From NCBI RefSeq assembly GCF_030273445.1, contig NZ_CP120678.1:1713501-1777500 (forward strand): a stretch of DNA of 64,000 nucleotides. The letters run 5' to 3'. Within the stretch, counting starts at the first letter, position 1. Each line of letters starts with the position of its first letter. This document shows positions 1-64,000 of the stretch, one piece after another. The DNA comes from Selenobaculum gibii (GTDB taxonomy: Bacteria > Bacillota > Negativicutes > ICN-92133). A program made the position numbers and the translations under genes. The notes below the pieces were generated by a model, which was not told the origin of the DNA, did not search any database, and was given only the letters and a program-made list of their open reading frames with translations.

Positions 1-98
1 CTACTTTAATTAGTTTCAGCGTTAAGTGTCACAAATATTCTTATATTCTTACTCGCCCATTGAAAATCCTCTATTAACACCTATTTTTAGAAAAAAAA

Positions 99-141
99 TA
101 GCTAAAAGTGCTTATTTTGTATAATTAAACACTTTTAGCTA
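99..141 (-). terminator. Intrinsic terminator after lonB
   Basis: A 12-bp inverted repeat (TAGCTAAAAGTG and its complement, arms 99-110 and 130-141) is followed on the minus strand by a run of eight T. It lies 54 bases past the lonB stop. No gene is seen between position 1 and lonB. Confidence 0.8.
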
Positions 142-194
142 ACTTTATCCGCAGATTAACTCTATCTTAAGAAAATTTTTATGGAAAAAACAAA

Positions 195-1886
195 TTAATT
201 CTGCGTTGTTACGCCGGAAGCAGCAAGTATATCTGGTTTATCCATATGAATTTCTTTTATAGTAATTTCATTTTTATCCAAAATTGCATATGGAATAGCT
301 TCACTAATATGTTCAATTGGAATAACTTCGATATCCATTTTTCCATATAAAACTTGCCAATTTTCTTTTGGAATTAGAACTCTTTGCGCCCCGGCTTGTT
401 TTGCTGCTGCAACTTTTGCATTAACTCCTCCCACTGGTTTTACAAAACCACGGATAGATATTTCTCCTGTCATTGCCACTTTATTATCAATTGGCTGATT
501 ATAAAGTGCAGAATAGATTGAAATTGCAATGGTAAGCCCTGCAGATGGCCCATCTACAGGTGTTCCACCAGGAAAATTTACATGAACATCATAATCCGCA
601 AAATCAATATGATATTGATTCGTAAGTACAGTCAAAACATTTTCTACTGATCCTTTTGCCATACTTTTACGACGCATTTTATGCCCCGTTGTCGTGATTT
701 CCTCTTCGTCTACTACACCAGTAAGAGTTAATCGTCCTGTATGCGTTTTATTTGGCATCGCACAAACTTCTATCTCCATCATTGTCCCCAAATTTGTGCC
801 ATAGACCGCTAATCCATTTGCTACACCAATTTGCGGAATAACAGGAATCTTCTTGTCAGGTCTAGGGCTATACTGCCCAAAATTAATTACCCATTCTACA
901 TCTTCAGTTTTCACCAGGCTACCACGTTCATTCACTGCAATTCCCGCTGCAATCTGAGCAATATTTACTGCATCGCGTCCATTCATCGCATATTTTTTTA
1001 TAATTTCTATCGCTTCTGACTCAACTTCAAAATGTATTTTACGAAAAGCATTTTGTGCTATAACAGAAATTTCTTCCGGCAATATTTGTCTAAAAAATAC
1101 TTCGACACATCGTGATCTAATTGCGCTTGGTATTTCTTGTGCTTGCCTAGTTGTTGCCGCAATAAGACGAAAATCTGCTGGTAATCCATTCGTAAAAATA
1201 TCATGAATATGACTTGGTATATTTTCATCTTCTCGGTTATAATAGGAACTTTCGAGAAAAACTTTACGATCTTCTAATACTTTAAGTAGCTTGTTCATTT
1301 GCAAAGGATGTAACTCTCCAATTTCATCTATAAATAAAATTCCACCATGTGCTTTAGTAACCGCCCCTGGCTTTGGCTGTGGAATACCGGCAACGCCTAA
1401 TGCCCCAGCGCCTTGATAAATTGGATCATGCACCGTACCAATCAAAGGATCTGCAATTCCTCTTTCATCAAATCTTGCTGTAGTTGCATCGACTTCAATA
1501 AACTTTGCCTTTTTGCCGAACGGCGATACTGGACATTTTTTTGCCTCTTCCAAAATAAGTCTAGCTGCTGCTGTTTTACCAATTCCCGGCGGACCATAGA
1601 TGATAACATGTTGTGGATTTGCACCGCATAAAGCTGCTCTTAAGGCTTTTATTCCTTCTTCTTGCCCAATAACTTCTTCAAAACTTTGCGGGCGTGTTTT
1701 CTCTGCAAGTGGTTCTGTTAGCGAAATTTCTCGCATGTTCGCTAACTTTTCCATTTCTTTTTTAGATTCCTTTTCAACAGCGACTTTATTGCCTTGTTGC
1801 GACTTCAACAGATTAAAAAAATAGAGTCCAATCACTATCGCAAAAAAGAATTGTATAACAGTAATAACATTAATTGCATAATCCAC
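195..1886 (-). CDS. lonB: ATP-dependent protease LonB (membrane-anchored Lon-like)
   Basis: Serine-lysine protease of the LonB family, which in Firmicutes is membrane-bound. One hydrophobic helix lies at about residues 8-26. It is followed by an AAA+ module with Walker A GPPGIGKT near residue 97 and Walker B ILFIDEIGE, and by a C-terminal Lon protease domain with the nucleophile in VDGPSAGLT and the catalytic lysine in GGVNAKVAAA. The open frame extends to a GTG at 1916, but GAGGGGGA at 1897-1904 precedes a GTG at 1886, and starting there places the helix at the N-terminus as in relatives (563 aa). It is the last gene of the tig-clpP-clpX-lonB group and lies behind a terminator that follows clpX, so it may have its own promoter. 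Confidence 0.93.
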   Translation of the reverse strand: MDYAINVITVIQFFFAIVIGLYFFNLLKSQQGNKVAVEKESKKEMEKLANMREISLTEPLAEKTRPQSFEEVIGQEEGIKALRAALCGANPQHVIIYGPPGIGKTAAARLILEEAKKCPVSPFGKKAKFIEVDATTARFDERGIADPLIGTVHDPIYQGAGALGVAGIPQPKPGAVTKAHGGILFIDEIGELHPLQMNKLLKVLEDRKVFLESSYYNREDENIPSHIHDIFTNGLPADFRLIAATTRQAQEIPSAIRSRCVEVFFRQILPEEISVIAQNAFRKIHFEVESEAIEIIKKYAMNGRDAVNIAQIAAGIAVNERGSLVKTEDVEWVINFGQYSPRPDKKIPVIPQIGVANGLAVYGTNLGTMMEIEVCAMPNKTHTGRLTLTGVVDEEEITTTGHKMRRKSMAKGSVENVLTVLTNQYHIDFADYDVHVNFPGGTPVDGPSAGLTIAISIYSALYNQPIDNKVAMTGEISIRGFVKPVGGVNAKVAAAKQAGAQRVLIPKENWQVLYGKMDIEVIPIEHISEAIPYAILDKNEITIKEIHMDKPDILAASGVTTQN

Positions 1887-1995
1887 TTTTCTAAATTCCC
1901 CCTCATACTTATCCACTCATAAAGCAAAACTTGATTCATCTGGATTTTTAACTACATTTCTAGTATGAGCAAAGGGAATATTTTTATCCCCGAAA

Positions 1996-2033
1996 ATAAA
2001 TAAAGGGAGAGCATTTGCTCTCCCTTTATTTAT
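1996..2033 (-). terminator. Intrinsic terminator after clpX
   Basis: An 18-bp stem (arms 1996-2013 and 2016-2033, core GGGAGAGCA) overlaps the clpX stop codon and is followed on the minus strand by TTTATTTATTTTC. It separates clpX from lonB. Confidence 0.8.
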
Positions 2034-3286
2034 GCAGATTCTTCTTTTGATTTCGCATCGTTTAGCGTTAAAACAGGCTCTGCTTTTTCTGAAATAACCT
2101 CTTTGGTTACCGTGCATTTTGCAACATCATCGCGTGAAGGAACTTCAAACATGACATTGCACATAGCAGCTTCAATAATAGAACGCAAACCTCTTGCACC
2201 TGTATTGCGCTTTAATGCTTCTTTAGCAATTAGCTTTAAAGCTTCATCTTCAAACTCTAACTTCACATTATCCATTTCTAAGAAACGCTGATATTGTTTT
2301 ACCAATGCGTTTTTCGGTTTTAAAAGAATATTTACTAGTGTATCTTCGTCCAATGCATCCAAAGTAACCACTACCGGCAGTCTTCCAACGAACTCTGGAA
2401 TTAAGCCAATTTTAAGCAAGTCTTCTGGAAGAACTTTTTTCAGCAATTCGCCAACTTTCTTCTTCTCCTTGCTTTTTACTTCCGCACCAAATCCCATTGT
2501 TTTTTTACCAATACGTGCTTCAATAACTTTTTCGATTCCATCGAAAGCACCACCACAAATAAATAAAATATTTGTCGTGTTGATTTGGATAAATTCTTGA
2601 TGCGGATGCTTGCGTCCCCCTTGAGGTGGAACACTAGCAACTGTCCCTTCAAGAATCTTTAATAACGCCTGCTGTACGCCTTCACCAGATACATCGCGCG
2701 TAATTGATGGATTTTCAGATTTGCGAGCAATCTTATCAATCTCATCAATATAGATAATCCCTTTTTCTGCTCTTTCTACATCATAATCAGCAGCCTGAAT
2801 TAATTTTAGTAAAATGTTTTCTACATCTTCACCTACATAACCCGCTTCTGTTAACGATGTAGCATCAGCAATTGCAAAAGGAACATTTAATATTTTTGCT
2901 AATGTTTGTGCTAGTAATGTTTTACCACTACCAGTAGGTCCAAGCATTACAATATTTGATTTTTGCAGTTCTACATCACCTGGTTTGTTGCCAAAATTAA
3001 TTCTCTTGTAGTGATTATATACTGCAACTGCTAAAGCTTTTTTCGCATCATCTTGACCAATAACATATTGATCCAAAATATCACGTATTGCTTTTGGTTT
3101 GGGAACTTCTTTTAGCTCGACTTCAACATCTTCGCTAAATTCTTCCTCAATAATTTCGTTACAAAGTTCGATACATTCATCACAGATATATACCCCTGGA
3201 CCTGCAACTAATTTCTTCACCTGTTCTTGAACTTTACCACAGAATGAACATTTTAGTTGACCTTTTTCATCCCCAAACTTTAACAT
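2030..3286 (-). CDS. clpX: ATP-dependent Clp protease ATP-binding subunit ClpX
   Basis: AAA+ unfoldase that feeds substrates to ClpP in the cytoplasm. The N-terminal C4 zinc-binding domain is intact (Cys13, Cys16, Cys35, Cys38), Walker A GPTGSGKT is at 116-123, and Walker [10 protein letters not shown] ends with Asp181-Glu182. The 418 aa length is normal for the family. AGTGAGGTGATAGT just before the ATG supplies the ribosome-binding site, and clpP ends only 12 bases upstream, so the two are cotranscribed. Order tig-clpP-clpX-lonB is the usual Firmicutes arrangement. Confidence 0.98.
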
Positions 3287-3298
3287 ACTATCACCTCA

Positions 3299-3904
3299 CT
3301 ATTTAGTGCTATCGGCTTTTTGATTAAGGCGAACAATCACTTCATCAATCAATCCATATTCCTTGGCTTGTTCACTAGACATAAAGTAATCACGTTCCGT
3401 ATCCAATTGGATTCTTTCACGTGGTTGCCCAGTGTGTTTTACCAAGATATCATTACCAATCTCACGAAGGCGAAGAATTTCTTTTGCTTGAATCTGAATA
3501 TCAGTCGATTGCCCTTGAGCTCCCCCCAAAGGTTGATGAATCATAATGCGAGCATAAGGAAGTGCAAACCGTTTTCCTTTAGCTCCAGCAGTTAATAGTA
3601 AAGACCCCATGCTAGCTGCCTGCCCCAAGCAGATCGTTGATACATCAGGTTTTATGTACTGCATTGTATCATAGATTGCTAGGCCTGCAGTTACAACACC
3701 GCCTGGACTATTAATGTATAAGTGAATATCTTTATCTGGATCTTCAGACTCCAAAAATAGCAATTGTGCAATAACTACATTCGCTACATTATCATCAATT
3801 GGACCTCCAATAAAAACGATACGGTCTTTTAATAAACGTGAATATATATCATAAGCACGCTCACCGCGATTAGATTGTTCCACTACCATAGGTACATAAT
3901 TCAT
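3299..3904 (-). CDS. clpP: ATP-dependent Clp protease proteolytic subunit ClpP
   Basis: Serine peptidase that forms the barrel degraded-substrate chamber of ClpXP. The catalytic triad is visible as Ser98 in GQAASMGSL, His123 in MIHQPLGG and Asp172 in the segment ERDYFMS. At 201 aa it is full length. GAGGTGATTTT precedes the ATG, and the gene follows tig after 34 bases and leads directly into clpX. Confidence 0.98.
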
Positions 3905-3938
3905 AAAATCACCTCGGTTATCAAATTAACCAAATGTC

Positions 3939-5225
3939 TTATTGTGCAATGCTGTCAATAATTAATTTTGCAGCTTTTTTGCGTAAAACTGTGCCAATAA
4001 GATCATTTACACGACCTTGTTCTTGAATAATTTTTTGGACTTGTTTAGGTGTAGCGCCATAAGCTTTTGCCATACCTTCTACTTCTGCTTGTAAGTCAAC
4101 AGCTTCTACTTTCATTTCTTCTTTTTTCGCAATAGCTTCAAGCATCATATCAGTTTTTACATTGATTGTTGCTGCTTCACGATAATTGTTGCGAACTTGT
4201 TCCAAATCCATTTTAGTAAATGCTAAATATTGTTCTAAAGCCATACCACGATTTTGTAAATTGATATCTAGTTCTTCAATCATATGATCAATACGGTTTT
4301 CAATCATAAGTTCTGGTAGGTCAACTTTACAATTATCAGTTGCTTGCTTAATTGCTTCTGCACGCATTGAATTTTCAGCTTTTTCTGCTGCTGTTTTCTC
4401 TAAGTTCGCTTTAATATCTGCTTTTAATTCATCTACTGTAGCAAAAGCACTTGCGCCTTTTACAAATTCATCATTAAGCTCAGGAAGCTCTTTGCGTTTA
4501 ACATCATTTACTTTAACTTTAAATAACGCTGATTTACCAGCAAGATTTGGAGCATGATATTCAGCAGGGAATACAACATTTACATCTCTTTCATCGCCAG
4601 CTTTTGCACCAACAAGTTGTTCTTCAAATCCTGGAATAAAGCTACCAGAACCAATTTGAAGTGGATAGCCTTCACCTTTTCCACCTTCAAAAGCTTCACC
4701 ATCAACAAAACCTTCAAAATCAATCACAGCAAAATCGCCATCTTTTAATTCAGCGCCTTCAGCTACAACCATTTTTGCATTATGTTCAAGCATAGCATCA
4801 ATTTGTTTTTGTATATCTTCTTCTTTAACTTCTTCAACTGTTTTTTCAACTTTTAATCCTTTATATTCACCAAGCTCAATTTCTGGTCTTGCTACAACTG
4901 TCGCTTTAAATACTAAATCTTTATCAACCGCTAAAGTAACAACTTCAATTTCTGGACGACCAACTGGAGTAATATTTTCTTTAGTTAAAGCTTCATTATA
5001 TACTTTTGGAGCAATAATATCAAAAGCTTCATCTAAAATAGCTTGTTCACCAACACGGTTTTCAATTACTTTACGTGGAGCTTTACCTTTACGGAAGCCT
5101 GGTACATTGATTCTAGTTGCAATTTTAGCGATTGCTTGATCCATTGCTTTTTTTACATCTTCTTGTGGTACTTCCATTTCTAAAACAACTTTATGATTGT
5201 CTATTCTTTCCGCAGTAAGTTTCAT
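3939..5225 (-). CDS. tig: Trigger factor, ribosome-associated chaperone/prolyl isomerase
   Basis: Chaperone that binds nascent chains at the ribosome exit tunnel. The N-terminal ribosome-binding domain carries the GFRKGKAPRKVIE signature near residue 44. The FKBP-type isomerase domain follows at about 155-245 (GDFAVIDFEGFVDG, then GFEEQLVGAKAGDE), and an alpha-helical C-terminal domain completes the normal length of 428 aa. The ATG is preceded by GGAGGGCACAGTATAA. It is the first gene of the tig-clpP-clpX group. Confidence 0.98.
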   Translation of the reverse strand: MKLTAERIDNHKVVLEMEVPQEDVKKAMDQAIAKIATRINVPGFRKGKAPRKVIENRVGEQAILDEAFDIIAPKVYNEALTKENITPVGRPEIEVVTLAVDKDLVFKATVVARPEIELGEYKGLKVEKTVEEVKEEDIQKQIDAMLEHNAKMVVAEGAELKDGDFAVIDFEGFVDGEAFEGGKGEGYPLQIGSGSFIPGFEEQLVGAKAGDERDVNVVFPAEYHAPNLAGKSALFKVKVNDVKRKELPELNDEFVKGASAFATVDELKADIKANLEKTAAEKAENSMRAEAIKQATDNCKVDLPELMIENRIDHMIEELDINLQNRGMALEQYLAFTKMDLEQVRNNYREAATINVKTDMMLEAIAKKEEMKVEAVDLQAEVEGMAKAYGATPKQVQKIIQEQGRVNDLIGTVLRKKAAKLIIDSIAQ

Positions 5226-5380
5226 TTATACTGTGCCCTCCGTTTTTTTCATATAAATATTTGTTTATTTTTGGCTTAAGAGTGTATTGCAGTCACAGCA
5301 TTCCGAATCAGCAGAACCCAATACGCCATACAACCCATCATACCATAATTATCCGCCAAACACAAGTGAATACAAAATAA

Positions 5381-5401
5381 GCCCAGCAAAATCTGCTGGG
5401 C
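5381..5401 (-). terminator. Terminator of tRNA-Gly
   Basis: GCCCAGCA (5381-5388) pairs with TGCTGGGC (5394-5401) around a 5-base loop. On the minus strand it follows the tRNA by 10 bases and is followed by TTATTTTG. Confidence 0.75.
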
Positions 5402-5411
5402 ATAATCTTCA

Positions 5412-5486
5412 TGGAGCGGAAAACGAGATTCGAACTCGCGACCCTCGCCTTGGCAAGGCGATGCTCTACCACTGAGCTATTTCCGC
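5412..5486 (-). tRNA. tRNA-Gly (anticodon GCC)
   Basis: The minus strand folds into a complete cloverleaf. The acceptor GCGGAAA pairs with TTTCCGC, the D arm is GCTC/GAGC, and the anticodon stem TCGCC/GGCGA holds the loop TTGCCAA (anticodon GCC, glycine). The T arm loop is TTCGAAT, the discriminator is T, and the 3' CCA is encoded. Confidence 0.97.
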
Positions 5487-5509
5487 AGTTCACTGTAATG
5501 ACCTTATAC

Positions 5510-5539
5510 ATAATAAAATAAATCATAATCCTTGTCAAG
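5510..5539 (-). promoter_or_regulatory. Sigma-A-type promoter of tRNA-Gly
   Basis: On the minus strand TTGACA (5539-5534) is followed after 18 bases by TATTAT (5515-5510), 24 bases before the tRNA 5' end. Confidence 0.75.
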
Positions 5540-5604
5540 AAAGTTTTCTAATCCATTCAAAATGAAGAAAGTTTGATACATAAAACTAAAAACAAATCAT
5601 ATAG

Positions 5605-5691
5605 ATGAAGAAAGTGATCATTGATTCTTTTATTTTTCGAAGGAGGTTATCTTTTGTATTATTATTTGCATTCACATTGTCATTTAGTTAA
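5605..5691 (+). other. Possible 28-codon leader ORF overlapping the radical SAM gene start
   Basis: An ATG at 5605 opens a 28-codon frame with a basic start (MKK, later FRRR) and a hydrophobic tail (LSFVLLFAFTLSF). It covers the ribosome-binding site and first 12 codons of the radical SAM gene in another frame. No ribosome-binding site precedes it. It could be a leader peptide or chance. Its first bases (ATGAAGAAAGT) also occur at 5563-5573. Confidence 0.2.
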
Positions 5692-6886
5692 GGGTGCATT
5701 ACGTGGTGCTATTTACGATTTACATACAAATAAAGTGTATTCAATCAATAACCGCGCTGTTGAACTTCTATCAAAATGTAAAGAAACTCCTATTGAAACT
5801 ACTCTAACTTTAGAAGCAGAAAGTTTAGAGAAAAATGAACAAGAAAAACTTTTCTTTGATGAACTCACCAGCAAAAATCTTGGTGGATATTATTTTTTCC
5901 CCCGAATAGAAGAAAATAAAGAAGAAAATGTTTTTGTTCCTGCAAGGCTTGATTTCGCTTGGCTAGAACTTACAACCAAATGCAATAATCAATGCTTACA
6001 TTGTTATACATCAAGCACTCCACAATCAACAAGTGATGAGATTCCTTTGCAACGCTGGTTAAGTTTAATTACAGAACTAAAAGAAAATGGTGCGACAGGA
6101 TTGCAGCTCATTGGCGGTGAACCTCTATTATACTCTCATTGGAGGACAATCGTCTTGAAAGCCAAACAACAAAATTTTGATTTTATTGAGATTTTTACAA
6201 ATGCTACATTAATTGATGATGATGATATTCGTTTCTTCTCTGAACACAACATTCATATTGCAACTACCCTTTATGCTGATAACGCCCAACTTCATGATGA
6301 AATCACACAATCCAGAGGAAGTTTCAATAAAACCGTCAATGCTATCAAAAAGTTACTCAATCACCGAATACCTGTGAGAATCGCATCTATCATTATGCGT
6401 AACAATGAAAATCAAGCGGAAGCAATTATGCAATTTTGCAACAGTCTAGGAATTGAGGCCTTACCACCTGACGTAATCCGTCCAGCGGGACGGGGGGCTA
6501 ATGAAAATCTTTTACCGCTTCATTATAAAAAACCATCTATTCAACCTCCATTTTACGTAAATGAAACTGAATTTTACTTAGCTCAGCATTATAACCCTTG
6601 TTTAGTCGGCAAAATTGCAATCACAAGTCAAGGGAATGCCTTACCTTGTATCTTTTCCCGTGAATATATCGTCGGCAATATTAAAAATCAATCAATTCAT
6701 GACATCGTAAACGCTGAACCTTTACAAAATTGCTGGACACTTAATAAAGATAAAATGCCAAAATGTAAAGACTGTGAATATCGTTACGCATGCCCTGATT
6801 GTAAAATTTTCTCACAATCCGATGCTTGTTCTTATGTAACAGAAAAATGTACTTACCAACCACAGCTTGGGACTTGGTCCAAGTAA
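5654..6886 (+). CDS. Radical SAM/SPASM domain protein, RiPP-maturase-like
   Basis: A radical SAM enzyme of unknown substrate. The SAM cluster motif is CNNQCLHC (Cys110, Cys114, Cys117) with a GGEP motif after it. The last 100 residues hold a SPASM-type set of cysteines (NPCLVGK, ALPCIF, then CKDCEYRYACPDC and two more). The first 80 residues (HCHLVKGALRGAIYDL) resemble the leader-binding-like N-terminus of SPASM peptide maturases, for example the grasp-with-spasm group (inference). The open frame reaches a TTG at 5621, but AAGGAGG ends at 5646 and a TTG sits at 5654, giving 410 aa. It stands alone: no cysteine-rich precursor, protease or exporter is adjacent. A weak AT-rich hairpin lies at 6952-6972. 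Confidence 0.85.
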   Translation: MYYYLHSHCHLVKGALRGAIYDLHTNKVYSINNRAVELLSKCKETPIETTLTLEAESLEKNEQEKLFFDELTSKNLGGYYFFPRIEENKEENVFVPARLDFAWLELTTKCNNQCLHCYTSSTPQSTSDEIPLQRWLSLITELKENGATGLQLIGGEPLLYSHWRTIVLKAKQQNFDFIEIFTNATLIDDDDIRFFSEHNIHIATTLYADNAQLHDEITQSRGSFNKTVNAIKKLLNHRIPVRIASIIMRNNENQAEAIMQFCNSLGIEALPPDVIRPAGRGANENLLPLHYKKPSIQPPFYVNETEFYLAQHYNPCLVGKIAITSQGNALPCIFSREYIVGNIKNQSIHDIVNAEPLQNCWTLNKDKMPKCKDCEYRYACPDCKIFSQSDACSYVTEKCTYQPQLGTWSK

Positions 6887-7011
6887 AGCATGGATGAATT
6901 ATCAGTTACTGCTCTTACGGTATATTAAGCTCAGCCTTCTATATTTAATATAATAAGTGCTTTTTGCTTATTTTCAATCAAATTTGCCTATTTCAGAAAA
7001 CTTTATTAATA

Positions 7012-7020
7012 TGATATAAT
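7012..7020 (+). promoter_or_regulatory. Extended -10 promoter element of the CNNM-type gene
   Basis: TGATATAAT matches the extended -10 form TGnTATAAT, 46 bases before the ATG at 7067. No convincing -35 hexamer lies at the usual distance. Confidence 0.5.
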
Positions 7021-7066
7021 AGTTTATAATCTTTGAAAAATTTTCTAAAAGCATAGAAGGAGAGTG

Positions 7067-8395
7067 ATGGATTCATTGGACACCCCGTCAGTGAGTCTTG
7101 GATTATTTATAATTTTATCTTTAATTATTGGCAACGGAATCTTTGCCATGACGGAAAAAGCTGTACTTTCGGTGCGGCGAACAAAATTAGAAAAGCAAGC
7201 TGATAACGGCGATAAAAAAGCAACACGTATTTTAGATTTAATTGATGAACCGAATAAAGTACTATTAGCATTGCAATTGGGTATTACTTTAATTGGTATC
7301 TTAATTGGTATTTTAACCACAGCAGAGCTTATGCCTGCATTTTTATACTATATCGAGAATATTCCATTCTTAAATGAATATTCTACCTTTATCTCATGGA
7401 CAGCAGCAATTGCCAGCACTATGTTCTTTACTTTAATTTTTGGCGAATTATTTCCCAAAAAGATAGCAGAGAATAAGCCTGAAGCAGTTGTAAAATTTAT
7501 GGTAAAACCGCTAGAAATTTTCCTTAATGTTTCTACTCCGTTTATTGCTATTCTATCATTTATCAGTAATTTCATCTTGACCTTTCTTGGTTTGAAAGAA
7601 AAAAAAGAGATTACTGTAACTGAAGATGAAGTACGAACTTTAATTGAGCAAGGTACAGAAGAAGGTACTTTTGAAAAAACCGAACAAGACATGGTTGATA
7701 AAGTCTTTCGTCTTGGCGATCAGAATGCTTATGCTTTAATGACACCACGAACACAAATGATATGGCTCGATCTAGAAGAATCCTTAGAAGAAAATTTAAA
7801 GATTATCAAAGAGAATGAAGATACTACCTTTCCTGTTGGCAGAGGCAGTCTTGACGATTTCGTCGGTGTTCTTCATACAAAAGATTTGCTTTTAGATATT
7901 CTAGATGGTAAAAAAATCAATTTAGAACAATGTATCCGTACCCCTATTTTTGTTCCTAAATCCATGCAATCTTTTAAAGTTCTCGAAACATTAAAAGATG
8001 CAAGTATTCATGAAGCTATCGTTCTCGATGAGTTTGGTGGCGTAATTGGATTTATTACTATTCAGGACATTGTTTCTGAAATCGTTGGCGACATTTCTTT
8101 AGGTCAAGATGAAGAGGAAAACCAAATTATTGCACACGAAGATGGGTCTTGGTTAGTTGATGGTTTATTATCCATAGATGACTTTAAAGAATACTTTGAT
8201 TTAGATGAATTGCCAGATGAAGATGAAGATCATTACCAAACTATGGGTGGCTTTGTAACCTCTTATCTGGATTATATCCCATCTCCAGCCGAAAAATTTA
8301 TATGGAACAATTTTATTTTTGAAGTTATTGATATGGATCGCGCAAGAGTAGATAAAATCCTCGTAACAAAAAAAGCCAAAGAAAATATTGCTTAA
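7067..8395 (+). CDS. CNNM/HlyC-CorC family membrane protein (DUF21, CBS pair, CorC_HlyC)
   Basis: Membrane protein of the CNNM/HlyC family, linked in characterised members to Mg2+ or other divalent cation efflux. Three to four hydrophobic segments fill residues 1-190 (DUF21). Two CBS motifs follow at about 205-335 (ALMTPRTQM, then CIRTPIFVPKSM), and the C-terminal CorC_HlyC domain contains DGLLSIDDF. The frame can begin at GTG 7064, but AAGGAG at 7057-7062 suits the ATG at 7067 better. It is monocistronic, between an extended -10 element and a strong hairpin. The older label 'hemolysin' is not supported by function. Confidence 0.92.
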   Translation: MDSLDTPSVSLGLFIILSLIIGNGIFAMTEKAVLSVRRTKLEKQADNGDKKATRILDLIDEPNKVLLALQLGITLIGILIGILTTAELMPAFLYYIENIPFLNEYSTFISWTAAIASTMFFTLIFGELFPKKIAENKPEAVVKFMVKPLEIFLNVSTPFIAILSFISNFILTFLGLKEKKEITVTEDEVRTLIEQGTEEGTFEKTEQDMVDKVFRLGDQNAYALMTPRTQMIWLDLEESLEENLKIIKENEDTTFPVGRGSLDDFVGVLHTKDLLLDILDGKKINLEQCIRTPIFVPKSMQSFKVLETLKDASIHEAIVLDEFGGVIGFITIQDIVSEIVGDISLGQDEEENQIIAHEDGSWLVDGLLSIDDFKEYFDLDELPDEDEDHYQTMGGFVTSYLDYIPSPAEKFIWNNFIFEVIDMDRARVDKILVTKKAKENIA

Positions 8396-8446
8396 AACAA
8401 TGAAGAACCTCGAAGACTATCTGTCTTCGAGGTTCTTCATTGTTTT
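8394..8446. terminator. Bidirectional hairpin terminator
   Basis: Perfect 24-bp arms (8394-8417 and 8423-8446) with a 5-base loop separate the convergent CNNM-type gene and leuA. Terminal A and T tracts on the arms allow it to act on both strands. Confidence 0.85.
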
Positions 8447-8545
8447 ACCCGCCCATTTAGTGAAATAAGCAACTCATAAAAAATCAATGGTTTTAGTTAC
8501 CGCCGTTACGGTTTCCATCTTCTATAATGTGGAGCCAAGGATCAG

Positions 8546-10216
8546 CTAAATCCCCGAATCAAGTTTTACTTTGTTAATCGCGCTCAATAATGCTTTTACC
8601 GAAGCAGTAATAATATCGTGATCAATACCTGCTCCCCATACAACTTTGCCCTTTTCACCCTTTAGGCTAATGTAAGCAACGGCTCTTGAAGTAGACCCTT
8701 GGTCCAATGCATGTTCTGTATAAGTTAAATCACTATAAGAAATATGCAAGTTTTCTTTTATTGCATTACTTACCGCATCTAATCTCCCATTTCCATGCCC
8801 TGAAATTTCTTGTTCCTTTCCATTCACAGATATCCTAGCCATAACCGCAAATCCATCTGTTTTAACAAAATGATAATCAAGAATATTTATTGGATTTTCT
8901 ATGTTTACATACTCTTTATTAAAAATTTCGTAGATTTCTTCTGGCATTAATTCCTTATGTAGATGATCAGATACACTTTTTACTACATAACCAAAATGTT
9001 CGCGCATCTTTGCTGGCAATACAAAACCATATTTCTGCTCGAGTAGATATCCAATTCCACCTTTACCAGATTGACTATTAATCCGAATAACATCCCCATC
9101 ATATTGTCTGCCAATATCTTTCGGATCAATTGGTAAGTATGGCACTGACCAATATCTTCGTTCTCCCTCTTCACGCCATTTCATACCTTTAGCAATTGCG
9201 TCTTGATGCGAGCCAGAAAAGGCTGCAAATACCAACTGTCCTGAATACGGCTGCCGGGCATATACTTTCATTCTGGTCATACGTTCATATAATTCAACAA
9301 TTGCTGGCATATCCGAAAAATCAAGATTTGGATCAATCCCGTGAGAAAACATATTTAATGCAATCGTTACAATATCCGCATTTCCTGTTCTCTCACCATT
9401 ACCAAACAAAGTACCCTCAATACGATCTGCTCCAGCAAGAAGCCCCATTTCAGAATCAGCAACCGCGCAACCGCGATCATTATGCGGATGAAGAGATACA
9501 ATTACATTTTCTCTATATTTTAAATTCTGTGACATATATGCAATTTGACTAGCATAAACATGCGGCATTGACATAGATACCGTCACTGGTAAATTGATAA
9601 TCACCTTATTATTTGCTGTTGGTTGCCACACATCTAGTACTTTATTACAAATTTCTAACGCAAAATCAATCTCTGTTCCAGTAAAACTTTCAGGGGAATA
9701 TTCAAATTTAAAGTTTCCTTCATACTCATTTGCATATTTTTTAAGTAAATTTGCCCCAAATAATGCAATATCAATAACTTCTTCTTTCGACTTTCTAAAA
9801 ACCTGCTCACGTTGTGCAACTGAAGTAGAGTTATATAAATGCACAACAGCCTGCTTAGCACCTCGTAATGCTTCAAAAGTCTTTTTTATAATATGCTCCC
9901 TTGATTGTGTCAACACCTGTATTGTAACATCATCGGGAATTAAATTCTCTTCAATTAGTTTACGTGTAAACGCATATTCTGTTTCTGATGCAGCTGGAAA
10001 ACCAATTTCAATTTCCTTAAAGCCTAATTTCACTAAAAATTTAAAGAATCCAACTTTTTCATCTAAACTCATCGGAATAATCAACGCTTGATTTCCATCA
10101 CGTAAATCTACACTACACCATATTGGTGCTTTATCCACATATTCTCTCTTTGCCCAGCTTAAATCTACAACAGGAGGCATAAAATACCCTCTAGTATATT
10201 TTTTACATTTGTCCAT
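8546..10216 (-). CDS. leuA: 2-isopropylmalate synthase, long form
   Basis: Condenses acetyl-CoA with 2-ketoisovalerate, the first committed step of leucine synthesis. The HMGL-like TIM barrel shows CSVDLRDGNQAL (metal and substrate binding) and the metal ligands HPHNDRG. The C-terminal LeuA dimer/regulatory domain is present (HGNGRLDAVSNAI). At 556 aa it belongs to the longer LeuA class known from actinobacteria and some Firmicutes, unlike the shorter LeuA at 58810-60363. AAGGGAG lies before the ATG. It is a single-gene unit behind a leucine T-box, so charging of tRNA-Leu should control it. Confidence 0.94.
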   Translation of the reverse strand: MDKCKKYTRGYFMPPVVDLSWAKREYVDKAPIWCSVDLRDGNQALIIPMSLDEKVGFFKFLVKLGFKEIEIGFPAASETEYAFTRKLIEENLIPDDVTIQVLTQSREHIIKKTFEALRGAKQAVVHLYNSTSVAQREQVFRKSKEEVIDIALFGANLLKKYANEYEGNFKFEYSPESFTGTEIDFALEICNKVLDVWQPTANNKVIINLPVTVSMSMPHVYASQIAYMSQNLKYRENVIVSLHPHNDRGCAVADSEMGLLAGADRIEGTLFGNGERTGNADIVTIALNMFSHGIDPNLDFSDMPAIVELYERMTRMKVYARQPYSGQLVFAAFSGSHQDAIAKGMKWREEGERRYWSVPYLPIDPKDIGRQYDGDVIRINSQSGKGGIGYLLEQKYGFVLPAKMREHFGYVVKSVSDHLHKELMPEEIYEIFNKEYVNIENPINILDYHFVKTDGFAVMARISVNGKEQEISGHGNGRLDAVSNAIKENLHISYSDLTYTEHALDQGSTSRAVAYISLKGEKGKVVWGAGIDHDIITASVKALLSAINKVKLDSGI

Positions 10217-10247
10217 TTATTTAATCTCCCTTCCAATACTGTATAAT

Positions 10248-10545
10248 AAAAAAAATCTTCCATCTCTATACTAAGAGACGAAAGACTTAAATCTTACGTG
10301 TTACCACTCTAATTCATTTGCTTTTGCAAATGCACTCTGTAGATACGGATTATAAAATAATCTTATATCCCCCTGTCTGATAACGGTCAGGCTCCGTCAA
10401 TACCTACTCTTATACATTTCAGCATGCTGCCTTCAAGGCGAGTTCATATTTCCATCGCTATTGTTTTTCACCAACCAACAACTCTCTGAAAGCTTATGAA
10501 ATACTACTATTCCTTTGCACTGCATTTCCATATTTACAACTTTAC
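10248..10545 (-). promoter_or_regulatory. T-box leader of leuA (leucine specifier CTC)
   Basis: The T-box sequence AGAGTGGTAACACG lies at 10310-10297 and is followed by a 12-bp terminator stem (10285-10274 with 10267-10256) and eight T. Upstream, stem I elements AGAGAGTTGTTGGTTGGTG and the specifier region GAA-CTC-GCC are visible. CTC (10442-10440) reads leucine. The UGGU of the T-box would pair with an ACCA end, as expected for tRNA-Leu. Confidence 0.9.
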
Positions 10546-10549
10546 AAGT

Positions 10550-10578
10550 ATGATATCACATTGACTCTTTCTTCGCAA
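10550..10578 (-). promoter_or_regulatory. Promoter of the leuA T-box transcript
   Basis: On the minus strand TTGCGA (10578-10573) and TATCAT (10555-10550) are 17 bases apart, just before the T-box leader. Confidence 0.6.
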
Positions 10579-10730
10579 GCCTCAAAAAGAATATTTCATA
10601 AAATAAAGGGTTTAACTATAAATATAGCGAAATGATTCAGTTATGACAAAAATATTTTGCAAATAAACATATAAAGGAAAGTTTATATGTTTTATCTTTT
10701 GTTATTTATTTTTTGGGGAGGTTTTATTAT

Positions 10731-11648
10731 TTGCACAAGTTTTCAATTTTGCTTTTCTTACTTCTTACTTTTAATTTATTTGGCTGCATGCCAAGCAATA
10801 CACCATATATTGATTTTGATAAAACACAATCTACCCCTCCAACAAATACGTATAATGATGAATCTAGTCGTCCGTTAAGAATCGCTGTTGCAACAGTTAT
10901 TTCACCCCATGCTACAATAGAATATTACCGAAATGTTGCAAATCACATATCCAAACAATTAAATCGTCCCACAGTTCTAATTCAAAGAAAAACTTATGAA
11001 GAAGTAAATATGATTATGTCTAATGGAGATGCTGATATTGCTTTCATGTCTACGGGAGCTTATTCTGCATATCGAGGACTTACCGATATTGAGATCATCG
11101 CAATGGTGAATCACAGACAAACTTCATCTTACCATGCCCAAATCATTGTTCATAAAGATAGTGATATTTTCACTGAAGCCGATTTACAAGGAAAAAGCTT
11201 TGCGTTCACTGATCCTTTGAGCTTCTCTGGGCATATTGCAATCGTTGATCTTTTAAATAAAAGAAATATTCGGCCGGAGCAATATTTTAGTCGCTATCTT
11301 TATACCTACAGCCATGATAAATCAATTTGGGCTGTCGCTAATAAAGTTGTTGATGCAGCAAGTATTGACAGCATGATTTTTGATTACAGCCAAAAAATCC
11401 AACCTGAACTCGCAAAAAACATTCGCATTATTAGTATAATTGGACCTTATCCAACTGGTCCTGTAGTTGTTCGATCTAAATTAAATAAGGAACAAAAAGA
11501 TGCAATCCAACATATCTTTTTAACAATGCACAAACATGAAGACATGCTAAATTCTTTAGATAATTTGCTTATTGATAATTTCATTCTTCCAAACGTTGAG
11601 CTATACAAACCGTTGCAAAAAATCTATGATCAAATTGGTGGCATATAA
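10731..11648 (+). CDS. PhnD-like periplasmic binding lipoprotein
   Basis: Substrate-binding protein of the phosphate/phosphite/phosphonate (PhnD) family. GGGGAGG at 10715-10721 sets the start at TTG 10731, giving 305 aa and a lipoprotein signal with lipobox LFGC (Cys19). The body has typical PhnD features: PLRIAVATVISP, SNGDADIAFMSTGAY and a LQGKSFAFTDPLSFSGH stretch. No ABC permease or ATPase is nearby. Instead the stop codon overlaps the start of a histidine kinase by one base, so it probably presents a ligand to the kinase rather than to a transporter (inference). Confidence 0.88.
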   Translation: MHKFSILLFLLLTFNLFGCMPSNTPYIDFDKTQSTPPTNTYNDESSRPLRIAVATVISPHATIEYYRNVANHISKQLNRPTVLIQRKTYEEVNMIMSNGDADIAFMSTGAYSAYRGLTDIEIIAMVNHRQTSSYHAQIIVHKDSDIFTEADLQGKSFAFTDPLSFSGHIAIVDLLNKRNIRPEQYFSRYLYTYSHDKSIWAVANKVVDAASIDSMIFDYSQKIQPELAKNIRIISIIGPYPTGPVVVRSKLNKEQKDAIQHIFLTMHKHEDMLNSLDNLLIDNFILPNVELYKPLQKIYDQIGGI

Positions 11649-13069
11649 TGAATTGGTTAAGAGAACAAAAATTATCAACAAAAATAAATACTCTCATCCT
11701 TGGAACACTCCTTACACTTAGTACAATTATGGTGATTCTAATGCATGGAATTACTAGAGATATTATGGAACGTCAAGTCGAACTGCGTGGCTATGAAATC
11801 GCAAATTATATTGCGGCTTCTGGGACAAATGATATTTTACAGGAGAATGCTTATGCCATCTTTGATCTAATAAAAAAGGTTAAAGATAATAATGAGGATG
11901 TTCGATATATTTTAGTTGTTGACTATTCGGGTAAAATTATTGGTAGTACATTTGAACAAGGTTTACCTAAAGGGTTGCCTGCTCATATTTCAACTGATAA
12001 TATTATAAAAAGGCAAGTTGCCAAATATAATAGTTCAGAAGGAACGATTTATGAAGTTATCGTTCCATTAGAAAACGGTAACGTCGGTTCGATTCGCGTT
12101 GGAATGTCTAATAAGATCATGTATAATTTATTAGCCGTAACCTTAACAGAATTTTCTTTAACAATTTTTGCTCTAGCCTTCACCGCTGTTATTTTAACAG
12201 GCTGGTTAACTTCTATTATCATTAAACCTATTATTGATTTAGCTAAAGCAGCCGAAGAAATTAAAAATAATAACTATGCTGTTCAAACAGATTATGATAC
12301 AAATGACGAAGTTGGTAATTTAGCGAAAACATTTAATGAAATGGCATTAAGTCTTGATCAGAAAGAAAAAGAAAATAATAAATTGTTAGAAGCTTTGCGC
12401 TTAAAGGAAATGAATCGTACCGTACTCCTTAACAAAATATTTACTGCGCAAGAAGACGAAAGAAAAAGAATTTCCCGTGAGCTGCATGATGGCGCTGGAC
12501 AATCTATTACATCAATCCTCGCTTACTTGCGAATTCTGTTAGCAAAAACATCCGATGCATCCCAGCAATCGTTAATTTTAGCAGCACGTGACGTTATTGT
12601 TAATGTATTAAACGAATTAAAGCAGCTAGCTGTAGATTTACGCCCACCAGCAATTGACGATTTAGGTCTTATTTCTGCAATGGAAAAATATATTCATGGA
12701 CTCACCGTTGCACACAATAACATTTATTTTAACGTAAGTTTACCAAAAGATGATTTTGAATTTCCTGATAAGATTACTTCTGCATTATATCGTATTCTAC
12801 AAGAATCAACGAATAATATCATCCGACATGCTAAGGCAACAAATATTGATATTATTTTAAGTAAAAATCAAAATAACGTTCAACTTATCGTCCGTGATAA
12901 CGGACGCGGTTTTAGTAAGGCAACATTAGAAAAAGCACAAAAAAATAATCACTTAGGTGTTTATGGTATGAAAGAACGTATTGAATTATTAGAGGGTGAA
13001 TTTAATCTTAAATCTAAAATTGGCATTGGAACAACGATAACAATTAGAATCCCATTAAAATTGGAGTAG
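11648..13069 (+). CDS. Sensor histidine kinase, HisKA_3 (NarX/DegS) type
   Basis: Membrane kinase with helices at about residues 15-35 and 164-190 framing a 130-residue extracytoplasmic domain, then a HAMP domain, a short coiled coil and a HisKA_3 dimerisation domain. His280 in RISRELHDGAGQ is the phosphorylation site. The HATPase domain has LQESTNNIIRHA, VRDNGRGF and a final glycine loop. It starts one base inside the stop of the PhnD-like lipoprotein gene and is followed after 7 bases by its NarL-type partner. The arrangement suggests sensing of the lipoprotein's ligand-bound state. Confidence 0.93.
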   Translation: MNWLREQKLSTKINTLILGTLLTLSTIMVILMHGITRDIMERQVELRGYEIANYIAASGTNDILQENAYAIFDLIKKVKDNNEDVRYILVVDYSGKIIGSTFEQGLPKGLPAHISTDNIIKRQVAKYNSSEGTIYEVIVPLENGNVGSIRVGMSNKIMYNLLAVTLTEFSLTIFALAFTAVILTGWLTSIIIKPIIDLAKAAEEIKNNNYAVQTDYDTNDEVGNLAKTFNEMALSLDQKEKENNKLLEALRLKEMNRTVLLNKIFTAQEDERKRISRELHDGAGQSITSILAYLRILLAKTSDASQQSLILAARDVIVNVLNELKQLAVDLRPPAIDDLGLISAMEKYIHGLTVAHNNIYFNVSLPKDDFEFPDKITSALYRILQESTNNIIRHAKATNIDIILSKNQNNVQLIVRDNGRGFSKATLEKAQKNNHLGVYGMKERIELLEGEFNLKSKIGIGTTITIRIPLKLE

Positions 13070-13076
13070 TGATATT

Positions 13077-13760
13077 ATGAAAAAGACAAAAATTATTCTT
13101 GCTGACGATCACGCGATTCTCCGCACTGGATTAAAATTATTATTAAGCAATGAAGAATCCGTCGAAGTTGTCGGCGAAGCAAGTAACGGTAATGAAGTTT
13201 TAGAACTTACAGAAAAAATTCCAGCAGACGTCCTCATTCTAGATTTATCTATGCCAGGTGTTCATGGCCTTGATGTGATTAAAGAATTAAAAGAGCATAA
13301 TAATCCAATTAATATATTGGTTTTAACAATGCATAGTGAGGAACAGTATATCAAAACTGCTATGGAAGCTGGTGCTTCTGGATATCTTGAAAAAAGCGCT
13401 TTCGATACGGAATTGCTTACGGCCGTAAAAACTGTTGCAGCGGGTAAAATTTATTTAAACAACCAGCATGCACTTCTGATGGTAAATTCTCTACTAAATA
13501 ATACGTCAGAAGAAACAAAAGAAAAAGACCCTTACGTTCTTCTTAGCAAACGAGAAATTGAAGTATTAAAGCTTTTTGTTCGCGGTTATTCGCTATCCGA
13601 AATCGGCAAAATGCTTTCTCTAAGCTTAAAAACTATAGATACCTATAAGACTAGAATTTTTGTCAAGCTTGGATTAACAAAAAAAAGTGAGCTTGTTCAG
13701 TATGCATTAGAGCATGGTATTCTGACAGCTGATGATAATGATATGCCAACTTTAGATTGA
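13077..13760 (+). CDS. Response regulator, NarL/FixJ family
   Basis: Transcription factor with an N-terminal receiver (acidic pocket Asp10-Asp11, phosphorylation site Asp56 in LILDLSMPG) and a C-terminal LuxR-type helix-turn-helix at about 150-215 (LSKREIEVLKLF, then LSLKTIDTYKTRI). 227 aa is standard. It is the cognate partner of the kinase just upstream and ends the operon at a terminator. Its targets cannot be read from the window. Confidence 0.95.
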   Translation: MKKTKIILADDHAILRTGLKLLLSNEESVEVVGEASNGNEVLELTEKIPADVLILDLSMPGVHGLDVIKELKEHNNPINILVLTMHSEEQYIKTAMEAGASGYLEKSAFDTELLTAVKTVAAGKIYLNNQHALLMVNSLLNNTSEETKEKDPYVLLSKREIEVLKLFVRGYSLSEIGKMLSLSLKTIDTYKTRIFVKLGLTKKSELVQYALEHGILTADDNDMPTLD

Positions 13761-13772
13761 GGAATAAATAAT

Positions 13773-13810
13773 AAAAAAACAGTATCATAAATTATGATAC
13801 TGTTTTTTTT
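13773..13810 (+). terminator. Terminator of the three-component operon
   Basis: An inverted repeat (AACAGTATCATAA and its complement) is followed by eight T, 12 bases past the regulator's stop. Confidence 0.85.
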
Positions 13811-13910
13811 ATGTATAATCTACAAATAGAACATCATTACACCCTTTATTCTGGAAGGATATTCTATAACGACCTTTATTAAAGAATTACATAAGTAAAT
13901 AAATAAAAGA

Positions 13911-14738
13911 TTATGAATTAACTACACAACTTACGCCTATCCCATCTTTTTCTTTTAAATATTCGTAGATTTCCCCTACACCTTTAAAAATATAAGTTGG
14001 CTTTACATCTGACTCATTAACATCTTTCATTGTAGCTTCACCAGATAAAACAAGAATAGAAGTAATACCTGCATTTATGCCAGTTTTAACATCCGTATAT
14101 AATCTGTCCCCAACCATTGCAAATTCTTCCGGTTTATACTGACATCTTTTTCTGAATACACTTTCTACAATTTCACGATTAGGTTTTCCAATAACTTTTG
14201 GCATTTTTCCTGTAGAAGCCTTGATTAACTCCATCATCGCTCCACAATCAGGAATATATGCATCGTTTGGCATTGGACAATTAAAATCAGGATGCGTTGC
14301 TATGTAAGGTACACCTGCACGAATTAAATCACAGCCTATAACAAGTTTTTCATAAGTTAATGTCTTATCAAAGCCTAAAACAACAAAATCTGGATTCTCA
14401 TCTGTAAGAATAAATTTGTAGTCCAAAAATTGTTTTTCCAATTCTGGCGTTCCCATTAAGTAAACCCTCGCTTTTGGCTTTAAGCTATATAAATAGTTAA
14501 CAGTAGCCTCTCCTGATGTCATTACGTCAATTGGATTACATGCTATACCCAGTCCTCGCATTTTTTGAACGTAATCATCACTGTTCTTTGAAGAATTATT
14601 CGTCATAAACAGATAGTCCCGACCACTTTCTTTTAGATATTTCAGAAATTCAGCTGCTCCTGGTAAAAGTTCATTACCAATTGTCACCGTCCCATCCATA
14701 TCTAATAAAAAACACTTAATCTTTGATAAGTCTGTCAT
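13911..14738 (-). CDS. HAD-superfamily IIA phosphatase (NagD/PGP-like)
   Basis: A cytoplasmic phosphatase of the HAD-IIA group. Motif I is FLLDMDGTV (nucleophile and acid/base aspartates), motif II is MTNNSSKN, and motif III/IV is MVGDRLYTDV. Homologues act on small phosphoesters such as p-nitrophenyl phosphate, nucleotides, 2-phosphoglycolate or glycerol phosphate. The open frame starts six codons earlier, but GGGAG before ATG 14738 favours 275 aa. It lies directly downstream of the glpT-type gene but behind that gene's terminator, so a link to glycerol phosphate is possible but unproven. Confidence 0.88.
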   Translation of the reverse strand: MTDLSKIKCFLLDMDGTVTIGNELLPGAAEFLKYLKESGRDYLFMTNNSSKNSDDYVQKMRGLGIACNPIDVMTSGEATVNYLYSLKPKARVYLMGTPELEKQFLDYKFILTDENPDFVVLGFDKTLTYEKLVIGCDLIRAGVPYIATHPDFNCPMPNDAYIPDCGAMMELIKASTGKMPKVIGKPNREIVESVFRKRCQYKPEEFAMVGDRLYTDVKTGINAGITSILVLSGEATMKDVNESDVKPTYIFKGVGEIYEYLKEKDGIGVSCVVNS

Positions 14739-14813
14739 TTTATAATCTCCCATCATAAAAAATTTCTCTTTTCTCTTAAATTTCTATATTCAATTTTATT
14801 TTGTAATAAAAAG

Positions 14814-14845
14814 AAAAACCGCAATTAATATAAATTGCGGTTTTT
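14814..14845 (-). terminator. Terminator of the glpT-type gene
   Basis: AAAAACCGCAATT pairs with AATTGCGGTTTTT around a 6-base loop. It lies 27 bases past the transporter's stop. Confidence 0.85.
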
Positions 14846-14871
14846 GCTATATTCAGAGCACTAACCCAAAA

Positions 14872-16215
14872 TTAACCTTTTGGTTTTGCATTCCATACTA
14901 ACAATGCTAGTATGCAAGATAGAACTGCCGCACCAACCCAGAATTCACCAGCTGCGGTAAAATCGTAAATTGTTTTACCATCAACAACTGTTTTATTTGC
15001 ATTGATGAAGTAACCAGTCACGTTTTCTTGAAGAGCAGCACCCATATAACTGAATAAACCAATCATACCCATTGCAGCACCAGTAGCTTTACGAGGTGCA
15101 ATATCAACAGCCATTAAACCACCAAGGAAGCATACTAAGATACCCATGGAGAAACCGTAACAAACCATGCTGATAAGATCAATTGTGTCAGATTGAGGAG
15201 CCCATAAGAAAGCAGCTGTAGAAGCAGCATAAAGAATACCAAAAATTAAAGCTGGAACATTACGTCTTGAATTAAACACTTTATCAGAAATAAATCCACC
15301 AAGAATTGTACCAACAACACCAGCCATTTGCATTGTAGATAACAAACCAGAAGCACCAAGCATTGAATACCCTTTTGCTTCAGTTAAATATACAATCCCC
15401 CAAGACTCAATTGCATAACGAGTGATATAGCAACAAGCACTAGATAAACCAAGAATCCAAACTGCTGGACTTTTTACAACCATCATTTGTAATTCACTAA
15501 CAGTTTTATCTTTCACCTCACCAGCAACTTCTTCGCCTTTGAAATCTGCAACGTTAGGTAAACCATATGTTTCTGGTCTATCATATAAAAACATATATAA
15601 GAACACAGAAGCAACCATAACAATGATACCAGGAGCAAGGAAACCTGCTTGCCAACTGTATTTTGTAACTAATACAGCAGTAACCATATAAGTAACAGCA
15701 GCACCAATATTATGACTCATAAACCAAATACCATAGAAGGTACCACGTTCCTTATTAGAGAACCATTGGTTCAACGCAATAATAGAAGGACCAGCACCAA
15801 AAGATTGAAACCAACCATTTAAACCATATAAAATTAATAAGAACGTAAATGTACTAGTTAACCCCATTAAAGCTGTACATAGACCAGATAAGAAAAGACC
15901 TGTAGCCATGAATTTTTTAACATTCAATCGGTCACATAAGAAACTATTTGCAAATTTACCAATAGCATAAGTGATAAAGAATGCCGATCCCATCATACCT
16001 AATTGTTGTGCATCAATAACCCCTGAATTCAATAAAGGTTTTTTAACAACTGAAAAGTTTAAACGTGTTACATAGTAAAAGGCATAACCTAATGTAATTG
16101 AAATAAATACTGACCAACGGGCTTTGTTAAAAGTTTTAGCAATAACATTTGGGTCATTACTAATTAACGGTTTATCCTCACCCGTTTTAAAAAAGTTCAT
16201 AAAAGCTTGAAACAT
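14872..16215 (-). CDS. glpT: MFS transporter, organophosphate:phosphate antiporter family (GlpT-like)
   Basis: A 447 aa, 12-helix permease of the OPA family (GlpT/UhpT/UhpC). Family features include RWSVFISITLGYAFYYVTR near the start, LNGWFQSFGAGPS and a DRPETYGLP loop in the centre. The substrate is inferred as glycerol 3-phosphate because three glycerophosphodiester phosphodiesterase genes lie immediately upstream on the same strand. A hexose-phosphate substrate cannot be excluded from sequence alone. It follows the nearest phosphodiesterase after 93 bases that contain a 14-bp hairpin lacking a T tract, so read-through transcription is likely. Confidence 0.87.
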   Translation of the reverse strand: MFQAFMNFFKTGEDKPLISNDPNVIAKTFNKARWSVFISITLGYAFYYVTRLNFSVVKKPLLNSGVIDAQQLGMMGSAFFITYAIGKFANSFLCDRLNVKKFMATGLFLSGLCTALMGLTSTFTFLLILYGLNGWFQSFGAGPSIIALNQWFSNKERGTFYGIWFMSHNIGAAVTYMVTAVLVTKYSWQAGFLAPGIIVMVASVFLYMFLYDRPETYGLPNVADFKGEEVAGEVKDKTVSELQMMVVKSPAVWILGLSSACCYITRYAIESWGIVYLTEAKGYSMLGASGLLSTMQMAGVVGTILGGFISDKVFNSRRNVPALIFGILYAASTAAFLWAPQSDTIDLISMVCYGFSMGILVCFLGGLMAVDIAPRKATGAAMGMIGLFSYMGAALQENVTGYFINANKTVVDGKTIYDFTAAGEFWVGAAVLSCILALLVWNAKPKG

Positions 16216-16260
16216 TTTTACAAGCCTCCTTAATATTTGTTCAAATGTAGAGTGTCCGAT

Positions 16261-16294
16261 TCAGGAAAATAAATTCAAGCATTTATTTTCCTGA
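16261..16294 (-). other. Intercistronic stem-loop between phosphodiesterase and glpT genes
   Basis: Perfect 14-bp arms (16261-16274 and 16281-16294) with a 6-base loop. No T run follows on the minus strand, so it fits an mRNA-processing or 3'-end-stabilising hairpin better than a terminator. Confidence 0.5.
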
Positions 16295-16308
16295 ATTATT
16301 CAGTTTAA

Positions 16309-17460
16309 TTAGTAAGCAGCGTCCATTCCGCCAGCAAGTTTTGTAGTGTGAACACGATTATAGTTAGTACCTGTATGATATTTGCTCTTTAAGTTAACTA
16401 CAGGATCTCTTAATTCAACACCTTTTTCTTCAAGAACAGTTCTTAATAACCAAGGCTTATCAGAAATCATGCCATCAACACCCATATGTAATAGCATTTC
16501 CATATCTTCTCTACTATTTACTGTCCAAGGAACAACTTTCATACCTAAAGAATGTGCTAAAGCAACATCATCTTGGGAAATTTCTGGATAGTAAGGTGAA
16601 ACAACATCCGCACCGATTGCTTTTGCTGCTAAATATGGATTACCTTGATAATCATCAATATCCAAGCCACCTAACCATGGAGATTTACCTTCTTCATATG
16701 CACGTAAGCATACGGAATCACGACCCCATGAAGGCTGTTCACACCACAATGCTACAGTTGTAATATTTGGATTAATTTGTTTCATGATAGGAATAGTTCT
16801 CCAATCAAATGTTTGAAGAGTTACACGATCTTCCATATCATATTTTTTAACTAATCTGTTAAATTCAGTTACAAAAGCAACTGGATCAACATCTTTTGTA
16901 GCTGTATAAGCAGCGCCACCTTCTGGATCTATGCACAACTTAGTTTCAGCATTAACTACAACTTTGTCATCACCATACTCTTTAATCAGTTGGAATAATT
17001 CTTCCAAAGTAGGCATTTGTGCACCTGGCTGAGCAATTTGAGTTTTTCCATGGCCTTCATAATATTCACCTTTTGGATCCATTACACCAATGTCAAATTT
17101 TTTAATTTCATTCACAGTCATTTGGCTGATAACATATTTGCCATTTTCAATGTAATTTCCATTTTTATCTCTCGTGATATCATGATTTAAAACTGGATTA
17201 TGGCTCATTACGATTTTGCCATCTTTAGTAAATTGCATGTCACATTCAATCGAAGTAGCACCCATTTCCATTGCATATGCATAAGAATATAATGTGTTTT
17301 CTGGACGAGCATCACGGCCACCACGATGTGGTTGGAAGTCGAATACATCAAAGTTTACTTTTGCATAAGCTTGTTGTTGGTCTACCAAGCTGCCACCAAA
17401 TCCGATTACGGCTGTTGCAACACCTGCAAGCACCATACGTTTCATTAATTTACTGTTCAT
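16309..17460 (-). CDS. Glycerophosphodiester phosphodiesterase, exported (copy 1)
   Basis: Hydrolyses glycerophosphodiesters to glycerol 3-phosphate and an alcohol. After a signal peptide (basic MKRM, hydrophobic core, cut near AYA-KV) comes the GDPD fold with the HRGG...ENT catalytic start, IECDMQFTKDG and MSHNP. AAGGAGATGG before ATG 17460 fixes the start (383 aa; the open frame runs 14 codons longer). It resembles copy 3 (19438-20619) closely and copy 2 less. With the downstream GlpT-type transporter it would form a scavenging route for phospholipid head groups. Confidence 0.92.
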   Translation of the reverse strand: MNSKLMKRMVLAGVATAVIGFGGSLVDQQQAYAKVNFDVFDFQPHRGGRDARPENTLYSYAYAMEMGATSIECDMQFTKDGKIVMSHNPVLNHDITRDKNGNYIENGKYVISQMTVNEIKKFDIGVMDPKGEYYEGHGKTQIAQPGAQMPTLEELFQLIKEYGDDKVVVNAETKLCIDPEGGAAYTATKDVDPVAFVTEFNRLVKKYDMEDRVTLQTFDWRTIPIMKQINPNITTVALWCEQPSWGRDSVCLRAYEEGKSPWLGGLDIDDYQGNPYLAAKAIGADVVSPYYPEISQDDVALAHSLGMKVVPWTVNSREDMEMLLHMGVDGMISDKPWLLRTVLEEKGVELRDPVVNLKSKYHTGTNYNRVHTTKLAGGMDAAY

Positions 17461-17564
17461 TTTACTCCATCTCCTTTTCTCTAAATGAAATGACCCTTTC
17501 ACTTTTCAAGTATACTATTTTCCCCAATTAATAAAATCAGATAAAATCTGAAGTTGTTGTAGGA

Positions 17565-17635
17565 TTTTTATATCGATTTAATCGTTTTATTCCCCCATTT
17601 TTTATCGATATTTTATTATATTTTTTACGATATAA
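17565..17635. repeat. Three degenerate TTTTTTATCGATAT-like copies upstream of phosphodiesterase copy 1
   Basis: Similar 13-15 base units occur at 17565-17579, 17598-17612 and 17621-17635 in the promoter-side DNA of copy 1. The 480-base gap 17461-17940 also holds two hairpins listed separately; no gene is seen in it. Confidence 0.35.
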
Positions 17636-17813
17636 ACTACAATAATATTGATTTTCCACGCTTTCTTATAATAAGAAAATTTTCCAAATTTTAAACAATC
17701 CCTTTATATTTCTAGTTACTAGTCAATAAATCCAAGAAAAATAAGTGTTTAAAAATTTCTTTAGAAATATTTGCATTTGTATTAAAAACAAAGAATATCT
17801 ATCTATTTTTTCA

Positions 17814-17862
17814 CTTCATTCCATTTATAGTAAGATTTATTCTTACTATAAATGGAATGAAG
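17814..17862. repeat. Perfect 22-bp hairpin in intergenic DNA
   Basis: Arms 17814-17835 and 17841-17862 match perfectly around a 5-base loop. A CTTTTTG tract follows on the plus strand, none on the minus strand, although both flanking genes are on the minus strand. Confidence 0.6.
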
Positions 17863-17896
17863 CTTTTTGCTAATCTGATATAAATTTATAATAATA

Positions 17897-17934
17897 TAAG
17901 GCAGCCAATAAAATTTTTTTATTGGCTGCCTTAT
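17897..17934 (-). terminator. Probable terminator of phosphodiesterase copy 2
   Basis: ATAAGGCAGCCAATAAA pairs with its complement just after the stop at 17941. The following minus-strand DNA is AT-rich but lacks a pure T run. Confidence 0.6.
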
Positions 17935-17940
17935 ATAACT

Positions 17941-19020
17941 TTAATTTATTCTTCTATTATCATTATTATATTGACTATTTAATGGCTTTTTACTTGGTTC
18001 AGGGACTGCTATCCCATTTTCAATACAAACTTCTCGAAGTAAAGCTGGATCATCACTAATGATTCCATCAACTCCCAAATCTATTAATCTTTCCATTTCC
18101 GCTCTATCATTTACTGTCCATGGCAAAATTTTCATTCCTAATGCATGTGCTTCTTCTACAGTTTTTTTGGTCACCTGCGCATAATTAGGTGAAATAATAT
18201 CAGCGGCGATTGCATGTGCAGCTTTTACAAAGTTTCCATCAAAAGCCTTTGCATCTAATCCACCTAACCAAGGGGAAGGTGCTGCTTTATCCATCGCCAA
18301 TAATTTCGGATTTTTAGAAATCAAAGCTGCAAGTGTGATATCACTATCATATTGCTTCATTTCTATCAGCGTTCTCCAATCAAAAGATTGTAATACAACT
18401 CGATCTTGCATTCCATACTGAGTGATAACATCATGCAATTTTCTCACAAAAATATCAGGAGGCGTGTTATTAGCATGTTCCTTTTCATTTTTATCAGGAA
18501 ATGATTTCGTTTCAATATTAAAAGTTACCTTATCATTGCCATATGCTTTTACCAGCTCAAAAACTTCAGCTAAAGTTGGATATTTAGCATCTTTGAAAGA
18601 AATTTGTTTTGAAAAATTATCATGATATTTATGCTCAGGATTAATTCCACCAATATCATATTTTTTCAATTGCTCTATCGTTAATAGGCGAACATCTTTT
18701 TCCTCGTTTTCCTTTAGCCATTTACCATCTTTTTTCGTCAAATAATAATATGTGCTTGGGTTATGAGACACAAACACTACACCATCTTTTGAAATATATG
18801 TATCCATTTCTAAGGTAGTAACACCTAGTTCCAATGCATTCGCAAATGCATCTAATGTATTTTCTGGACGAAGTGCACGTCCACCACGATGTGCCTCTAA
18901 GTCAAAACCTTCAATCACACATTTTGCCTCCACGGCCTGTTCAGTATGAAATCCAACCAAAAGAGAAGTCGCTATTAATGCACTGCTAATAATTTTTGCT
19001 AATCTTTTTTCATTTTTCAT
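17941..19020 (-). CDS. Glycerophosphodiester phosphodiesterase, exported (copy 2)
   Basis: The same GDPD family and exported form: signal peptide ending near VEA-KC, then AHRGGRALRPENT, LEMDTYISKDG and SHNP. It is more diverged than copies 1 and 3, with a shorter insertion after the first active-site strand and no WGRD/WGPD segment, which may mean another preferred head group (inference). AAAGGGG before ATG 19020 sets 359 aa. It is flanked by its own hairpins, so it is probably transcribed alone. Confidence 0.9.
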   Translation of the reverse strand: MKNEKRLAKIISSALIATSLLVGFHTEQAVEAKCVIEGFDLEAHRGGRALRPENTLDAFANALELGVTTLEMDTYISKDGVVFVSHNPSTYYYLTKKDGKWLKENEEKDVRLLTIEQLKKYDIGGINPEHKYHDNFSKQISFKDAKYPTLAEVFELVKAYGNDKVTFNIETKSFPDKNEKEHANNTPPDIFVRKLHDVITQYGMQDRVVLQSFDWRTLIEMKQYDSDITLAALISKNPKLLAMDKAAPSPWLGGLDAKAFDGNFVKAAHAIAADIISPNYAQVTKKTVEEAHALGMKILPWTVNDRAEMERLIDLGVDGIISDDPALLREVCIENGIAVPEPSKKPLNSQYNNDNRRIN

Positions 19021-19300
19021 AAAAATCCCCTTTAACATTTATCTTTAATATTAAAATTATACGCAAACCTTTCTCTTAATGAAAACTTCAATGATTTGTT
19101 TTTGCACTGATTAATTAATACATCCGTTTAAGATCCTTTTAAGAAGTTCTAACCCTTTTCTTAAAATCATATAAAAATTTTTATAAGAAAGCAGTCGGAT
19201 TTTTTCTGATTTTCATAGGATTTTTTCCGGAACGTTCAGTCAATTTCATTATTTATCTATTTTACAAATTCACAAAAACTTTTCTCACAATTTTATATAC

Positions 19301-19349
19301 AAAAAGAAGGTATACAAATATTAAAATAAAAATTGTATACCTTCTTTTT
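19301..19349 (-). terminator. Terminator of phosphodiesterase copy 3
   Basis: AAAAAGAAGGTATACAA and its complement (19333-19349) form a 17-bp stem ending in a T tract, 88 bases past the stop. The rest of the gap 19021-19437 is AT-rich; TATAAT at 19056-19061 (minus strand) may be the -10 of copy 2. Confidence 0.8.
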
Positions 19350-19437
19350 ATTAAAAATTGTATTTAAATCAATGACCCTAACGTATATTGCTTTATAAAA
19401 TCATTAATTATCTATAACATCCTCTAAAAATAAAATT

Positions 19438-20619
19438 TTATTCAGCTGCATCTGCTCCACCCGTTAATTTTTTTGTTTCAACTTCAATATGCTCTGTTCC
19501 AGTATGATATATACTACCTTCATTTATTACAGGCTGTCTCATCGCAATTCCCCGTTTCTCAAGTACATTACGTAAAATCCAAGGTTTATCGGTAATAATC
19601 CCATCAACGCCCATATTTATCATCATATTCATATCATTTACATCATTTACTGTCCAAGGAACTACCTTCATCCCTAATTCATGCGCCTGCTCAACATTCT
19701 GTTTTGAAAATTCCATAAAATATGGAGAAACTACATTTACCCCAATTGCATGAGCAGCTAAAATTGGATTACCTTTATAATCATCAATATCTAGTCCACC
19801 AAGCCAAGGAGATTTACCTTCTTCATAGGCTCTTAAGGATAATGCATCTGGGCCCCATGATGCTTGTTCTTGCCATAAGGCAACAAGCTTAATTTTCGGA
19901 TTAATTTTCTTCATTTCAATTAAAGTTCTCCAATCAAAAGACTGTAGTAAAACTCTGTCTTCCATATTGTATTTTTTCACAACTTCATTAAAGACTTTTA
20001 CAAAACGTATTGGATCAACATTATTTTCATATGCAGCACCTGAAAGCGGATCAGGATAAGACTTAGTTTCAGCATTTATAATTACTTTGTCATCACCGTA
20101 TTCTTTAATTAACTCAAAAACTTCATCTAATGTAGGAATTTTTGCACCAGGCACGCTAACTTGCGTTCTGCCATGCCCTTCATAATATTCACCACTATTA
20201 GGGTCCATTGTACCCACATCAAACTTTTGTATTTCTGCTAATGTCATATTGCGAATATCATATTTTCCGTCTTCAACATATTTTCCATTTTCATCTTTAG
20301 TTAAATTATGATTGAGAATTGGATTATGACTCATTACAATACGATCATCTTTTGTTAACTGCATATCACATTCAATCGTTGTCGCCCCCATTTCCATTGC
20401 ATAAGCATAAGCGTATAAGGTGTTTTCAGGCCTTGCATCACGACCACCTCGATGTGCCTCAAAATCAAATAATTCATTTCCAAAGTCAACTTTTTCTTCA
20501 TGCGCTTCTTCTTGTTTATTCGCTCCACCAATACCAAATAAAGCTGCTCCAACACCGACAACTGCAACCAATACTACAGCAACCAACACATACTTTAACC
20601 AATTATTTTGCCCCAACAT
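19438..20619 (-). CDS. Glycerophosphodiester phosphodiesterase, membrane-anchored (copy 3)
   Basis: GDPD enzyme with an N-terminal hydrophobic helix (LVAVVGVGAALFG) that is probably a signal anchor. The domain begins FEAHRGGRDARPENT and keeps IECDMQLTKD and MSHNP. It is close to copy 1 over its whole length, including the C-terminal end (YHTGTEH, KLTGGADAA), which suggests a tandem duplication. AAGGAGATGACG before ATG 20619 gives 393 aa. It is the most upstream of the three copies, with its own terminator downstream. Confidence 0.91.
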   Translation of the reverse strand: MLGQNNWLKYVLVAVVLVAVVGVGAALFGIGGANKQEEAHEEKVDFGNELFDFEAHRGGRDARPENTLYAYAYAMEMGATTIECDMQLTKDDRIVMSHNPILNHNLTKDENGKYVEDGKYDIRNMTLAEIQKFDVGTMDPNSGEYYEGHGRTQVSVPGAKIPTLDEVFELIKEYGDDKVIINAETKSYPDPLSGAAYENNVDPIRFVKVFNEVVKKYNMEDRVLLQSFDWRTLIEMKKINPKIKLVALWQEQASWGPDALSLRAYEEGKSPWLGGLDIDDYKGNPILAAHAIGVNVVSPYFMEFSKQNVEQAHELGMKVVPWTVNDVNDMNMMINMGVDGIITDKPWILRNVLEKRGIAMRQPVINEGSIYHTGTEHIEVETKKLTGGADAAE

Positions 20620-20778
20620 CGTCATCTCCTTTTCAACTAAATAAAATTCTGTCAATTATCATCTGTATCAATTAAATTTTGATAAAGCAAAAATTATTTA
20701 TCCAATAATTAACTCGTCCTAAAATTTCTTTTTGTTATAAATAGACTCTAGGACCAGCTAAACTTCTGGATAAATGTA

Positions 20779-20820
20779 ACTAAAACTTAAATGGAGTTAT
20801 AACTCCATCTAAGTTTTAGT
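20779..20820 (-). terminator. Probable terminator of asnB
   Basis: A 42-base near-perfect inverted repeat (ACTAAAACTT arms with an inner ATGGAGTT/AACTCCAT stem) lies 58 bases past the asnB stop. The T tract is weak. Confidence 0.6.
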
Positions 20821-20878
20821 CTTACTTTTCGCAACAAATCACTTGCATACGTTTATTATTTTCACTTTAAATGGTTTA

Positions 20879-22729
20879 TTATACAATTTTGATTTTATAA
20901 GCTTTTAACCATGTATCCAATTGAATCAAATAGGCAAATAATTGTGCACCACCCATTAATTGCCCAAACCAAGGAATATTACTTGCTGCTAAATCTTGTT
21001 TAGCAATTTCATTTAATTTTTTAACATCCATTAATTCAGTCAACGGAGAATTTGCATCATTTAAAATATCCAGCGCCCAATTTCTAACAATATTTAAATA
21101 CTCCGGATGATGAGTTTTGGGATAAGGGCTTTTTTTACGCCATAAAACATCATCAGGTAAAATTCCTGCCAACGCTTGACGCAGCAATCCTTTTTCGCGA
21201 TTTTTATAATTTTTCATTTCCCATGGAATATTCCAAACATATTCCACTAAACGATGATCGCAATATGGTACACGTACTTCTAATCCAAAAGCCATACTCA
21301 TTCTATCTTTGCGATCGAGTAAAGTCGGCATCCACCTTGTTAAACTCAAATAAAAAATTTCTCTCATACGTGCAGCAACTTTATTTTCTCCTTTTAACCG
21401 CGGAACTTCGCTAATTGCATCATCGTAACGAGTTTTTACATATTCAACCAAATCCATTTGTGATTTTACATTGTCATTTAGCCAATCTAAACGCATTTCA
21501 GGTTTAGGTGACCATGGAAAAGCATGTGAATTTATCATTTCCTCACGATAGAACCATGGATATCCACCAAAAACCTCATCTGCACATTCGCCAGATAATG
21601 CAACTGTGGCTCCCTTTTTTATCTCACGTGAAAACAAATATAAAGAGGTATCAACATCAGCCATACCTGGGAAATCCCTGGCTAACGTTGCTTTTGGCAA
21701 ACTCTTCGCTAATTCAATATTATCAATTAAAATTCTATGATGACATGTATCACATGCTTTCACCATTTTTTCTACCCATGGTGCATCAGAATTTGGTTGA
21801 AAACTGCTCGCTTTAAAATAAATATCGTTGTCGATGTAATCCACCGAGTACGTATTTAACTTGCCTTTACCAGCCCTTTGAAATTCCATTGCTGCTAATG
21901 CAGTTAATGCACTAGAATCCAGTCCCCCAGATAAAAAAGTACATACATCAACATCGGCAACAAGCTGTCTTTGTGCCGTATCGATAAGTAATTCACGTAC
22001 TTTTTGAACAGTTGTCTCAAAATTATCTTCATGCGCATGACTCATTAATGCCCAATAGCGATAATTACGACTTCCAGTTGCCGTATAAACAAAAGCATGC
22101 CCTGGTTTTAATTCAAAAACATTTTTAAACACGCCATTTCCTGGTGTTCTTGCTGGACCAACCATCAGAATTTCTGCCAACCCTTCAATATTAACTTCCG
22201 GCTTTATCAATGGATTTGCAAGCAAAGTCTTAACTTCTGAGCCAAAAATAAATTGACAATCTCTAATTGCATAAAATAAAGGCTTAACCCCTATACGATC
22301 ACGCGCTAAAAAAAGTCTTTCTTTCGCTGCATCCCAAATTCCAAAAGCGAAAATTCCATTCAACTTCTCTACGCATTTCGTACCAAATTCCATATACGCG
22401 GTTAATAATACCTCTGTATCACAATTTGTTTCAAAATGGTAACCATATCCCTCTAATTCTGCCCTCAATTCACTGGTGTTATATAACTCACCATTATAAG
22501 TAATCACAAAATCGTGTCCATTTCTTCGTTTAATCATTGGTTGTGCCCCATTTGCAGGATCAACAACACTAAGGCGCCGATGCCCAAAAGCAATATTTGG
22601 ACAAACATAACGCCCACTATCATCCGGGCCACGCATCTTTAGCGTATCAATCATCGCAGTCAAAGTTTTTTGGTTTACCGGATCCTCCAAACGATTTTCC
22701 CAGTCAATCCACCCAGCTATACCACACAT
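20879..22729 (-). CDS. asnB: Asparagine synthase (glutamine-hydrolysing)
   Basis: Makes asparagine from aspartate, glutamine and ATP. The N-terminal Ntn-glutaminase domain begins MCGIAGW with Cys2 as nucleophile and has RGPDDSG and NGELYN. The synthetase domain carries the PP-loop SGGLDSS at 267-273. 616 aa is normal for the bacterial AsnB class. GTAGAGGAGCTGAATGAG precedes the ATG. A palindrome followed by a T run sits directly before this ribosome-binding site. Related amidotransferases of surface polysaccharide loci look similar, but no such genes are next to it. Confidence 0.94.
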   Translation of the reverse strand: MCGIAGWIDWENRLEDPVNQKTLTAMIDTLKMRGPDDSGRYVCPNIAFGHRRLSVVDPANGAQPMIKRRNGHDFVITYNGELYNTSELRAELEGYGYHFETNCDTEVLLTAYMEFGTKCVEKLNGIFAFGIWDAAKERLFLARDRIGVKPLFYAIRDCQFIFGSEVKTLLANPLIKPEVNIEGLAEILMVGPARTPGNGVFKNVFELKPGHAFVYTATGSRNYRYWALMSHAHEDNFETTVQKVRELLIDTAQRQLVADVDVCTFLSGGLDSSALTALAAMEFQRAGKGKLNTYSVDYIDNDIYFKASSFQPNSDAPWVEKMVKACDTCHHRILIDNIELAKSLPKATLARDFPGMADVDTSLYLFSREIKKGATVALSGECADEVFGGYPWFYREEMINSHAFPWSPKPEMRLDWLNDNVKSQMDLVEYVKTRYDDAISEVPRLKGENKVAARMREIFYLSLTRWMPTLLDRKDRMSMAFGLEVRVPYCDHRLVEYVWNIPWEMKNYKNREKGLLRQALAGILPDDVLWRKKSPYPKTHHPEYLNIVRNWALDILNDANSPLTELMDVKKLNEIAKQDLAASNIPWFGQLMGGAQLFAYLIQLDTWLKAYKIKIV

Positions 22730-22753
22730 CTCATTCAGCTCCTCTACGCAAAA

Positions 22754-22771
22754 AACAATCTATAGATTGTT
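22754..22771 (-). promoter_or_regulatory. Palindrome in the asnB leader (operator or attenuator)
   Basis: AACAATCTATAGATTGTT is a perfect 18-bp palindrome 24 bases before the asnB ATG. On the minus strand it runs straight into TTTT, so it could be a protein-binding site or a weak terminator hairpin. Confidence 0.45.
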
Positions 22772-23058
22772 ATCTTTTAACAAAAACTCTCTTTTTATTC
22801 AGCAATTATTGCAATAACAATTCCAAATTTCAGCTTTTGATAAATAAATATTACATTTAAAAAGTAAATATTCCATATTCTTATTTCTATTCTTTCTGAC
22901 AAAAACAATATGCCAATTTTTTCAATATCAAATAAAGTAAAATTTGAGTCCTTCTCCATTTGGATCCAATTTCACTTAACCAAAGACTTAAGCACTTTTA
23001 ATTATCAGTTATAGAATAGGACAGTTTAACTTTTGTTTATTCATCAGATAAAATAAAA

Positions 23059-23094
23059 TATGCACTTAAGCGGCTTTTTGCCACCCAGTGCATA
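23059..23094 (-). terminator. Terminator of clpB
   Basis: Nested stems TATGCACT/AGTGCATA and GGC/GCC are followed on the minus strand by TTTTATTTTATC. The gap 22730-23126 otherwise shows only the asnB palindrome and AT-rich DNA. Confidence 0.65.
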
Positions 23095-23126
23095 CTTTCT
23101 TAGCATATAAAATTTATTTTATTAAA

Positions 23127-25697
23127 TCATTTAAATTCTAAACTATCCCCAACTACTCGTATTGTTACGTTATCGCCTTCTGATATTTCATTTGCTATAA
23201 TTTTTTTACTTAATGCAGTTTCAACTTCTCGGCTTAATAATCGTTTTAGTGGACGCGCACCATATGCTGCATCATAACCGTGATCAGCAAGGAACTCTAG
23301 AACCGATTCATCCCAACTCAAATGAATTTTCACTTGTTTTTCCAACCGTTTATTTAAGTTTTCTAATAAAATAGCAGCAATTGCTTTTACCTGTTCTAAC
23401 GCAAGTGCTTTAAACACTATAATATCATCTAAACGATTTAAAAATTCTGGTCGGAAATATTCCTTTAAAATCTCCATTACTGATTTTTCAGCTTCAATAA
23501 AGTCTTTTTGCAAAATTTCAGATGAACCTAAATTTGAAGTCATAATAATTACCGTGTTCTTAAAATTAACTGTTCTACCTTTACTATCTGTTAAATGTCC
23601 ATCGTCTAGAATTTGTAACAGTACATTAAACACATCATGATGTGCCTTCTCAATTTCATCTAGCAATACGACACTATATGGATGACGTCGTACAGCTTCT
23701 GTTAATTGTCCGCCTTCATCATATCCAACGTACCCTGGAGGTGCTCCTATTAAACGCGCTACAGAATGTTTTTCCATGTATTCACTCATATCTAATCGAA
23801 TCATATTGCGCTCATCATCGAAGAGAATTTCTGCAAGTGTTTTGGCAAGTTCTGTCTTCCCAACACCTGTAGGGCCAAGGAAAATAAATGAACCAATTGG
23901 ACGATTCGGGTCTTTAATTCCTGCTCTCGCACGAATAATCGCTTCACTTACTACACGCACCGCTTCATCCTGTCCCACGACGCGTTTATGCAAAATATCT
24001 TGTAAATGCAAAAGCTTTTCGCGTTCACCAGTTAACATTTTCGTTACTGGAATCCCCGTCCAACGACTGACAACACGTGCGATATCTTCTTCTCCAACTT
24101 CTTCTTTAAGTAATTGATTGCTTTTTTCTTTTTCGGCTAAAGTTTCTTCTTCTTCCTTTAGCTGTTTTTCTAACGCTAATAATTTGCCATATTTTAATTC
24201 TGATAGACGATTTAAATCATACGCACGTTCAGCAGCTTCCATTTCACTTTTTACTGCATCGATTTCCTTTTTGATTCCACGCACACGTAAAATCGCTTGT
24301 TTTTCACTTTCCCACTTTGCTTTTAACTCATCAGCTTGCGCTTGCAAATCTTTTTTCGTATCCGCAATTGTCGCTAACTTTTCTTTTGATGCTTCATCCG
24401 TTTCTTTCTTTAGCGCTTGTTCTTCTATTTCAAGTTGCATAATTTTGCGCAAAACTTCATCTAATTGACTTGGCATAGATTCGATTTCAGTTCTCAATTT
24501 TGCCGCTGCTTCATCTACTAAATCTATCGCTTTATCTGGTAAAAAACGATCAGATATATAACGATCAGATAAAACTGCTGCTGATACTAAAGCTGTGTCA
24601 CGAATCCTTACCCCGTGGTGTACTTCATAACGTTCTTTTAAACCACGCAATATAGAAATTGTATCTTCAACTGACGGCTGCCCAACCATTACTGGCTGAA
24701 ATCTTCTTTCAAGAGCCGTATCCTTTTCAATATATTTTCTGTATTCATTAAGCGTAGTTGCACCAATACAACGTAATTCTCCACGCGCCATCATAGGTTT
24801 TAAAATATTTCCTGCATCCATTGCACCTTCTGCCGCACCTGCACCAACAACCGTATGCACTTCATCAATAAATAATAAAATTTTTCCTTCTGATTTTGCA
24901 ATCTCTGTTAATACACTTTTTAAACGTTCTTCAAATTCCCCACGAAATTTAGCTCCTGCTACCATAGACCCAAGATCTAGAGAATACAGCGTTTTATTTT
25001 TTAAAGATTCCGGCACATCACCTGCAACGATTCTTCGCGCTAGTCCTTCAACAATCGCTGTTTTACCAACGCCGGGTTCCCCAATCAGAACCGGATTATT
25101 TTTTGTTCTTCTTGACAAAATTTCAATCGTACGACGAATTTCATCATCACGCCCAATTACTGGGTCAAGTTTCCCTTTTCTTGCTTGTTCTGTTAAATCA
25201 CGCCCATATTTCTCAAGAGCTTTATATCCTTCCTCTGGGTTATCACTTGTTACATTATCCTTGCGATGCGTTTTTATTGCTGATTGAATTTTATTTTTTA
25301 CTAAACCAAATTCTCTACACACGGCTACAACATCACTATCTCCATCTTCAACAACCGCTAATAATAAATGTTCTGTACTGATATAATCATCTTTCATTTC
25401 TGTTGCTAACTTTTCTGCTAAAGCCATTACACGATACATCGATGTACTCATCCGTATACCACTATCTTGACCACGTACAGACGGAATTCTTTGAATTAAC
25501 TGTTCCATACGCGCTTTTAACAACTCTACATTTACATTACATTCATTAAAAATTGTGGACAGAAGACCTTCGCTTTCCTTTGCTAATGCAAGCAAAAGAT
25601 GACTTGTTGTAATTTCTTGATTATAATGTAATGCTGCAGTTTGTTGTGCATCTTGTAAAACCGCCATTACTCTTTGCGTATATTTTTCTTGTGCCAT
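23127..25697 (-). CDS. clpB: ATP-dependent chaperone ClpB (disaggregase)
   Basis: Hexameric AAA+ disaggregase working with DnaK. Clp N-repeats occupy residues 1-140, the first AAA+ domain has Walker A GEPGVGKT at 206-213, and a charged coiled-coil M domain follows at about 405-530. The second AAA+ domain has GPTGVGKT near residue 605, and the Clp C-terminal domain closes the 856 aa. The M domain separates it from ClpC/ClpA. AAGGAGGCTATAGTT precedes the ATG. A dyad of TTTGACT-type heptads over the -35 region points to heat-shock repression by CtsR or a similar factor. Confidence 0.97.
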
Positions 25698-25780
25698 AAC
25701 TATAGCCTCCTTAAGATTTTATCTGCTTATTTATTGTTTACCAACGTTTACAAAAATATCATTAATTTTCTTTGATTATT

Positions 25781-25808
25781 ATTATATCTCTAAAAGTCAA
25801 AAAGTCAA
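25781..25808 (-). promoter_or_regulatory. Sigma-A-type promoter of clpB
   Basis: On the minus strand TTGACT (25808-25803) and TATAAT (25786-25781) are separated by 16 bases. The -35 lies inside the heptad operator. Confidence 0.75.
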
Positions 25809-25830
25809 ATATTTTTTTGACCTTTTGACT
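25795..25830 (-). promoter_or_regulatory. CtsR-like heptad-repeat operator of clpB
   Basis: Two AGTCAAA heptads (25795-25801, 25803-25809) face TTTGACC and TTTGACT (25816-25822, 25824-25830) across a 6-base centre. The heptad matches the (A/G)GTCAAA unit of CtsR sites, but the copies are 1 base apart instead of 3 and two pairs face each other. Confidence 0.7.
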
Positions 25831-25840
25831 ATATGACATA

Positions 25841-25872
25841 AAAAAAATGCTACAACTATGTAGCATTTTTTT
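25841..25872 (-). terminator. Terminator of the YqaA/DedA-like gene
   Basis: AAAAAAATGCTACA pairs with TGTAGCATTTTTTT around ACTA, 45 bases after the stop at 25917. Confidence 0.85.
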
Positions 25873-25916
25873 ATAAAAAACCCTTATTTTCAATCAGTCT
25901 TTGGCAAAAATTCTTA

Positions 25917-26501
25917 TCATTCTGGCTGCACCTTTGCTTTCTTATAACGTTTATAGAGGTAAATCGCACCGCCTAAAGCTAGGACAAGAAGCAATGAATA
26001 TATCGCAACTTCTTTTGCATTATTTTGAAAATAACGAACTGCGGGTTCGCCAAAATAATAAATAATAACAGCTTCTAAAAAAAATCTTTTTGCTCGTCCA
26101 AAAATTGATGCAACAATAAAAACAGGCCACTTTACATTAAAAGCCCCTGCGGATATGCTTACACATTTATAAGGAATCGGCGACATAGCTGCTAAAAAAA
26201 TTGTCCATGACACGTTATCACTTTCTGAAAACTCCTGAATTTTATATGCGTATTTAGCTGGCATAACTTTATGTACCACAGGCATACCCCATTTATTTCC
26301 AATCCAATACCCAATAAAACCGCCTAAAACAGATACAATTGTCGCTACTGTTCCATAATAAATTGCCATGTTAGGATTTGCTAATGCCATAGGCAATAAA
26401 ATTACATCTGGTAAAATCGGCGAACAAAAAGATTCAGTAAAAGTTACAACAATTAAACCTAGCATTCCCCATTCAAGCAACAAATCAATTAAACTTTCCA
26501 T
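25917..26501 (-). CDS. YqaA/DedA-like SNARE-associated membrane protein
   Basis: Integral membrane protein of 194 aa with four to five hydrophobic segments. It has the family pattern of an N-terminal glycine-rich re-entrant stretch (ESFCSPILPDVILLP), then GGFIGYWIGNKWG and a central SPIPYKCVSISAGAFN. DedA-superfamily members have been linked to undecaprenyl phosphate or phosphatidylethanolamine flipping. The small YqaA branch has no settled role. GAGGAGTATAT before the ATG. It follows the chemosensory genes on the same strand after 114 bases without a visible terminator. Confidence 0.82.
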   Translation of the reverse strand: MESLIDLLLEWGMLGLIVVTFTESFCSPILPDVILLPMALANPNMAIYYGTVATIVSVLGGFIGYWIGNKWGMPVVHKVMPAKYAYKIQEFSESDNVSWTIFLAAMSPIPYKCVSISAGAFNVKWPVFIVASIFGRAKRFFLEAVIIYYFGEPAVRYFQNNAKEVAIYSLLLVLALGGAIYLYKRYKKAKVQPE

Positions 26502-26615
26502 ATATACTCCTCTGTAAAATAATCTTTTTATTCATTTATAACTCATGTCTTTTAAAAATAAATGAAGACACACATATTGTAAGTTTAACGATTATTTTGA
26601 GGAATTTCAAGTATT

Positions 26616-27014
26616 TTATACATGAATCAGCTCTAATTTTTGCAATACTTCTTTTAATTTCTCTGCATCTAAAGGCTTGGTAGCATATGCTTCGCAGCCA
26701 ATTTCAAAAGCTTTATTCACATATTCTTTATCAGATAAAGCTGTTGTCATAATAACTTTTGCTTTTTTTTCACTCGGAATATTTTGCTGTTTCTCTAAGG
26801 CTCGAATTGTTTTCAAAACTCTTACTCCATCTACCTTTGGCATCATAATATCAAGACAAATTAAATCATATGGATTTTTTTCTTTTAATGCTAATAAAAA
26901 AGCATCTAACGCTTCCATTCCATCCACTGTAATATCACACTCGCCGTATTTTCCAAGCATTTTTGAAATCACCTTACGACTAATCAAATCATCTTCTGCT
27001 AATAGTATTTTCAT
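26616..27014 (-). CDS. Stand-alone receiver (CheY-like) protein
   Basis: A single receiver domain of 132 aa: acidic pocket Glu7-Asp8-Asp9, phosphorylation site Asp55 in LICLDIMMPK, and a KPLD lysine loop near the end. No output domain. It follows the hybrid kinase gene by 13 bases with AAAGGGGTGTAG as ribosome-binding site, so it probably receives phosphoryl groups from that kinase or from CheA. It is distinct from the CheY at 36522-36884. Confidence 0.9.
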   Translation of the reverse strand: MKILLAEDDLISRKVISKMLGKYGECDITVDGMEALDAFLLALKEKNPYDLICLDIMMPKVDGVRVLKTIRALEKQQNIPSEKKAKVIMTTALSDKEYVNKAFEIGCEAYATKPLDAEKLKEVLQKLELIHV

Positions 27015-27027
27015 TTTCTACACCCCT

Positions 27028-30000
27028 TTATTCATTAAAAATATTTAGTATATCTTTCAATAAATTTAACTGTTCCATTGCTTCGTCTAAATCTCCCCGT
27101 CTAGCTGCTAATTGAATTTTAAACAAAATACCATTTTCTTCTTCTTGATGATTTTCTTGAAAAATATCTCTCAACACTTCGGCTTTTCTTTCAATATTGT
27201 TAATATTTTCTTTACAAATTTCAACCTCTAAATCCTTAACTAATTCCAATAAATTTTTTACATGTATTTGTTGCTCATGCGTTTTATCACTAATTTTACT
27301 TAAACAATATGTCATTAAATCGTCTATATTTACTTCGTCTATATTCGTAGATGCGTTCTCAACATACTTTTGTAAGTGTGTATTTATCACTTCTTTTATT
27401 TTCGCATCCAACTCATCCATTGGAATTGGCTTTGCTATATATTCATCCATTCCATAGGACAAATATTTTTCCCTATCGCCACTTAGAGCATTTGCAGTAA
27501 GCGCAATAATTGGTGTATATGTCTCTTCCCTCTTTTCATAAGCTCTAATATATTGTGTTGCTTCCACACCACCCATTTCAGCCATTTGTATATCCATTAA
27601 AATACAATCATATTTATCAGTCTGCACGTTCTCTATAGCTTCTCTTCCATTGCTAACAACGGTTACATCATAATTCAATTCTTTTAAAATCTTACTTATA
27701 ACAAGCTGATTTACGAGGTCATCCTCAACGAGTAAAATTCTTCTTTTTATCTTTTCTTTTCTATCTTCATTCGACGTACCTATACTTTTACTCTTTTCTA
27801 TTTCTAAATTTTCAAGAGCTGAAACTTCTCTACAAGGCAAAACAAAGGTAAATTTACTGCCACTCTCATACGTACTCTCTACAAAAATTTCACCTTCCAT
27901 CATTTCTACCAATTGTTTAGTAATCATGAGTCCTAATCCAGTCCCGCCAAACTTGCGTGTAATTGCCCCATCAACTTGACTGAATAATTGAAAAAGCTTT
28001 TTCTTATCATTTTCAGCAATTCCAATTCCCGTATCTATAACAGAAAAATTTAATTTTTCAATTTCATCTTCGACTATTTTTTTTGCAGTTAAAGTGACAC
28101 TTCCTTCTCTGGTAAATTTAACCGCATTACTGATAAGGTTATCAAAAATCTGTTTTAAGCGTGTAGGATCACTAACAATATATCTAGGCAAATTTGAGGA
28201 AAGCAAGTAGGACAATTCTAAGCCTTTTTCTTCAGCCTTAACTGCATGTGCTTTGATAACATCTTCTATCACTCCATACAAATTAAACCGAATCATTTCC
28301 ATTAAAAGTTTCCCAGCTTCCATTTTTGAAAAATCTAAAATATCATTGATAATTCTTAACAAAGAGGTAGAACATGATTTTGCTATCTTTAAATTTTCTC
28401 TTTGCTCTTCACTCAAGTTTCCTAATAAAGTTAAGTCAATCATTCCTACCATTCCATTAATTGGTGTGCGAATTTCATGACTCATATTTGCTAAAAATTG
28501 ACTCTTAGCTTGATTTGCCTCTTCAGCTGCTAGTTTTGCTTTTTTCAATTGCTTCTCAGCCGATTTCTGCTCTGTTATATCTCTATATAATGCAGCAAAA
28601 AACCCTTTTTCCAAACTATAAACGGATAAATGCAACCATTTTTTAGTCATTCTACAATAAAACTCTTTATCAAATCTGCCACATCCAGCCAATGCAATTT
28701 TTCCGCATTCAGCAATCCAATCACTATAATTAATCGAGCACTCTGGGAAAATATCCGAAAAATTCATCCCAACAATTTTTTTCCTCCCAATCCCCATAAT
28801 TTTTAAAAAATCGCTATTCACTTCAATAAATTGAAAATCCAGTGGTATATTTTTTTCATTCGTTACAATTCGATTATAAGTAAAGCCACTATGCATATTC
28901 ATAAACAACGTATGATATTTAGTTCTACTATCTTGTACTGCCTTTTCAAACTCTTTTTTACTCGTAATATCGATACCAATCCCCACATATCCAGCTGGCA
29001 ATCCGTCTACACCATATACTCTCTGATTTATGCACCATAACCATCTATAAATCCCTTGACAATTTTTCACCCGAAATTCAGCTTCATAATTATCTTTTGG
29101 ATTCAGTTTTTTAAAAGAAGTACTTAAATCATCTGGATGTATATAATCAATCCATTTTGTATGATGAAGTTCCTTACTATCAAACCCTAAAAAATTTTTG
29201 CATTGATCATTTAAATAGATAAATTCCTTACCTTTAATCCACCAAACAATTCCGGGAAAACTTGATAAAATTTTAATATGAAAATCTCTAGAACGAGCAA
29301 TTTCCAATTCTCGTTCTTTTCTTTCTGTTGTATCTAATAGACTAACGACAATATTCTGATTTTCTCCTTGTTTAGTTCGAGTTATACTTATTCTTAACCA
29401 AACGGATTTTTGTATTTCTCCATTTATATAATTAAGCAATGTTTCTATATTTTCTACCGCATTTACATTCGTAAGCACATTAATAATACCTGCACGAATT
29501 GCACATTCTTTGCAAGCAGAAGATTTTCCGCATCCGTATTCTAAACTATTTATACAGCAAAATGCATCTCCAAACTGGTTTCCTATAATACAATTACGAT
29601 CTTTATTCATAATTAACAACGCAGATTGATTGATATTTGTAATTGCTCCGGCTTCATTTAGCGTGCACATTCCTACAGGCGATGAATTAAAAATTAATTG
29701 TAAATTTTCACGCTCATCTACAACATATTCTTCTAAATTATGCAATCTTGTAATATCACGTAATACTACCACACCACCAGCAATAGAATTATCATTTCTT
29801 CGTATTGGCGAACACGTTGCCGATAAATAAATTTTTTCTCCATCATTACGCTTTATTCCTGAGTTTTTTTCAAGCCCCACAACCTTTTCTTCAGAAATTG
29901 CACGTTTTATCGGACTATCCAAAATTTTCCCCGTATCCAAATTGATAATTGGACAAACCTCAGTAAAAGTTTTCCCATAGGATCCCTCAGTAGTCACATT

Positions 30001-30132
30001 AATAATCTTAGCAGCCGCCTCATTAATATAAACAACATTTCTCTGAATATCTGTCATAATGATCCCATCACCGATACAATCTAACACGTCATGGATTGGC
30101 ATATACGATTCTTCAATACATTCTTTTAGCAT
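27028..30132 (-). CDS. Hybrid sensor histidine kinase with four PAS domains
   Basis: A 1034 aa kinase with no clear membrane helix, hence probably cytoplasmic. PAS domains span about 10-130, 140-270, 285-395 and 405-520. The second contains a cysteine-rich insert (CCINSLEYGC...ACKEC, residues 192-210) that might bind a metal or sense redox state (inference). The HisKA domain has His552 in FLANMSHEIRTP, the HATPase region spans about 655-770, and a receiver at about 798-915 has Asp847. The last 110 residues are helical and lack the HxxKG motif of a phosphotransfer domain. It sits between cheB and a single receiver, an unusual addition to a chemosensory cluster. Confidence 0.9.
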   Translation of the reverse strand: MLKECIEESYMPIHDVLDCIGDGIIMTDIQRNVVYINEAAAKIINVTTEGSYGKTFTEVCPIINLDTGKILDSPIKRAISEEKVVGLEKNSGIKRNDGEKIYLSATCSPIRRNDNSIAGGVVVLRDITRLHNLEEYVVDERENLQLIFNSSPVGMCTLNEAGAITNINQSALLIMNKDRNCIIGNQFGDAFCCINSLEYGCGKSSACKECAIRAGIINVLTNVNAVENIETLLNYINGEIQKSVWLRISITRTKQGENQNIVVSLLDTTERKERELEIARSRDFHIKILSSFPGIVWWIKGKEFIYLNDQCKNFLGFDSKELHHTKWIDYIHPDDLSTSFKKLNPKDNYEAEFRVKNCQGIYRWLWCINQRVYGVDGLPAGYVGIGIDITSKKEFEKAVQDSRTKYHTLFMNMHSGFTYNRIVTNEKNIPLDFQFIEVNSDFLKIMGIGRKKIVGMNFSDIFPECSINYSDWIAECGKIALAGCGRFDKEFYCRMTKKWLHLSVYSLEKGFFAALYRDITEQKSAEKQLKKAKLAAEEANQAKSQFLANMSHEIRTPINGMVGMIDLTLLGNLSEEQRENLKIAKSCSTSLLRIINDILDFSKMEAGKLLMEMIRFNLYGVIEDVIKAHAVKAEEKGLELSYLLSSNLPRYIVSDPTRLKQIFDNLISNAVKFTREGSVTLTAKKIVEDEIEKLNFSVIDTGIGIAENDKKKLFQLFSQVDGAITRKFGGTGLGLMITKQLVEMMEGEIFVESTYESGSKFTFVLPCREVSALENLEIEKSKSIGTSNEDRKEKIKRRILLVEDDLVNQLVISKILKELNYDVTVVSNGREAIENVQTDKYDCILMDIQMAEMGGVEATQYIRAYEKREETYTPIIALTANALSGDREKYLSYGMDEYIAKPIPMDELDAKIKEVINTHLQKYVENASTNIDEVNIDDLMTYCLSKISDKTHEQQIHVKNLLELVKDLEVEICKENINNIERKAEVLRDIFQENHQEEENGILFKIQLAARRGDLDEAMEQLNLLKDILNIFNE

Positions 30133-30153
30133 AATATCACACTACTCTCTATA

Positions 30154-31170
30154 CTAGATAAAAGAACAAATTTGCTCTGCGATTTGATCTAAAGGCACTT
30201 GTTTTTCCACTGCACCAATATTATAGGCGACGCGAGGCATACCATAAACAACTGAACTTCCCTCATCCTGTCCAATCGTTCTCGCACCAGCTTTACGCAT
30301 ATTGAGTAGCCCTTTCGCTCCATCATAACCCATTCCAGTCATAATTACACCGATTGCCTTATTACCATAAATCTCTGCAACCGAATTAAAAAGAACATCG
30401 ACTGAAGGACAATGACCATTGACTTTTTCCCCTTCAAAACACTCTACGCAAATTTCCGCACCCCGCTTCTTTACTCTCATTTGCATATTCCCTGGAGCTA
30501 TTAGCACTCTTCCTGGAAAAACTTCATCTCCATTTTTCGCTTCTTTTACTTCTAACTCACAAATTGAGTCAAGTCTTTTAGCAAACATATCTGAAAAAAC
30601 CGGAGGGATATGCTGTACGATGACAATCCCTGGTATATTCCCTTTTAGCTCCGTAATCACATCTGTCAATGCAACGGTTCCACCTGTAGATGCACCAATT
30701 GCAATAATTTTATTTTGTACTTGATGAGAAGGCATAGACGAATCAATGAAAGATTTTTTATGTAATGTTCCTTGCTGAATTTTTGCATTTACAGCAATCT
30801 TTATTTTTGTAATCAAATCATTAAAAAAATCTCTATTCGTCAGGATCGCCTTTCCGTCAGGTTTTTTAATGAAATCAACGGCACCTAGTTGTATTGCCTC
30901 AAAAACACAATCATTTATAGAACTAATTACAATTGTTGGGATCGGATACTGAGGGATTAATTTTCGCAAAAATTCTATCCCGTTCATCTTTGGCATTTCT
31001 ACATCTAAAGTCATAACATCAGGGTGATATTGAAGGATTTTATCTCTAGCATCGAATGGATCAACAGCAGTTGCAACTACTTCTATCATTAAATCTTTTG
31101 ATAATGCTTTTGATAATGCCTCACGAAAAACAATTGAATCATCTACAATTAAAAGTTTTATTTTTCTCAT
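30154..31170 (-). CDS. cheB: Chemotaxis protein-glutamate methylesterase/deamidase
   Basis: Removes methyl groups from chemoreceptors. The N-terminal receiver has Asp56 in VMTLDVEMPK. The C-terminal esterase shows Ser161 in IGASTGG, His187 in VQHIPP and Asp283 in GMGYDGAKG, the expected triad. 338 aa is normal. Its ATG is one base past the cheR stop, so the pair is translationally coupled. Confidence 0.97.
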   Translation of the reverse strand: MRKIKLLIVDDSIVFREALSKALSKDLMIEVVATAVDPFDARDKILQYHPDVMTLDVEMPKMNGIEFLRKLIPQYPIPTIVISSINDCVFEAIQLGAVDFIKKPDGKAILTNRDFFNDLITKIKIAVNAKIQQGTLHKKSFIDSSMPSHQVQNKIIAIGASTGGTVALTDVITELKGNIPGIVIVQHIPPVFSDMFAKRLDSICELEVKEAKNGDEVFPGRVLIAPGNMQMRVKKRGAEICVECFEGEKVNGHCPSVDVLFNSVAEIYGNKAIGVIMTGMGYDGAKGLLNMRKAGARTIGQDEGSSVVYGMPRVAYNIGAVEKQVPLDQIAEQICSFI

Positions 31171-31171
31171 A

Positions 31172-31990
31172 TCATAATCCCTTTCTATACACAGCTGGCA
31201 TTACATATTGAAAAGAAAAATCACCACGTTCAATAACTTCCGAATGCCCAATAAATAAATATCCTCCCGGTTCCAACCATTGATAAAATTTATTAACAAG
31301 TTCTTTTCTTGTCACACGATCAAAGTAAATCATTACATTACGGCAAAAAATTATATGAAACTTTTTTTTAAATAAAAATTGAGGATTATTTAAATTAAAC
31401 TGCCTAAAAATAATTTCGTTTTTCAAAGAATTTTTTACTTGAAAATTATTTTCGTTTATCTGTTTAAAATAAGTTTTGCGCCACCTTTTAGGCAACATAT
31501 CGATAGATTCATCATTATAAATTCCAAGGCGTGCATCATTCAAAGCAGAAGTAGATAAATCCGTAGCCAATAATTTTGTATCCCAAGACTGTTTTTGTAA
31601 AGAAAAAAAGTCTTGAATGATCATAGCTAATGTATACGCTTCCTCTCCCGTTGAGCATGCAGCACACCAAGTCCGCAAATCATTGTCTGAAAGTTTTTCT
31701 GAAAAATAAGGTAAAACCTCTTCCGAAAAATACTCAAAATGCTGAGATTCTCGCATAAAAAATGTATGATTTGTTGTAATTGCATTTGCTAAAATTTTAT
31801 CTGCTTGCCCCGTTTTATCCTGTAATAAATATTGATAATAATCATTTGCATTATCAATTCCTAAACTCAAAAGCACTTTATGTAGACGGCCCTCAACAAG
31901 AGTTTTTTTCTCTCTTCCTAAATGAATACCAAATTTATTCTTTATATATAATGTTAATTTCCGAAAATCTTCTTCTGATAATATCCCCAT
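31172..31990 (-). CDS. cheR: Chemotaxis protein methyltransferase
   Basis: SAM-dependent methyltransferase that acts on receptor glutamates. The N-terminal helical domain contains the GIHLGREKKTLVEGRL region. The catalytic domain has WCAACSTGEEAYTLAM (SAM loop) and IIFCRNVMIYF, both family signatures. 272 aa. It starts a second block of the chemosensory genes: a 42-bp palindromic terminator lies between mcp and this gene. Confidence 0.97.
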   Translation of the reverse strand: MGILSEEDFRKLTLYIKNKFGIHLGREKKTLVEGRLHKVLLSLGIDNANDYYQYLLQDKTGQADKILANAITTNHTFFMRESQHFEYFSEEVLPYFSEKLSDNDLRTWCAACSTGEEAYTLAMIIQDFFSLQKQSWDTKLLATDLSTSALNDARLGIYNDESIDMLPKRWRKTYFKQINENNFQVKNSLKNEIIFRQFNLNNPQFLFKKKFHIIFCRNVMIYFDRVTRKELVNKFYQWLEPGGYLFIGHSEVIERGDFSFQYVMPAVYRKGL

Positions 31991-32028
31991 TTTATCACCC
32001 GTTCGCTACCAACGATTATCAATTTAAA

Positions 32029-32070
32029 ATTTGCTCGCATTAGATGATATATCATCTAATGCGAGCAAAT
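32029..32070 (-). terminator. Perfect 42-bp palindrome between mcp and cheR
   Basis: Positions 32029-32049 are the exact reverse complement of 32050-32070. On the minus strand AAATTTTAAATT follows, consistent with a terminator that partly separates cheR-cheB-kinase from the upstream genes. Confidence 0.7.
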
Positions 32071-32082
32071 AATTCCTAGTAA

Positions 32083-33777
32083 TCAATACTTTCCAAATTC
32101 ATCATCAGTTAAAGCAATTTGATTGATATCACTTTTCTTTTTACCATTTAATTTTATCTCAGATGATGATTTTTTCCTATCATCAAACTCAACTTTATCT
32201 TCATAAAAATTTTGCTTTACACTATTCTTTGTAAACTTAAATTCACCAATGGTGTCTTTTAATAAGCTTGCTTGTGCACTAAGTTCTTCACTAGCCGCTG
32301 CCGATTCCTCTGCTGTTGCCGAATTAGCCTGAACAACCTGTGAAACTTGAAGTACACCCTGATTAATTTGTTCAAGTGCTATGCTTTGTTCGTTAGAGGC
32401 ATGAGCTATATTGTCGATAAGGCTAGCGACACCTGTTACTGCCTCTACGATAACATCAAGAGCTTCCGCTGTTTTATTCGCGATTTTTGTTCCCTCATTC
32501 ACTTTAACAATAGACCCTTCAATCATCTCCGTAGTTTCTTCTGCTGCTTTTGCCGAACGCGCAGCTAGATTTCTTACTTCTTCTGCAACTACAGCAAATC
32601 CCTTTCCATGTTGCCCCGCCCGTGCAGCTTCAACCGCTGCATTTAATGCTAAAATATTTGTCTGGAATGCAATTTCATCAATTACTTTAATAATTTTTGA
32701 AATATTTGCTGAAGAACCGTTAATCTCCGTCATAGAAGTTAACATAGCTTTCATATGTTCATTACCTATTTTTGCATTTTTTTGCGCATTTATCGTAAGT
32801 TTATTTGCTTCATCAGCATGTTCTGCATTTAATTTTGTTTGGGATGAAATTTCTTCCAAGGACGACGATAATTCTTCCACCGAGCTTGCTTGTTCTGTCG
32901 CTCCTTGTGATAAAGATATACTGGCATCCGATACATTCTTTGCTCCCGCAGCAACCTGTTCCGAAGCTACATCAATATTAGCTAATGCAATATTCATATG
33001 ATTCCGCATTTTTTCAAAAGCTTTTGCCAAAGAACCAATCTCATCTAGATTTTTTATTTTTAGTTGCGTAGATAAATCCCCATTCGCAATTTTTTCAGAT
33101 GCATCTACCAATATATTTAATCGTTTAGCTATTGTACGAGCTAATAATATCCCTGCAACTATCGCTACAATTGTGACAACTAGCATAACAATCCACATCA
33201 TATACATCGTTTGATGTGCGCGTTCACTAGCAGCTGTATTTTGCTTCATCCCATTTTCTTTTGCCAAATTATATAAAGATGCAAGACCTGTATTAATTTT
33301 ATTTGAAGCCTCAACTGCTCCACTGTTAACCATAAAACTCCAAGCTTCTTTATCTTTATTCTGCAAAGCCATTTGAATGGCCTGATCCCTGAAATAGTTG
33401 TATTTTTCTAAATTATTTTTAAATTCACCTAGTTCTTTTTTTGCTTCTTCCGATTGTGCCTTTGAAAGAACTATTTGATAAGCATGCTCTAAATTTTTAT
33501 CAACTTCTTGCAAGTTATGAATGCTTTCATTAATTGATTTTGCATCATCGTATAAAAAAACATCACGAAAAACACTGCGGCTCTGGTTGAAAATCGTCGC
33601 CATATTTGCGATTTCGCCTGTTGCCAAACCATAATTATTATAAATTTCACTATATTCATCGTCTAACTTATCCATTTGATATATCCCAGAAATACATACG
33701 CAAGCCATAATAATTGTGACACCAATCAATGCACACATAATTTTACTTCCAATTTTCATATTCTTCAAAAATCCCAT
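32083..33777 (-). CDS. Methyl-accepting chemotaxis protein (4HB sensor)
   Basis: Receptor of 564 aa: transmembrane helix about 11-32, an extracytoplasmic domain of about 160 residues with the look of a four-helix bundle (4HB_MCP), a second helix about 192-213, then HAMP and a long coiled-coil signalling domain. The hairpin tip IDEIAFQTNILALNAAVEA and the following GKGFAVVAEEVRNLA are intact. GAGGAGGCATAAAG precedes the ATG. Located between cheW and cheR, it is probably the receptor dedicated to this array; its ligand is unknown. Confidence 0.95.
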   Translation of the reverse strand: MGFLKNMKIGSKIMCALIGVTIIMACVCISGIYQMDKLDDEYSEIYNNYGLATGEIANMATIFNQSRSVFRDVFLYDDAKSINESIHNLQEVDKNLEHAYQIVLSKAQSEEAKKELGEFKNNLEKYNYFRDQAIQMALQNKDKEAWSFMVNSGAVEASNKINTGLASLYNLAKENGMKQNTAASERAHQTMYMMWIVMLVVTIVAIVAGILLARTIAKRLNILVDASEKIANGDLSTQLKIKNLDEIGSLAKAFEKMRNHMNIALANIDVASEQVAAGAKNVSDASISLSQGATEQASSVEELSSSLEEISSQTKLNAEHADEANKLTINAQKNAKIGNEHMKAMLTSMTEINGSSANISKIIKVIDEIAFQTNILALNAAVEAARAGQHGKGFAVVAEEVRNLAARSAKAAEETTEMIEGSIVKVNEGTKIANKTAEALDVIVEAVTGVASLIDNIAHASNEQSIALEQINQGVLQVSQVVQANSATAEESAAASEELSAQASLLKDTIGEFKFTKNSVKQNFYEDKVEFDDRKKSSSEIKLNGKKKSDINQIALTDDEFGKY

Positions 33778-33837
33778 CTTTATGCCTCCTCTAAAATTAT
33801 ATACTTATTTCAATTTTGATATATGTCTAAAAGTAAA

Positions 33838-34332
33838 TTAAGCTTCCAATGCTGTAAATCTAGCTTTATCATCATCTCCAATTAATTTATCACAATCTAA
33901 TAACAATTTAACCTCTTCACCAACTTTACCAATACCCTTGATGTATTTATTTTGTGAAGATTTAATGGCTGGTGGTTCAACAATATTTTCTTCTGGAATT
34001 GAAAGAACCTCTGATACACCATCCACAATAAAACCAATGGATATATCTCTAACATCAACAACAATAATACACGTTCGATCATTATATTCTCGAAATTCTT
34101 TTTTGAATCTTAATCGAATATCCATAACAGGAATGATCTTACCACGTAAATTAACAATACCGCGTACATATTCTGGAACTTCTGGGATTTCGGTAATTGG
34201 TTGAATCCCAATAATTTCTGTTACAACGGCAATTTCAATTCCATAAAATTCATTACCAATAATAAATGTAAGAAATTTTCCTTTTTGTGTATCTTCCTCT
34301 TCAATCATTTGTTCAACTATATTTTCCGCCAT
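33838..34332 (-). CDS. cheW: Chemotaxis coupling protein CheW
   Basis: SH3-like adaptor linking receptor and CheA. Signature stretches include FLTFIIGNEFYGIEI at the start, the VRGIVNLRGKIIPVMD core and the closing KGIGKVGEEVKLLLD. 164 aa. AAGGAGGAGGTATAAG precedes the ATG; the gene lies 20 bases after cheA. Confidence 0.97.
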   Translation of the reverse strand: MAENIVEQMIEEEDTQKGKFLTFIIGNEFYGIEIAVVTEIIGIQPITEIPEVPEYVRGIVNLRGKIIPVMDIRLRFKKEFREYNDRTCIIVVDVRDISIGFIVDGVSEVLSIPEENIVEPPAIKSSQNKYIKGIGKVGEEVKLLLDCDKLIGDDDKARFTALEA

Positions 34333-34352
34333 CTTATACCTCCTCCTTTTTC

Positions 34353-36419
34353 TTAAATTTTATTACTTAAACCAATCGCATCTAAAATTAAGCTGATACT
34401 GCCATCTCCTAGTAATGTACAACCAGTAATTCCTGCCATATTAGATATTTTCTTTATATAGTTAGGAACCGGCTTAACAACAATTTGCTGAACACCTACA
34501 AGATTATCAGCGAATATTGCCATTGTCATATGTTCAGATTCAACCATAACGATAATTCCTTTTGTTAAATCAATAACGTTTGTCTCAATATCATAAAATT
34601 TATGTAATCGTATAATTGGATAACATTGTCCTCGCACCATAATAAGCTCATTACCATTTGTATCGACTAAAATTTGTTTTTTAGCTGGTCTAAACGATTC
34701 TCGAATTGACATGATTGGTATCGTATAAGATGATTTTCCTACTTCAACAGTCATTCCATCTACAATTGCTAAAGTTAATGGAATCTTTAATGTAATAGTA
34801 CTTCCTTTTCCTTGAATACTATCCAGTAAAATATTCCCACCAACCGCTTTAATATTCTGGACAACCACATCCATCCCAACACCACGACCGGAAAACTCTG
34901 TCACTTTTTCTTTCGTAGAAAAACCAGGTGCAAAGATGAAAGAATAAATTTCTTTGTCGGTGAGCTCTGATTCCGTTTTTGTTATTAAGCCATTGTTTCT
35001 TGCCCGCTCAAGAATTTTCTCACGATTAAGGCCTCTACCATCATCAATAATGTTAATAATAACTTCATTCCCGGCATTTTGCGCTTCAAGAGTTACTCTC
35101 CCTTTTATTGGCTTTCCTACAGCACTCCTCTCTTCCGGCATTTCAATGCCATGATCAATTGAGTTCCGAATAAGGTGCATCAACGGATCGGAAATATGCT
35201 CTATAACGTTTTTATCAACTTCCGTATCTTCCCCGACTAAAACTAATTCTACCTTTTTATCCAGCTTTTTCGACATATCCCGTACAATACGATTCATCTT
35301 CTGAAAGGTAGCATTTAAAGGAACCATACGAATTGACATCACACTATCTTGCAGCTCAGCACTAATCTTTCTCAATTGCCTCGACGCCTTATAAAAATTC
35401 TCCAACTCAAGATCTTTTAAGTCAGGATTTTGTGTCACCATTGCTTCAGCAATTACAAGTTCTCCCACTAAATCCATTAAATGATCCAATTTCCGAACAT
35501 TTACACTGATCATACTTTGTGTAATGATCCCTTCGTGGCTTTCAGGTTTTAAAGATTTCTCTGTAAGAATCGGTTTTATTGGCAAGTCCTCAATAACAAT
35601 TTCTTTTACAACTTTTTGTTCTTTTGGCCAATATTCACATTCCTGAACACTATCCAGCTTTTTTAATTCTAATTTTCTCAAAAATATAGTCTGATTCAAT
35701 ATCTGTTCAATTTCCTCATATGACTTATCAGTCGTTAAACAGATCTGAAAACCATTTGTACGAATTGCCAAAACCGTATCATCATCTTCTAAAATATTTT
35801 CTGGTTTATAATAAATTTCACTTACAACATCCTGTAATGCATTTAACACCGCATATCCTCTAATATTTTCCATTTCGCAATCTAATTCAAAAAATATAGT
35901 AGCATCAAATACATTTAATTCCTGATTACTTTTTATATTTTTATCTGCCCCTATATAATATTGCTGTTTTGGGGAAGATTTTTTCTTTTCTGAATTTTCA
36001 GATATATCTCCGTTTATTGACTTTAAATTTGTTAAAAAAGATTTAGTTTCTTCTACTAAATTGTCTGCAATTCCATCTGCATCATGCCCATCTTCAATTT
36101 TTGAAATCTCGCCCTTTATAAAATCAGCAGCTGATAAAATAATATCTGTTAAACCAGAACAATCTATATTAGGTGGATTTTTCTCGCGTATGTAATAAAA
36201 AATATCTTCAATCGCATGAGATAAACTCGATACCTCATTTACTAACATCATCGCCGATGATCCTTTAATCGTATGCATAATACGAAAGACTTCATTGACT
36301 TCATCATTGTTAAATGCACCATTTTTCTCACTTTGAATAGTCAATTGTTCCAGTTGTTCTAAAAGCTGATTTGTCTCAAAAATGAACATCTCCATCATCG
36401 GTTCATGTACATTTCCCAC
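34353..36419 (-). CDS. cheA: Chemotaxis histidine kinase CheA
   Basis: Central kinase of the array, 688 aa. The P1 phosphotransfer domain carries His49 in FRIMHTIKGSSAM, a linker/P2-like region follows, and the P3 dimerisation helices begin near MDLVGELVIAEAMV. The P4 ATPase has NSIDHGIE, the G1 box IDDGRGL and a FSGRGVGMDVV loop, and the P5 CheW-like domain ends the protein. The start is GTG at 36419, with GAAGGAGATGATAAA before it. Upstream neighbour is cheY (102 bases), downstream neighbour cheW (20 bases). Confidence 0.97.
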   Translation of the reverse strand: MGNVHEPMMEMFIFETNQLLEQLEQLTIQSEKNGAFNNDEVNEVFRIMHTIKGSSAMMLVNEVSSLSHAIEDIFYYIREKNPPNIDCSGLTDIILSAADFIKGEISKIEDGHDADGIADNLVEETKSFLTNLKSINGDISENSEKKKSSPKQQYYIGADKNIKSNQELNVFDATIFFELDCEMENIRGYAVLNALQDVVSEIYYKPENILEDDDTVLAIRTNGFQICLTTDKSYEEIEQILNQTIFLRKLELKKLDSVQECEYWPKEQKVVKEIVIEDLPIKPILTEKSLKPESHEGIITQSMISVNVRKLDHLMDLVGELVIAEAMVTQNPDLKDLELENFYKASRQLRKISAELQDSVMSIRMVPLNATFQKMNRIVRDMSKKLDKKVELVLVGEDTEVDKNVIEHISDPLMHLIRNSIDHGIEMPEERSAVGKPIKGRVTLEAQNAGNEVIINIIDDGRGLNREKILERARNNGLITKTESELTDKEIYSFIFAPGFSTKEKVTEFSGRGVGMDVVVQNIKAVGGNILLDSIQGKGSTITLKIPLTLAIVDGMTVEVGKSSYTIPIMSIRESFRPAKKQILVDTNGNELIMVRGQCYPIIRLHKFYDIETNVIDLTKGIIVMVESEHMTMAIFADNLVGVQQIVVKPVPNYIKKISNMAGITGCTLLGDGSISLILDAIGLSNKI

Positions 36420-36521
36420 TTTATCATCTCCTTCAACCTATCCAATGGTTATTATATTTATCCTAAAACTAAATAAAGCACAAATTTTTTTCTACATTAT
36501 AAAAAATTGCAGCACGAATGA

Positions 36522-36884
36522 TTATCTACCTACAATCTTTTCAATTGTCTGAATAACAAAATCTTCTTTAAATGGTTTTACAATAAAATATTTAGCCCCT
36601 TGTAAAACAGCCTCTTTAATCATGGCCTCTTGTCCCATAGAAGAAACCATAATCACAACAACATCTTTATCTATCTTCCTCAACTCTTTTAAAGTAGTAA
36701 TTCCATCCATATTCGGCATTGTAATATCTAATGTAACAAAATCTGGTCTGACCTCTTGATATTTTCGCAAAGCAATATTTCCATCATTCGCCTCAGCTGC
36801 AATTTGATATCCATTCTTTTCCAGCATTGTTCGCAATGCTAATCGAACAAATGCAGCATCATCCACGATAAGTACTTTTTTCAT
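36522..36884 (-). CDS. cheY: Chemotaxis response regulator CheY
   Basis: A 120 aa receiver with Asp8-Asp9, phosphorylation site Asp53 in VTLDITMPNMD, a conserved Ser (VMVSSMG) and the KPF lysine loop. GGAGGAAGATAA precedes the ATG. First gene of the chemosensory cluster; no flagellar genes are present in the window, so whether it acts on a flagellar motor or on pili cannot be told here. Confidence 0.93.
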   Translation of the reverse strand: MKKVLIVDDAAFVRLALRTMLEKNGYQIAAEANDGNIALRKYQEVRPDFVTLDITMPNMDGITTLKELRKIDKDVVVIMVSSMGQEAMIKEAVLQGAKYFIVKPFKEDFVIQTIEKIVGR

Positions 36885-37026
36885 TTATCTTCCTCCACCA
36901 AAATCACCTATAAAAATTCTATAAATTAAATCACTTTATGAGAATCCACCTGGTACTTTTATCCTATTTTTGCTTCATTAGCCTAATTTCATATATTTCT
37001 TTCTTGTACTTATAATTAAACAAAAA

Positions 37027-37102
37027 GAATAAAAACTCCTACAAAATTCACGAAAATTATCCAAAAGATAATGAAATTATTTTCGCAAATTATAGGAGTT
37101 TT
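37027..37102 (-). terminator. Terminator of the Sel1-repeat gene
   Basis: AAAACTCCTA and TAGGAGTTTT bound a longer folded region with an inner CGAAAAT/ATTTTCG stem. The minus strand continues TTATTCTTTTT. Confidence 0.65.
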
Positions 37103-37131
37103 ACACAAATCCATTTACTTTTTTTACTATT

Positions 37132-37800
37132 TTATTTTTTTTTACGGAAAAAGTTTAAAAATTTATCAAAAAAATCAGAAGATGCATTGGATGTAAATTT
37201 AAAACTAACGCGTTTATAATTTTCATTTGCACCAAAATAATTTTGTTTAGCAGCCATTCTATACCAGTGCATAGCAACTTCATCATTTTGTTCAACACCA
37301 TCACCGAATTCATACAATCGTCCTAAAGAATCTTGTGCCGCTGCATTTCCATTATTCGCGGCTTTAATATACCAATCCGCTGCCGCCGTATAATTTTTCA
37401 TATCTTCATATAATGCAGCTAAATTATATTCAGCTAAAACATAACCATTTGATGCTGATTCTTTATACCAACGAATTGCTTCGTCGTTATCTTTTTTCAC
37501 ACCTTTAGCAGACTCATATGCAACAGCTAAATTATTTTGCGCAACTCGTTCTCCTAACTCGGCGGCTTTCAAATAATACTCGGCCGCTTTTGCATAATCT
37601 TTTCTACAACCTTCACCCTTAGTATACATATAACCAAGTTTACATAATGCTAAAGGGCTATTTTGCATAGCAGCTTTCTCATACCAATTTAATGATTCTT
37701 TTAAATCTTTTTTTACTCCATTTCCCATGTAATATGCATAAGCTAATTGGCATTGAGCTTCTTGGTCTCCATTCTCTGCCGCTCTTTTACAATTTTCCAT
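37132..37800 (-). CDS. Sel1-repeat (TPR-like) protein
   Basis: Built of about five Sel1 repeats of 36 residues, each with the pattern A...LG..Y..G.GV..D...A..WY.KAA (for example AYYMGNGVKKDLKESLNWYE). Such repeats mediate protein-protein contacts. No signal peptide. GGAGGTT lies before two adjacent ATG codons; the second, at 37800, has the better spacing and gives 222 aa, while the open frame runs 25 codons further. A basic tail (NFFRKKK) ends the protein. The partner is unknown. It is transcribed away from the chemosensory operon only by gap, on the same strand. Confidence 0.85.
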   Translation of the reverse strand: MENCKRAAENGDQEAQCQLAYAYYMGNGVKKDLKESLNWYEKAAMQNSPLALCKLGYMYTKGEGCRKDYAKAAEYYLKAAELGERVAQNNLAVAYESAKGVKKDNDEAIRWYKESASNGYVLAEYNLAALYEDMKNYTAAADWYIKAANNGNAAAQDSLGRLYEFGDGVEQNDEVAMHWYRMAAKQNYFGANENYKRVSFKFTSNASSDFFDKFLNFFRKKK

Positions 37801-37853
37801 CATAACCTCCACTATACACTTCACAATACTATAATATGAGCTATTATAACATA

Positions 37854-37889
37854 AAAAAATAACGGTATCCACCACATGGGTGAATACCG
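37854..37889 (-). terminator. Terminator of the GGGtGRT gene
   Basis: CGGTATTCACC and GGTGGATACCG (minus strand, 37889 down to 37862) form a stem followed by TTATTTTTTT. Confidence 0.8.
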
Positions 37890-37905
37890 CTTATCTCTAC
37901 TAATA

Positions 37906-38904
37906 TTATTTACTTGCTTCTTCAATTGCAACTGCTACAGCAACACTTGCGCCAACCATTGGATTGTTCCCCATACCAATTAACCCCATCATTTCTACGT
38001 GAGCTGGTACGGAAGAAGAGCCTGCAAATTGTGCATCGGAATGCATTCTACCTAAAGTATCAGTCATACCATAGGAAGCAGGACCTGCTGCCATGTTATC
38101 TGGATGAAGCGTTCTACCAGTACCGCCACCAGAAGCAACGGAGAAGTATTTTCTACCATTTTCAACACATTCTTTTTTGTATGTACCTGCTACTGGATGT
38201 TGGAAACGAGTAGGATTTGTAGAGTTACCAGTGATGGAAATATCTACACCTTCACTACGCATAATTGCAACGCCTTCTTGTACATCGTTTGCACCATAGC
38301 AACGAACTTTTGCTCTTTCACCATTAGAATAAGCAGTTTCGTTAACAATTTTTAATTCGCCAGTATAATAATCATAATCAGTTTGTACATAAGTAAAACC
38401 ATTGATACGAGAAATTACTAATGCAGCATCTTTACCAAGACCATTTAAAATAACGCGTAATGGATCTTTTCTTACTTTATTTGCACTTCTAGCTAGACCA
38501 ATTGCACCTTCAGCAGCCGCAAAAGATTCATGACCTGCTAAGAAAGCAAAACATTTTGTATCTTCAGTTAAAAGCATGGAAGCTAAGTTCCCATGACCTA
38601 AACCAACTTTTCTATTATCAGCAACGGAACCAGGAATACAGAAAGCTTGTAAACCTTCACCGATAGCTTTTGCAGCTTCAGCAGCTTTTGTGCAACCTTT
38701 TTTAATTGCAATTGCAGCACCTAAAGTATATGCCCAACATGCATTTTCAAAGCAGATTGGTTGAATACCTTTTACGATTTCTGCAACATTAATTCCTTTA
38801 TCAAGACAGATTTTTTCTGCTTCTTCAAGAGATGCAATCCCAAAACCTTGCATAGCTTTTGTGATTGTATCAATACGACGTTCATAACCTTCAAACTTTG
38901 CCAT
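37906..38904 (-). CDS. GGGtGRT protein
   Basis: Member of the GGGtGRT family, named for its motif, here SGGGTGRTLHPDN at about 258-270. 332 aa, cytoplasmic by appearance, with several conserved cysteines (Cys33, Cys51, Cys56, Cys71). The family is known for pairing with a NifU-like scaffold gene in anaerobes, and that gene lies 32 bases upstream here. Its biochemical role has not, to my knowledge, been established. AGAGGGGAATTTTTGGT precedes the ATG. A clear terminator follows, so the two genes form a closed unit. Confidence 0.9.
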   Translation of the reverse strand: MAKFEGYERRIDTITKAMQGFGIASLEEAEKICLDKGINVAEIVKGIQPICFENACWAYTLGAAIAIKKGCTKAAEAAKAIGEGLQAFCIPGSVADNRKVGLGHGNLASMLLTEDTKCFAFLAGHESFAAAEGAIGLARSANKVRKDPLRVILNGLGKDAALVISRINGFTYVQTDYDYYTGELKIVNETAYSNGERAKVRCYGANDVQEGVAIMRSEGVDISITGNSTNPTRFQHPVAGTYKKECVENGRKYFSVASGGGTGRTLHPDNMAAGPASYGMTDTLGRMHSDAQFAGSSSVPAHVEMMGLIGMGNNPMVGASVAVAVAIEEASK

Positions 38905-38936
38905 ACCAAAAATTCCCCTCTCTAAACTATTTTTGA

Positions 38937-39629
38937 CTATTCTTGACGTGGATCGATATATTTTACAGCATCATCAAATCTACCATATTGACCAGTAGCT
39001 TTTTCCATAGCTTCAGCTGGAGCGATGCCTTTTTTAATCATTTCCATCATTTTCCCAAGATGAACAAATTTATAACCAATAATCTGATCATTTTCATCTA
39101 AAGCAATTTTTAAGATATAGCCTTCTGCTAATTCTAAATAACGAGGGCCTTTTGCCAATGTACCATATGTAGAACCAACTTGGCTGCGCAAACCTTTACC
39201 TAAATCTTCAAGACCTGCACCTACTGGAAGTCCGCCTTCCGAGAATGCAGTTTGTGTTCTACCGTAAACGATTTGTAAGAATAACTCACGCATAGCTGTG
39301 TTAATTGCATCACATACAAGGTCAGTATTTAATGCTTCTAATAAAGTTTTACCAGGAAGAATTTCAGAAGCCATTGCGGCAGAATGTGTCATACCGGAAC
39401 AACCAATTGTTTCTACTAAAGCTTCTTGAATAATACCATCTTTAACGTTAAGTGTTAATTTACAAGCTCCTTGTTGAGGCGCACACCAACCGATACCATG
39501 TGTTAAGCCATTGATATCTTTAATTTCTTTGGATTTTGTCCATTTTCCTTCTTGCGGAATTGGTGCTGCACCATGATTTGTAGCACGTGCTACACAAGTC
39601 ATTGCTTCTACTTCATGCGAGTAAATCAT
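38937..39629 (-). CDS. NifU-like iron-sulfur cluster assembly scaffold protein
   Basis: An IscU/NifU_N-related scaffold, larger than IscU (230 aa). The conserved cysteines appear in EAMTCVARA, GWCAPQQGACKL and ETIGCSGMTHSA. AGGAGAGCTAAT before ATG 39629 sets the start (the open frame runs 16 codons longer). It is the first gene of a two-gene unit with the GGGtGRT gene. Standard isc or suf partners (cysteine desulfurase and so on) are absent from the window, so it may serve a dedicated client rather than general cluster assembly (inference). Confidence 0.88.
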   Translation of the reverse strand: MIYSHEVEAMTCVARATNHGAAPIPQEGKWTKSKEIKDINGLTHGIGWCAPQQGACKLTLNVKDGIIQEALVETIGCSGMTHSAAMASEILPGKTLLEALNTDLVCDAINTAMRELFLQIVYGRTQTAFSEGGLPVGAGLEDLGKGLRSQVGSTYGTLAKGPRYLELAEGYILKIALDENDQIIGYKFVHLGKMMEMIKKGIAPAEAMEKATGQYGRFDDAVKYIDPRQE

Positions 39630-39729
39630 ATTAGCTCTCCTCTCAAAATAAATAAACTCATGCCAAATAAGCGGCAATCGTTGTTAACCCAAATACACGT
39701 TAAAAGGACATAACCCCATAACCATATTT

Positions 39730-39759
39730 ATATTACAACATTTTCATCATTATTGTAAA
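39730..39759 (-). promoter_or_regulatory. Probable promoter of the NifU-like/GGGtGRT unit
   Basis: On the minus strand TTTACA (39759-39754) and TAATAT (39735-39730) are 18 bases apart, about 100 bases before the ATG. Confidence 0.5.
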
Positions 39760-39803
39760 TAGTCGTTTGATGTTATTCTTTAAAACTTTTCCAGATATAT
39801 TGT

Positions 39804-40763
39804 CTAATTGACTACATTTATCGGCGCATTTGCAATAAAACCTGTTAAATTATCCGTTGCTATGTTCATTAATCTCCTGCGGGCTTCCAAAGGTGCCCAT
39901 GCAATGTGCGGCGTAATAATGCAGTTTTTTGCCTTTAACAACGGATTATCTTTTTGCATTGGTTCAACAGCAATTACATCTACTGCCGCTCCATAAACTT
40001 TACCTGTATTTAGTGAATCAGCTAAGTCCTGTTCAACAACTAAAGCCCCACGTCCTGTATTTAAAATAATCACGCCATCTTTCATTTTGGTAATATTTTC
40101 TTTATTGATAATCCCTTGCGTCTTTTCAGATAGTGGACAATGAAGCGAAATCACATCCGAAACACTAAAGAGCTCATCCAACGAAACAAATTTAAACGTA
40201 TCACTTTCTAAATTCTTGTCTGGATAATGACTATAAACAACCACTTTCATTCCTAATGTTTGAACAATCTTTGCTACAGATTTGCCAATTTTGCCAAAAC
40301 CAATAATCCCAAATGTTTTTCCGTCTAGTTCGATAAGCGGTGTATTCCAATAAGAAAAATCCTTACTTCTCGTCCATTCGCCTGACATAACGCCAATGCT
40401 ATGACTGCCAATGTTATGACAAATCTCCAATAATAGCCCTAATGTAAATTGCGCGACCGACATCGTACTATAGGCCGGCACATTGCAAACAGTAATTCCT
40501 AGTTTACGTGCATAATTTACATCAAGCACATTATAACCTGTAGCTAAAACACCGACAAATTTTAACTTTGGACACGCTTTTAGTATTTCATTCGTTAAAA
40601 CTGTCTTATTAGTGAAGATGGCCTCCGCATCACCAATACGCGTTAAAGTTTCTTCCGGTGTAGTTCTATCATAAACTTTTAATTCCCCTAACGCTTCAAT
40701 TCCACTCCAACTTAAATCCCCTGGATTGAGTACATATCCGTCTAACACAACAATCTTCATCAT
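39804..40763 (-). CDS. D-isomer 2-hydroxyacid dehydrogenase (NAD-dependent)
   Basis: A 319 aa enzyme of the D-2-hydroxyacid dehydrogenase family. The nucleotide-binding loop is FGIIGFGKIGKSVA, the catalytic arginine lies in LNTGRGALV and the catalytic histidine in ITPHIAWAP. Sequence resembles the hydroxypyruvate/glycerate dehydrogenase branch (inference), though lactate- or phosphoglycerate-type substrates are possible. AGGTGAGG precedes two adjacent ATGs (40763 and 40760); either could be used. It appears to be monocistronic. Confidence 0.88.
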   Translation of the reverse strand: MMKIVVLDGYVLNPGDLSWSGIEALGELKVYDRTTPEETLTRIGDAEAIFTNKTVLTNEILKACPKLKFVGVLATGYNVLDVNYARKLGITVCNVPAYSTMSVAQFTLGLLLEICHNIGSHSIGVMSGEWTRSKDFSYWNTPLIELDGKTFGIIGFGKIGKSVAKIVQTLGMKVVVYSHYPDKNLESDTFKFVSLDELFSVSDVISLHCPLSEKTQGIINKENITKMKDGVIILNTGRGALVVEQDLADSLNTGKVYGAAVDVIAVEPMQKDNPLLKAKNCIITPHIAWAPLEARRRLMNIATDNLTGFIANAPINVVN

Positions 40764-40924
40764 GAACACCTCACCTTAAAAAATATCCACTTACTCATTT
40801 CAACATTTCTATCTGTATTCCCTGTCTCCTTGGTTAATTCTTTATGGAGTATCTTTATTAAATTCTATCCTTGAAACTCATCGTATAAATTGAGCAAAGG
40901 TAAGCATAATGATTATCCATCACC

Positions 40925-42520
40925 CTAATATAAACGTTTCTTATACAGTGTGCCTTTTTCGCTGGAAACCAAAGGATAATAATCTTTGGCAACCTGCATT
41001 TGTGAAAATTTACTCAAGCTATATTCGTGTACAATTAAATAAACTTCTTTTTCTTCTTTTGTCCTTTCGATAAAATCTTCAAGTTTCTCTCTAGGGTATA
41101 AATATTTTCTTGACCAAATTCCAGTATCTACATGTTCATCTGGTAAGATAACCGACTTTATTTCACCATTCCAATAAAATAAAGCTGATGTTTGATAATC
41201 TCCGATATTTTCTACAATTGCATTTGGTGGAATAAACGCCGCCAAATGTCTTGCAGTCCTCATTTGTGCGTAATTGGGTAAAATGATCCCAGCCAATAAA
41301 AGATAGCCTAAAATAAAACTTACAGCAATATTACATAAAATTTTTCTTTGTTCTCTGGCAAATAAAATTGAAGCCCCGCCCCATAAAGCAAATATAGCAC
41401 AGCCAAAATAAATAAATTCTTCATTTGTCTTTATCGCTTTTGCATTCCCCACACCTATGCCAAGAAGCAAAAATAACATTGGAATCATTACCCATAGCCA
41501 AATCTTTTTATCGTCCCTCTTCAAAAATTCATTTAATGTATATGCACTTAGAATAGCCGCTGGAAATAAAACCGGAAAGCTATAAGTTAAATATTTTGTC
41601 GCCATACAGGTGTAAAAAGCTACAGGTAGAACCAACCAAATAAGATAAAACCAATTTCGATCGGTTAGATTTCTTTTTTTGATTATCTCATAAATTGTTC
41701 TGATAAATATACCAGTCCAAGGGAGTAGAGCAACCGGTAACACTAAAAGATAGTAATAAAAAACATTCATTTCTGGATGTTCTGATATTGTAGCCCTTGC
41801 AATATTATGAAGACCAATAAAGCTATCAATAAAATCCCAGCCATGATGGATAAACATATAAACATACCATGGCATTCCTACGAAAACAAAGGCTAAAATA
41901 CCTTGCCATGCATATAAATACTTAAACATCCCCCAGGACTTTGTGATAAAAATATATGCAAATAACGTTAGCATTGGTAATAAAAACCCTATCGGACCTT
42001 TCGTCAGCACTGCCAATCCTAAAGCAATATAAGCGATTATCCCATAAATTGCTCTTTCCTTTTTCCACGCTAAATAAAATAGACCTAGTGCAGAATTATG
42101 AAAGAAAAATAAAAATGCATCTGTAACAATTACTCTAGATAGTACCCAAAATTGTAATGATGTCGCTAATATGAATGCGCTCAAAAAAGCCATCGTTTTG
42201 CTTTTTTCATTGTACCATACAAACCAATACATAAAAGCAACACTTAAAGAGCTAGCAGCTATCATAGGAAAGCGTGCGGCAAATTCATTTAGCCCAAATA
42301 TTTTATAGCTAGAAATCAGCATCCAATACGTAAATATTGGCTTATCATACCAATATTCACCGTAAATTCGCATAGACAAAAAATCATGACTTAACAACAT
42401 CTCTTTAGCCGTGAGCGCATAATTAGATTCGACTGGATCTGTAATTGGAAAACTCCAAGTAAACATCCCATAAAAAATTAAACAAGAAATAAAAATTAAA
42501 CATTCATTACGGTATTTCAT
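40925..42520 (-). CDS. GT39 (ArnT/PMT-like) glycosyltransferase, copy 1
   Basis: A polytopic membrane transferase of 531 aa with about 12 hydrophobic segments. It has the ArnT/PMT-2 hallmark of an acidic pair in the first outer loop (here TDPVESNYALTAKEML) and YWYDKPIFTYWML. Family members move a sugar from an undecaprenyl-phosphate carrier to lipid A or protein on the outer face. The first acidic motif is DPVE where copy 2 has DPDE. The start overlaps the kinase stop by 4 bases (ATGA). Last gene of the GT39-regulator-kinase-GT39 operon. Confidence 0.87.
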   Translation of the reverse strand: MKYRNECLIFISCLIFYGMFTWSFPITDPVESNYALTAKEMLLSHDFLSMRIYGEYWYDKPIFTYWMLISSYKIFGLNEFAARFPMIAASSLSVAFMYWFVWYNEKSKTMAFLSAFILATSLQFWVLSRVIVTDAFLFFFHNSALGLFYLAWKKERAIYGIIAYIALGLAVLTKGPIGFLLPMLTLFAYIFITKSWGMFKYLYAWQGILAFVFVGMPWYVYMFIHHGWDFIDSFIGLHNIARATISEHPEMNVFYYYLLVLPVALLPWTGIFIRTIYEIIKKRNLTDRNWFYLIWLVLPVAFYTCMATKYLTYSFPVLFPAAILSAYTLNEFLKRDDKKIWLWVMIPMLFLLLGIGVGNAKAIKTNEEFIYFGCAIFALWGGASILFAREQRKILCNIAVSFILGYLLLAGIILPNYAQMRTARHLAAFIPPNAIVENIGDYQTSALFYWNGEIKSVILPDEHVDTGIWSRKYLYPREKLEDFIERTKEEKEVYLIVHEYSLSKFSQMQVAKDYYPLVSSEKGTLYKKRLY

Positions 42521-43785
42521 CTTTTCGGTAAAACTACAGTAAATGTAGTTCCTTCTCCCAATTTACTCATCAATTTTATTTCTCCCTTATGCATGGTTAC
42601 AATCCATTTCGCAATAGATAATCCCAAGCCACTTCCACCTATCGCTCGCGAACGAGCTTTATCCACACGATAGAATCGATCAAAAATATGATTTTGATCA
42701 GATTCGGATATTCCAATTCCAGTATCGATAACTTGAATAAAAACATTATTTTCATAACGATTCAAACTCGCTTTAATCGTAATTTTTCCTCCATCTAATG
42801 TATATTTGATTGCATTATCAAGCAAGATTAAAATAAGTTGTTTTATTCGCTCTAAATCAGCAAAAACTTTGATGTCAAATTCATTATTAAAACGAACTTC
42901 TATGGACTTCTCACCTGCCAAAGAACGGAGTTTTCGTATCGTTTCCTCAATTACTTCTCCTAAATAAAACTCGGTCTTGTTTAATTTATACCCTTGCCCC
43001 TCCGACCTGGCCAGGGTTAATAAATCCGTAACCAGCCTTGACATTTTGCGAATTTCATCTTTCATATCCATGATAATTTGTTCAATAAAGGGCGATTTGC
43101 TTAATGTCTGCTCTTGTTCGATCACCTCGACTGAAGACATAATTACACTTAATGGAGTCCTAAGCTCATGGGAAGCATCCGCAGTAAATTGTCGCTGTTT
43201 ATCATATGCCAGTTTTATCGGCACCATTGCTTTTTTAGCCATGACATGACCAGCGATTGCCGCAATAATAAGGGCGATAATTGATACAACGATTATAATT
43301 GTTGTGGCTTTACGCATCCCTTTATAATACGTCGTTACATCGCGTCCAACATAAATCATTCCCACTTTTTCACCATTTACCATAATCGGAAGCGCTGACA
43401 TCATGATTTTATATTCATCATCAAACTTTAATGTCGTAATTTTTCCAGTACCATCTTGCCAATGATTAATTTTATCCAATATCTGTGCTTTTATCTCCTC
43501 GGCCGGATTCAGTGCATTAAATAACTGCCCACTATTGTCATAGGCATAAAAAAACAAACGACGATTGTTGTTGTCTTCATCTTCGTCCATAAAAAACTCA
43601 TTATGTTGAAAAAATATTGCATGTTCAACAGCTTCTTCCTGCGCGTACAACAAGACTTCATGCTCTTGCTCATTCGTGATTGACCATATCATACTCTCAT
43701 GTACACAAAAAACTAATACGATAAAAAACATCGCCATAATCGCAGTATAATATAGACTTAATTTGCGGTGAATTTCATTAAACAC
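42517..43785 (-). CDS. Sensor histidine kinase (HisKA/HATPase) with acidic sensor loop
   Basis: Membrane kinase: helix about 9-29, an extracytoplasmic domain of about 130 residues, second helix about 161-183, HisKA with His206 in FTADASHELRTPLS, and HATPase with DNAIKYT, DTGIGI and GSGLGLSIAK. The sensor loop contains a run of acids (MDEDEDNNN, 66-74). The open frame starts at ATG 43818 inside the regulator gene, but GGAGG followed by GTG at 43785, 4 bases past the regulator's stop, gives a coupled start and 422 aa. It controls the flanking GT39 genes (inference from the operon). Confidence 0.92.
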   Translation of the reverse strand: MFNEIHRKLSLYYTAIMAMFFIVLVFCVHESMIWSITNEQEHEVLLYAQEEAVEHAIFFQHNEFFMDEDEDNNNRRLFFYAYDNSGQLFNALNPAEEIKAQILDKINHWQDGTGKITTLKFDDEYKIMMSALPIMVNGEKVGMIYVGRDVTTYYKGMRKATTIIIVVSIIALIIAAIAGHVMAKKAMVPIKLAYDKQRQFTADASHELRTPLSVIMSSVEVIEQEQTLSKSPFIEQIIMDMKDEIRKMSRLVTDLLTLARSEGQGYKLNKTEFYLGEVIEETIRKLRSLAGEKSIEVRFNNEFDIKVFADLERIKQLILILLDNAIKYTLDGGKITIKASLNRYENNVFIQVIDTGIGISESDQNHIFDRFYRVDKARSRAIGGSGLGLSIAKWIVTMHKGEIKLMSKLGEGTTFTVVLPKR

Positions 43786-43789
43786 GTAG

Positions 43790-44461
43790 CTATTCCTCCA
43801 ATTTATATCCAATCCCACGAATCGTTTTAATCATAGTTCCAGCTTCATCAAGCCCCATTTTTCTTCTTAACAATTTTATATAAGACTCAATAATATTAGA
43901 ATTAACTTCACCTTCAATTCCCCATACTCGTTCAATAATCCGATCACGCGATATTACGATTCCTTTATTTTGAACAAGCAAATCGAGAATCTGAAATTCA
44001 CGTGGTGATAATTGGATCACGCTATCCCATCTTTTTACTAGTTTTTGTGTTCTATCTAGAGTAAACTCTCCAAAAACAATTGTTTCCTTTTGTATTTTTA
44101 AATTAGTCCGCCTTGCTAGAGCACGAATTCTTGCAAATAATTCTTCAAATTCAAACGGCTTTACTAAATAATCATCCGCTCCTCCATCAAGTCCCACCAC
44201 TCGATCTTCAATCGAATCACGCGCCGTTAACATTAGAATTGAACTTTCACAACCATTTTCTCGCAATCTTTTACAAGCATCTATCCCACTTTCAACCGGC
44301 ATCATCCAGTCCAATATAATGATATCGTAAGGATCAAACATGGCATATTCATATGCCATGTCTCCCGATGTTACCCAATCAACGAAATGTCCTTTTTGCT
44401 GTAACATATATTGAATTAATTTACCTAATTTCATATCATCTTCAGCTAATAAAATTCGCAT
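43790..44461 (-). CDS. Response regulator, OmpR/PhoB family
   Basis: A 223 aa regulator with receiver (Asp8-Asp9, phosphorylation site Asp51 in IIILDWMMP, lysine in VKPFEF) and C-terminal winged helix (LSPREFQILDLLVQN, then IRGIGYKLEE). GGGTGAG before ATG 44461 sets the start; the GT39 copy 2 stop is 4 bases upstream. It forms a cognate pair with the kinase that follows. Confidence 0.95.
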   Translation of the reverse strand: MRILLAEDDMKLGKLIQYMLQQKGHFVDWVTSGDMAYEYAMFDPYDIIILDWMMPVESGIDACKRLRENGCESSILMLTARDSIEDRVVGLDGGADDYLVKPFEFEELFARIRALARRTNLKIQKETIVFGEFTLDRTQKLVKRWDSVIQLSPREFQILDLLVQNKGIVISRDRIIERVWGIEGEVNSNIIESYIKLLRRKMGLDEAGTMIKTIRGIGYKLEE

Positions 44462-44465
44462 AAAC

Positions 44466-46016
44466 TCACCCACTTTGGACTTTATAGAGTAATAACACAT
44501 CTTTTTGTTTATTAATAATCATTAAATTTTCTTTTTCCTTTATTGACAATTGATCAAAATTCTTTTCTCGAACTAAAAAGTACGCTTCTTTTTCCCCTTT
44601 CACTGCCGCCTGTAAATCTGTTTTTAATTCCCGTCCGGCAACTCCCGTATAATAACAAAAACCTGGTCGGTAAAACTTTTCAACATATACAGGTGTAGAT
44701 TGATTAACATATACTTCATTAAAAACCTCAGCAGTCGGTTTTACTGATACAAAATCAGTAATGGCTGGAAAAATGCAATTCATTAAAATAACAACAAACC
44801 CCATCATTCCAACAACAATCCCCAATAAATAACATCGTCTATTCTTTACAAAATTACTCAAAAACACCCAACTAACCATTCCCACAAAAAGAACGCCCAG
44901 ATATTTTATCCCGTTAATTTGGATTCCTAATTTATATTCGGCCGTTATTTCCAATACAATAAAAATTAAGAGACTAATCAACATCATCCCTGCTCCAGCG
45001 AAATTTAATGTTTTTATTCGAAATTCTTTAATACAGCGATTCATATACCAGCCTGTCAATAATGCCATTGGTGGATACATTGGTAGAATATAAGAAATTA
45101 ATTTTGTCTGTGAAACACTGAAAAATACAAAAACAATACTAAGCCATATCATCAAAGCTAAAATATTTTTCCCCTTTTCTTTGTTTTTCTCCCTCCACCC
45201 TTCATAAAGAGCTGGCAGTAAGTAACTGACCCAAGGGAAAAATCCTATACAAAGAACAGGAAGATAATAATACCAGATCTGCCCTGATTCATGCTCTGGT
45301 GATAAAAATCGCGTAACATTATGAAAGCCTAAAAAAGTTTCAATAAAATCCATTCCATGTAAATTATACATCATTCCATACCATGGAACAGTAATTAACA
45401 AAAATATTATACCACCTTGAAAAATTTTTAAATTAAAAATTTCTATCCAATTCTTTGTTGCGATTAAGTGCAACAAAATAATTGCAAGTGGCAAAACAAT
45501 GCCTACTGGACCTTTGGTTAATACCGATAACCCCATAAATACATACATTAATCTATATTGTTTGCTAAGATAAGCAAATATTACTCCGCTAAAAAAACAA
45601 CTTAAGGTAATATCCGTAACCGCAGCTTTCCCCAGATAAAAATATTCAAAACTCGTTACTAATATCAAAGCTCCATATAGCGCTGACCTGCGATCAAATA
45701 AACGATTACCATAGTAGTAAACGAGCATAGCTCCAGCAATTGCCAATACCGCTGACGGTAAACGCGCCGAAAGTTCGGTTGCTCCAAAAAATTTTACCGC
45801 CAATGCAATCAACCAATAATACATTGGCGGCTTATCATACCAAAAATCCCCATATATTCTTGGGGAAATAAAATCATTATGATTTAGCATCTCTAGTGCC
45901 GTTTGTATATACACTGGTTCATCAGGATCTAAAAGTGGGACTGCCCCTAATTTAAATAACATAATAAATCCAGCCACGATCAATATAATTATCACATCTA
46001 AATTTTTTCTTTCCAC
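44466..46016 (-). CDS. GT39 (ArnT/PMT-like) glycosyltransferase, copy 2
   Basis: A paralogue of copy 1: 516 aa, about 12 membrane segments, outer-loop motif LDPDEPVYIQTALEML and FWYDKPPMYYWL. The start is GTG at 46016 with AGGTGA before it. It opens the four-gene operon. Relatives include ArnT, which attaches 4-amino-4-deoxyarabinose to lipid A in diderms, but the sugar and acceptor here cannot be read from sequence. Confidence 0.88.
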   Translation of the reverse strand: MERKNLDVIIILIVAGFIMLFKLGAVPLLDPDEPVYIQTALEMLNHNDFISPRIYGDFWYDKPPMYYWLIALAVKFFGATELSARLPSAVLAIAGAMLVYYYGNRLFDRRSALYGALILVTSFEYFYLGKAAVTDITLSCFFSGVIFAYLSKQYRLMYVFMGLSVLTKGPVGIVLPLAIILLHLIATKNWIEIFNLKIFQGGIIFLLITVPWYGMMYNLHGMDFIETFLGFHNVTRFLSPEHESGQIWYYYLPVLCIGFFPWVSYLLPALYEGWREKNKEKGKNILALMIWLSIVFVFFSVSQTKLISYILPMYPPMALLTGWYMNRCIKEFRIKTLNFAGAGMMLISLLIFIVLEITAEYKLGIQINGIKYLGVLFVGMVSWVFLSNFVKNRRCYLLGIVVGMMGFVVILMNCIFPAITDFVSVKPTAEVFNEVYVNQSTPVYVEKFYRPGFCYYTGVAGRELKTDLQAAVKGEKEAYFLVREKNFDQLSIKEKENLMIINKQKDVLLLYKVQSG

Positions 46017-46129
46017 AAAATCACCTATTTTCTAAATCTACTGCTACCACTATAAACCGCAAAAATGAAAAATAGCTGAAAAAGAAAAATTGTGCTAGAA
46101 TAAACTAAAGAAGATTCGGAGGGGAATAT

Positions 46130-46909
46130 ATGGAAAATGAAACTGTATTATACGCATTAGAAGATGAGATTGCAACAATTACATTAAACAGACCTAAATC
46201 ACTGAATGCAATGAATGAAGAACTCGTCGACAGTCTTAGGCATTGCTTAACTAGGGCAAGCCAAGATGAAAGCCGTGCGATTATCCTCACGGGGAATGGA
46301 CGCGCCTTTTGTGCCGGCGGTGATTTAGCGCACCTGTCTACATTAACCGCACCAATCAAAGCAAAAGAATTTATCACTAAGGTTGGTAAGCTCGTCAAGC
46401 AAATCCAAGCAATTCAAAAGCCTGTCATCGCAATGGTAAACGGTGTAGCTGCTGGTGCCGGCTTTAATCTTGCCCTTGCCTGTGATATTATTTATGCGGC
46501 AAAATCCGCACGCTTTGCCCAGAGCTTCGCTAAGGTGGGACTTGTGCCGGATTGCGGCGGCATGTACTTATTACCAAGAGTTATCGGCCTACATAAAGCA
46601 AAAGAATTGATGTTTACTGCAGATTTAATCAATGTAGAAACAGCGAATCAACTCGGGCTAATTAACCATATTTCTGAAGATAATGCTCTTGCAGATGAAA
46701 CTTACGCCTTTGCCAAAAAGCTAAAAGAATCAGCACCAATCGCTTTAGCAATGATAAAACAAACGCTAAATGAATCCGCTGATTTATCTTTAAATACTCT
46801 ATTGAGTAAAGAGGGCGCTCTGCAAACCATTTGTATGCAGACAAAAGACTATCAAGAAGGACTTACTGCATTTAAAGAAAAACGTTCACCGTTATTTTCC
46901 GGGAAATAA
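46130..46909 (+). CDS. Enoyl-CoA hydratase/isomerase family protein (PaaG-like)
   Basis: Crotonase-fold enzyme of 259 aa. The oxyanion-hole stretches NGRAFCAGGDL and NGVAAGAGFNLALA are present. Of the two catalytic glutamates of true hydratases, the first position is Ser132 and the second is Asp141 (GLVPDCGG). This single-aspartate pattern matches the PaaG isomerase branch, so an isomerase role is more likely than hydration (inference). GGAGGGGAATAT precedes the ATG. Single gene with a TGCTAGAAT extended -10 at about 46093 and a strong terminator. Confidence 0.88.
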   Translation: MENETVLYALEDEIATITLNRPKSLNAMNEELVDSLRHCLTRASQDESRAIILTGNGRAFCAGGDLAHLSTLTAPIKAKEFITKVGKLVKQIQAIQKPVIAMVNGVAAGAGFNLALACDIIYAAKSARFAQSFAKVGLVPDCGGMYLLPRVIGLHKAKELMFTADLINVETANQLGLINHISEDNALADETYAFAKKLKESAPIALAMIKQTLNESADLSLNTLLSKEGALQTICMQTKDYQEGLTAFKEKRSPLFSGK

Positions 46910-46958
46910 AAATGCTGTTGTAGTAAGAGTTCATCACTCTTACTACAACAGCATTTTT
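46908..46958. terminator. Terminator after the crotonase gene
   Basis: Perfect 23-bp arms around TCATC, starting in the stop codon and ending in five T. It can also serve the aminotransferase remnant on the other strand. Confidence 0.88.
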
Positions 46959-46964
46959 CTAATT

Positions 46965-47140
46965 TCACATACTTCCGATTAGTTTTGCTATTTCTGTCAG
47001 TTTCTCGGCTGGTTTGACAAGTGCCATACGAATGTACTTCTCACCTAACTTTCCAAAAGCAGTTCCCGGTGTAACGACTACCCCAGTTTACTCTAATAAT
47101 TCTTCGCAAAACTCCACCGATGAATTATGCATAATCCATT
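46965..47140 (-). pseudogene. Remnant of a class I/II aminotransferase 3' end
   Basis: The minus strand encodes, in one frame, about 57 codons ending VVVTPGTAFGKLGEKYIRMA then LVKPAEKLTEIAKLIGSM and a stop at 46965. This is the C-terminal end of an aspartate/LL-diaminopimelate-type aminotransferase. A TAA interrupts it after FCEELLE (where relatives usually have Lys), and nothing upstream of about 47140 continues the homology, so over 300 codons are missing. The 5' part has been deleted and the rest is decaying. Confidence 0.8.
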
Positions 47141-47318
47141 TTTTCCTCCTACTGCTTTAGCATGAAATATAATTTCTGTTTTAATTCTTAAATAAATTTC
47201 AAACTCCTGCCAAATTTGATAAATAGATGACGTCAAATGATTTCTTCTATAGACTCATTTGCTAATAGTATAAATTAAAATTTTATTATCGAAATTCACT
47301 TAAAACTAATTTTTTCAT

Positions 47319-48434
47319 TTAATCTAAGGTTTTGCTAAACTTTTTAATACTGATTCCTAATGTTGCTGTAATAAAAATAACCAGCGCCAATATCTGGCCC
47401 CAAAGCAACTGAATGCTATTCCCTTTCAAAATAATTCCTCGCAAAATTTCAAGAAAATAAGTAATTGGTAGTAATCTTCCGAGATGATAAAAAATTTCTG
47501 GCATCGCATCGCGCGGAAACATAAATCCAGATAATAAAATACTTGGTAAGAAAATAAACAACGACATCTGCATTGCCTGCATCTGCGTTCTTGCATAACT
47601 CGAAATCAAAATTCCCAGAGTTAAGGAAGCAATAATAAATAAAGATGTCAATCCATATAGCAAAGCTATACTACCTCGAATCGGTAAGTCAAATACGATA
47701 ATCCCTATCAATAAGGCAATAGTGGCTTGTACATAACCAACAAAGCTATAAGGAATAATTTTACCTAACATCAATTCGTATGATTTAAGCGGTGTAACAA
47801 TCAACTGTTCCAACGTACCATTTTCCCGTTCTCGAACAATTGCCATAGAAGTAATCATCACCATCGTCATCGTTAAAATTACCCCCATGATTCCAGGAAC
47901 CATATAATATGCACTCACAAAATCCTGATTGTACCAACTACGTATTCGTATATCATATAAATTCGCCTGTGTGTCTTTCCCTTTTTTGCTAAGCAACACT
48001 TCTTGTGATTTTAACTGTCCAATAGATTGTGCAGCACCAATTGCCGAAGATGCTGACATAGAATCCGAAGCATCTACTAATACTTGAATTGGTGTCGATT
48101 TTTCATGTTTAATATTCTCTGCTAAATCGGGCGGAATAATAATCCCAACTTTCGCTGATCCATCTTCAATGAGGCGATTTACCTTTGAAAAATCATCTAC
48201 TACATATTCTACAGAAAAATATTCACTGGAGGTAAAACTCGCCAATAACTCTCTGCTTTCTGTACTAAGCGACTGATCAAAAACAACCGTTTTTAAGTGC
48301 TTAACATCCGTATTAATTGCAAAACCAAAAATCAGCAATTGAACAATCGGTAAGACCAGCATCATCGCTAAAGTTAAATTGTCACGCCGCATTTGAATAA
48401 ATTCCTTTTTCAACAATGCTTTAAGTCTAATCAT
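47319..48434 (-). CDS. ABC-2 type permease (YbhS/YbhR-like)
   Basis: A 371 aa membrane protein with one N-terminal helix, a large extracytoplasmic domain (about 45-170) and five C-terminal helices including the ABC-2 motif VRERENGTLEQLIVTPLK. The ATG at 48434 has AGGTGAG before it and overlaps the ATPase stop by 8 bases. Relatives work in TetR-HlyD-ATPase-permease export systems. Only one permease gene is present, against two in the E. coli ybhFSR set, so it may act as a homodimer. Confidence 0.92.
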   Translation of the reverse strand: MIRLKALLKKEFIQMRRDNLTLAMMLVLPIVQLLIFGFAINTDVKHLKTVVFDQSLSTESRELLASFTSSEYFSVEYVVDDFSKVNRLIEDGSAKVGIIIPPDLAENIKHEKSTPIQVLVDASDSMSASSAIGAAQSIGQLKSQEVLLSKKGKDTQANLYDIRIRSWYNQDFVSAYYMVPGIMGVILTMTMVMITSMAIVRERENGTLEQLIVTPLKSYELMLGKIIPYSFVGYVQATIALLIGIIVFDLPIRGSIALLYGLTSLFIIASLTLGILISSYARTQMQAMQMSLFIFLPSILLSGFMFPRDAMPEIFYHLGRLLPITYFLEILRGIILKGNSIQLLWGQILALVIFITATLGISIKKFSKTLD

Positions 48435-49335
48435 TAATCTCACCTCGCTTTAACTTGACATAATAAACAAATACATCTTCCATCGTCGGTACAATTTTTT
48501 TATATGTATATGCTGAAAAATAGCTTTCATTATCTTTTTCCAAAAGGACACGAAGAGTTTTTCCATGAATATATGCATCTTTAAATGGTAACCCGGTCTC
48601 TTTTATCTCTTGCAATAAGCCTAATGAATCATTACTTTCCAGTAAAATCAACGTCCCATCAATACTTTTTTTAAGCTCTCCTACACTGCCAAAAGCAATT
48701 AATTCTCCTTGATACATAAACCCAACAACATGGCAGTGTTCTACTTCATCCATAAAATGCGTACTAACCAAAACCGTTGTTCCCTGCTCCGCCAAGTCAT
48801 AAATAATTTGCCAAAACATCCGTCGCGCTTTTGGATCTACCCCACCGGTTGGTTCATCAAGAAAAAGTAATTTTGGTTGATGTAAAATCGCACACCCCAA
48901 TGCCAAACGTTGTTTAATCCCTCCAGATAGATTGGCTACAAGTGTCGACATCATATTTCCCAAATTTACCGTTTGCATTACCTCACGAATTCGATTTTCT
49001 TTTTCTCTCCCTGCTAAACCATACATTCCTGCATAAAAATCCAAATTTTCTATTACCGTCAAATCAGGATACAAACTAAATTTCTGCGACATATAACCAA
49101 TTTTTTGTTTGATTTGCTCACTTTCCTTCGCAATATCAAAGCCCAATACTTTTCCACTACCGGCAGTTGGTGATAAAATCCCACATAACATTCGTATTGT
49201 CGTAGATTTTCCCGAGCCATTTGGTCCTAAAAACCCACAAATCCGCCCACGTTTCACTTGAAAATTAAGTTTATTCACTGCAATAAAATCACCAAATTTA
49301 CATAATAAATCCTTCGTTTCAATTGCCAACTCCAT
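48427..49335 (-). CDS. ABC transporter ATP-binding protein (second ATPase)
   Basis: Nucleotide-binding subunit of 302 aa. Walker A GPNGSGKST, signature LSGGIKQRLALG and Walker B LLFLDEPTGGVDP are all intact. It overlaps the first ATPase gene by one base and the permease gene by 8, so the set is translated as one block. With its neighbour it corresponds to the two halves of the fused YbhF ATPase. Confidence 0.95.
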   Translation of the reverse strand: MELAIETKDLLCKFGDFIAVNKLNFQVKRGRICGFLGPNGSGKSTTIRMLCGILSPTAGSGKVLGFDIAKESEQIKQKIGYMSQKFSLYPDLTVIENLDFYAGMYGLAGREKENRIREVMQTVNLGNMMSTLVANLSGGIKQRLALGCAILHQPKLLFLDEPTGGVDPKARRMFWQIIYDLAEQGTTVLVSTHFMDEVEHCHVVGFMYQGELIAFGSVGELKKSIDGTLILLESNDSLGLLQEIKETGLPFKDAYIHGKTLRVLLEKDNESYFSAYTYKKIVPTMEDVFVYYVKLKRGEIND

Positions 49336-50246
49336 TATTTATCACCACCCATATGCGCAATAGCAACAAAGACATCTTCTAAACACGGGGTTGTTTCTTC
49401 TAAACGATTTATTGCAATTTTGTGATTTACTAACGTGTCTTGTATCGCCTTTTTCACTACTTTATCATCCTTCACTATCAGATGATATTTTTCACCAAAA
49501 GAATTAATATCCAAAACAATTAATTTTAACAAATCACCAAGCACACGTTCATCTTTCATCGGCGTTTCCAAGGATAATATTTTATAGGGATAATTCTCTA
49601 TCAATTGGTTTGGTGTTGCACACGAAACCAAACTACCATCTTTCATCAATGCAACTCGATGACACAATTCAGCCTCATCCATATAAGGAGTGGCAACAAC
49701 AATCGTCATCCCCGTTTTATTCAACTCGTAGAGTAACTGCCAAAACTCTCTTCTCGCTACAGGATCAACACCTGTCGTCGGCTCATCAAGGAAAAACACC
49801 TCAGGCTTATGCATCAATCCTGCCGCCAACGCCAATTTTTGTTTCATTCCACCTGATAAATTCCCACTCAAACGATGTCTAAACTCCCACAAACCAGTAA
49901 ATGTTAAAATTTTTTCTGTTTTTTCTTGAATTTCACTGTTTTTTACACCGTATAATGCACCAATTAACTCAATGTTTTCTAACACACTTAAATCCTGATA
50001 TAAACTAAATTTTTGTGGAACATAACCAAAACGCCCTTTGATTCTCTCGATATTCTCTGTTCCTAAAACCGTGATTTTTCCTGTGAAATTCTTCAAAAGA
50101 CCTAACATTAAACGGATTGTTGTCGTTTTCCCTGCACCATCTGGTCCCACGAGACCAAAAATTTCTCCTTGCTCAATTCGTAAATTCAAATCTTGGACGC
50201 CAATTACCTCCGAAAAATTTTTAGTTACATGCATTAACTCAATCAT
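49335..50246 (-). CDS. ABC transporter ATP-binding protein (first ATPase)
   Basis: Nucleotide-binding subunit of 303 aa with Walker A GPDGAGKTT, signature LSGGMKQKLALA and Walker B VFFLDEPTTGVDP. It starts 8 bases inside the 3' end of the HlyD-type gene. All catalytic motifs look functional, so the exporter probably uses an ATPase heterodimer. Confidence 0.95.
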   Translation of the reverse strand: MIELMHVTKNFSEVIGVQDLNLRIEQGEIFGLVGPDGAGKTTTIRLMLGLLKNFTGKITVLGTENIERIKGRFGYVPQKFSLYQDLSVLENIELIGALYGVKNSEIQEKTEKILTFTGLWEFRHRLSGNLSGGMKQKLALAAGLMHKPEVFFLDEPTTGVDPVARREFWQLLYELNKTGMTIVVATPYMDEAELCHRVALMKDGSLVSCATPNQLIENYPYKILSLETPMKDERVLGDLLKLIVLDINSFGEKYHLIVKDDKVVKKAIQDTLVNHKIAINRLEETTPCLEDVFVAIAHMGGDK

Positions 50247-51225
50247 TAAATCTCACATCCGCAGGCATTCCTGGCTTTAATATGCCTTCTGTATTTTCCA
50301 CCGCAATTTTTACTGCAAATACCATATTCGTGCGTTCATTTTTCGTAATGCTTTGCCGTGGTGTAAACTCAGCTTTTTCACTAATCTCTTTTACCCTGCC
50401 TACAAAGATCCGTTCCGGATAAGCATCTACAAAAACTTTTACCTCTTCTTTTAATTTCACCTTACCAATCTCAGTTGAAGGAATATAGATTTTCACCCAA
50501 CAATCCGATAAGTCTCCTAAAGTAAAAAGGGAACTTCCAACCCCGACGTATTCACCAGCCTCAAAGTTTTTCGTCAATACAACACCATTTATCGGACTAT
50601 AAACATCATGATCTTGGTAATTAAGCTTCGATGCCTTTAACACAGCCGTTAATCGCTCAACCTCAATTTTTTGCGCTAGAATAACATCACTGCGGTTCCC
50701 CGCTAAAACCAGTTTTTCATTTTCTTTTGCAGCCTGTAAATTTTGATAAGCAACTTCATAAGCTGATTTTGCATTATCTAAGCTTTGCTTTGCTACAACA
50801 CCACCGTTATACAATTCTTGATAACGTTGATAATCAGCTAACGCTTTTTGATAAACTGACTCCATCGCCGCTGTACTTGCCGTTGCCGCATTGATTTCTT
50901 CAACTCTTGCACCTTTTTCTAAATCCATTAGCTGAACTTTTGCTTTTTCTAATGCCAGTGTATCACGATCTAACTGCGCCCTGCTATCCGCTTGATCAAT
51001 TCTAGCTGCTAACGCCCCTTTTGCTATTGTATCACCTTCTTTTACTTGAAGAGAATCTATGTACCCATTCGTCTTCGTTGTAATATCTACTTTTGTCACT
51101 TCTACCGTTCCTGTATAAACAAGTGCATCTTCCTGCTGTTTATATAGTTTATAGCCTGCTATACAGAATAATACAATTAAAAATATGGAAACAAAAACCT
51201 TCTTTTTCTTCTGCATTTCCTTCAC
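50239..51225 (-). CDS. HlyD/EmrA-type membrane fusion protein (YbhG-like)
   Basis: Periplasmic adaptor of 328 aa. After a single N-terminal helix (VFVSIFLIVLFCIAGY) come a biotinyl-lipoyl half (TKTNGYIDSLQVKEGDTI), a long alpha-helical hairpin with alanine and glutamine rich heptads (about 75-190) and the second lipoyl half and beta-barrel (SPINGVVLTKNFEAGEYV). Such adaptors bridge an inner-membrane pump and an outer-membrane channel, which fits a diderm Firmicute. It precedes the two ATPase genes and follows the TetR gene by 18 bases. Confidence 0.93.
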   Translation of the reverse strand: MKEMQKKKKVFVSIFLIVLFCIAGYKLYKQQEDALVYTGTVEVTKVDITTKTNGYIDSLQVKEGDTIAKGALAARIDQADSRAQLDRDTLALEKAKVQLMDLEKGARVEEINAATASTAAMESVYQKALADYQRYQELYNGGVVAKQSLDNAKSAYEVAYQNLQAAKENEKLVLAGNRSDVILAQKIEVERLTAVLKASKLNYQDHDVYSPINGVVLTKNFEAGEYVGVGSSLFTLGDLSDCWVKIYIPSTEIGKVKLKEEVKVFVDAYPERIFVGRVKEISEKAEFTPRQSITKNERTNMVFAVKIAVENTEGILKPGMPADVRFND

Positions 51226-51243
51226 CTCTTTTTTAAATCATAT

Positions 51244-51840
51244 TTACTCACTTGCAATCCCATAAAGATAATTTTTTAGTACATTAGTTAGATAAGCATC
51301 CACTGAATTTTCTTTATTCGGCATAATTTTTCTACGAATCGGTTTTGTAACAAAATAAAAAATTATCATTCCAGCTAAAGAAAATGCCGTATGTGGAATA
51401 TCTAAATCACTTTTAAACTCCCCATCTTCTACACCAGCTTTTATCGTTTGATAAATAAAACGATAAACTTTCGAACTTTGATTCTCAACTATCGCTCCTC
51501 CATATTCTGTCGGACTTGTTACTTCATTCATCATAAATCTTGTCAAGTAAGGGTAATTTAAATGAACTTTTGCAACCTGGTTTGCAAAAAAACGAAATCT
51601 TTCCATAGCAGATAAACCGATTTGTTTTTCAACTAAGTCCAAAGCTTCTAAAACCGGTTTTAATTGATTCTTAAGTACCTCCTGATAAAGCCCTTCTTTA
51701 CTCTGAAAATAATAAGAAATTGCTGATACATTCACCTGAGCTATACTTGTTACTTCCCTTACTGATACAGCAAAAAATCCTTTTGTAGCAAATAATTTCG
51801 TAGCAATTTCAATTAATTTTGTACGCGTATCTTTCTCCAT
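51244..51840 (-). CDS. TetR-family regulator of the exporter operon
   Basis: DNA-binding repressor of 198 aa with the N-terminal helix-turn-helix (LFATKGFFAVSVREVTS, then ISYYFQSKEGLYQEVL) and a helical ligand domain. It is similar in form to CecR (YbiH), which controls ybhGFSR in E. coli. GGAGG, 5 bases before ATG 51840, sets the start. It is the first gene of the operon, and a palindrome overlapping the leader suggests autorepression. Confidence 0.92.
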   Translation of the reverse strand: MEKDTRTKLIEIATKLFATKGFFAVSVREVTSIAQVNVSAISYYFQSKEGLYQEVLKNQLKPVLEALDLVEKQIGLSAMERFRFFANQVAKVHLNYPYLTRFMMNEVTSPTEYGGAIVENQSSKVYRFIYQTIKAGVEDGEFKSDLDIPHTAFSLAGMIIFYFVTKPIRRKIMPNKENSVDAYLTNVLKNYLYGIASE

Positions 51841-51853
51841 TTCAACCTCCAAA

Positions 51854-51867
51854 CAAACGATTGTTTG
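51854..51867 (-). promoter_or_regulatory. Probable TetR operator
   Basis: CAAACGATTGTTTG is a CAAAC/GTTTG inverted repeat with a 4-base centre, just before the TetR ribosome-binding site. Confidence 0.6.
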
Positions 51868-51911
51868 AATTCATTTTATCAAGCCATTTATTTACTGTCA
51901 ATATAAAAAAC

Positions 51912-51943
51912 AACCGCCCTTTGCATTTTTGCAAAGGGCGGTT
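51912..51943 (-). terminator. Terminator of guaB
   Basis: AACCGCCCTTTGCA pairs with TGCAAAGGGCGGTT around TTTT, followed on the minus strand by GTTTTTTATAT. Confidence 0.9.
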
Positions 51944-51952
51944 ATCCTCTAT

Positions 51953-53464
51953 TTATTCTTCGTTACGATAATATTTATCTTTTACGATAACGTCGTGAGA
52001 GCTTCCTTCAACAATACTTGTTGCAGAAATCAATGTTAATTTCGCATTTTTTTGTAACTCAGGAATTGTTAATGCACCACAGTTACACATCGTTGAACGA
52101 ACTTTATTTAACGTAACTGTTACATTATCCTTTAAGCTACCAGCATATGGAACATAGGAGTCAACGCCTTCTTCGAAGGATAATTTTTTATCTCCGCCCA
52201 TGTCATAACGTTGCCAGTTACGCGCTCTATTGGAGCCTTCGCCCCAATACTCTTTTAAGTAATTTCCTTTAATTTTAACTTTATTTGTTGGACTTTCATC
52301 AAAGCGGGAGAAGTATCTACCGAGCATTACGAAATCAGCACCCATAGCTAAAGCTAAAGTTACATGATAATCGTGTACAATACCACCATCAGAACATACC
52401 GGAATATAAATTCCTGTTTCTGCAAAATATTCATCACGTGCAGCAACTACATCAATCAACGCTGTAGCTTGTCCACGTCCAATCCCTTTTTGTTCACGAG
52501 TGATACAAATAGAACCACCACCGATACCGACTTTAATGAAATCAGCACCTGCTTCAGCTAAGAAACGAAAGCCTTCACGATCTACAACGTTGCCTGCACC
52601 AACTTTAACTTCATTGCCAAAGTTTTTATGAATATATTCAAGTGTGATTTTTTGCCATTCAGAGAAACCTTCTGAAGAATCAATACAAAGTACATCTGCA
52701 CCAGCAGCAATTAACGCAGGAACGCGTTCCGCATAATCACGTGTATTAATACCAGCGCCTACAACATAACGTTTTTGCGCATCAATTAATTCATTTGTAT
52801 TCTCTTTATTATCCGTATAGTCTTTACGGAATACCATGTATTTTAAGCGTTGATTTTCATCTATTAATGGCAGCATATTTAATTTATGTTCCCATATTAA
52901 GTTATTCGCATCTTTTAAGGAAGTCGTATCCGCGTCTGCCCAAATTAATTTTTCAAAAGGCGTCATGAAATCTGCAACTTTTGTATCCATAGACATTCTT
53001 GTTACACGATAGTCACGACTTGTTACAATACCAAGTAATTTTCCTTCTGGCGTACCATCTTCAGTAACTGCCATCGTAGAATGACCTGTTCTTTCTTTCA
53101 GGTCGACAACTTCACGTAAAGTTGTACTTGGAAGAATATTAGAATCGCTTCTTACAAAACCTGATTTGTAATTTTTCACTCTAGCAACCATCGCTGCTTC
53201 ATTTTCGATGGATTGAGAACCATAAATAAATGAAACACCACCTTCTTTAGCTAAAGCAACAGCCATTTTATCATCAGAAACGGCCTGCATAATCGCAGAA
53301 GTTAATGGAATATTCATCGAAATCGAAGGTTCTTCACCCTTTTTAAATTTTACAAGAGGAGTTTTTAAACTCACATTTGCTGGAATACATTCTGTAGAAG
53401 AATATCCAGGTACTAATAAGTATTCACCAAAAGTATGAGATGCTTCTGAAAAATAATATGCCAT
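51953..53464 (-). CDS. guaB: IMP dehydrogenase
   Basis: Oxidises IMP to XMP, the committed step of GMP synthesis. The TIM barrel is split by a CBS pair at about 105-220, the catalytic loop [10 protein letters not shown] has Cys320, and the closing flap RYDMGGDKK is present. 503 aa, slightly longer than the common 485-490. GAAGGTATAGATAT precedes the ATG. Single-gene unit with its own promoter and terminator; no purine riboswitch is visible in the short leader. Confidence 0.95.
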
Positions 53465-53519
53465 ATATCTATACCTTCTTTTCTTTAAAGTTATTTTCCT
53501 TATTTTTATATTGTTTTGT

Positions 53520-53549
53520 ATAATACTACTTTTTTATTACCCTTGTCAA
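53520..53549 (-). promoter_or_regulatory. Promoter of guaB
   Basis: On the minus strand TTGACA (53549-53544) and TATTAT (53525-53520) are 18 bases apart, the same layout as the tRNA-Gly promoter. Confidence 0.75.
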
Positions 53550-53668
53550 TATGCCTACTTTATTTTTAAAAATAAAGTACAAACTTCTTTTACACTAAGA
53601 ATATTTTAACACTTTTTTTATTTATTATTAAATTTATTCTAACTTTTGTATACACTATACAATTTTCA

Positions 53669-54142
53669 TTATTTCCCATAATCGAAGTTCAGATTAGCTT
53701 TTTCATCGCCCAATGGCTTGTCTTTCAAAGGACTTTTGGTTAACATTGGCACTAAACTTTCAGCCTCTTTTTTGGCTTTTTTAAAGATAGCATTATATTT
53801 ATTTGAAAAAGAAGGCATACCATCTTTAATCCACTCATGTGCCACTTTCCCAATTGCATAAGTAGTGCAAATTCCTATTGGTATTTGCAATGGAGGAAAA
53901 GGGAAAACCGTAGTTAAAGTCTGACCTGCAAATACGCCTCCTAAAGCACCAAAAAACGCCCCTGCTGCACTTTTATCTAGCTTGTATCCATATAAATCAG
54001 CAATTTTTTTTATCATATAAAATTCATTTGCCATGAGACTTAAACTCCCTACTAGCGGTAAAACAACAATTGCACCGGCTCTAGCAGCACCCCAGCGGCA
54101 TAAACTCTCAACTTCTTGTTCAATATCTAAAAATTCATTCAT
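53669..54142 (-). CDS. Small membrane protein, possibly DUF697-like
   Basis: A 157 aa protein I do not firmly recognise. It has hydrophobic stretches at about 20-38 (AGAIVVLPLVGSLSLMANEF), 60-80 (glycine-rich GAFFGALGGVFAG) and 85-100, then a basic, helical tail. The pattern of a short amphipathic start, an ANEFYMIKKIADLYGY segment and glycine-rich helices recalls the DUF697 module found with GTPases (tentative). GAGGAGGCGTGAGA before ATG 54142 sets the start. It stands alone between the ilv-leu terminator and guaB. Confidence 0.7.
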   Translation of the reverse strand: MNEFLDIEQEVESLCRWGAARAGAIVVLPLVGSLSLMANEFYMIKKIADLYGYKLDKSAAGAFFGALGGVFAGQTLTTVFPFPPLQIPIGICTTYAIGKVAHEWIKDGMPSFSNKYNAIFKKAKKEAESLVPMLTKSPLKDKPLGDEKANLNFDYGK

Positions 54143-54198
54143 TCTCACGCCTCCTCTCAAAGCCTTCTTAATATATTATAACGTATAAATATCATAAA

Positions 54199-54233
54199 AA
54201 ATACTATAGAACCAAAAGGTTCTACAGTATTTA
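54199..54233 (-). terminator. Terminator of the ilv-leu operon
   Basis: AAATACT-ATAGAACC pairs with GGTTCTA-AGTATTT with one mismatch, followed on the minus strand by TTTTTTATG. Confidence 0.85.
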
Positions 54234-54248
54234 CAAATATATATTATA

Positions 54249-55910
54249 TTACAAATCCACAAATTGATTAATCGCCGCTCCAGCTTTTGCCATTGGACTT
54301 ACATATTCTTTTATCACATTGACAACAATAACCTGCGGCGTATTATTTTGTAATGCATGTTTAAATGCTAAACAAAATTCCTGATTTGTATTTACAGCTA
54401 CACTTTCTATACCAAAGCTTCTTGCATAGGCAGCAAAATCCATTTCTTTTTCTAGCAAGCATGAAGCATAACGATCTTGGTAGAAAACATGTTGTAACTG
54501 CCGTATCATTCCTAAGCTACTGTTATTTATGATGATTGAAATAATCGGTAGATTCTGTGCTGCAATGGTATAGTATTCACTCCCTGTCATTTTTATCCCG
54601 CCATCACCAGCAATATGAATAATCCGTTTCTCCTTTTTTGCCAGCTGGGCCCCCATTGCTGCTGGCAACCCAAACCCCATTGTTCCTAGTCCACCCGAAG
54701 AAATCCAACTGCGAGGTTGATTTAACCTAAGATGTTGCGCAGCCCACATTTGATGCTGTCCCACATCTGTAACAAAAACAGTATCCAAATTTTCCGTTTG
54801 CTCTGCAAGAGTTCTCATTACCCAAGGTACATTTAAATAGGTATCATCATATACAAATTGATATTTTTCTCTCCATTGAAAAATCATCTTCCACCACTCA
54901 TTATGATTTTCAATTATATCCATATCCGTAAGCATCATAAGTATAGCCTTCATATCTCCAGCTAAGCCAATACTGCTCATTACATTTTTGTCTATTTCTG
55001 CCGGATCAATATCAATATGTATAACATTCGTTCCTTTAATATATTTTTCACGATTTCCAGTAAGACGATCACTAAACCGGCTGCCTACCGCTATAATAAC
55101 ATCCGCTTCATACACAGCATTGTTTGCAGTTTCCAAGCCATGCAGCCCTGTCATTCCAAGAAATTGCTCATGATTGCTTGGAAATGCGCCTAGTCCCATT
55201 AATGTTGTTACTACTGGAAAATGGTGTCTTTCGGCAAAAGCCAATAATTCTTCACTTGCTCCTGCTGAAATTACACCACCGCCGGCAACAATCAATGGTT
55301 TTTTTGCCTGATTTAAGACTTCAGTTACCTGCATCATCAAATCTTCTATATCGTCTTTTCGTTTCCATTCTGGCATAATTGTCGTTGGAATAGGATCGAA
55401 ATTTACTTCTTGATAAAAAATATCACGTGGAATATCAACGAGAACAGGACCTGGTCTGCCTGAACTTGCTACTTTAAAAGCTAATCTTATCATCTGCATT
55501 AACTTATTTATATCTTTGACTTGAAAATTGTGCTTCGTTACAGGCATAGTCACACCAATAATATCGACCTCTTGAAAAGCATCACGCCCTAATAGTGAAG
55601 TTGGCACTTGCCCCGTAATCGCAACAACTGGAATCGAATCCATAAATGCAGTCGCTAAACCCGTAACAAGATTTGTCGCTCCAGGCCCAGAAGTTGCAAT
55701 GCAGACACCAACTTTCCCACTCGCTCTGGCATACCCATCTGCCGCATGCGCAGCACCTTGCTCATGCGCAGTTAATACATGATGAATTTTATTTTCATCA
55801 TATAATGCATCATAAAGAGGTAATACCATGCCGCCTGGATAACCAAAGACGGTATCCACACCTTGTTCTAATAAACATTGTACTATCGCCTCAGCTCCTG
55901 TAACCAGCAT
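54249..55910 (-). CDS. ilvB: Acetolactate synthase, large (catalytic) subunit
   Basis: Thiamine-diphosphate enzyme forming acetolactate from pyruvate. The cofactor-activating Glu50 is in LTAHEQGA, the GDG...N ThDP motif is HIAGDGGIKMTGSEYY, and GYPGGMVLPLYDAL opens the protein. 553 aa. It is the last gene of the operon, 21 bases past leuB, far from its small subunit ilvN at the front. GGGGGAATCATC precedes the ATG. Confidence 0.95.
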   Translation of the reverse strand: MLVTGAEAIVQCLLEQGVDTVFGYPGGMVLPLYDALYDENKIHHVLTAHEQGAAHAADGYARASGKVGVCIATSGPGATNLVTGLATAFMDSIPVVAITGQVPTSLLGRDAFQEVDIIGVTMPVTKHNFQVKDINKLMQMIRLAFKVASSGRPGPVLVDIPRDIFYQEVNFDPIPTTIMPEWKRKDDIEDLMMQVTEVLNQAKKPLIVAGGGVISAGASEELLAFAERHHFPVVTTLMGLGAFPSNHEQFLGMTGLHGLETANNAVYEADVIIAVGSRFSDRLTGNREKYIKGTNVIHIDIDPAEIDKNVMSSIGLAGDMKAILMMLTDMDIIENHNEWWKMIFQWREKYQFVYDDTYLNVPWVMRTLAEQTENLDTVFVTDVGQHQMWAAQHLRLNQPRSWISSGGLGTMGFGLPAAMGAQLAKKEKRIIHIAGDGGIKMTGSEYYTIAAQNLPIISIIINNSSLGMIRQLQHVFYQDRYASCLLEKEMDFAAYARSFGIESVAVNTNQEFCLAFKHALQNNTPQVIVVNVIKEYVSPMAKAGAAINQFVDL

Positions 55911-55931
55911 GATGATTCCCCCTTAAATTTA

Positions 55932-56996
55932 TTAAATACGTTCGGCAATTCGCGCCGCCATCTCTTCTGTTGTTACCTTTTTAAAACCATCTCTATATAA
56001 ATCAGCTGTCCGGTAACCATCTTTTAATACTTTTTCTACAGCTTCTTCAACGCAAACTGCGGCATTTTCTTCATTTAAAGAATAACGGAGCAGCATTGCC
56101 GCTGATAAAATCGTACCAATTGGATTTGCAATACCAAGCCCAGTAATATCCGGTGCCGAACCATGAATTGGTTCGTAAAGGCTCGTGCATTCGCCGATGC
56201 TCGCCGATGGCATCATGCCAATTGAACCGCCGAGTACTGCGGCTTCATCACTTAAAATATCACCAAATAAATTTCCAGTAACGATAACGTCAAAATTTTT
56301 CGGTTTTAATGCCAATTGCATTGCACAGTTATCCACATACATATTTGATAGTTCGATATCTTTATATTCTTCAGCAACTTTCGCCGCGGTTCTACGCCAT
56401 AATCTAGAAGAAGCTAATACATTCGCTTTGTCTACCGATACAACTTTTCCCTGGCGTTTTTGTGCGGTCTCGCAAGCGAGACGTACAATACGATCAACTT
56501 CAGATACACTATAGTTTTCTAAATCCCATGCACGTTCTACCCCATTAACAATTTCAGATTCACATTTCTCACCAAAATAAATTCCACCAATTAACTCGCG
56601 AACAATTACAATGTCCGTACCACTTACGATTTCTTCCTTTAGCGGTGAATATTCACAAAGTGAATCTGGCACTTTTACCGGGCGTAAATTTGCATATAAG
56701 CCAAGTTCTTTACGCAATCCTAAGATTGCCTTTTCTGGTCGTAATGAAGGATCAACATTATCCCATTTATCTCCGCCCACTGCACCAAATAATACCCCAT
56801 CAGATGCCTTAGCAGCATCAATTGTACTTTGCGGCAATGGAGTACCATATAAATCATATGCAGTTCCGCCTGCATGATGCGTTTCAAATGTTAATTTAAG
56901 ATTACACTTTTCAGCAACTTTTTTCAAGACCAAAACTGCTGCAGTCGTGATTTCTTCCCCAATTCCGTCTCCTGGTATAACAACAATCTTTGCCAT
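55932..56996 (-). CDS. leuB: 3-isopropylmalate dehydrogenase
   Basis: NAD-dependent oxidative decarboxylation of 3-isopropylmalate in leucine synthesis. Family signatures: GDGIGEEIT, VRELIGGIYFGE, and NLFGDILSDEAA with the metal-binding aspartates. 354 aa is standard. AAGGAG within the end of leuD serves its ATG, one base past the leuD stop. Confidence 0.97.
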   Translation of the reverse strand: MAKIVVIPGDGIGEEITTAAVLVLKKVAEKCNLKLTFETHHAGGTAYDLYGTPLPQSTIDAAKASDGVLFGAVGGDKWDNVDPSLRPEKAILGLRKELGLYANLRPVKVPDSLCEYSPLKEEIVSGTDIVIVRELIGGIYFGEKCESEIVNGVERAWDLENYSVSEVDRIVRLACETAQKRQGKVVSVDKANVLASSRLWRRTAAKVAEEYKDIELSNMYVDNCAMQLALKPKNFDVIVTGNLFGDILSDEAAVLGGSIGMMPSASIGECTSLYEPIHGSAPDITGLGIANPIGTILSAAMLLRYSLNEENAAVCVEEAVEKVLKDGYRTADLYRDGFKKVTTEEMAARIAERI

Positions 56997-56997
56997 A

Positions 56998-57486
56998 TTA
57001 GTAATTCTCCTTTACGTAATTTACTAAACCGCCAGCTTTTGCAATATCTTGAATAAAGCCTGGTAGTGGCTGAGAATTACAAACAATCCCTGTATTTAAA
57101 TTTTCAATGGTACCCGCATTTAAATCAATACGAATTTTATCACCTGCATTAAAATTCTTTACAGCTTCGCCAATTTCTAATAACGGCAAACCGATATTAA
57201 TTCCATTGCGATAAAAAATTCTGGCAAAGCTATCAGCAATGACCACAGGCACACCAGACGCTTTAATCGCTACCGGAGCATGCTCACGTGATGAACCACA
57301 ACCAAAGTTTTTATCTGCAATAATAATATCGCCTTTTTGTACTCTCTGGGCAAATGTCGAATCAATATCTTCCATGCAATGCATTGCTAATTCTTTTGGA
57401 TCTGCTGTATTTAAATAACGTGCAGGAATAATTACATCCGTATCTACATTATCACCATAACGCCACACTTTTCCTTCTAATATCAT
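56998..57486 (-). CDS. leuD: 3-isopropylmalate dehydratase, small subunit
   Basis: Swivel-domain subunit of isopropylmalate isomerase, 162 aa (the short, archaeal/clostridial type). Signature stretches: [16 protein letters not shown] at the start and [13 protein letters not shown] for substrate recognition. GAGGAGGT inside the last codons of leuC is its ribosome-binding site. Confidence 0.97.
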
Positions 57487-57487
57487 C

Positions 57488-58747
57488 TTACTTTACCTCC
57501 TCTGGAACTGCAATTTTACCTAAAATAGCACTTGCTGCCGCAACATAAGGCCCTGCCAAATACACTTCACTATCTACATGCCCCATACGTCCACGGAAAT
57601 TACGATTTGTCGTAGATACACAACGTTCGCCTGCCGCTAAAATCCCCATATATCCACCAAGACAAGGACCGCAAGTTGGTGTGCTGACAATCGCACCAGC
57701 TTCAATAAACGTCTCAATATAGCCTTTTTTCATTGCATCAAGATACACCTGCTGACTACCAGGAATAATAATTGCCCGTACATCTTTATGCACTTTATGC
57801 CCTTTCAATACACTAGCTGCTTGTTCCATATCTTCTAAACGACCATTCGTACAAGAGCCAATAACAACCTGATTAATTTTAATGTCTTCTAATTCCGTAA
57901 CCACTTTTACATTCTCAGGTAAATGAGGTAGAGCAACTACAGGTTTTAAATCATCTAAATGAATCGTTACCGTGCGTTCATATTCAGCATCTTCATCAGC
58001 GCATACACAAGCATAAGATTTTTTTACTCTGCCTGTAATATAATCCATCGTTACTTGATCTACAGGGAAAATTCCATTCTTCGCCCCTGCTTCAATTGCC
58101 ATATTTGCTATTGTTAAACGATCCGTCATCGTAAGACTGGCCACCCCTGCGCCTGCAAACTCTAACGATTGATAGCGTGCACCATCCACACCAATCCTGC
58201 CAATCAAAGTTAAAATGACATCTTTCCCTGTAACGCCTTGTGCTAATTTTCCTGTTAATTCAACTTTGATTGCCGATGGAACCTTAAACCAAGTTTCACC
58301 TGTCGCCATTGCCGCACCCATATCAGTTGAACCAACACCGGTAGCAAATGCACCAACTGCGCCATAGGTGCAAGTATGTGAATCTGCACCAATAATTAAA
58401 TCTCCCGGTGCAACTAAGCCTTTTTCCGGTAAAATTACATGTTCAATTCCCATTTGCCCCACTTCAAAATAATGAACAATTTCATGCTGACGCGCAAAAT
58501 CACGTACGATTTTTGCCATTTCAGCAGATTTTATATCTTTATTCGGTGTAAAATGATCAGGCACCAATGCAATTTTCGTTTTATCAAATACGGGCTTACC
58601 AATCTTGTTAAACTCTTTAATTGCTGGTGGTGTTGTAATATCATTCCCTAACACCAAATCCAATTTACATTTAATCAATTGTCCTGGTACCACTTTATCT
58701 AGCCCAGCATGTTTGGCAAAAATCTTTTCTGTCATATTCATTCCCAT
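57488..58747 (-). CDS. leuC: 3-isopropylmalate dehydratase, large subunit
   Basis: Iron-sulfur aconitase-type subunit, 419 aa, matching the short LeuD type. Cluster ligands are in VIGSCTNGR and PTCGPCLGG; substrate motifs include [24 protein letters not shown] before ATG 58747 sets the start; the open frame extends 13 codons upstream. Lies 62 bases past leuA. Confidence 0.96.
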
Positions 58748-58809
58748 GCAAAAATCCTCCTCCAAGTTACCACATAATAACTTCACTTTATTTATTCAAT
58801 AGCTAGCCC

Positions 58810-60363
58810 CTAATTCATTTGTTCTGCTTCATTTAATAGCGGCAGTTTAAAACTCCCATTCGACCCAACTTGTTTATTGATTGCATTTACGTATGCTTTT
58901 GCGGTTGCTTCCAGTACATCAGTACTAAGTCCGCGCCCACTATAAACAATGCCGGCCTCTTCAAGCCAAACAGTCGCTTCCCCCAATGCATCCTGCCCAG
59001 ACGTAACAGCCTTTAGTTGATAATCCTTTAAAGAAAACTCTCTGCCAATTGCTTTTTTTATCGCCTTAAATAATGCATCTACTGGCCCGTCACCACAACT
59101 CGCTTCCTCCAAGACATCACCATTCATCTTTTCTAACCGAACTGAACCTGTTGCAATCGTAGCACTCCCACTTAAAATACTGTGAGAAAGCAAACGATAA
59201 TGTTCCTGAATTTGTTGTTTTTTTGAATTAATTAACGCTTCAATATCACGATCGTAAACAAGTTTTTTCCGCTTTGCCAATTCTCTAAATTGTACATATA
59301 ACTGGTTAACCACATCTGCACTTAATTCATAGCCAAGGTGCGCTACTCGTTCTTCAAACATCTGTCTTCCCGATAATTTATTAAGAACCATCGTATTGCG
59401 GCTGATTCCGATTGATTCAGGCCGCATAATTTCAAAGGTCGGCGCATGATTTGATACACTATGTTGATGACCTCCCGCCACATGAATAAACGCATTATCT
59501 CCAACAATTGCTTTATTCGGCGACACCATAATTCCACTTAATGTACTTACCAATCTAGATGCACGATAAATTTGCCGAGTATCAATATTCGTCGATTTCT
59601 TGTAATATTCATAACGAGTTGCCAACGCCATAACGATTTCTTCCAAGCTGGCATTGCCAGCTCTCTCGCCCAACCCATTTATCGTACACTCCACCTGCGT
59701 TGCTCCATAGATAACCCCAGCCAAAGAATTCGCTGTTGCCATTCCTAAATCATTATGACAATGTACACCAATTGTTACTTTATCTATATCATGAACATGC
59801 TCTTTCACATACTTCACTAAATGTCCAAATTCATCTGGTGTAGCATATCCTACAGTATCAGCAATATTAATTGTCGTCGCACCAGCTGCAATTACACCAT
59901 TAAAAACCTGACAAAGAAAATCCCAATCAGAACGTGAAGCATCCTCAGCCGTAAATTCTACATCATCAATAAATTGTTTCGCATAACGTACAGCTTCTTG
60001 CGCATGTGCCATAACTTGCGCTCGCGACATTTTCAATTTATGCGCTAATTGAATATCACTCGTCGCTAAAAAAGTATGAATTCTCACGTTCTCATTTTTT
60101 CCTAGCGCCTGCTTTGCAATATCAATATCTTTTTGATTTGCCCGTACCAATGCCGAAACAATTGAAGTGGAAATTGTTTGACTAATCTTTTCTACTGCAT
60201 GGTAATCACTCTTGGAAGCAACAGGAAAACCCGCTTCGATGATATCAACTTTCATCTTTGCCAAAGCTTCAGCGATTTCAACTTTCTCATGAGTTTCAAA
60301 ACAGACGCCTGATGTTTGTGCCCCATCGCGCAAAGTTGTATCAAATATTTTGATTTTTCCCAT
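58810..60363 (-). CDS. leuA: 2-isopropylmalate synthase, short form (second leuA)
   Basis: 517 aa HMGL-like synthase with a C-terminal LeuA regulatory domain (CGDGPVDALFKAI). The metal site GVHCHNDLGMAT is intact. The opening motif is DTTLRDGAQTSG where the usual LeuA form is DGEQxPG, so the acid after glycine is Ala, as in citramalate synthases. The regulatory domain and leuCDB context still favour isopropylmalate synthase. GGAGG before ATG 60363 sets the start. It is only distantly related to the LeuA at 8546-10216. A terminator-like hairpin separates it from ilvC. Confidence 0.88.
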   Translation of the reverse strand: MGKIKIFDTTLRDGAQTSGVCFETHEKVEIAEALAKMKVDIIEAGFPVASKSDYHAVEKISQTISTSIVSALVRANQKDIDIAKQALGKNENVRIHTFLATSDIQLAHKLKMSRAQVMAHAQEAVRYAKQFIDDVEFTAEDASRSDWDFLCQVFNGVIAAGATTINIADTVGYATPDEFGHLVKYVKEHVHDIDKVTIGVHCHNDLGMATANSLAGVIYGATQVECTINGLGERAGNASLEEIVMALATRYEYYKKSTNIDTRQIYRASRLVSTLSGIMVSPNKAIVGDNAFIHVAGGHQHSVSNHAPTFEIMRPESIGISRNTMVLNKLSGRQMFEERVAHLGYELSADVVNQLYVQFRELAKRKKLVYDRDIEALINSKKQQIQEHYRLLSHSILSGSATIATGSVRLEKMNGDVLEEASCGDGPVDALFKAIKKAIGREFSLKDYQLKAVTSGQDALGEATVWLEEAGIVYSGRGLSTDVLEATAKAYVNAINKQVGSNGSFKLPLLNEAEQMN

Positions 60364-60403
60364 CTTCTCCGCCTCCTTCATCCTTAGAAATCCTATTATA
60401 AAA

Positions 60404-60428
60404 GGGGATGCTGCTCAGCAACATCCCC
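60404..60428 (-). terminator. Internal terminator/attenuator between ilvC and leuA
   Basis: GGGGATG and CATCCCC bound a 25-base inverted repeat followed on the minus strand by TTTTATAATAGG. A second small hairpin (GAGTC/GACTC, about 60434-60453) lies just upstream, so partial termination or attenuation is possible. Confidence 0.65.
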
Positions 60429-60485
60429 TCTCTTTCACGCAGAGTCTTAATTTATGGACTCGCCTTTATCTAGCTTTCTATTCAA

Positions 60486-61529
<1,044 letters not shown>

Positions 61530-61551
61530 TTAATTATTACTTGAAAATAAA

Positions 61552-62088
61552 TTATAATACATCCTCACCATAATAATCTCTTTCTTCTCGTTGTTGATAA
61601 ATCGTATGATCACCCCGTTCAAGTCCAATGAGACCTGTACGAATTGTCTCAAGAATACCATACGGTGATAACAGCCTTGTAAAAGCATCTATTTTCTCAT
61701 CATCGCCAGTAATCTCAAAAATAAGTGTTGCCTTCTGCACATCTACTACTTTTGCCCTAAAAATTTCAGCAATTTTTAAAATGTCTAAGCGATTGCTTTC
61801 CTCCGCTTTGACTTTAAGCAGTGTCATTCCTCTATATACAGCTGAATCAGCTTCTAAAAGCTGCACAGCAACGACTTCCAAAAGTTTTTCTAGCTGCTTT
61901 ACCATTTGTGATATTACAGCTTTATCACCATGAATAACGACTGTCATCCGAGAATACTCTGGTGATTGAGTTACACCAACAGATAAACTGTCAATATTAA
62001 ATTCTCTGCGAGAAAACATACTAGCCACACGAACTAATACGCCGGGCTGATTTTGTACCAAGACGGATACAATATGTCGCTTACTCAC
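61552..62088 (-). CDS. ilvN: Acetolactate synthase, small (regulatory) subunit
   Basis: ACT-domain regulator of acetolactate synthase, 178 aa. The ACT region begins HIVSVLVQNQPGVLVRVASMF; the C-terminal ALS_ss_C domain follows. The start is GTG at 62088 with GGAGGGGAAAGCG before it. First gene of the T-box operon, separated from its large subunit by five genes. Confidence 0.95.
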   Translation of the reverse strand: MSKRHIVSVLVQNQPGVLVRVASMFSRREFNIDSLSVGVTQSPEYSRMTVVIHGDKAVISQMVKQLEKLLEVVAVQLLEADSAVYRGMTLLKVKAEESNRLDILKIAEIFRAKVVDVQKATLIFEITGDDEKIDAFTRLLSPYGILETIRTGLIGLERGDHTIYQQREERDYYGEDVL

Positions 62089-62116
62089 CGCTTTCCCCTC
62101 CTAAAATAATCAAATA

Positions 62117-62434
62117 AAAACCGCCCCTACTGACAGAATCTACTCCATCAATAGGGGCGGATAAAATCCGCGGTACCACCCTACATTATACTTATATCGC
62201 CCGTAACCAGGCTCCCCTCTAACGTTGGGTTAACGTTTCCGCCTAACTCAAGAAGTTTCAGCAGAAAAGCTCACAGGCGAAGTCAGATTATACTTCCATA
62301 CCGATTCACAGCAACCATCGGCTCTCTGAAATGTTCTTGTAAAACCCTTTACCTCTTCATCGCTTTTGCTTATTCATTTTACATCAAGTTAAATTAAAAA
62401 TCAATATGTAAACTTGTAAATTTAAATCAAATTT
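62117..62434 (-). promoter_or_regulatory. T-box leader of the ilv-leu operon
   Basis: The T-box AGGGTGGTACCGCGG lies at 62182-62168, followed by a terminator hairpin (CCGCCCCTA/TAGGGGCGG, 62121-62160) and TTTTTATTTG. Stem I elements AGAGAGCCGATGGTTGCTGTGA and GGAAGT are present. The specifier region reads TGACTTCGCC; the reading frame of the specifier is not clear (CTT leucine or a neighbouring triplet). Confidence 0.9.
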
Positions 62435-62440
62435 GTATAC

Positions 62441-62469
62441 ATTATTGCAGTATTTTTAAACTTTGTCAA
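62441..62469 (-). promoter_or_regulatory. Promoter of the ilv-leu operon
   Basis: On the minus strand TTGACA (62469-62464) and AATAAT (62446-62441, preceded by TGC) are 17 bases apart, placing the start of the T-box transcript near 62434. Confidence 0.8.
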
Positions 62470-62628
62470 GGATTTTTTGTAAAGTCCGTATTTTTAGTAA
62501 AGATTTTTTGCAACAAAAATCTCTATTTTAAAAAACATACACAACAAATAATGTCACGTATTCTTTCATTGAAAAAACAAATAATAATGTCGTTCCCAAA
62601 ATTCAAGATAAAAAAGGAGGCTTTTTCT

Positions 62629-62901
62629 ATGAAAACAAACAAAAATAAAACTGCAGACAGCAAAAAGAAATATGGTACAATGACTGCTTCAGCGGATGCA
62701 AACAACGATTATACTAGCTCAACTGGCAGTAATTCAGCTACAAGCTCTATTACTTCAGAAAGCATGAGTGAATACGGTACAATGACTGCCTTAGAAGATA
62801 GCAATAAAGATTATAAGAAGAATTCACAAAGCAGTCAAAAAAGCTCTACCCCAAATCAAGGTTCTTTAACCTCTTCTTATGATTCAAACCAACAATCTTA
62901 A
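62629..62901 (+). CDS. Small low-complexity protein with duplicated YGTMTA motif
   Basis: A 90 aa polar protein I do not recognise. AAAAAGGAGG, 8 bases before ATG 62629, is a strong ribosome-binding site, so it is probably real. The motif occurs twice, YGTMTASADANNDY (about 16-29) and YGTMTALEDSNKDY (about 49-62), in Ser/Asn/Gln/Lys-rich linkers without cysteine, tryptophan or hydrophobic core. The layout of repeated (F/Y)GTxxA units with N/Q-rich spacers recalls gamma-type small acid-soluble spore proteins, but this is only an analogy. Confidence 0.7.
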   Translation: MKTNKNKTADSKKKYGTMTASADANNDYTSSTGSNSATSSITSESMSEYGTMTALEDSNKDYKKNSQSSQKSSTPNQGSLTSSYDSNQQS

Positions 62902-62916
62902 TTATTACGAATGACG

Positions 62917-62942
62917 GGAGGATGCCAGTTTTGGCATCCTCC
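62917..62942. terminator. Bidirectional terminator
   Basis: GGAGGATGCCA and TGGCATCCTCC form an 11-bp stem around GTTT between the convergent small-protein and PilX-like genes. Confidence 0.75.
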
Positions 62943-62946
62943 TTAC

Positions 62947-64000
62947 TTATTCAAACCGTTTATTGCTAAGTACAAAGCTCCGTCCCGTTCCATTTTCATC
63001 AGAGAAATCAGATGGTTTTTCATAATTAATCGTTGAATTAACGACAAAAAGCTCCGCTCTTATATATATAATGCCTGTCAATACTGAATTAGAAATACCT
63101 TCAGGATATTTTGGCGTTTTATATTCAGAAAATGATATCCACCTTCCATGAATATCATTTTGTCCCTTTGCCCCCGTCATGCTTAACGCTTCACCTGAAA
63201 CAATAAGACAATCTTTTGCTACGACAGCCTTTCCACTAGTATCTGGCGATAAGTCTACTCTTCCGTCTACAATAATCCTACAATTGCGAATATTCGCAGC
63301 TTCACCGATAAATAAATTTCCCTCTATCATAAGTATCTGATTGGCAATCGTATTGTTAATTACAAAAGTAGATTGCGTATGATCCATCACTCTTCCATTT
63401 TCCTTATTTACATAGATGCCATTTTCATATATATATTGTTTTTTTATTTCCTCTTTTGTTATCACCTTTGTAGATAATGAATTAAAATATTTTTCTTTAA
63501 ACTGATTATATGTACCAAATGGCCAGTTTTTTTTCTCTTTTTCATAATTATAAATTTCACCCTTAATTTTACTTTCTCTGTTAGTTACCGCTCCATTTTC
63601 CGAATAAATCACATACTTATCGAATTCATCAAAAGGTATTCCAGAATCCTCTACCTTAAGGTCAGCAACGAGCACCTTTTTTGCCGAATTCACTCTTCCG
63701 ATTGACTTAATTTTATAATTGCCCGCTGGAAGTTGTTCATTATTAGCAGGGATAAACGGTTCATATTGATTCTCTCCAACTAATTTTTCAATTTCCACTG
63801 TATAAGTTTCTTGACAACTCTCGTTTGCCACACCACCATTACGAAAATCCTGTAAAGTCTGAAGCCAAGACCAGTTTGCCATTTTGGCTTTTTTATCTTC
63901 TAATGCTAAAAACGTAATGCCTGCTTCTGCCGCATATTTTGCTTCGCTAGCATCCCGCGCCACGACTCCAGCCTTCACTTCCATATTAGAGAAACCAAAT
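62947..64000 (-). CDS. PilX-like type IV pilus-associated protein, 5' end outside the window
   Basis: The frame stays open to the window edge past an internal ATG at 63984, so the start is probably missing. The visible part begins with ARDASEAKYAAEAGITFLAL, like the segment that follows the prepilin helix in PilX-type minor pilins. A later region rich in short beta strands (NLFIGEAANIRNCRIIVDG) resembles a solenoid. No ribosome-binding site precedes the ATG. The expected prepilin peptide and membrane helix would lie beyond 64000. Assignment to a pilus or similar secretion apparatus is inference. Confidence 0.6.
   Translation of the reverse strand, partial: FGFSNMEVKAGVVARDASEAKYAAEAGITFLALEDKKAKMANWSWLQTLQDFRNGGVANESCQETYTVEIEKLVGENQYEPFIPANNEQLPAGNYKIKSIGRVNSAKKVLVADLKVEDSGIPFDEFDKYVIYSENGAVTNRESKIKGEIYNYEKEKKNWPFGTYNQFKEKYFNSLSTKVITKEEIKKQYIYENGIYVNKENGRVMDHTQSTFVINNTIANQILMIEGNLFIGEAANIRNCRIIVDGRVDLSPDTSGKAVVAKDCLIVSGEALSMTGAKGQNDIHGRWISFSEYKTPKYPEGISNSVLTGIIYIRAELFVVNSTINYEKPSDFSDENGTGRSFVLSNKRFE

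Follow-up and report, generated by a model that had tools for sequence, protein, structure and literature searches.

A putative three-component sensor of glycerol phosphates in Selenobaculum gibii, built around a PhnD-type lipoprotein

Genes of the locus

The window analyzed here, a 64,000-nucleotide stretch of the Selenobaculum gibii genome (contig NZ_CP120678.1, positions 1,713,501 to 1,777,500), belongs to an assembly of a single 2.68 Mb contig with a completeness of 99.26%. It carries three adjoining genes, here called X, S and R, and a second cluster, entirely on the minus strand and convergent on R, that encodes a HAD-IIA phosphatase, an organophosphate importer of the OPA family and three glycerophosphodiester phosphodiesterases (GDPD). 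Window coordinates are as follows.

10731 to 11648, plus strand: X, predicted ligand sensor, an ArrX-like binding lipoprotein with the PhnD fold (PF12974, 170 bits; ArrX, E 3.6e-46)
11648 to 13069, plus strand: S, sensor histidine kinase with an extracytoplasmic domain (about residues 35-160), HAMP, HisKA_3 and HATPase_c
13077 to 13760, plus strand: R, response regulator with a receiver and a LuxR/NarL-type (GerE) DNA-binding domain
13911 to 14756, minus strand: HAD-IIA phosphatase, final gene of the convergent cluster
14872 to 16215, minus strand: OPA-family (GlpT/UhpC/PgtP-like) organophosphate importer, probable target of R
16309 to 17460, minus strand: GDPD1, secreted-type glycerophosphodiester phosphodiesterase (PF03009)
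17941 to 19038, minus strand: GDPD2, glycerophosphodiester phosphodiesterase
19438 to 20655, minus strand: GDPD3, glycerophosphodiester phosphodiesterase

X starts with a TTG at 10731, 3′ of GGGGAGG, and its 305 aa product has a lipobox-like LFGC. The stop codon of X (TAA, 11646-11648) overlaps the ATG of S (11648) by one base, as originally noted, and R, which has the receiver and GerE domains of the NarL-type regulator that had been proposed, begins 7 bases past S. No ABC permease or ATPase gene lies inside the unit. The original statement that transporter genes are missing thus stands for ABC genes and fails for the OPA importer, which is located 1.1 kb past R in convergent orientation. This importer and the three phosphodiesterases, the likely target of the system, had been overlooked. 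GDPD1 has an ATG at 17460, its start in the list of open reading frames being a GTG at 17502. The HAD-IIA phosphatase also adjoins the importer in three of the related loci described below (L052-L054).

The earlier designation of S as NarX-type is correct for the class of kinase and goes no further: S scores 84.2 against the NarX model (cut-off 578) and 107.2 against NarQ (cut-off 553), and Pfam at E 0.001 finds no NarX-type sensor domain. Among the best 25 models, neither S nor R passes an NCBIfam equivalog cut-off. Searched by sequence against the PDB, the sensor domain gave no match; a fold search with S, whose predicted model has a pTM of 0.35, returned kinase-core matches; a plasmid search with S gave no place reaching 80% coverage. 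The importer likewise falls under every curated cut-off that names a substrate. Its highest score is with the PgtP subfamily (TIGR00881, 271.4 against 407.75; NF047787, 187.1 against 750), and it scores 259.5 with UhpC (cut-off 564) and 251.1 with the GlpT model TIGR00712 (cut-off 632.55).

The module and its lipoprotein in relatives

Because the genome set contains no other genome from the order or family of the source, relatives were drawn at class level (380 genomes). X has a match at E 0.001 in 99 of these genomes, chemoreceptor fusions counted, and 80 loci were fetched around the stronger matches with near-duplicates excluded. The proposed three-gene order is conserved: by tblastn, S directly follows X in 77 of the 80 loci and R is present in 76. 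The loci without S (L128-L130) encode remote PhnD-type proteins of 27-28% identity; R is also missing from a fourth locus (L108), on a contig that ends about 1.6 kb past X. Among the loci measured, X and S overlap by 4 bases in 40 and by 1 base in 4.

A tree of 79 rows was built from 76 loci, the X of the window, ArrX and AioX; four loci with no usable X reading frame (L102, L110, L122, L127) stand outside the tree and the context counts. X falls in a clade of 46 rows, itself included, with support of 100/98. Within 7.5 kb, 39 of the 46 modules of this clade, spanning 19 of 21 genera and 13 of 15 families, have an OPA importer, GlpT, glpABC or GDPD, with an OPA importer at 31, glpABC at 8 and GDPD at 9. 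Three modules have a less similar OPA gene at this distance, canonical GlpT in the two tested, and at L064 and L067 the place of the importer is held by a GlpT that passes its curated cut-off. None of the 46 has ABC importer or molybdoenzyme genes within 7.5 kb. The seven modules that lack the expected neighbors in this count of open reading frames include one with an importer by coordinates (L100) and one on a 3.1 kb contig (L085).

Other branches keep different company. In a sister branch of 8 rows, 6 adjoin TtrA-like molybdoenzymes (428.8 bits with the TtrA model, cut-off 1750), and L120, on another sister branch, adjoins a GlpT that passes its cut-off. Ten rows adjoin a PhnS2/PhnU2-like ABC importer (225.3 and 292.1 bits, below the cut-offs) that resembles the 2-aminoethylphosphonate type. 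The pattern that would have told against the original proposal, homologs mainly beside ABC permeases and without the kinase, was not seen: loci with this ABC importer make up 10 of the 76 classified, and all 10 have S and R. Outside the clade of X, L106 and L113 adjoin a PgtP that passes its cut-off. In a class search, an X gene stands no more than 6 kb from 35 of the 52 importer relatives that reach 54% identity (own locus included) and from 0 of the 32 paralogous importers of 38-43% identity (Fisher p 5e-11, kinship ignored).

A PDB sequence search places X closest to ArrX (E 3.6e-46) and AioX, followed by PtxB and PhnD; HptA is absent from its 22 sequence matches up to E 10. The predicted model of X, built from nine sequences (pLDDT 74.1), best matches ArrX of Chrysiogenes, the closest solved protein (TM by target 0.86, Z 26.8, 2.3 Å over 252 residues, 34% identity), and also matches GpxB with bound glycerol-1-phosphate (Z 21.9). 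ArrX and AioX are described as sensor proteins rather than importers (PMC5908839). Together with the X-S-R order and the lack of ABC genes at the 46 modules, this kinship gives good support to the original proposal that the lipoprotein serves as the ligand sensor of the kinase.

The anion-binding pocket, named earlier as a point to examine, is largely that of the arsenic sensors. Tyr88, Tyr131, Ser161, Ser163, His192 and Asp210 of AioX correspond to Y89, Y134, S164, S166, H195 and D213 of X, and all the phosphate-binding residues of AioX are retained except Cys106. At the position of Cys106, X has S107, and Ser is found in 46 of 46 rows of its clade; Cys is kept in 8 of 8 rows of the molybdoenzyme branch (the 6 linked to molybdoenzymes and two others). 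Asp213 is retained in 46 of 46 clade rows, compared with 3 of 10 ABC-linked rows. GpxB (9lf9), as described in PMC12718374, shares with X the PF12974/PhnD-type family and fold and the Tyr, Ser, Ser and His head-group residues at the same spacings; it binds glycerol-1/3-phosphate and feeds an ABC importer, whereas X is kinase-linked and much nearer to ArrX.

A further position follows the tail of the ligand. The tail-binding Thr247 of GpxB is placed at the position of PhnD Asp205 (PMC12718374), and Badilla et al. place AioX Pro240 at the same position (PMC5908839), so that the site of AioX Pro240, Gly243 in X, tracks the ligand tail. All 46 clade rows have Gly at this site, and all 6 molybdoenzyme-linked rows have Pro; the clade of X also has a Pro before a Thr near Gly243 (T242 in 42 of 46). 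The tail residues Arg223 and Thr247 of GpxB have no strict match in X. On this alignment of sequences, X may bind glycerol phosphate by way of the tail position.

Predicted operators before the harvesting genes

A consensus, TGTARGA-N5-TCYTACA (site I), emerges from the perfect inverted repeats that precede importer, GDPD and glpA genes. With a score of at least 13 of 14, it occurs 29 times in 1.45 Mb of loci and not once in one mononucleotide shuffle. When the sites are compared side by side, a second palindrome, WTCRGA-N5-TCYG[AC]TA (site II), lies 21-24 bases downstream of site I, with a predicted -10 about 31 bases past the center of site II. We scored the combination of site I, site II and -10 as a composite promoter, with a threshold of 18. 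The following elements were located in the window.

17536 to 17552, minus strand: predicted R operator (site II), ATCAGATAAAATCTGAA, before GDPD1
17509 to 17514, minus strand: predicted -10, TATACT, 30 bases from the operator center
17558 to 17564, minus strand: one half of site I (the distal operator), TCCTACA, five bases ahead of site II
19193 to 19210, minus strand: second predicted operator, before GDPD2, with a -10 at 31 bases and a composite score of 19
17815 to 17861, no strand: 47-base inverted repeat whose center (17829-17847) matches the site I consensus

All 17 bases of ATCAGATAAAATCTGAA match the site that precedes the Sporomusa acidovorans importer gene (L008/L052). With transcription predicted to start near 17502, the center of ATCAGATAAAATCTGAA would fall near -42, covering the position of a -35 element, an arrangement consistent with an activator. 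Site I is represented at the GDPD1 promoter by one half only, at the correct distance. The pattern WTCAGAWWWWWTCTGAW occurs at two places in the genome and its reversed control at none; the second place, at genome position 1682462, overlaps the 3′ end of a repressor-like reading frame and was set aside. The joint pattern of half site I and site II also has two perfect places, the GDPD1 promoter and genome position 797500, where the composite adjoins glpPFK. In the 199 kb scanned of this genome, GDPD1, GDPD2 and 797500 are the three composites scoring at least 18, compared with 1.9 in shuffles; GDPD3 has none at that score.

Our first operator candidate was AGTAAGATTTATTCTTACT (17829-17847), the sole perfect genome match of WGTARGA-N5-TCYTACW. 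It was dropped and is not counted as an operator, its symmetry being explained by the 47-base inverted repeat that it centers, probably a hairpin or terminator. With one mismatch allowed, the same pattern gives 9 genome matches and its control 9. The closest genome matches of site I by sequence lie before ilvE or within a gene.

Across the loci, a composite of at least 18 precedes 29 of 43 OPA genes (on the very loci for which the rule was tuned), 4 of 11 GDPD, 2 of 9 glpA and 7 of 20 ABC genes, compared with 4 of 988 other genes, 0 of 228 X, S or R genes and 1 of 960 shuffles. Importer genes unlinked to X offer a fair test, since the rule was derived from linked loci and fixed beforehand. In genomes with X, the composite precedes 10 of 11 such genes, the ten representing six genera (L154-L157 are one genus, L164 and L165 another). 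L158 lacks the promoter (score 14), and the X tested from its genome is of the ABC branch. Where the genome has no X match, the fixed rule also finds a composite ahead of 2 of 6 importer genes (L160 and L161, both weak at 18), and it finds one ahead of 0 of 20 paralogs, one of which (L179) offers only 88 bases of upstream sequence. Site I by itself is found at 8 of 11 unlinked genes in genomes with X, at 0 of 6 in genomes lacking it and at 0 of the 20 paralogs.

Site I at 13 or more occurs in 21 of 38 GLP loci, a count that includes 17829-17847, and in 1 of 8 OPA2-only loci. A search for NarL-type sites near phosphorus or electron-acceptor genes had been suggested; predicted sites precede importer and GDPD genes, and site I occurs at 0 of 6 MoOR loci. 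Given this operator grammar, it is highly likely that R controls GDPD1-importer and GDPD2. Since the set is kept together in relatives and the predicted sites of R precede harvesting genes, X, S and R very probably act as one outside-to-inside sensor.

Ligand, related systems and meaning

We propose, with moderate confidence, that X-S-R forms a three-component system that senses glycerol-3-phosphate or its diesters and turns on the genes for harvesting them. X, a lipoprotein on the outer side of the inner membrane, would bind in its PhnD-type pocket glycerol-3-phosphate or a glycerophosphodiester that yields it. Ligand-loaded X would contact and alter S, which would phosphorylate R. On tandem palindromes centered near -42 and near -64, R would then activate, rather than repress, the promoters of GDPD1-importer-HAD and of GDPD2, so that phosphodiesterases may free glycerol-3-phosphate outside the cell for uptake by the importer. 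This proposal is built on gene order, family, linkage and operator grammar. We infer the ligand from context, and glycerol-3-phosphate or a diester is a reasonably probable one; control by R, ligand and activation taken jointly are given the same standing, because the parts are not independent. The phosphonate, phosphite or phosphate first suggested was half right: the ligand would contain phosphorus, and the context points to a phosphate ester.

A different view is that X senses inorganic phosphate and controls the same genes as a local phosphate-scarcity switch. In its favor, OPA importers exchange phosphate. At L051, genes resembling pstB and phoU lie upstream of X, and X retains the phosphate-binding residues of AioX apart from the Cys. 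ArrX is described as binding phosphate at 150 uM (PMC5908839). However, the 39 modules adjoin glycerol phosphate importers and enzymes rather than pst/pho genes, and sister clades with altered pocket positions go with PgtP, aminoethylphosphonate-like ABC importers or molybdoenzymes. Such altered pockets and differing partners suit different ligands better than one, and we regard phosphate sensing as unlikely.

Another organophosphate, such as phosphoglycerate, hexose phosphate or glycerophosphocholine, might be what X senses and the importer carries. The importer scores higher with PgtP (271) and UhpC than with GlpT, and three phosphodiesterases adjoin it. Against this, canonical GlpT takes the place of the importer at L064 and L067, glpABC stands at 8 of 46 modules, and the tested modules with a canonical PgtP (L106, L113) fall outside the clade of X, which makes this reading quite improbable. 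That X is the orphan binding protein of a phosphonate or phosphite ABC importer, beside an unrelated two-component pair, agrees with its passing the general cut-off of TIGR01098 (138.9 against 112.05); it was rejected as very improbable, since 76 of 80 loci keep X, S and R side by side, ABC genes adjoin none of the 46 clade modules, and X misses the PhnD equivalog cut-off (126.7 against 261.1). An arsenate sensor (ArrXSR) for arsenate respiration or resistance is the least credible reading, despite Chrysiogenes ArrX being the nearest solved protein, because no PF00384 match, and thus no molybdopterin oxidoreductase, was found in this nearly complete genome and the arsenite-binding Cys106 of AioX is Ser throughout the clade, whereas all rows of the molybdoenzyme branch keep it. 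The original electron-acceptor idea was rejected for this genome on the same grounds, although a sister clade of X does adjoin TtrA-like molybdoenzymes.

Several characterized systems share this architecture. In Salmonella, PgtABC-PgtP combines the binding-type protein PgtC, a kinase, a regulator and an OPA importer. X-S-R has the same part list, and some relatives of X (L106, L113) adjoin a cut-off-passing PgtP, whereas the importer here is below that cut-off. HptASR (HptRSA)-UhpT of Staphylococcus aureus likewise joins an extracellular binding protein, kinase and regulator to an OPA-family phosphate-ester importer (PMC8774646), but R is of the LuxR/NarL type, and HptA did not turn up in the sequence search with X. 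ArrXSR, AioXSR and ArxXSR also cluster the gene of a PhnD-fold binding protein with those of a histidine kinase and a regulator (PMC5908839); ArrX is closest to X in sequence and model, and the Tyr, Tyr, Ser, Ser, His and Asp of the pocket are shared. Unlike the arsenic sensors, X has Ser for the arsenic Cys, its genome has no molybdoenzyme gene, and the predicted targets are glycerol phosphate genes. On our best reading, X-S-R would work like HptASR-UhpT and PgtABC-PgtP but use an ArrX-branch binding protein.

Within Negativicutes, one ancestral PhnD-type sensor module may have radiated into three-component systems for various phosphorus-bearing or oxyanion ligands, a wider view on which our judgement is evenly balanced. 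Its ligands would be glycerol-3-phosphate, phosphoglycerate, an aminoethylphosphonate-like compound and, with a Cys pocket, an electron acceptor used by a TtrA-like enzyme. The specificity code would reside at positions 107, 213 and 243 of the pocket, and the glycerol-phosphate, phosphoglycerate and ABC branches would have a promoter grammar in common: two palindromes at a fixed spacing, with a -10 at 31 bases.

Our literature search, with most subscription journals outside its scope, returned no paper on such a system, and the 2018 study, in the passages drawn on here, gives arsenic as the sole case of signaling by PhnD-type proteins (PMC5908839). If the proposal is true, such signaling extends beyond arsenic, and lipoproteins that library models call phosphate, phosphite or phosphonate ABC binding proteins would have a different job. 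Pocket differences among the branches make the choice of ligand within one fold testable, and the operator grammar would render the regulon predictable in many anaerobes. The system may also link to the harvest of membrane-lipid debris by gut and soil anaerobes.

Hairpins and predicted promoters

Three hairpins lie among the window genes for the organophosphate importer of the OPA family and two of the three glycerophosphodiester phosphodiesterases, GDPD1 and GDPD2:

17815-17861 and 17894-17936, two long hairpins, perfect or near-perfect, between GDPD2 and GDPD1
16258-16297, 17-pair hairpin in the 93-base gap from GDPD1 to the importer gene

The last of these is possibly a partial terminator or a processing site.

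A scan of 199 kb for the predicted composite promoter of the response regulator (two palindromes and a -10 element at fixed distance, score at least 18) placed a third copy in the S. gibii genome:

L216:9192-9520 (genome 797192-797520), minus strand, predicted composite promoter and ORF region

This promoter precedes an ORF of 73 aa that carries PF14689, the Spo0B-type alpha-helical domain, and converges on the glpK gene in a glpP-glpF-glpK cluster. At one locus from a relative, the importer gene adjoining the PhnD-fold binding lipoprotein gene is broken:

L080:8091-9279, importer gene split into two ORFs

The same genome carries an intact importer copy with a predicted composite promoter on a separate contig (L163).

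Modules with other neighbors

Modules of lipoprotein, sensor kinase and regulator adjoin TtrA-like molybdoenzymes and an NrfD/DsrP-like protein in L116, L118, L119, L121, L123 and L126. Their lipoproteins retain the arsenic cysteine of the pocket (AioX Cys106), a serine in the window protein, and no protein at these loci passes an arsenate reductase model. An aminoethylphosphonate-like ABC importer adjoins the module in L087, L088, L092, L094, L097, L099, L103, L105, L107 and L114; pocket Asp213 (window numbering) is altered in seven of these ten lipoproteins.

A chemoreceptor with a PhnD-type domain

Reading the ORF list points to a chemotaxis cluster in the window, and a chemoreceptor lies elsewhere in the genome:

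26616-36884, CheY, hybrid kinase, CheB, CheR, receptor, CheW and CheA
L019:6342-8270 (genome 2196341-2198269), minus strand, chemoreceptor with PF00015 and a C-terminal PhnD-type domain (PF12974)

The latter is flanked by eno and glpABC-pyk. Because glpA/glpB genes adjoin such PhnD-domain receptors in 6 of the 21 loci inspected, this arrangement suggests chemotaxis toward a related ligand.
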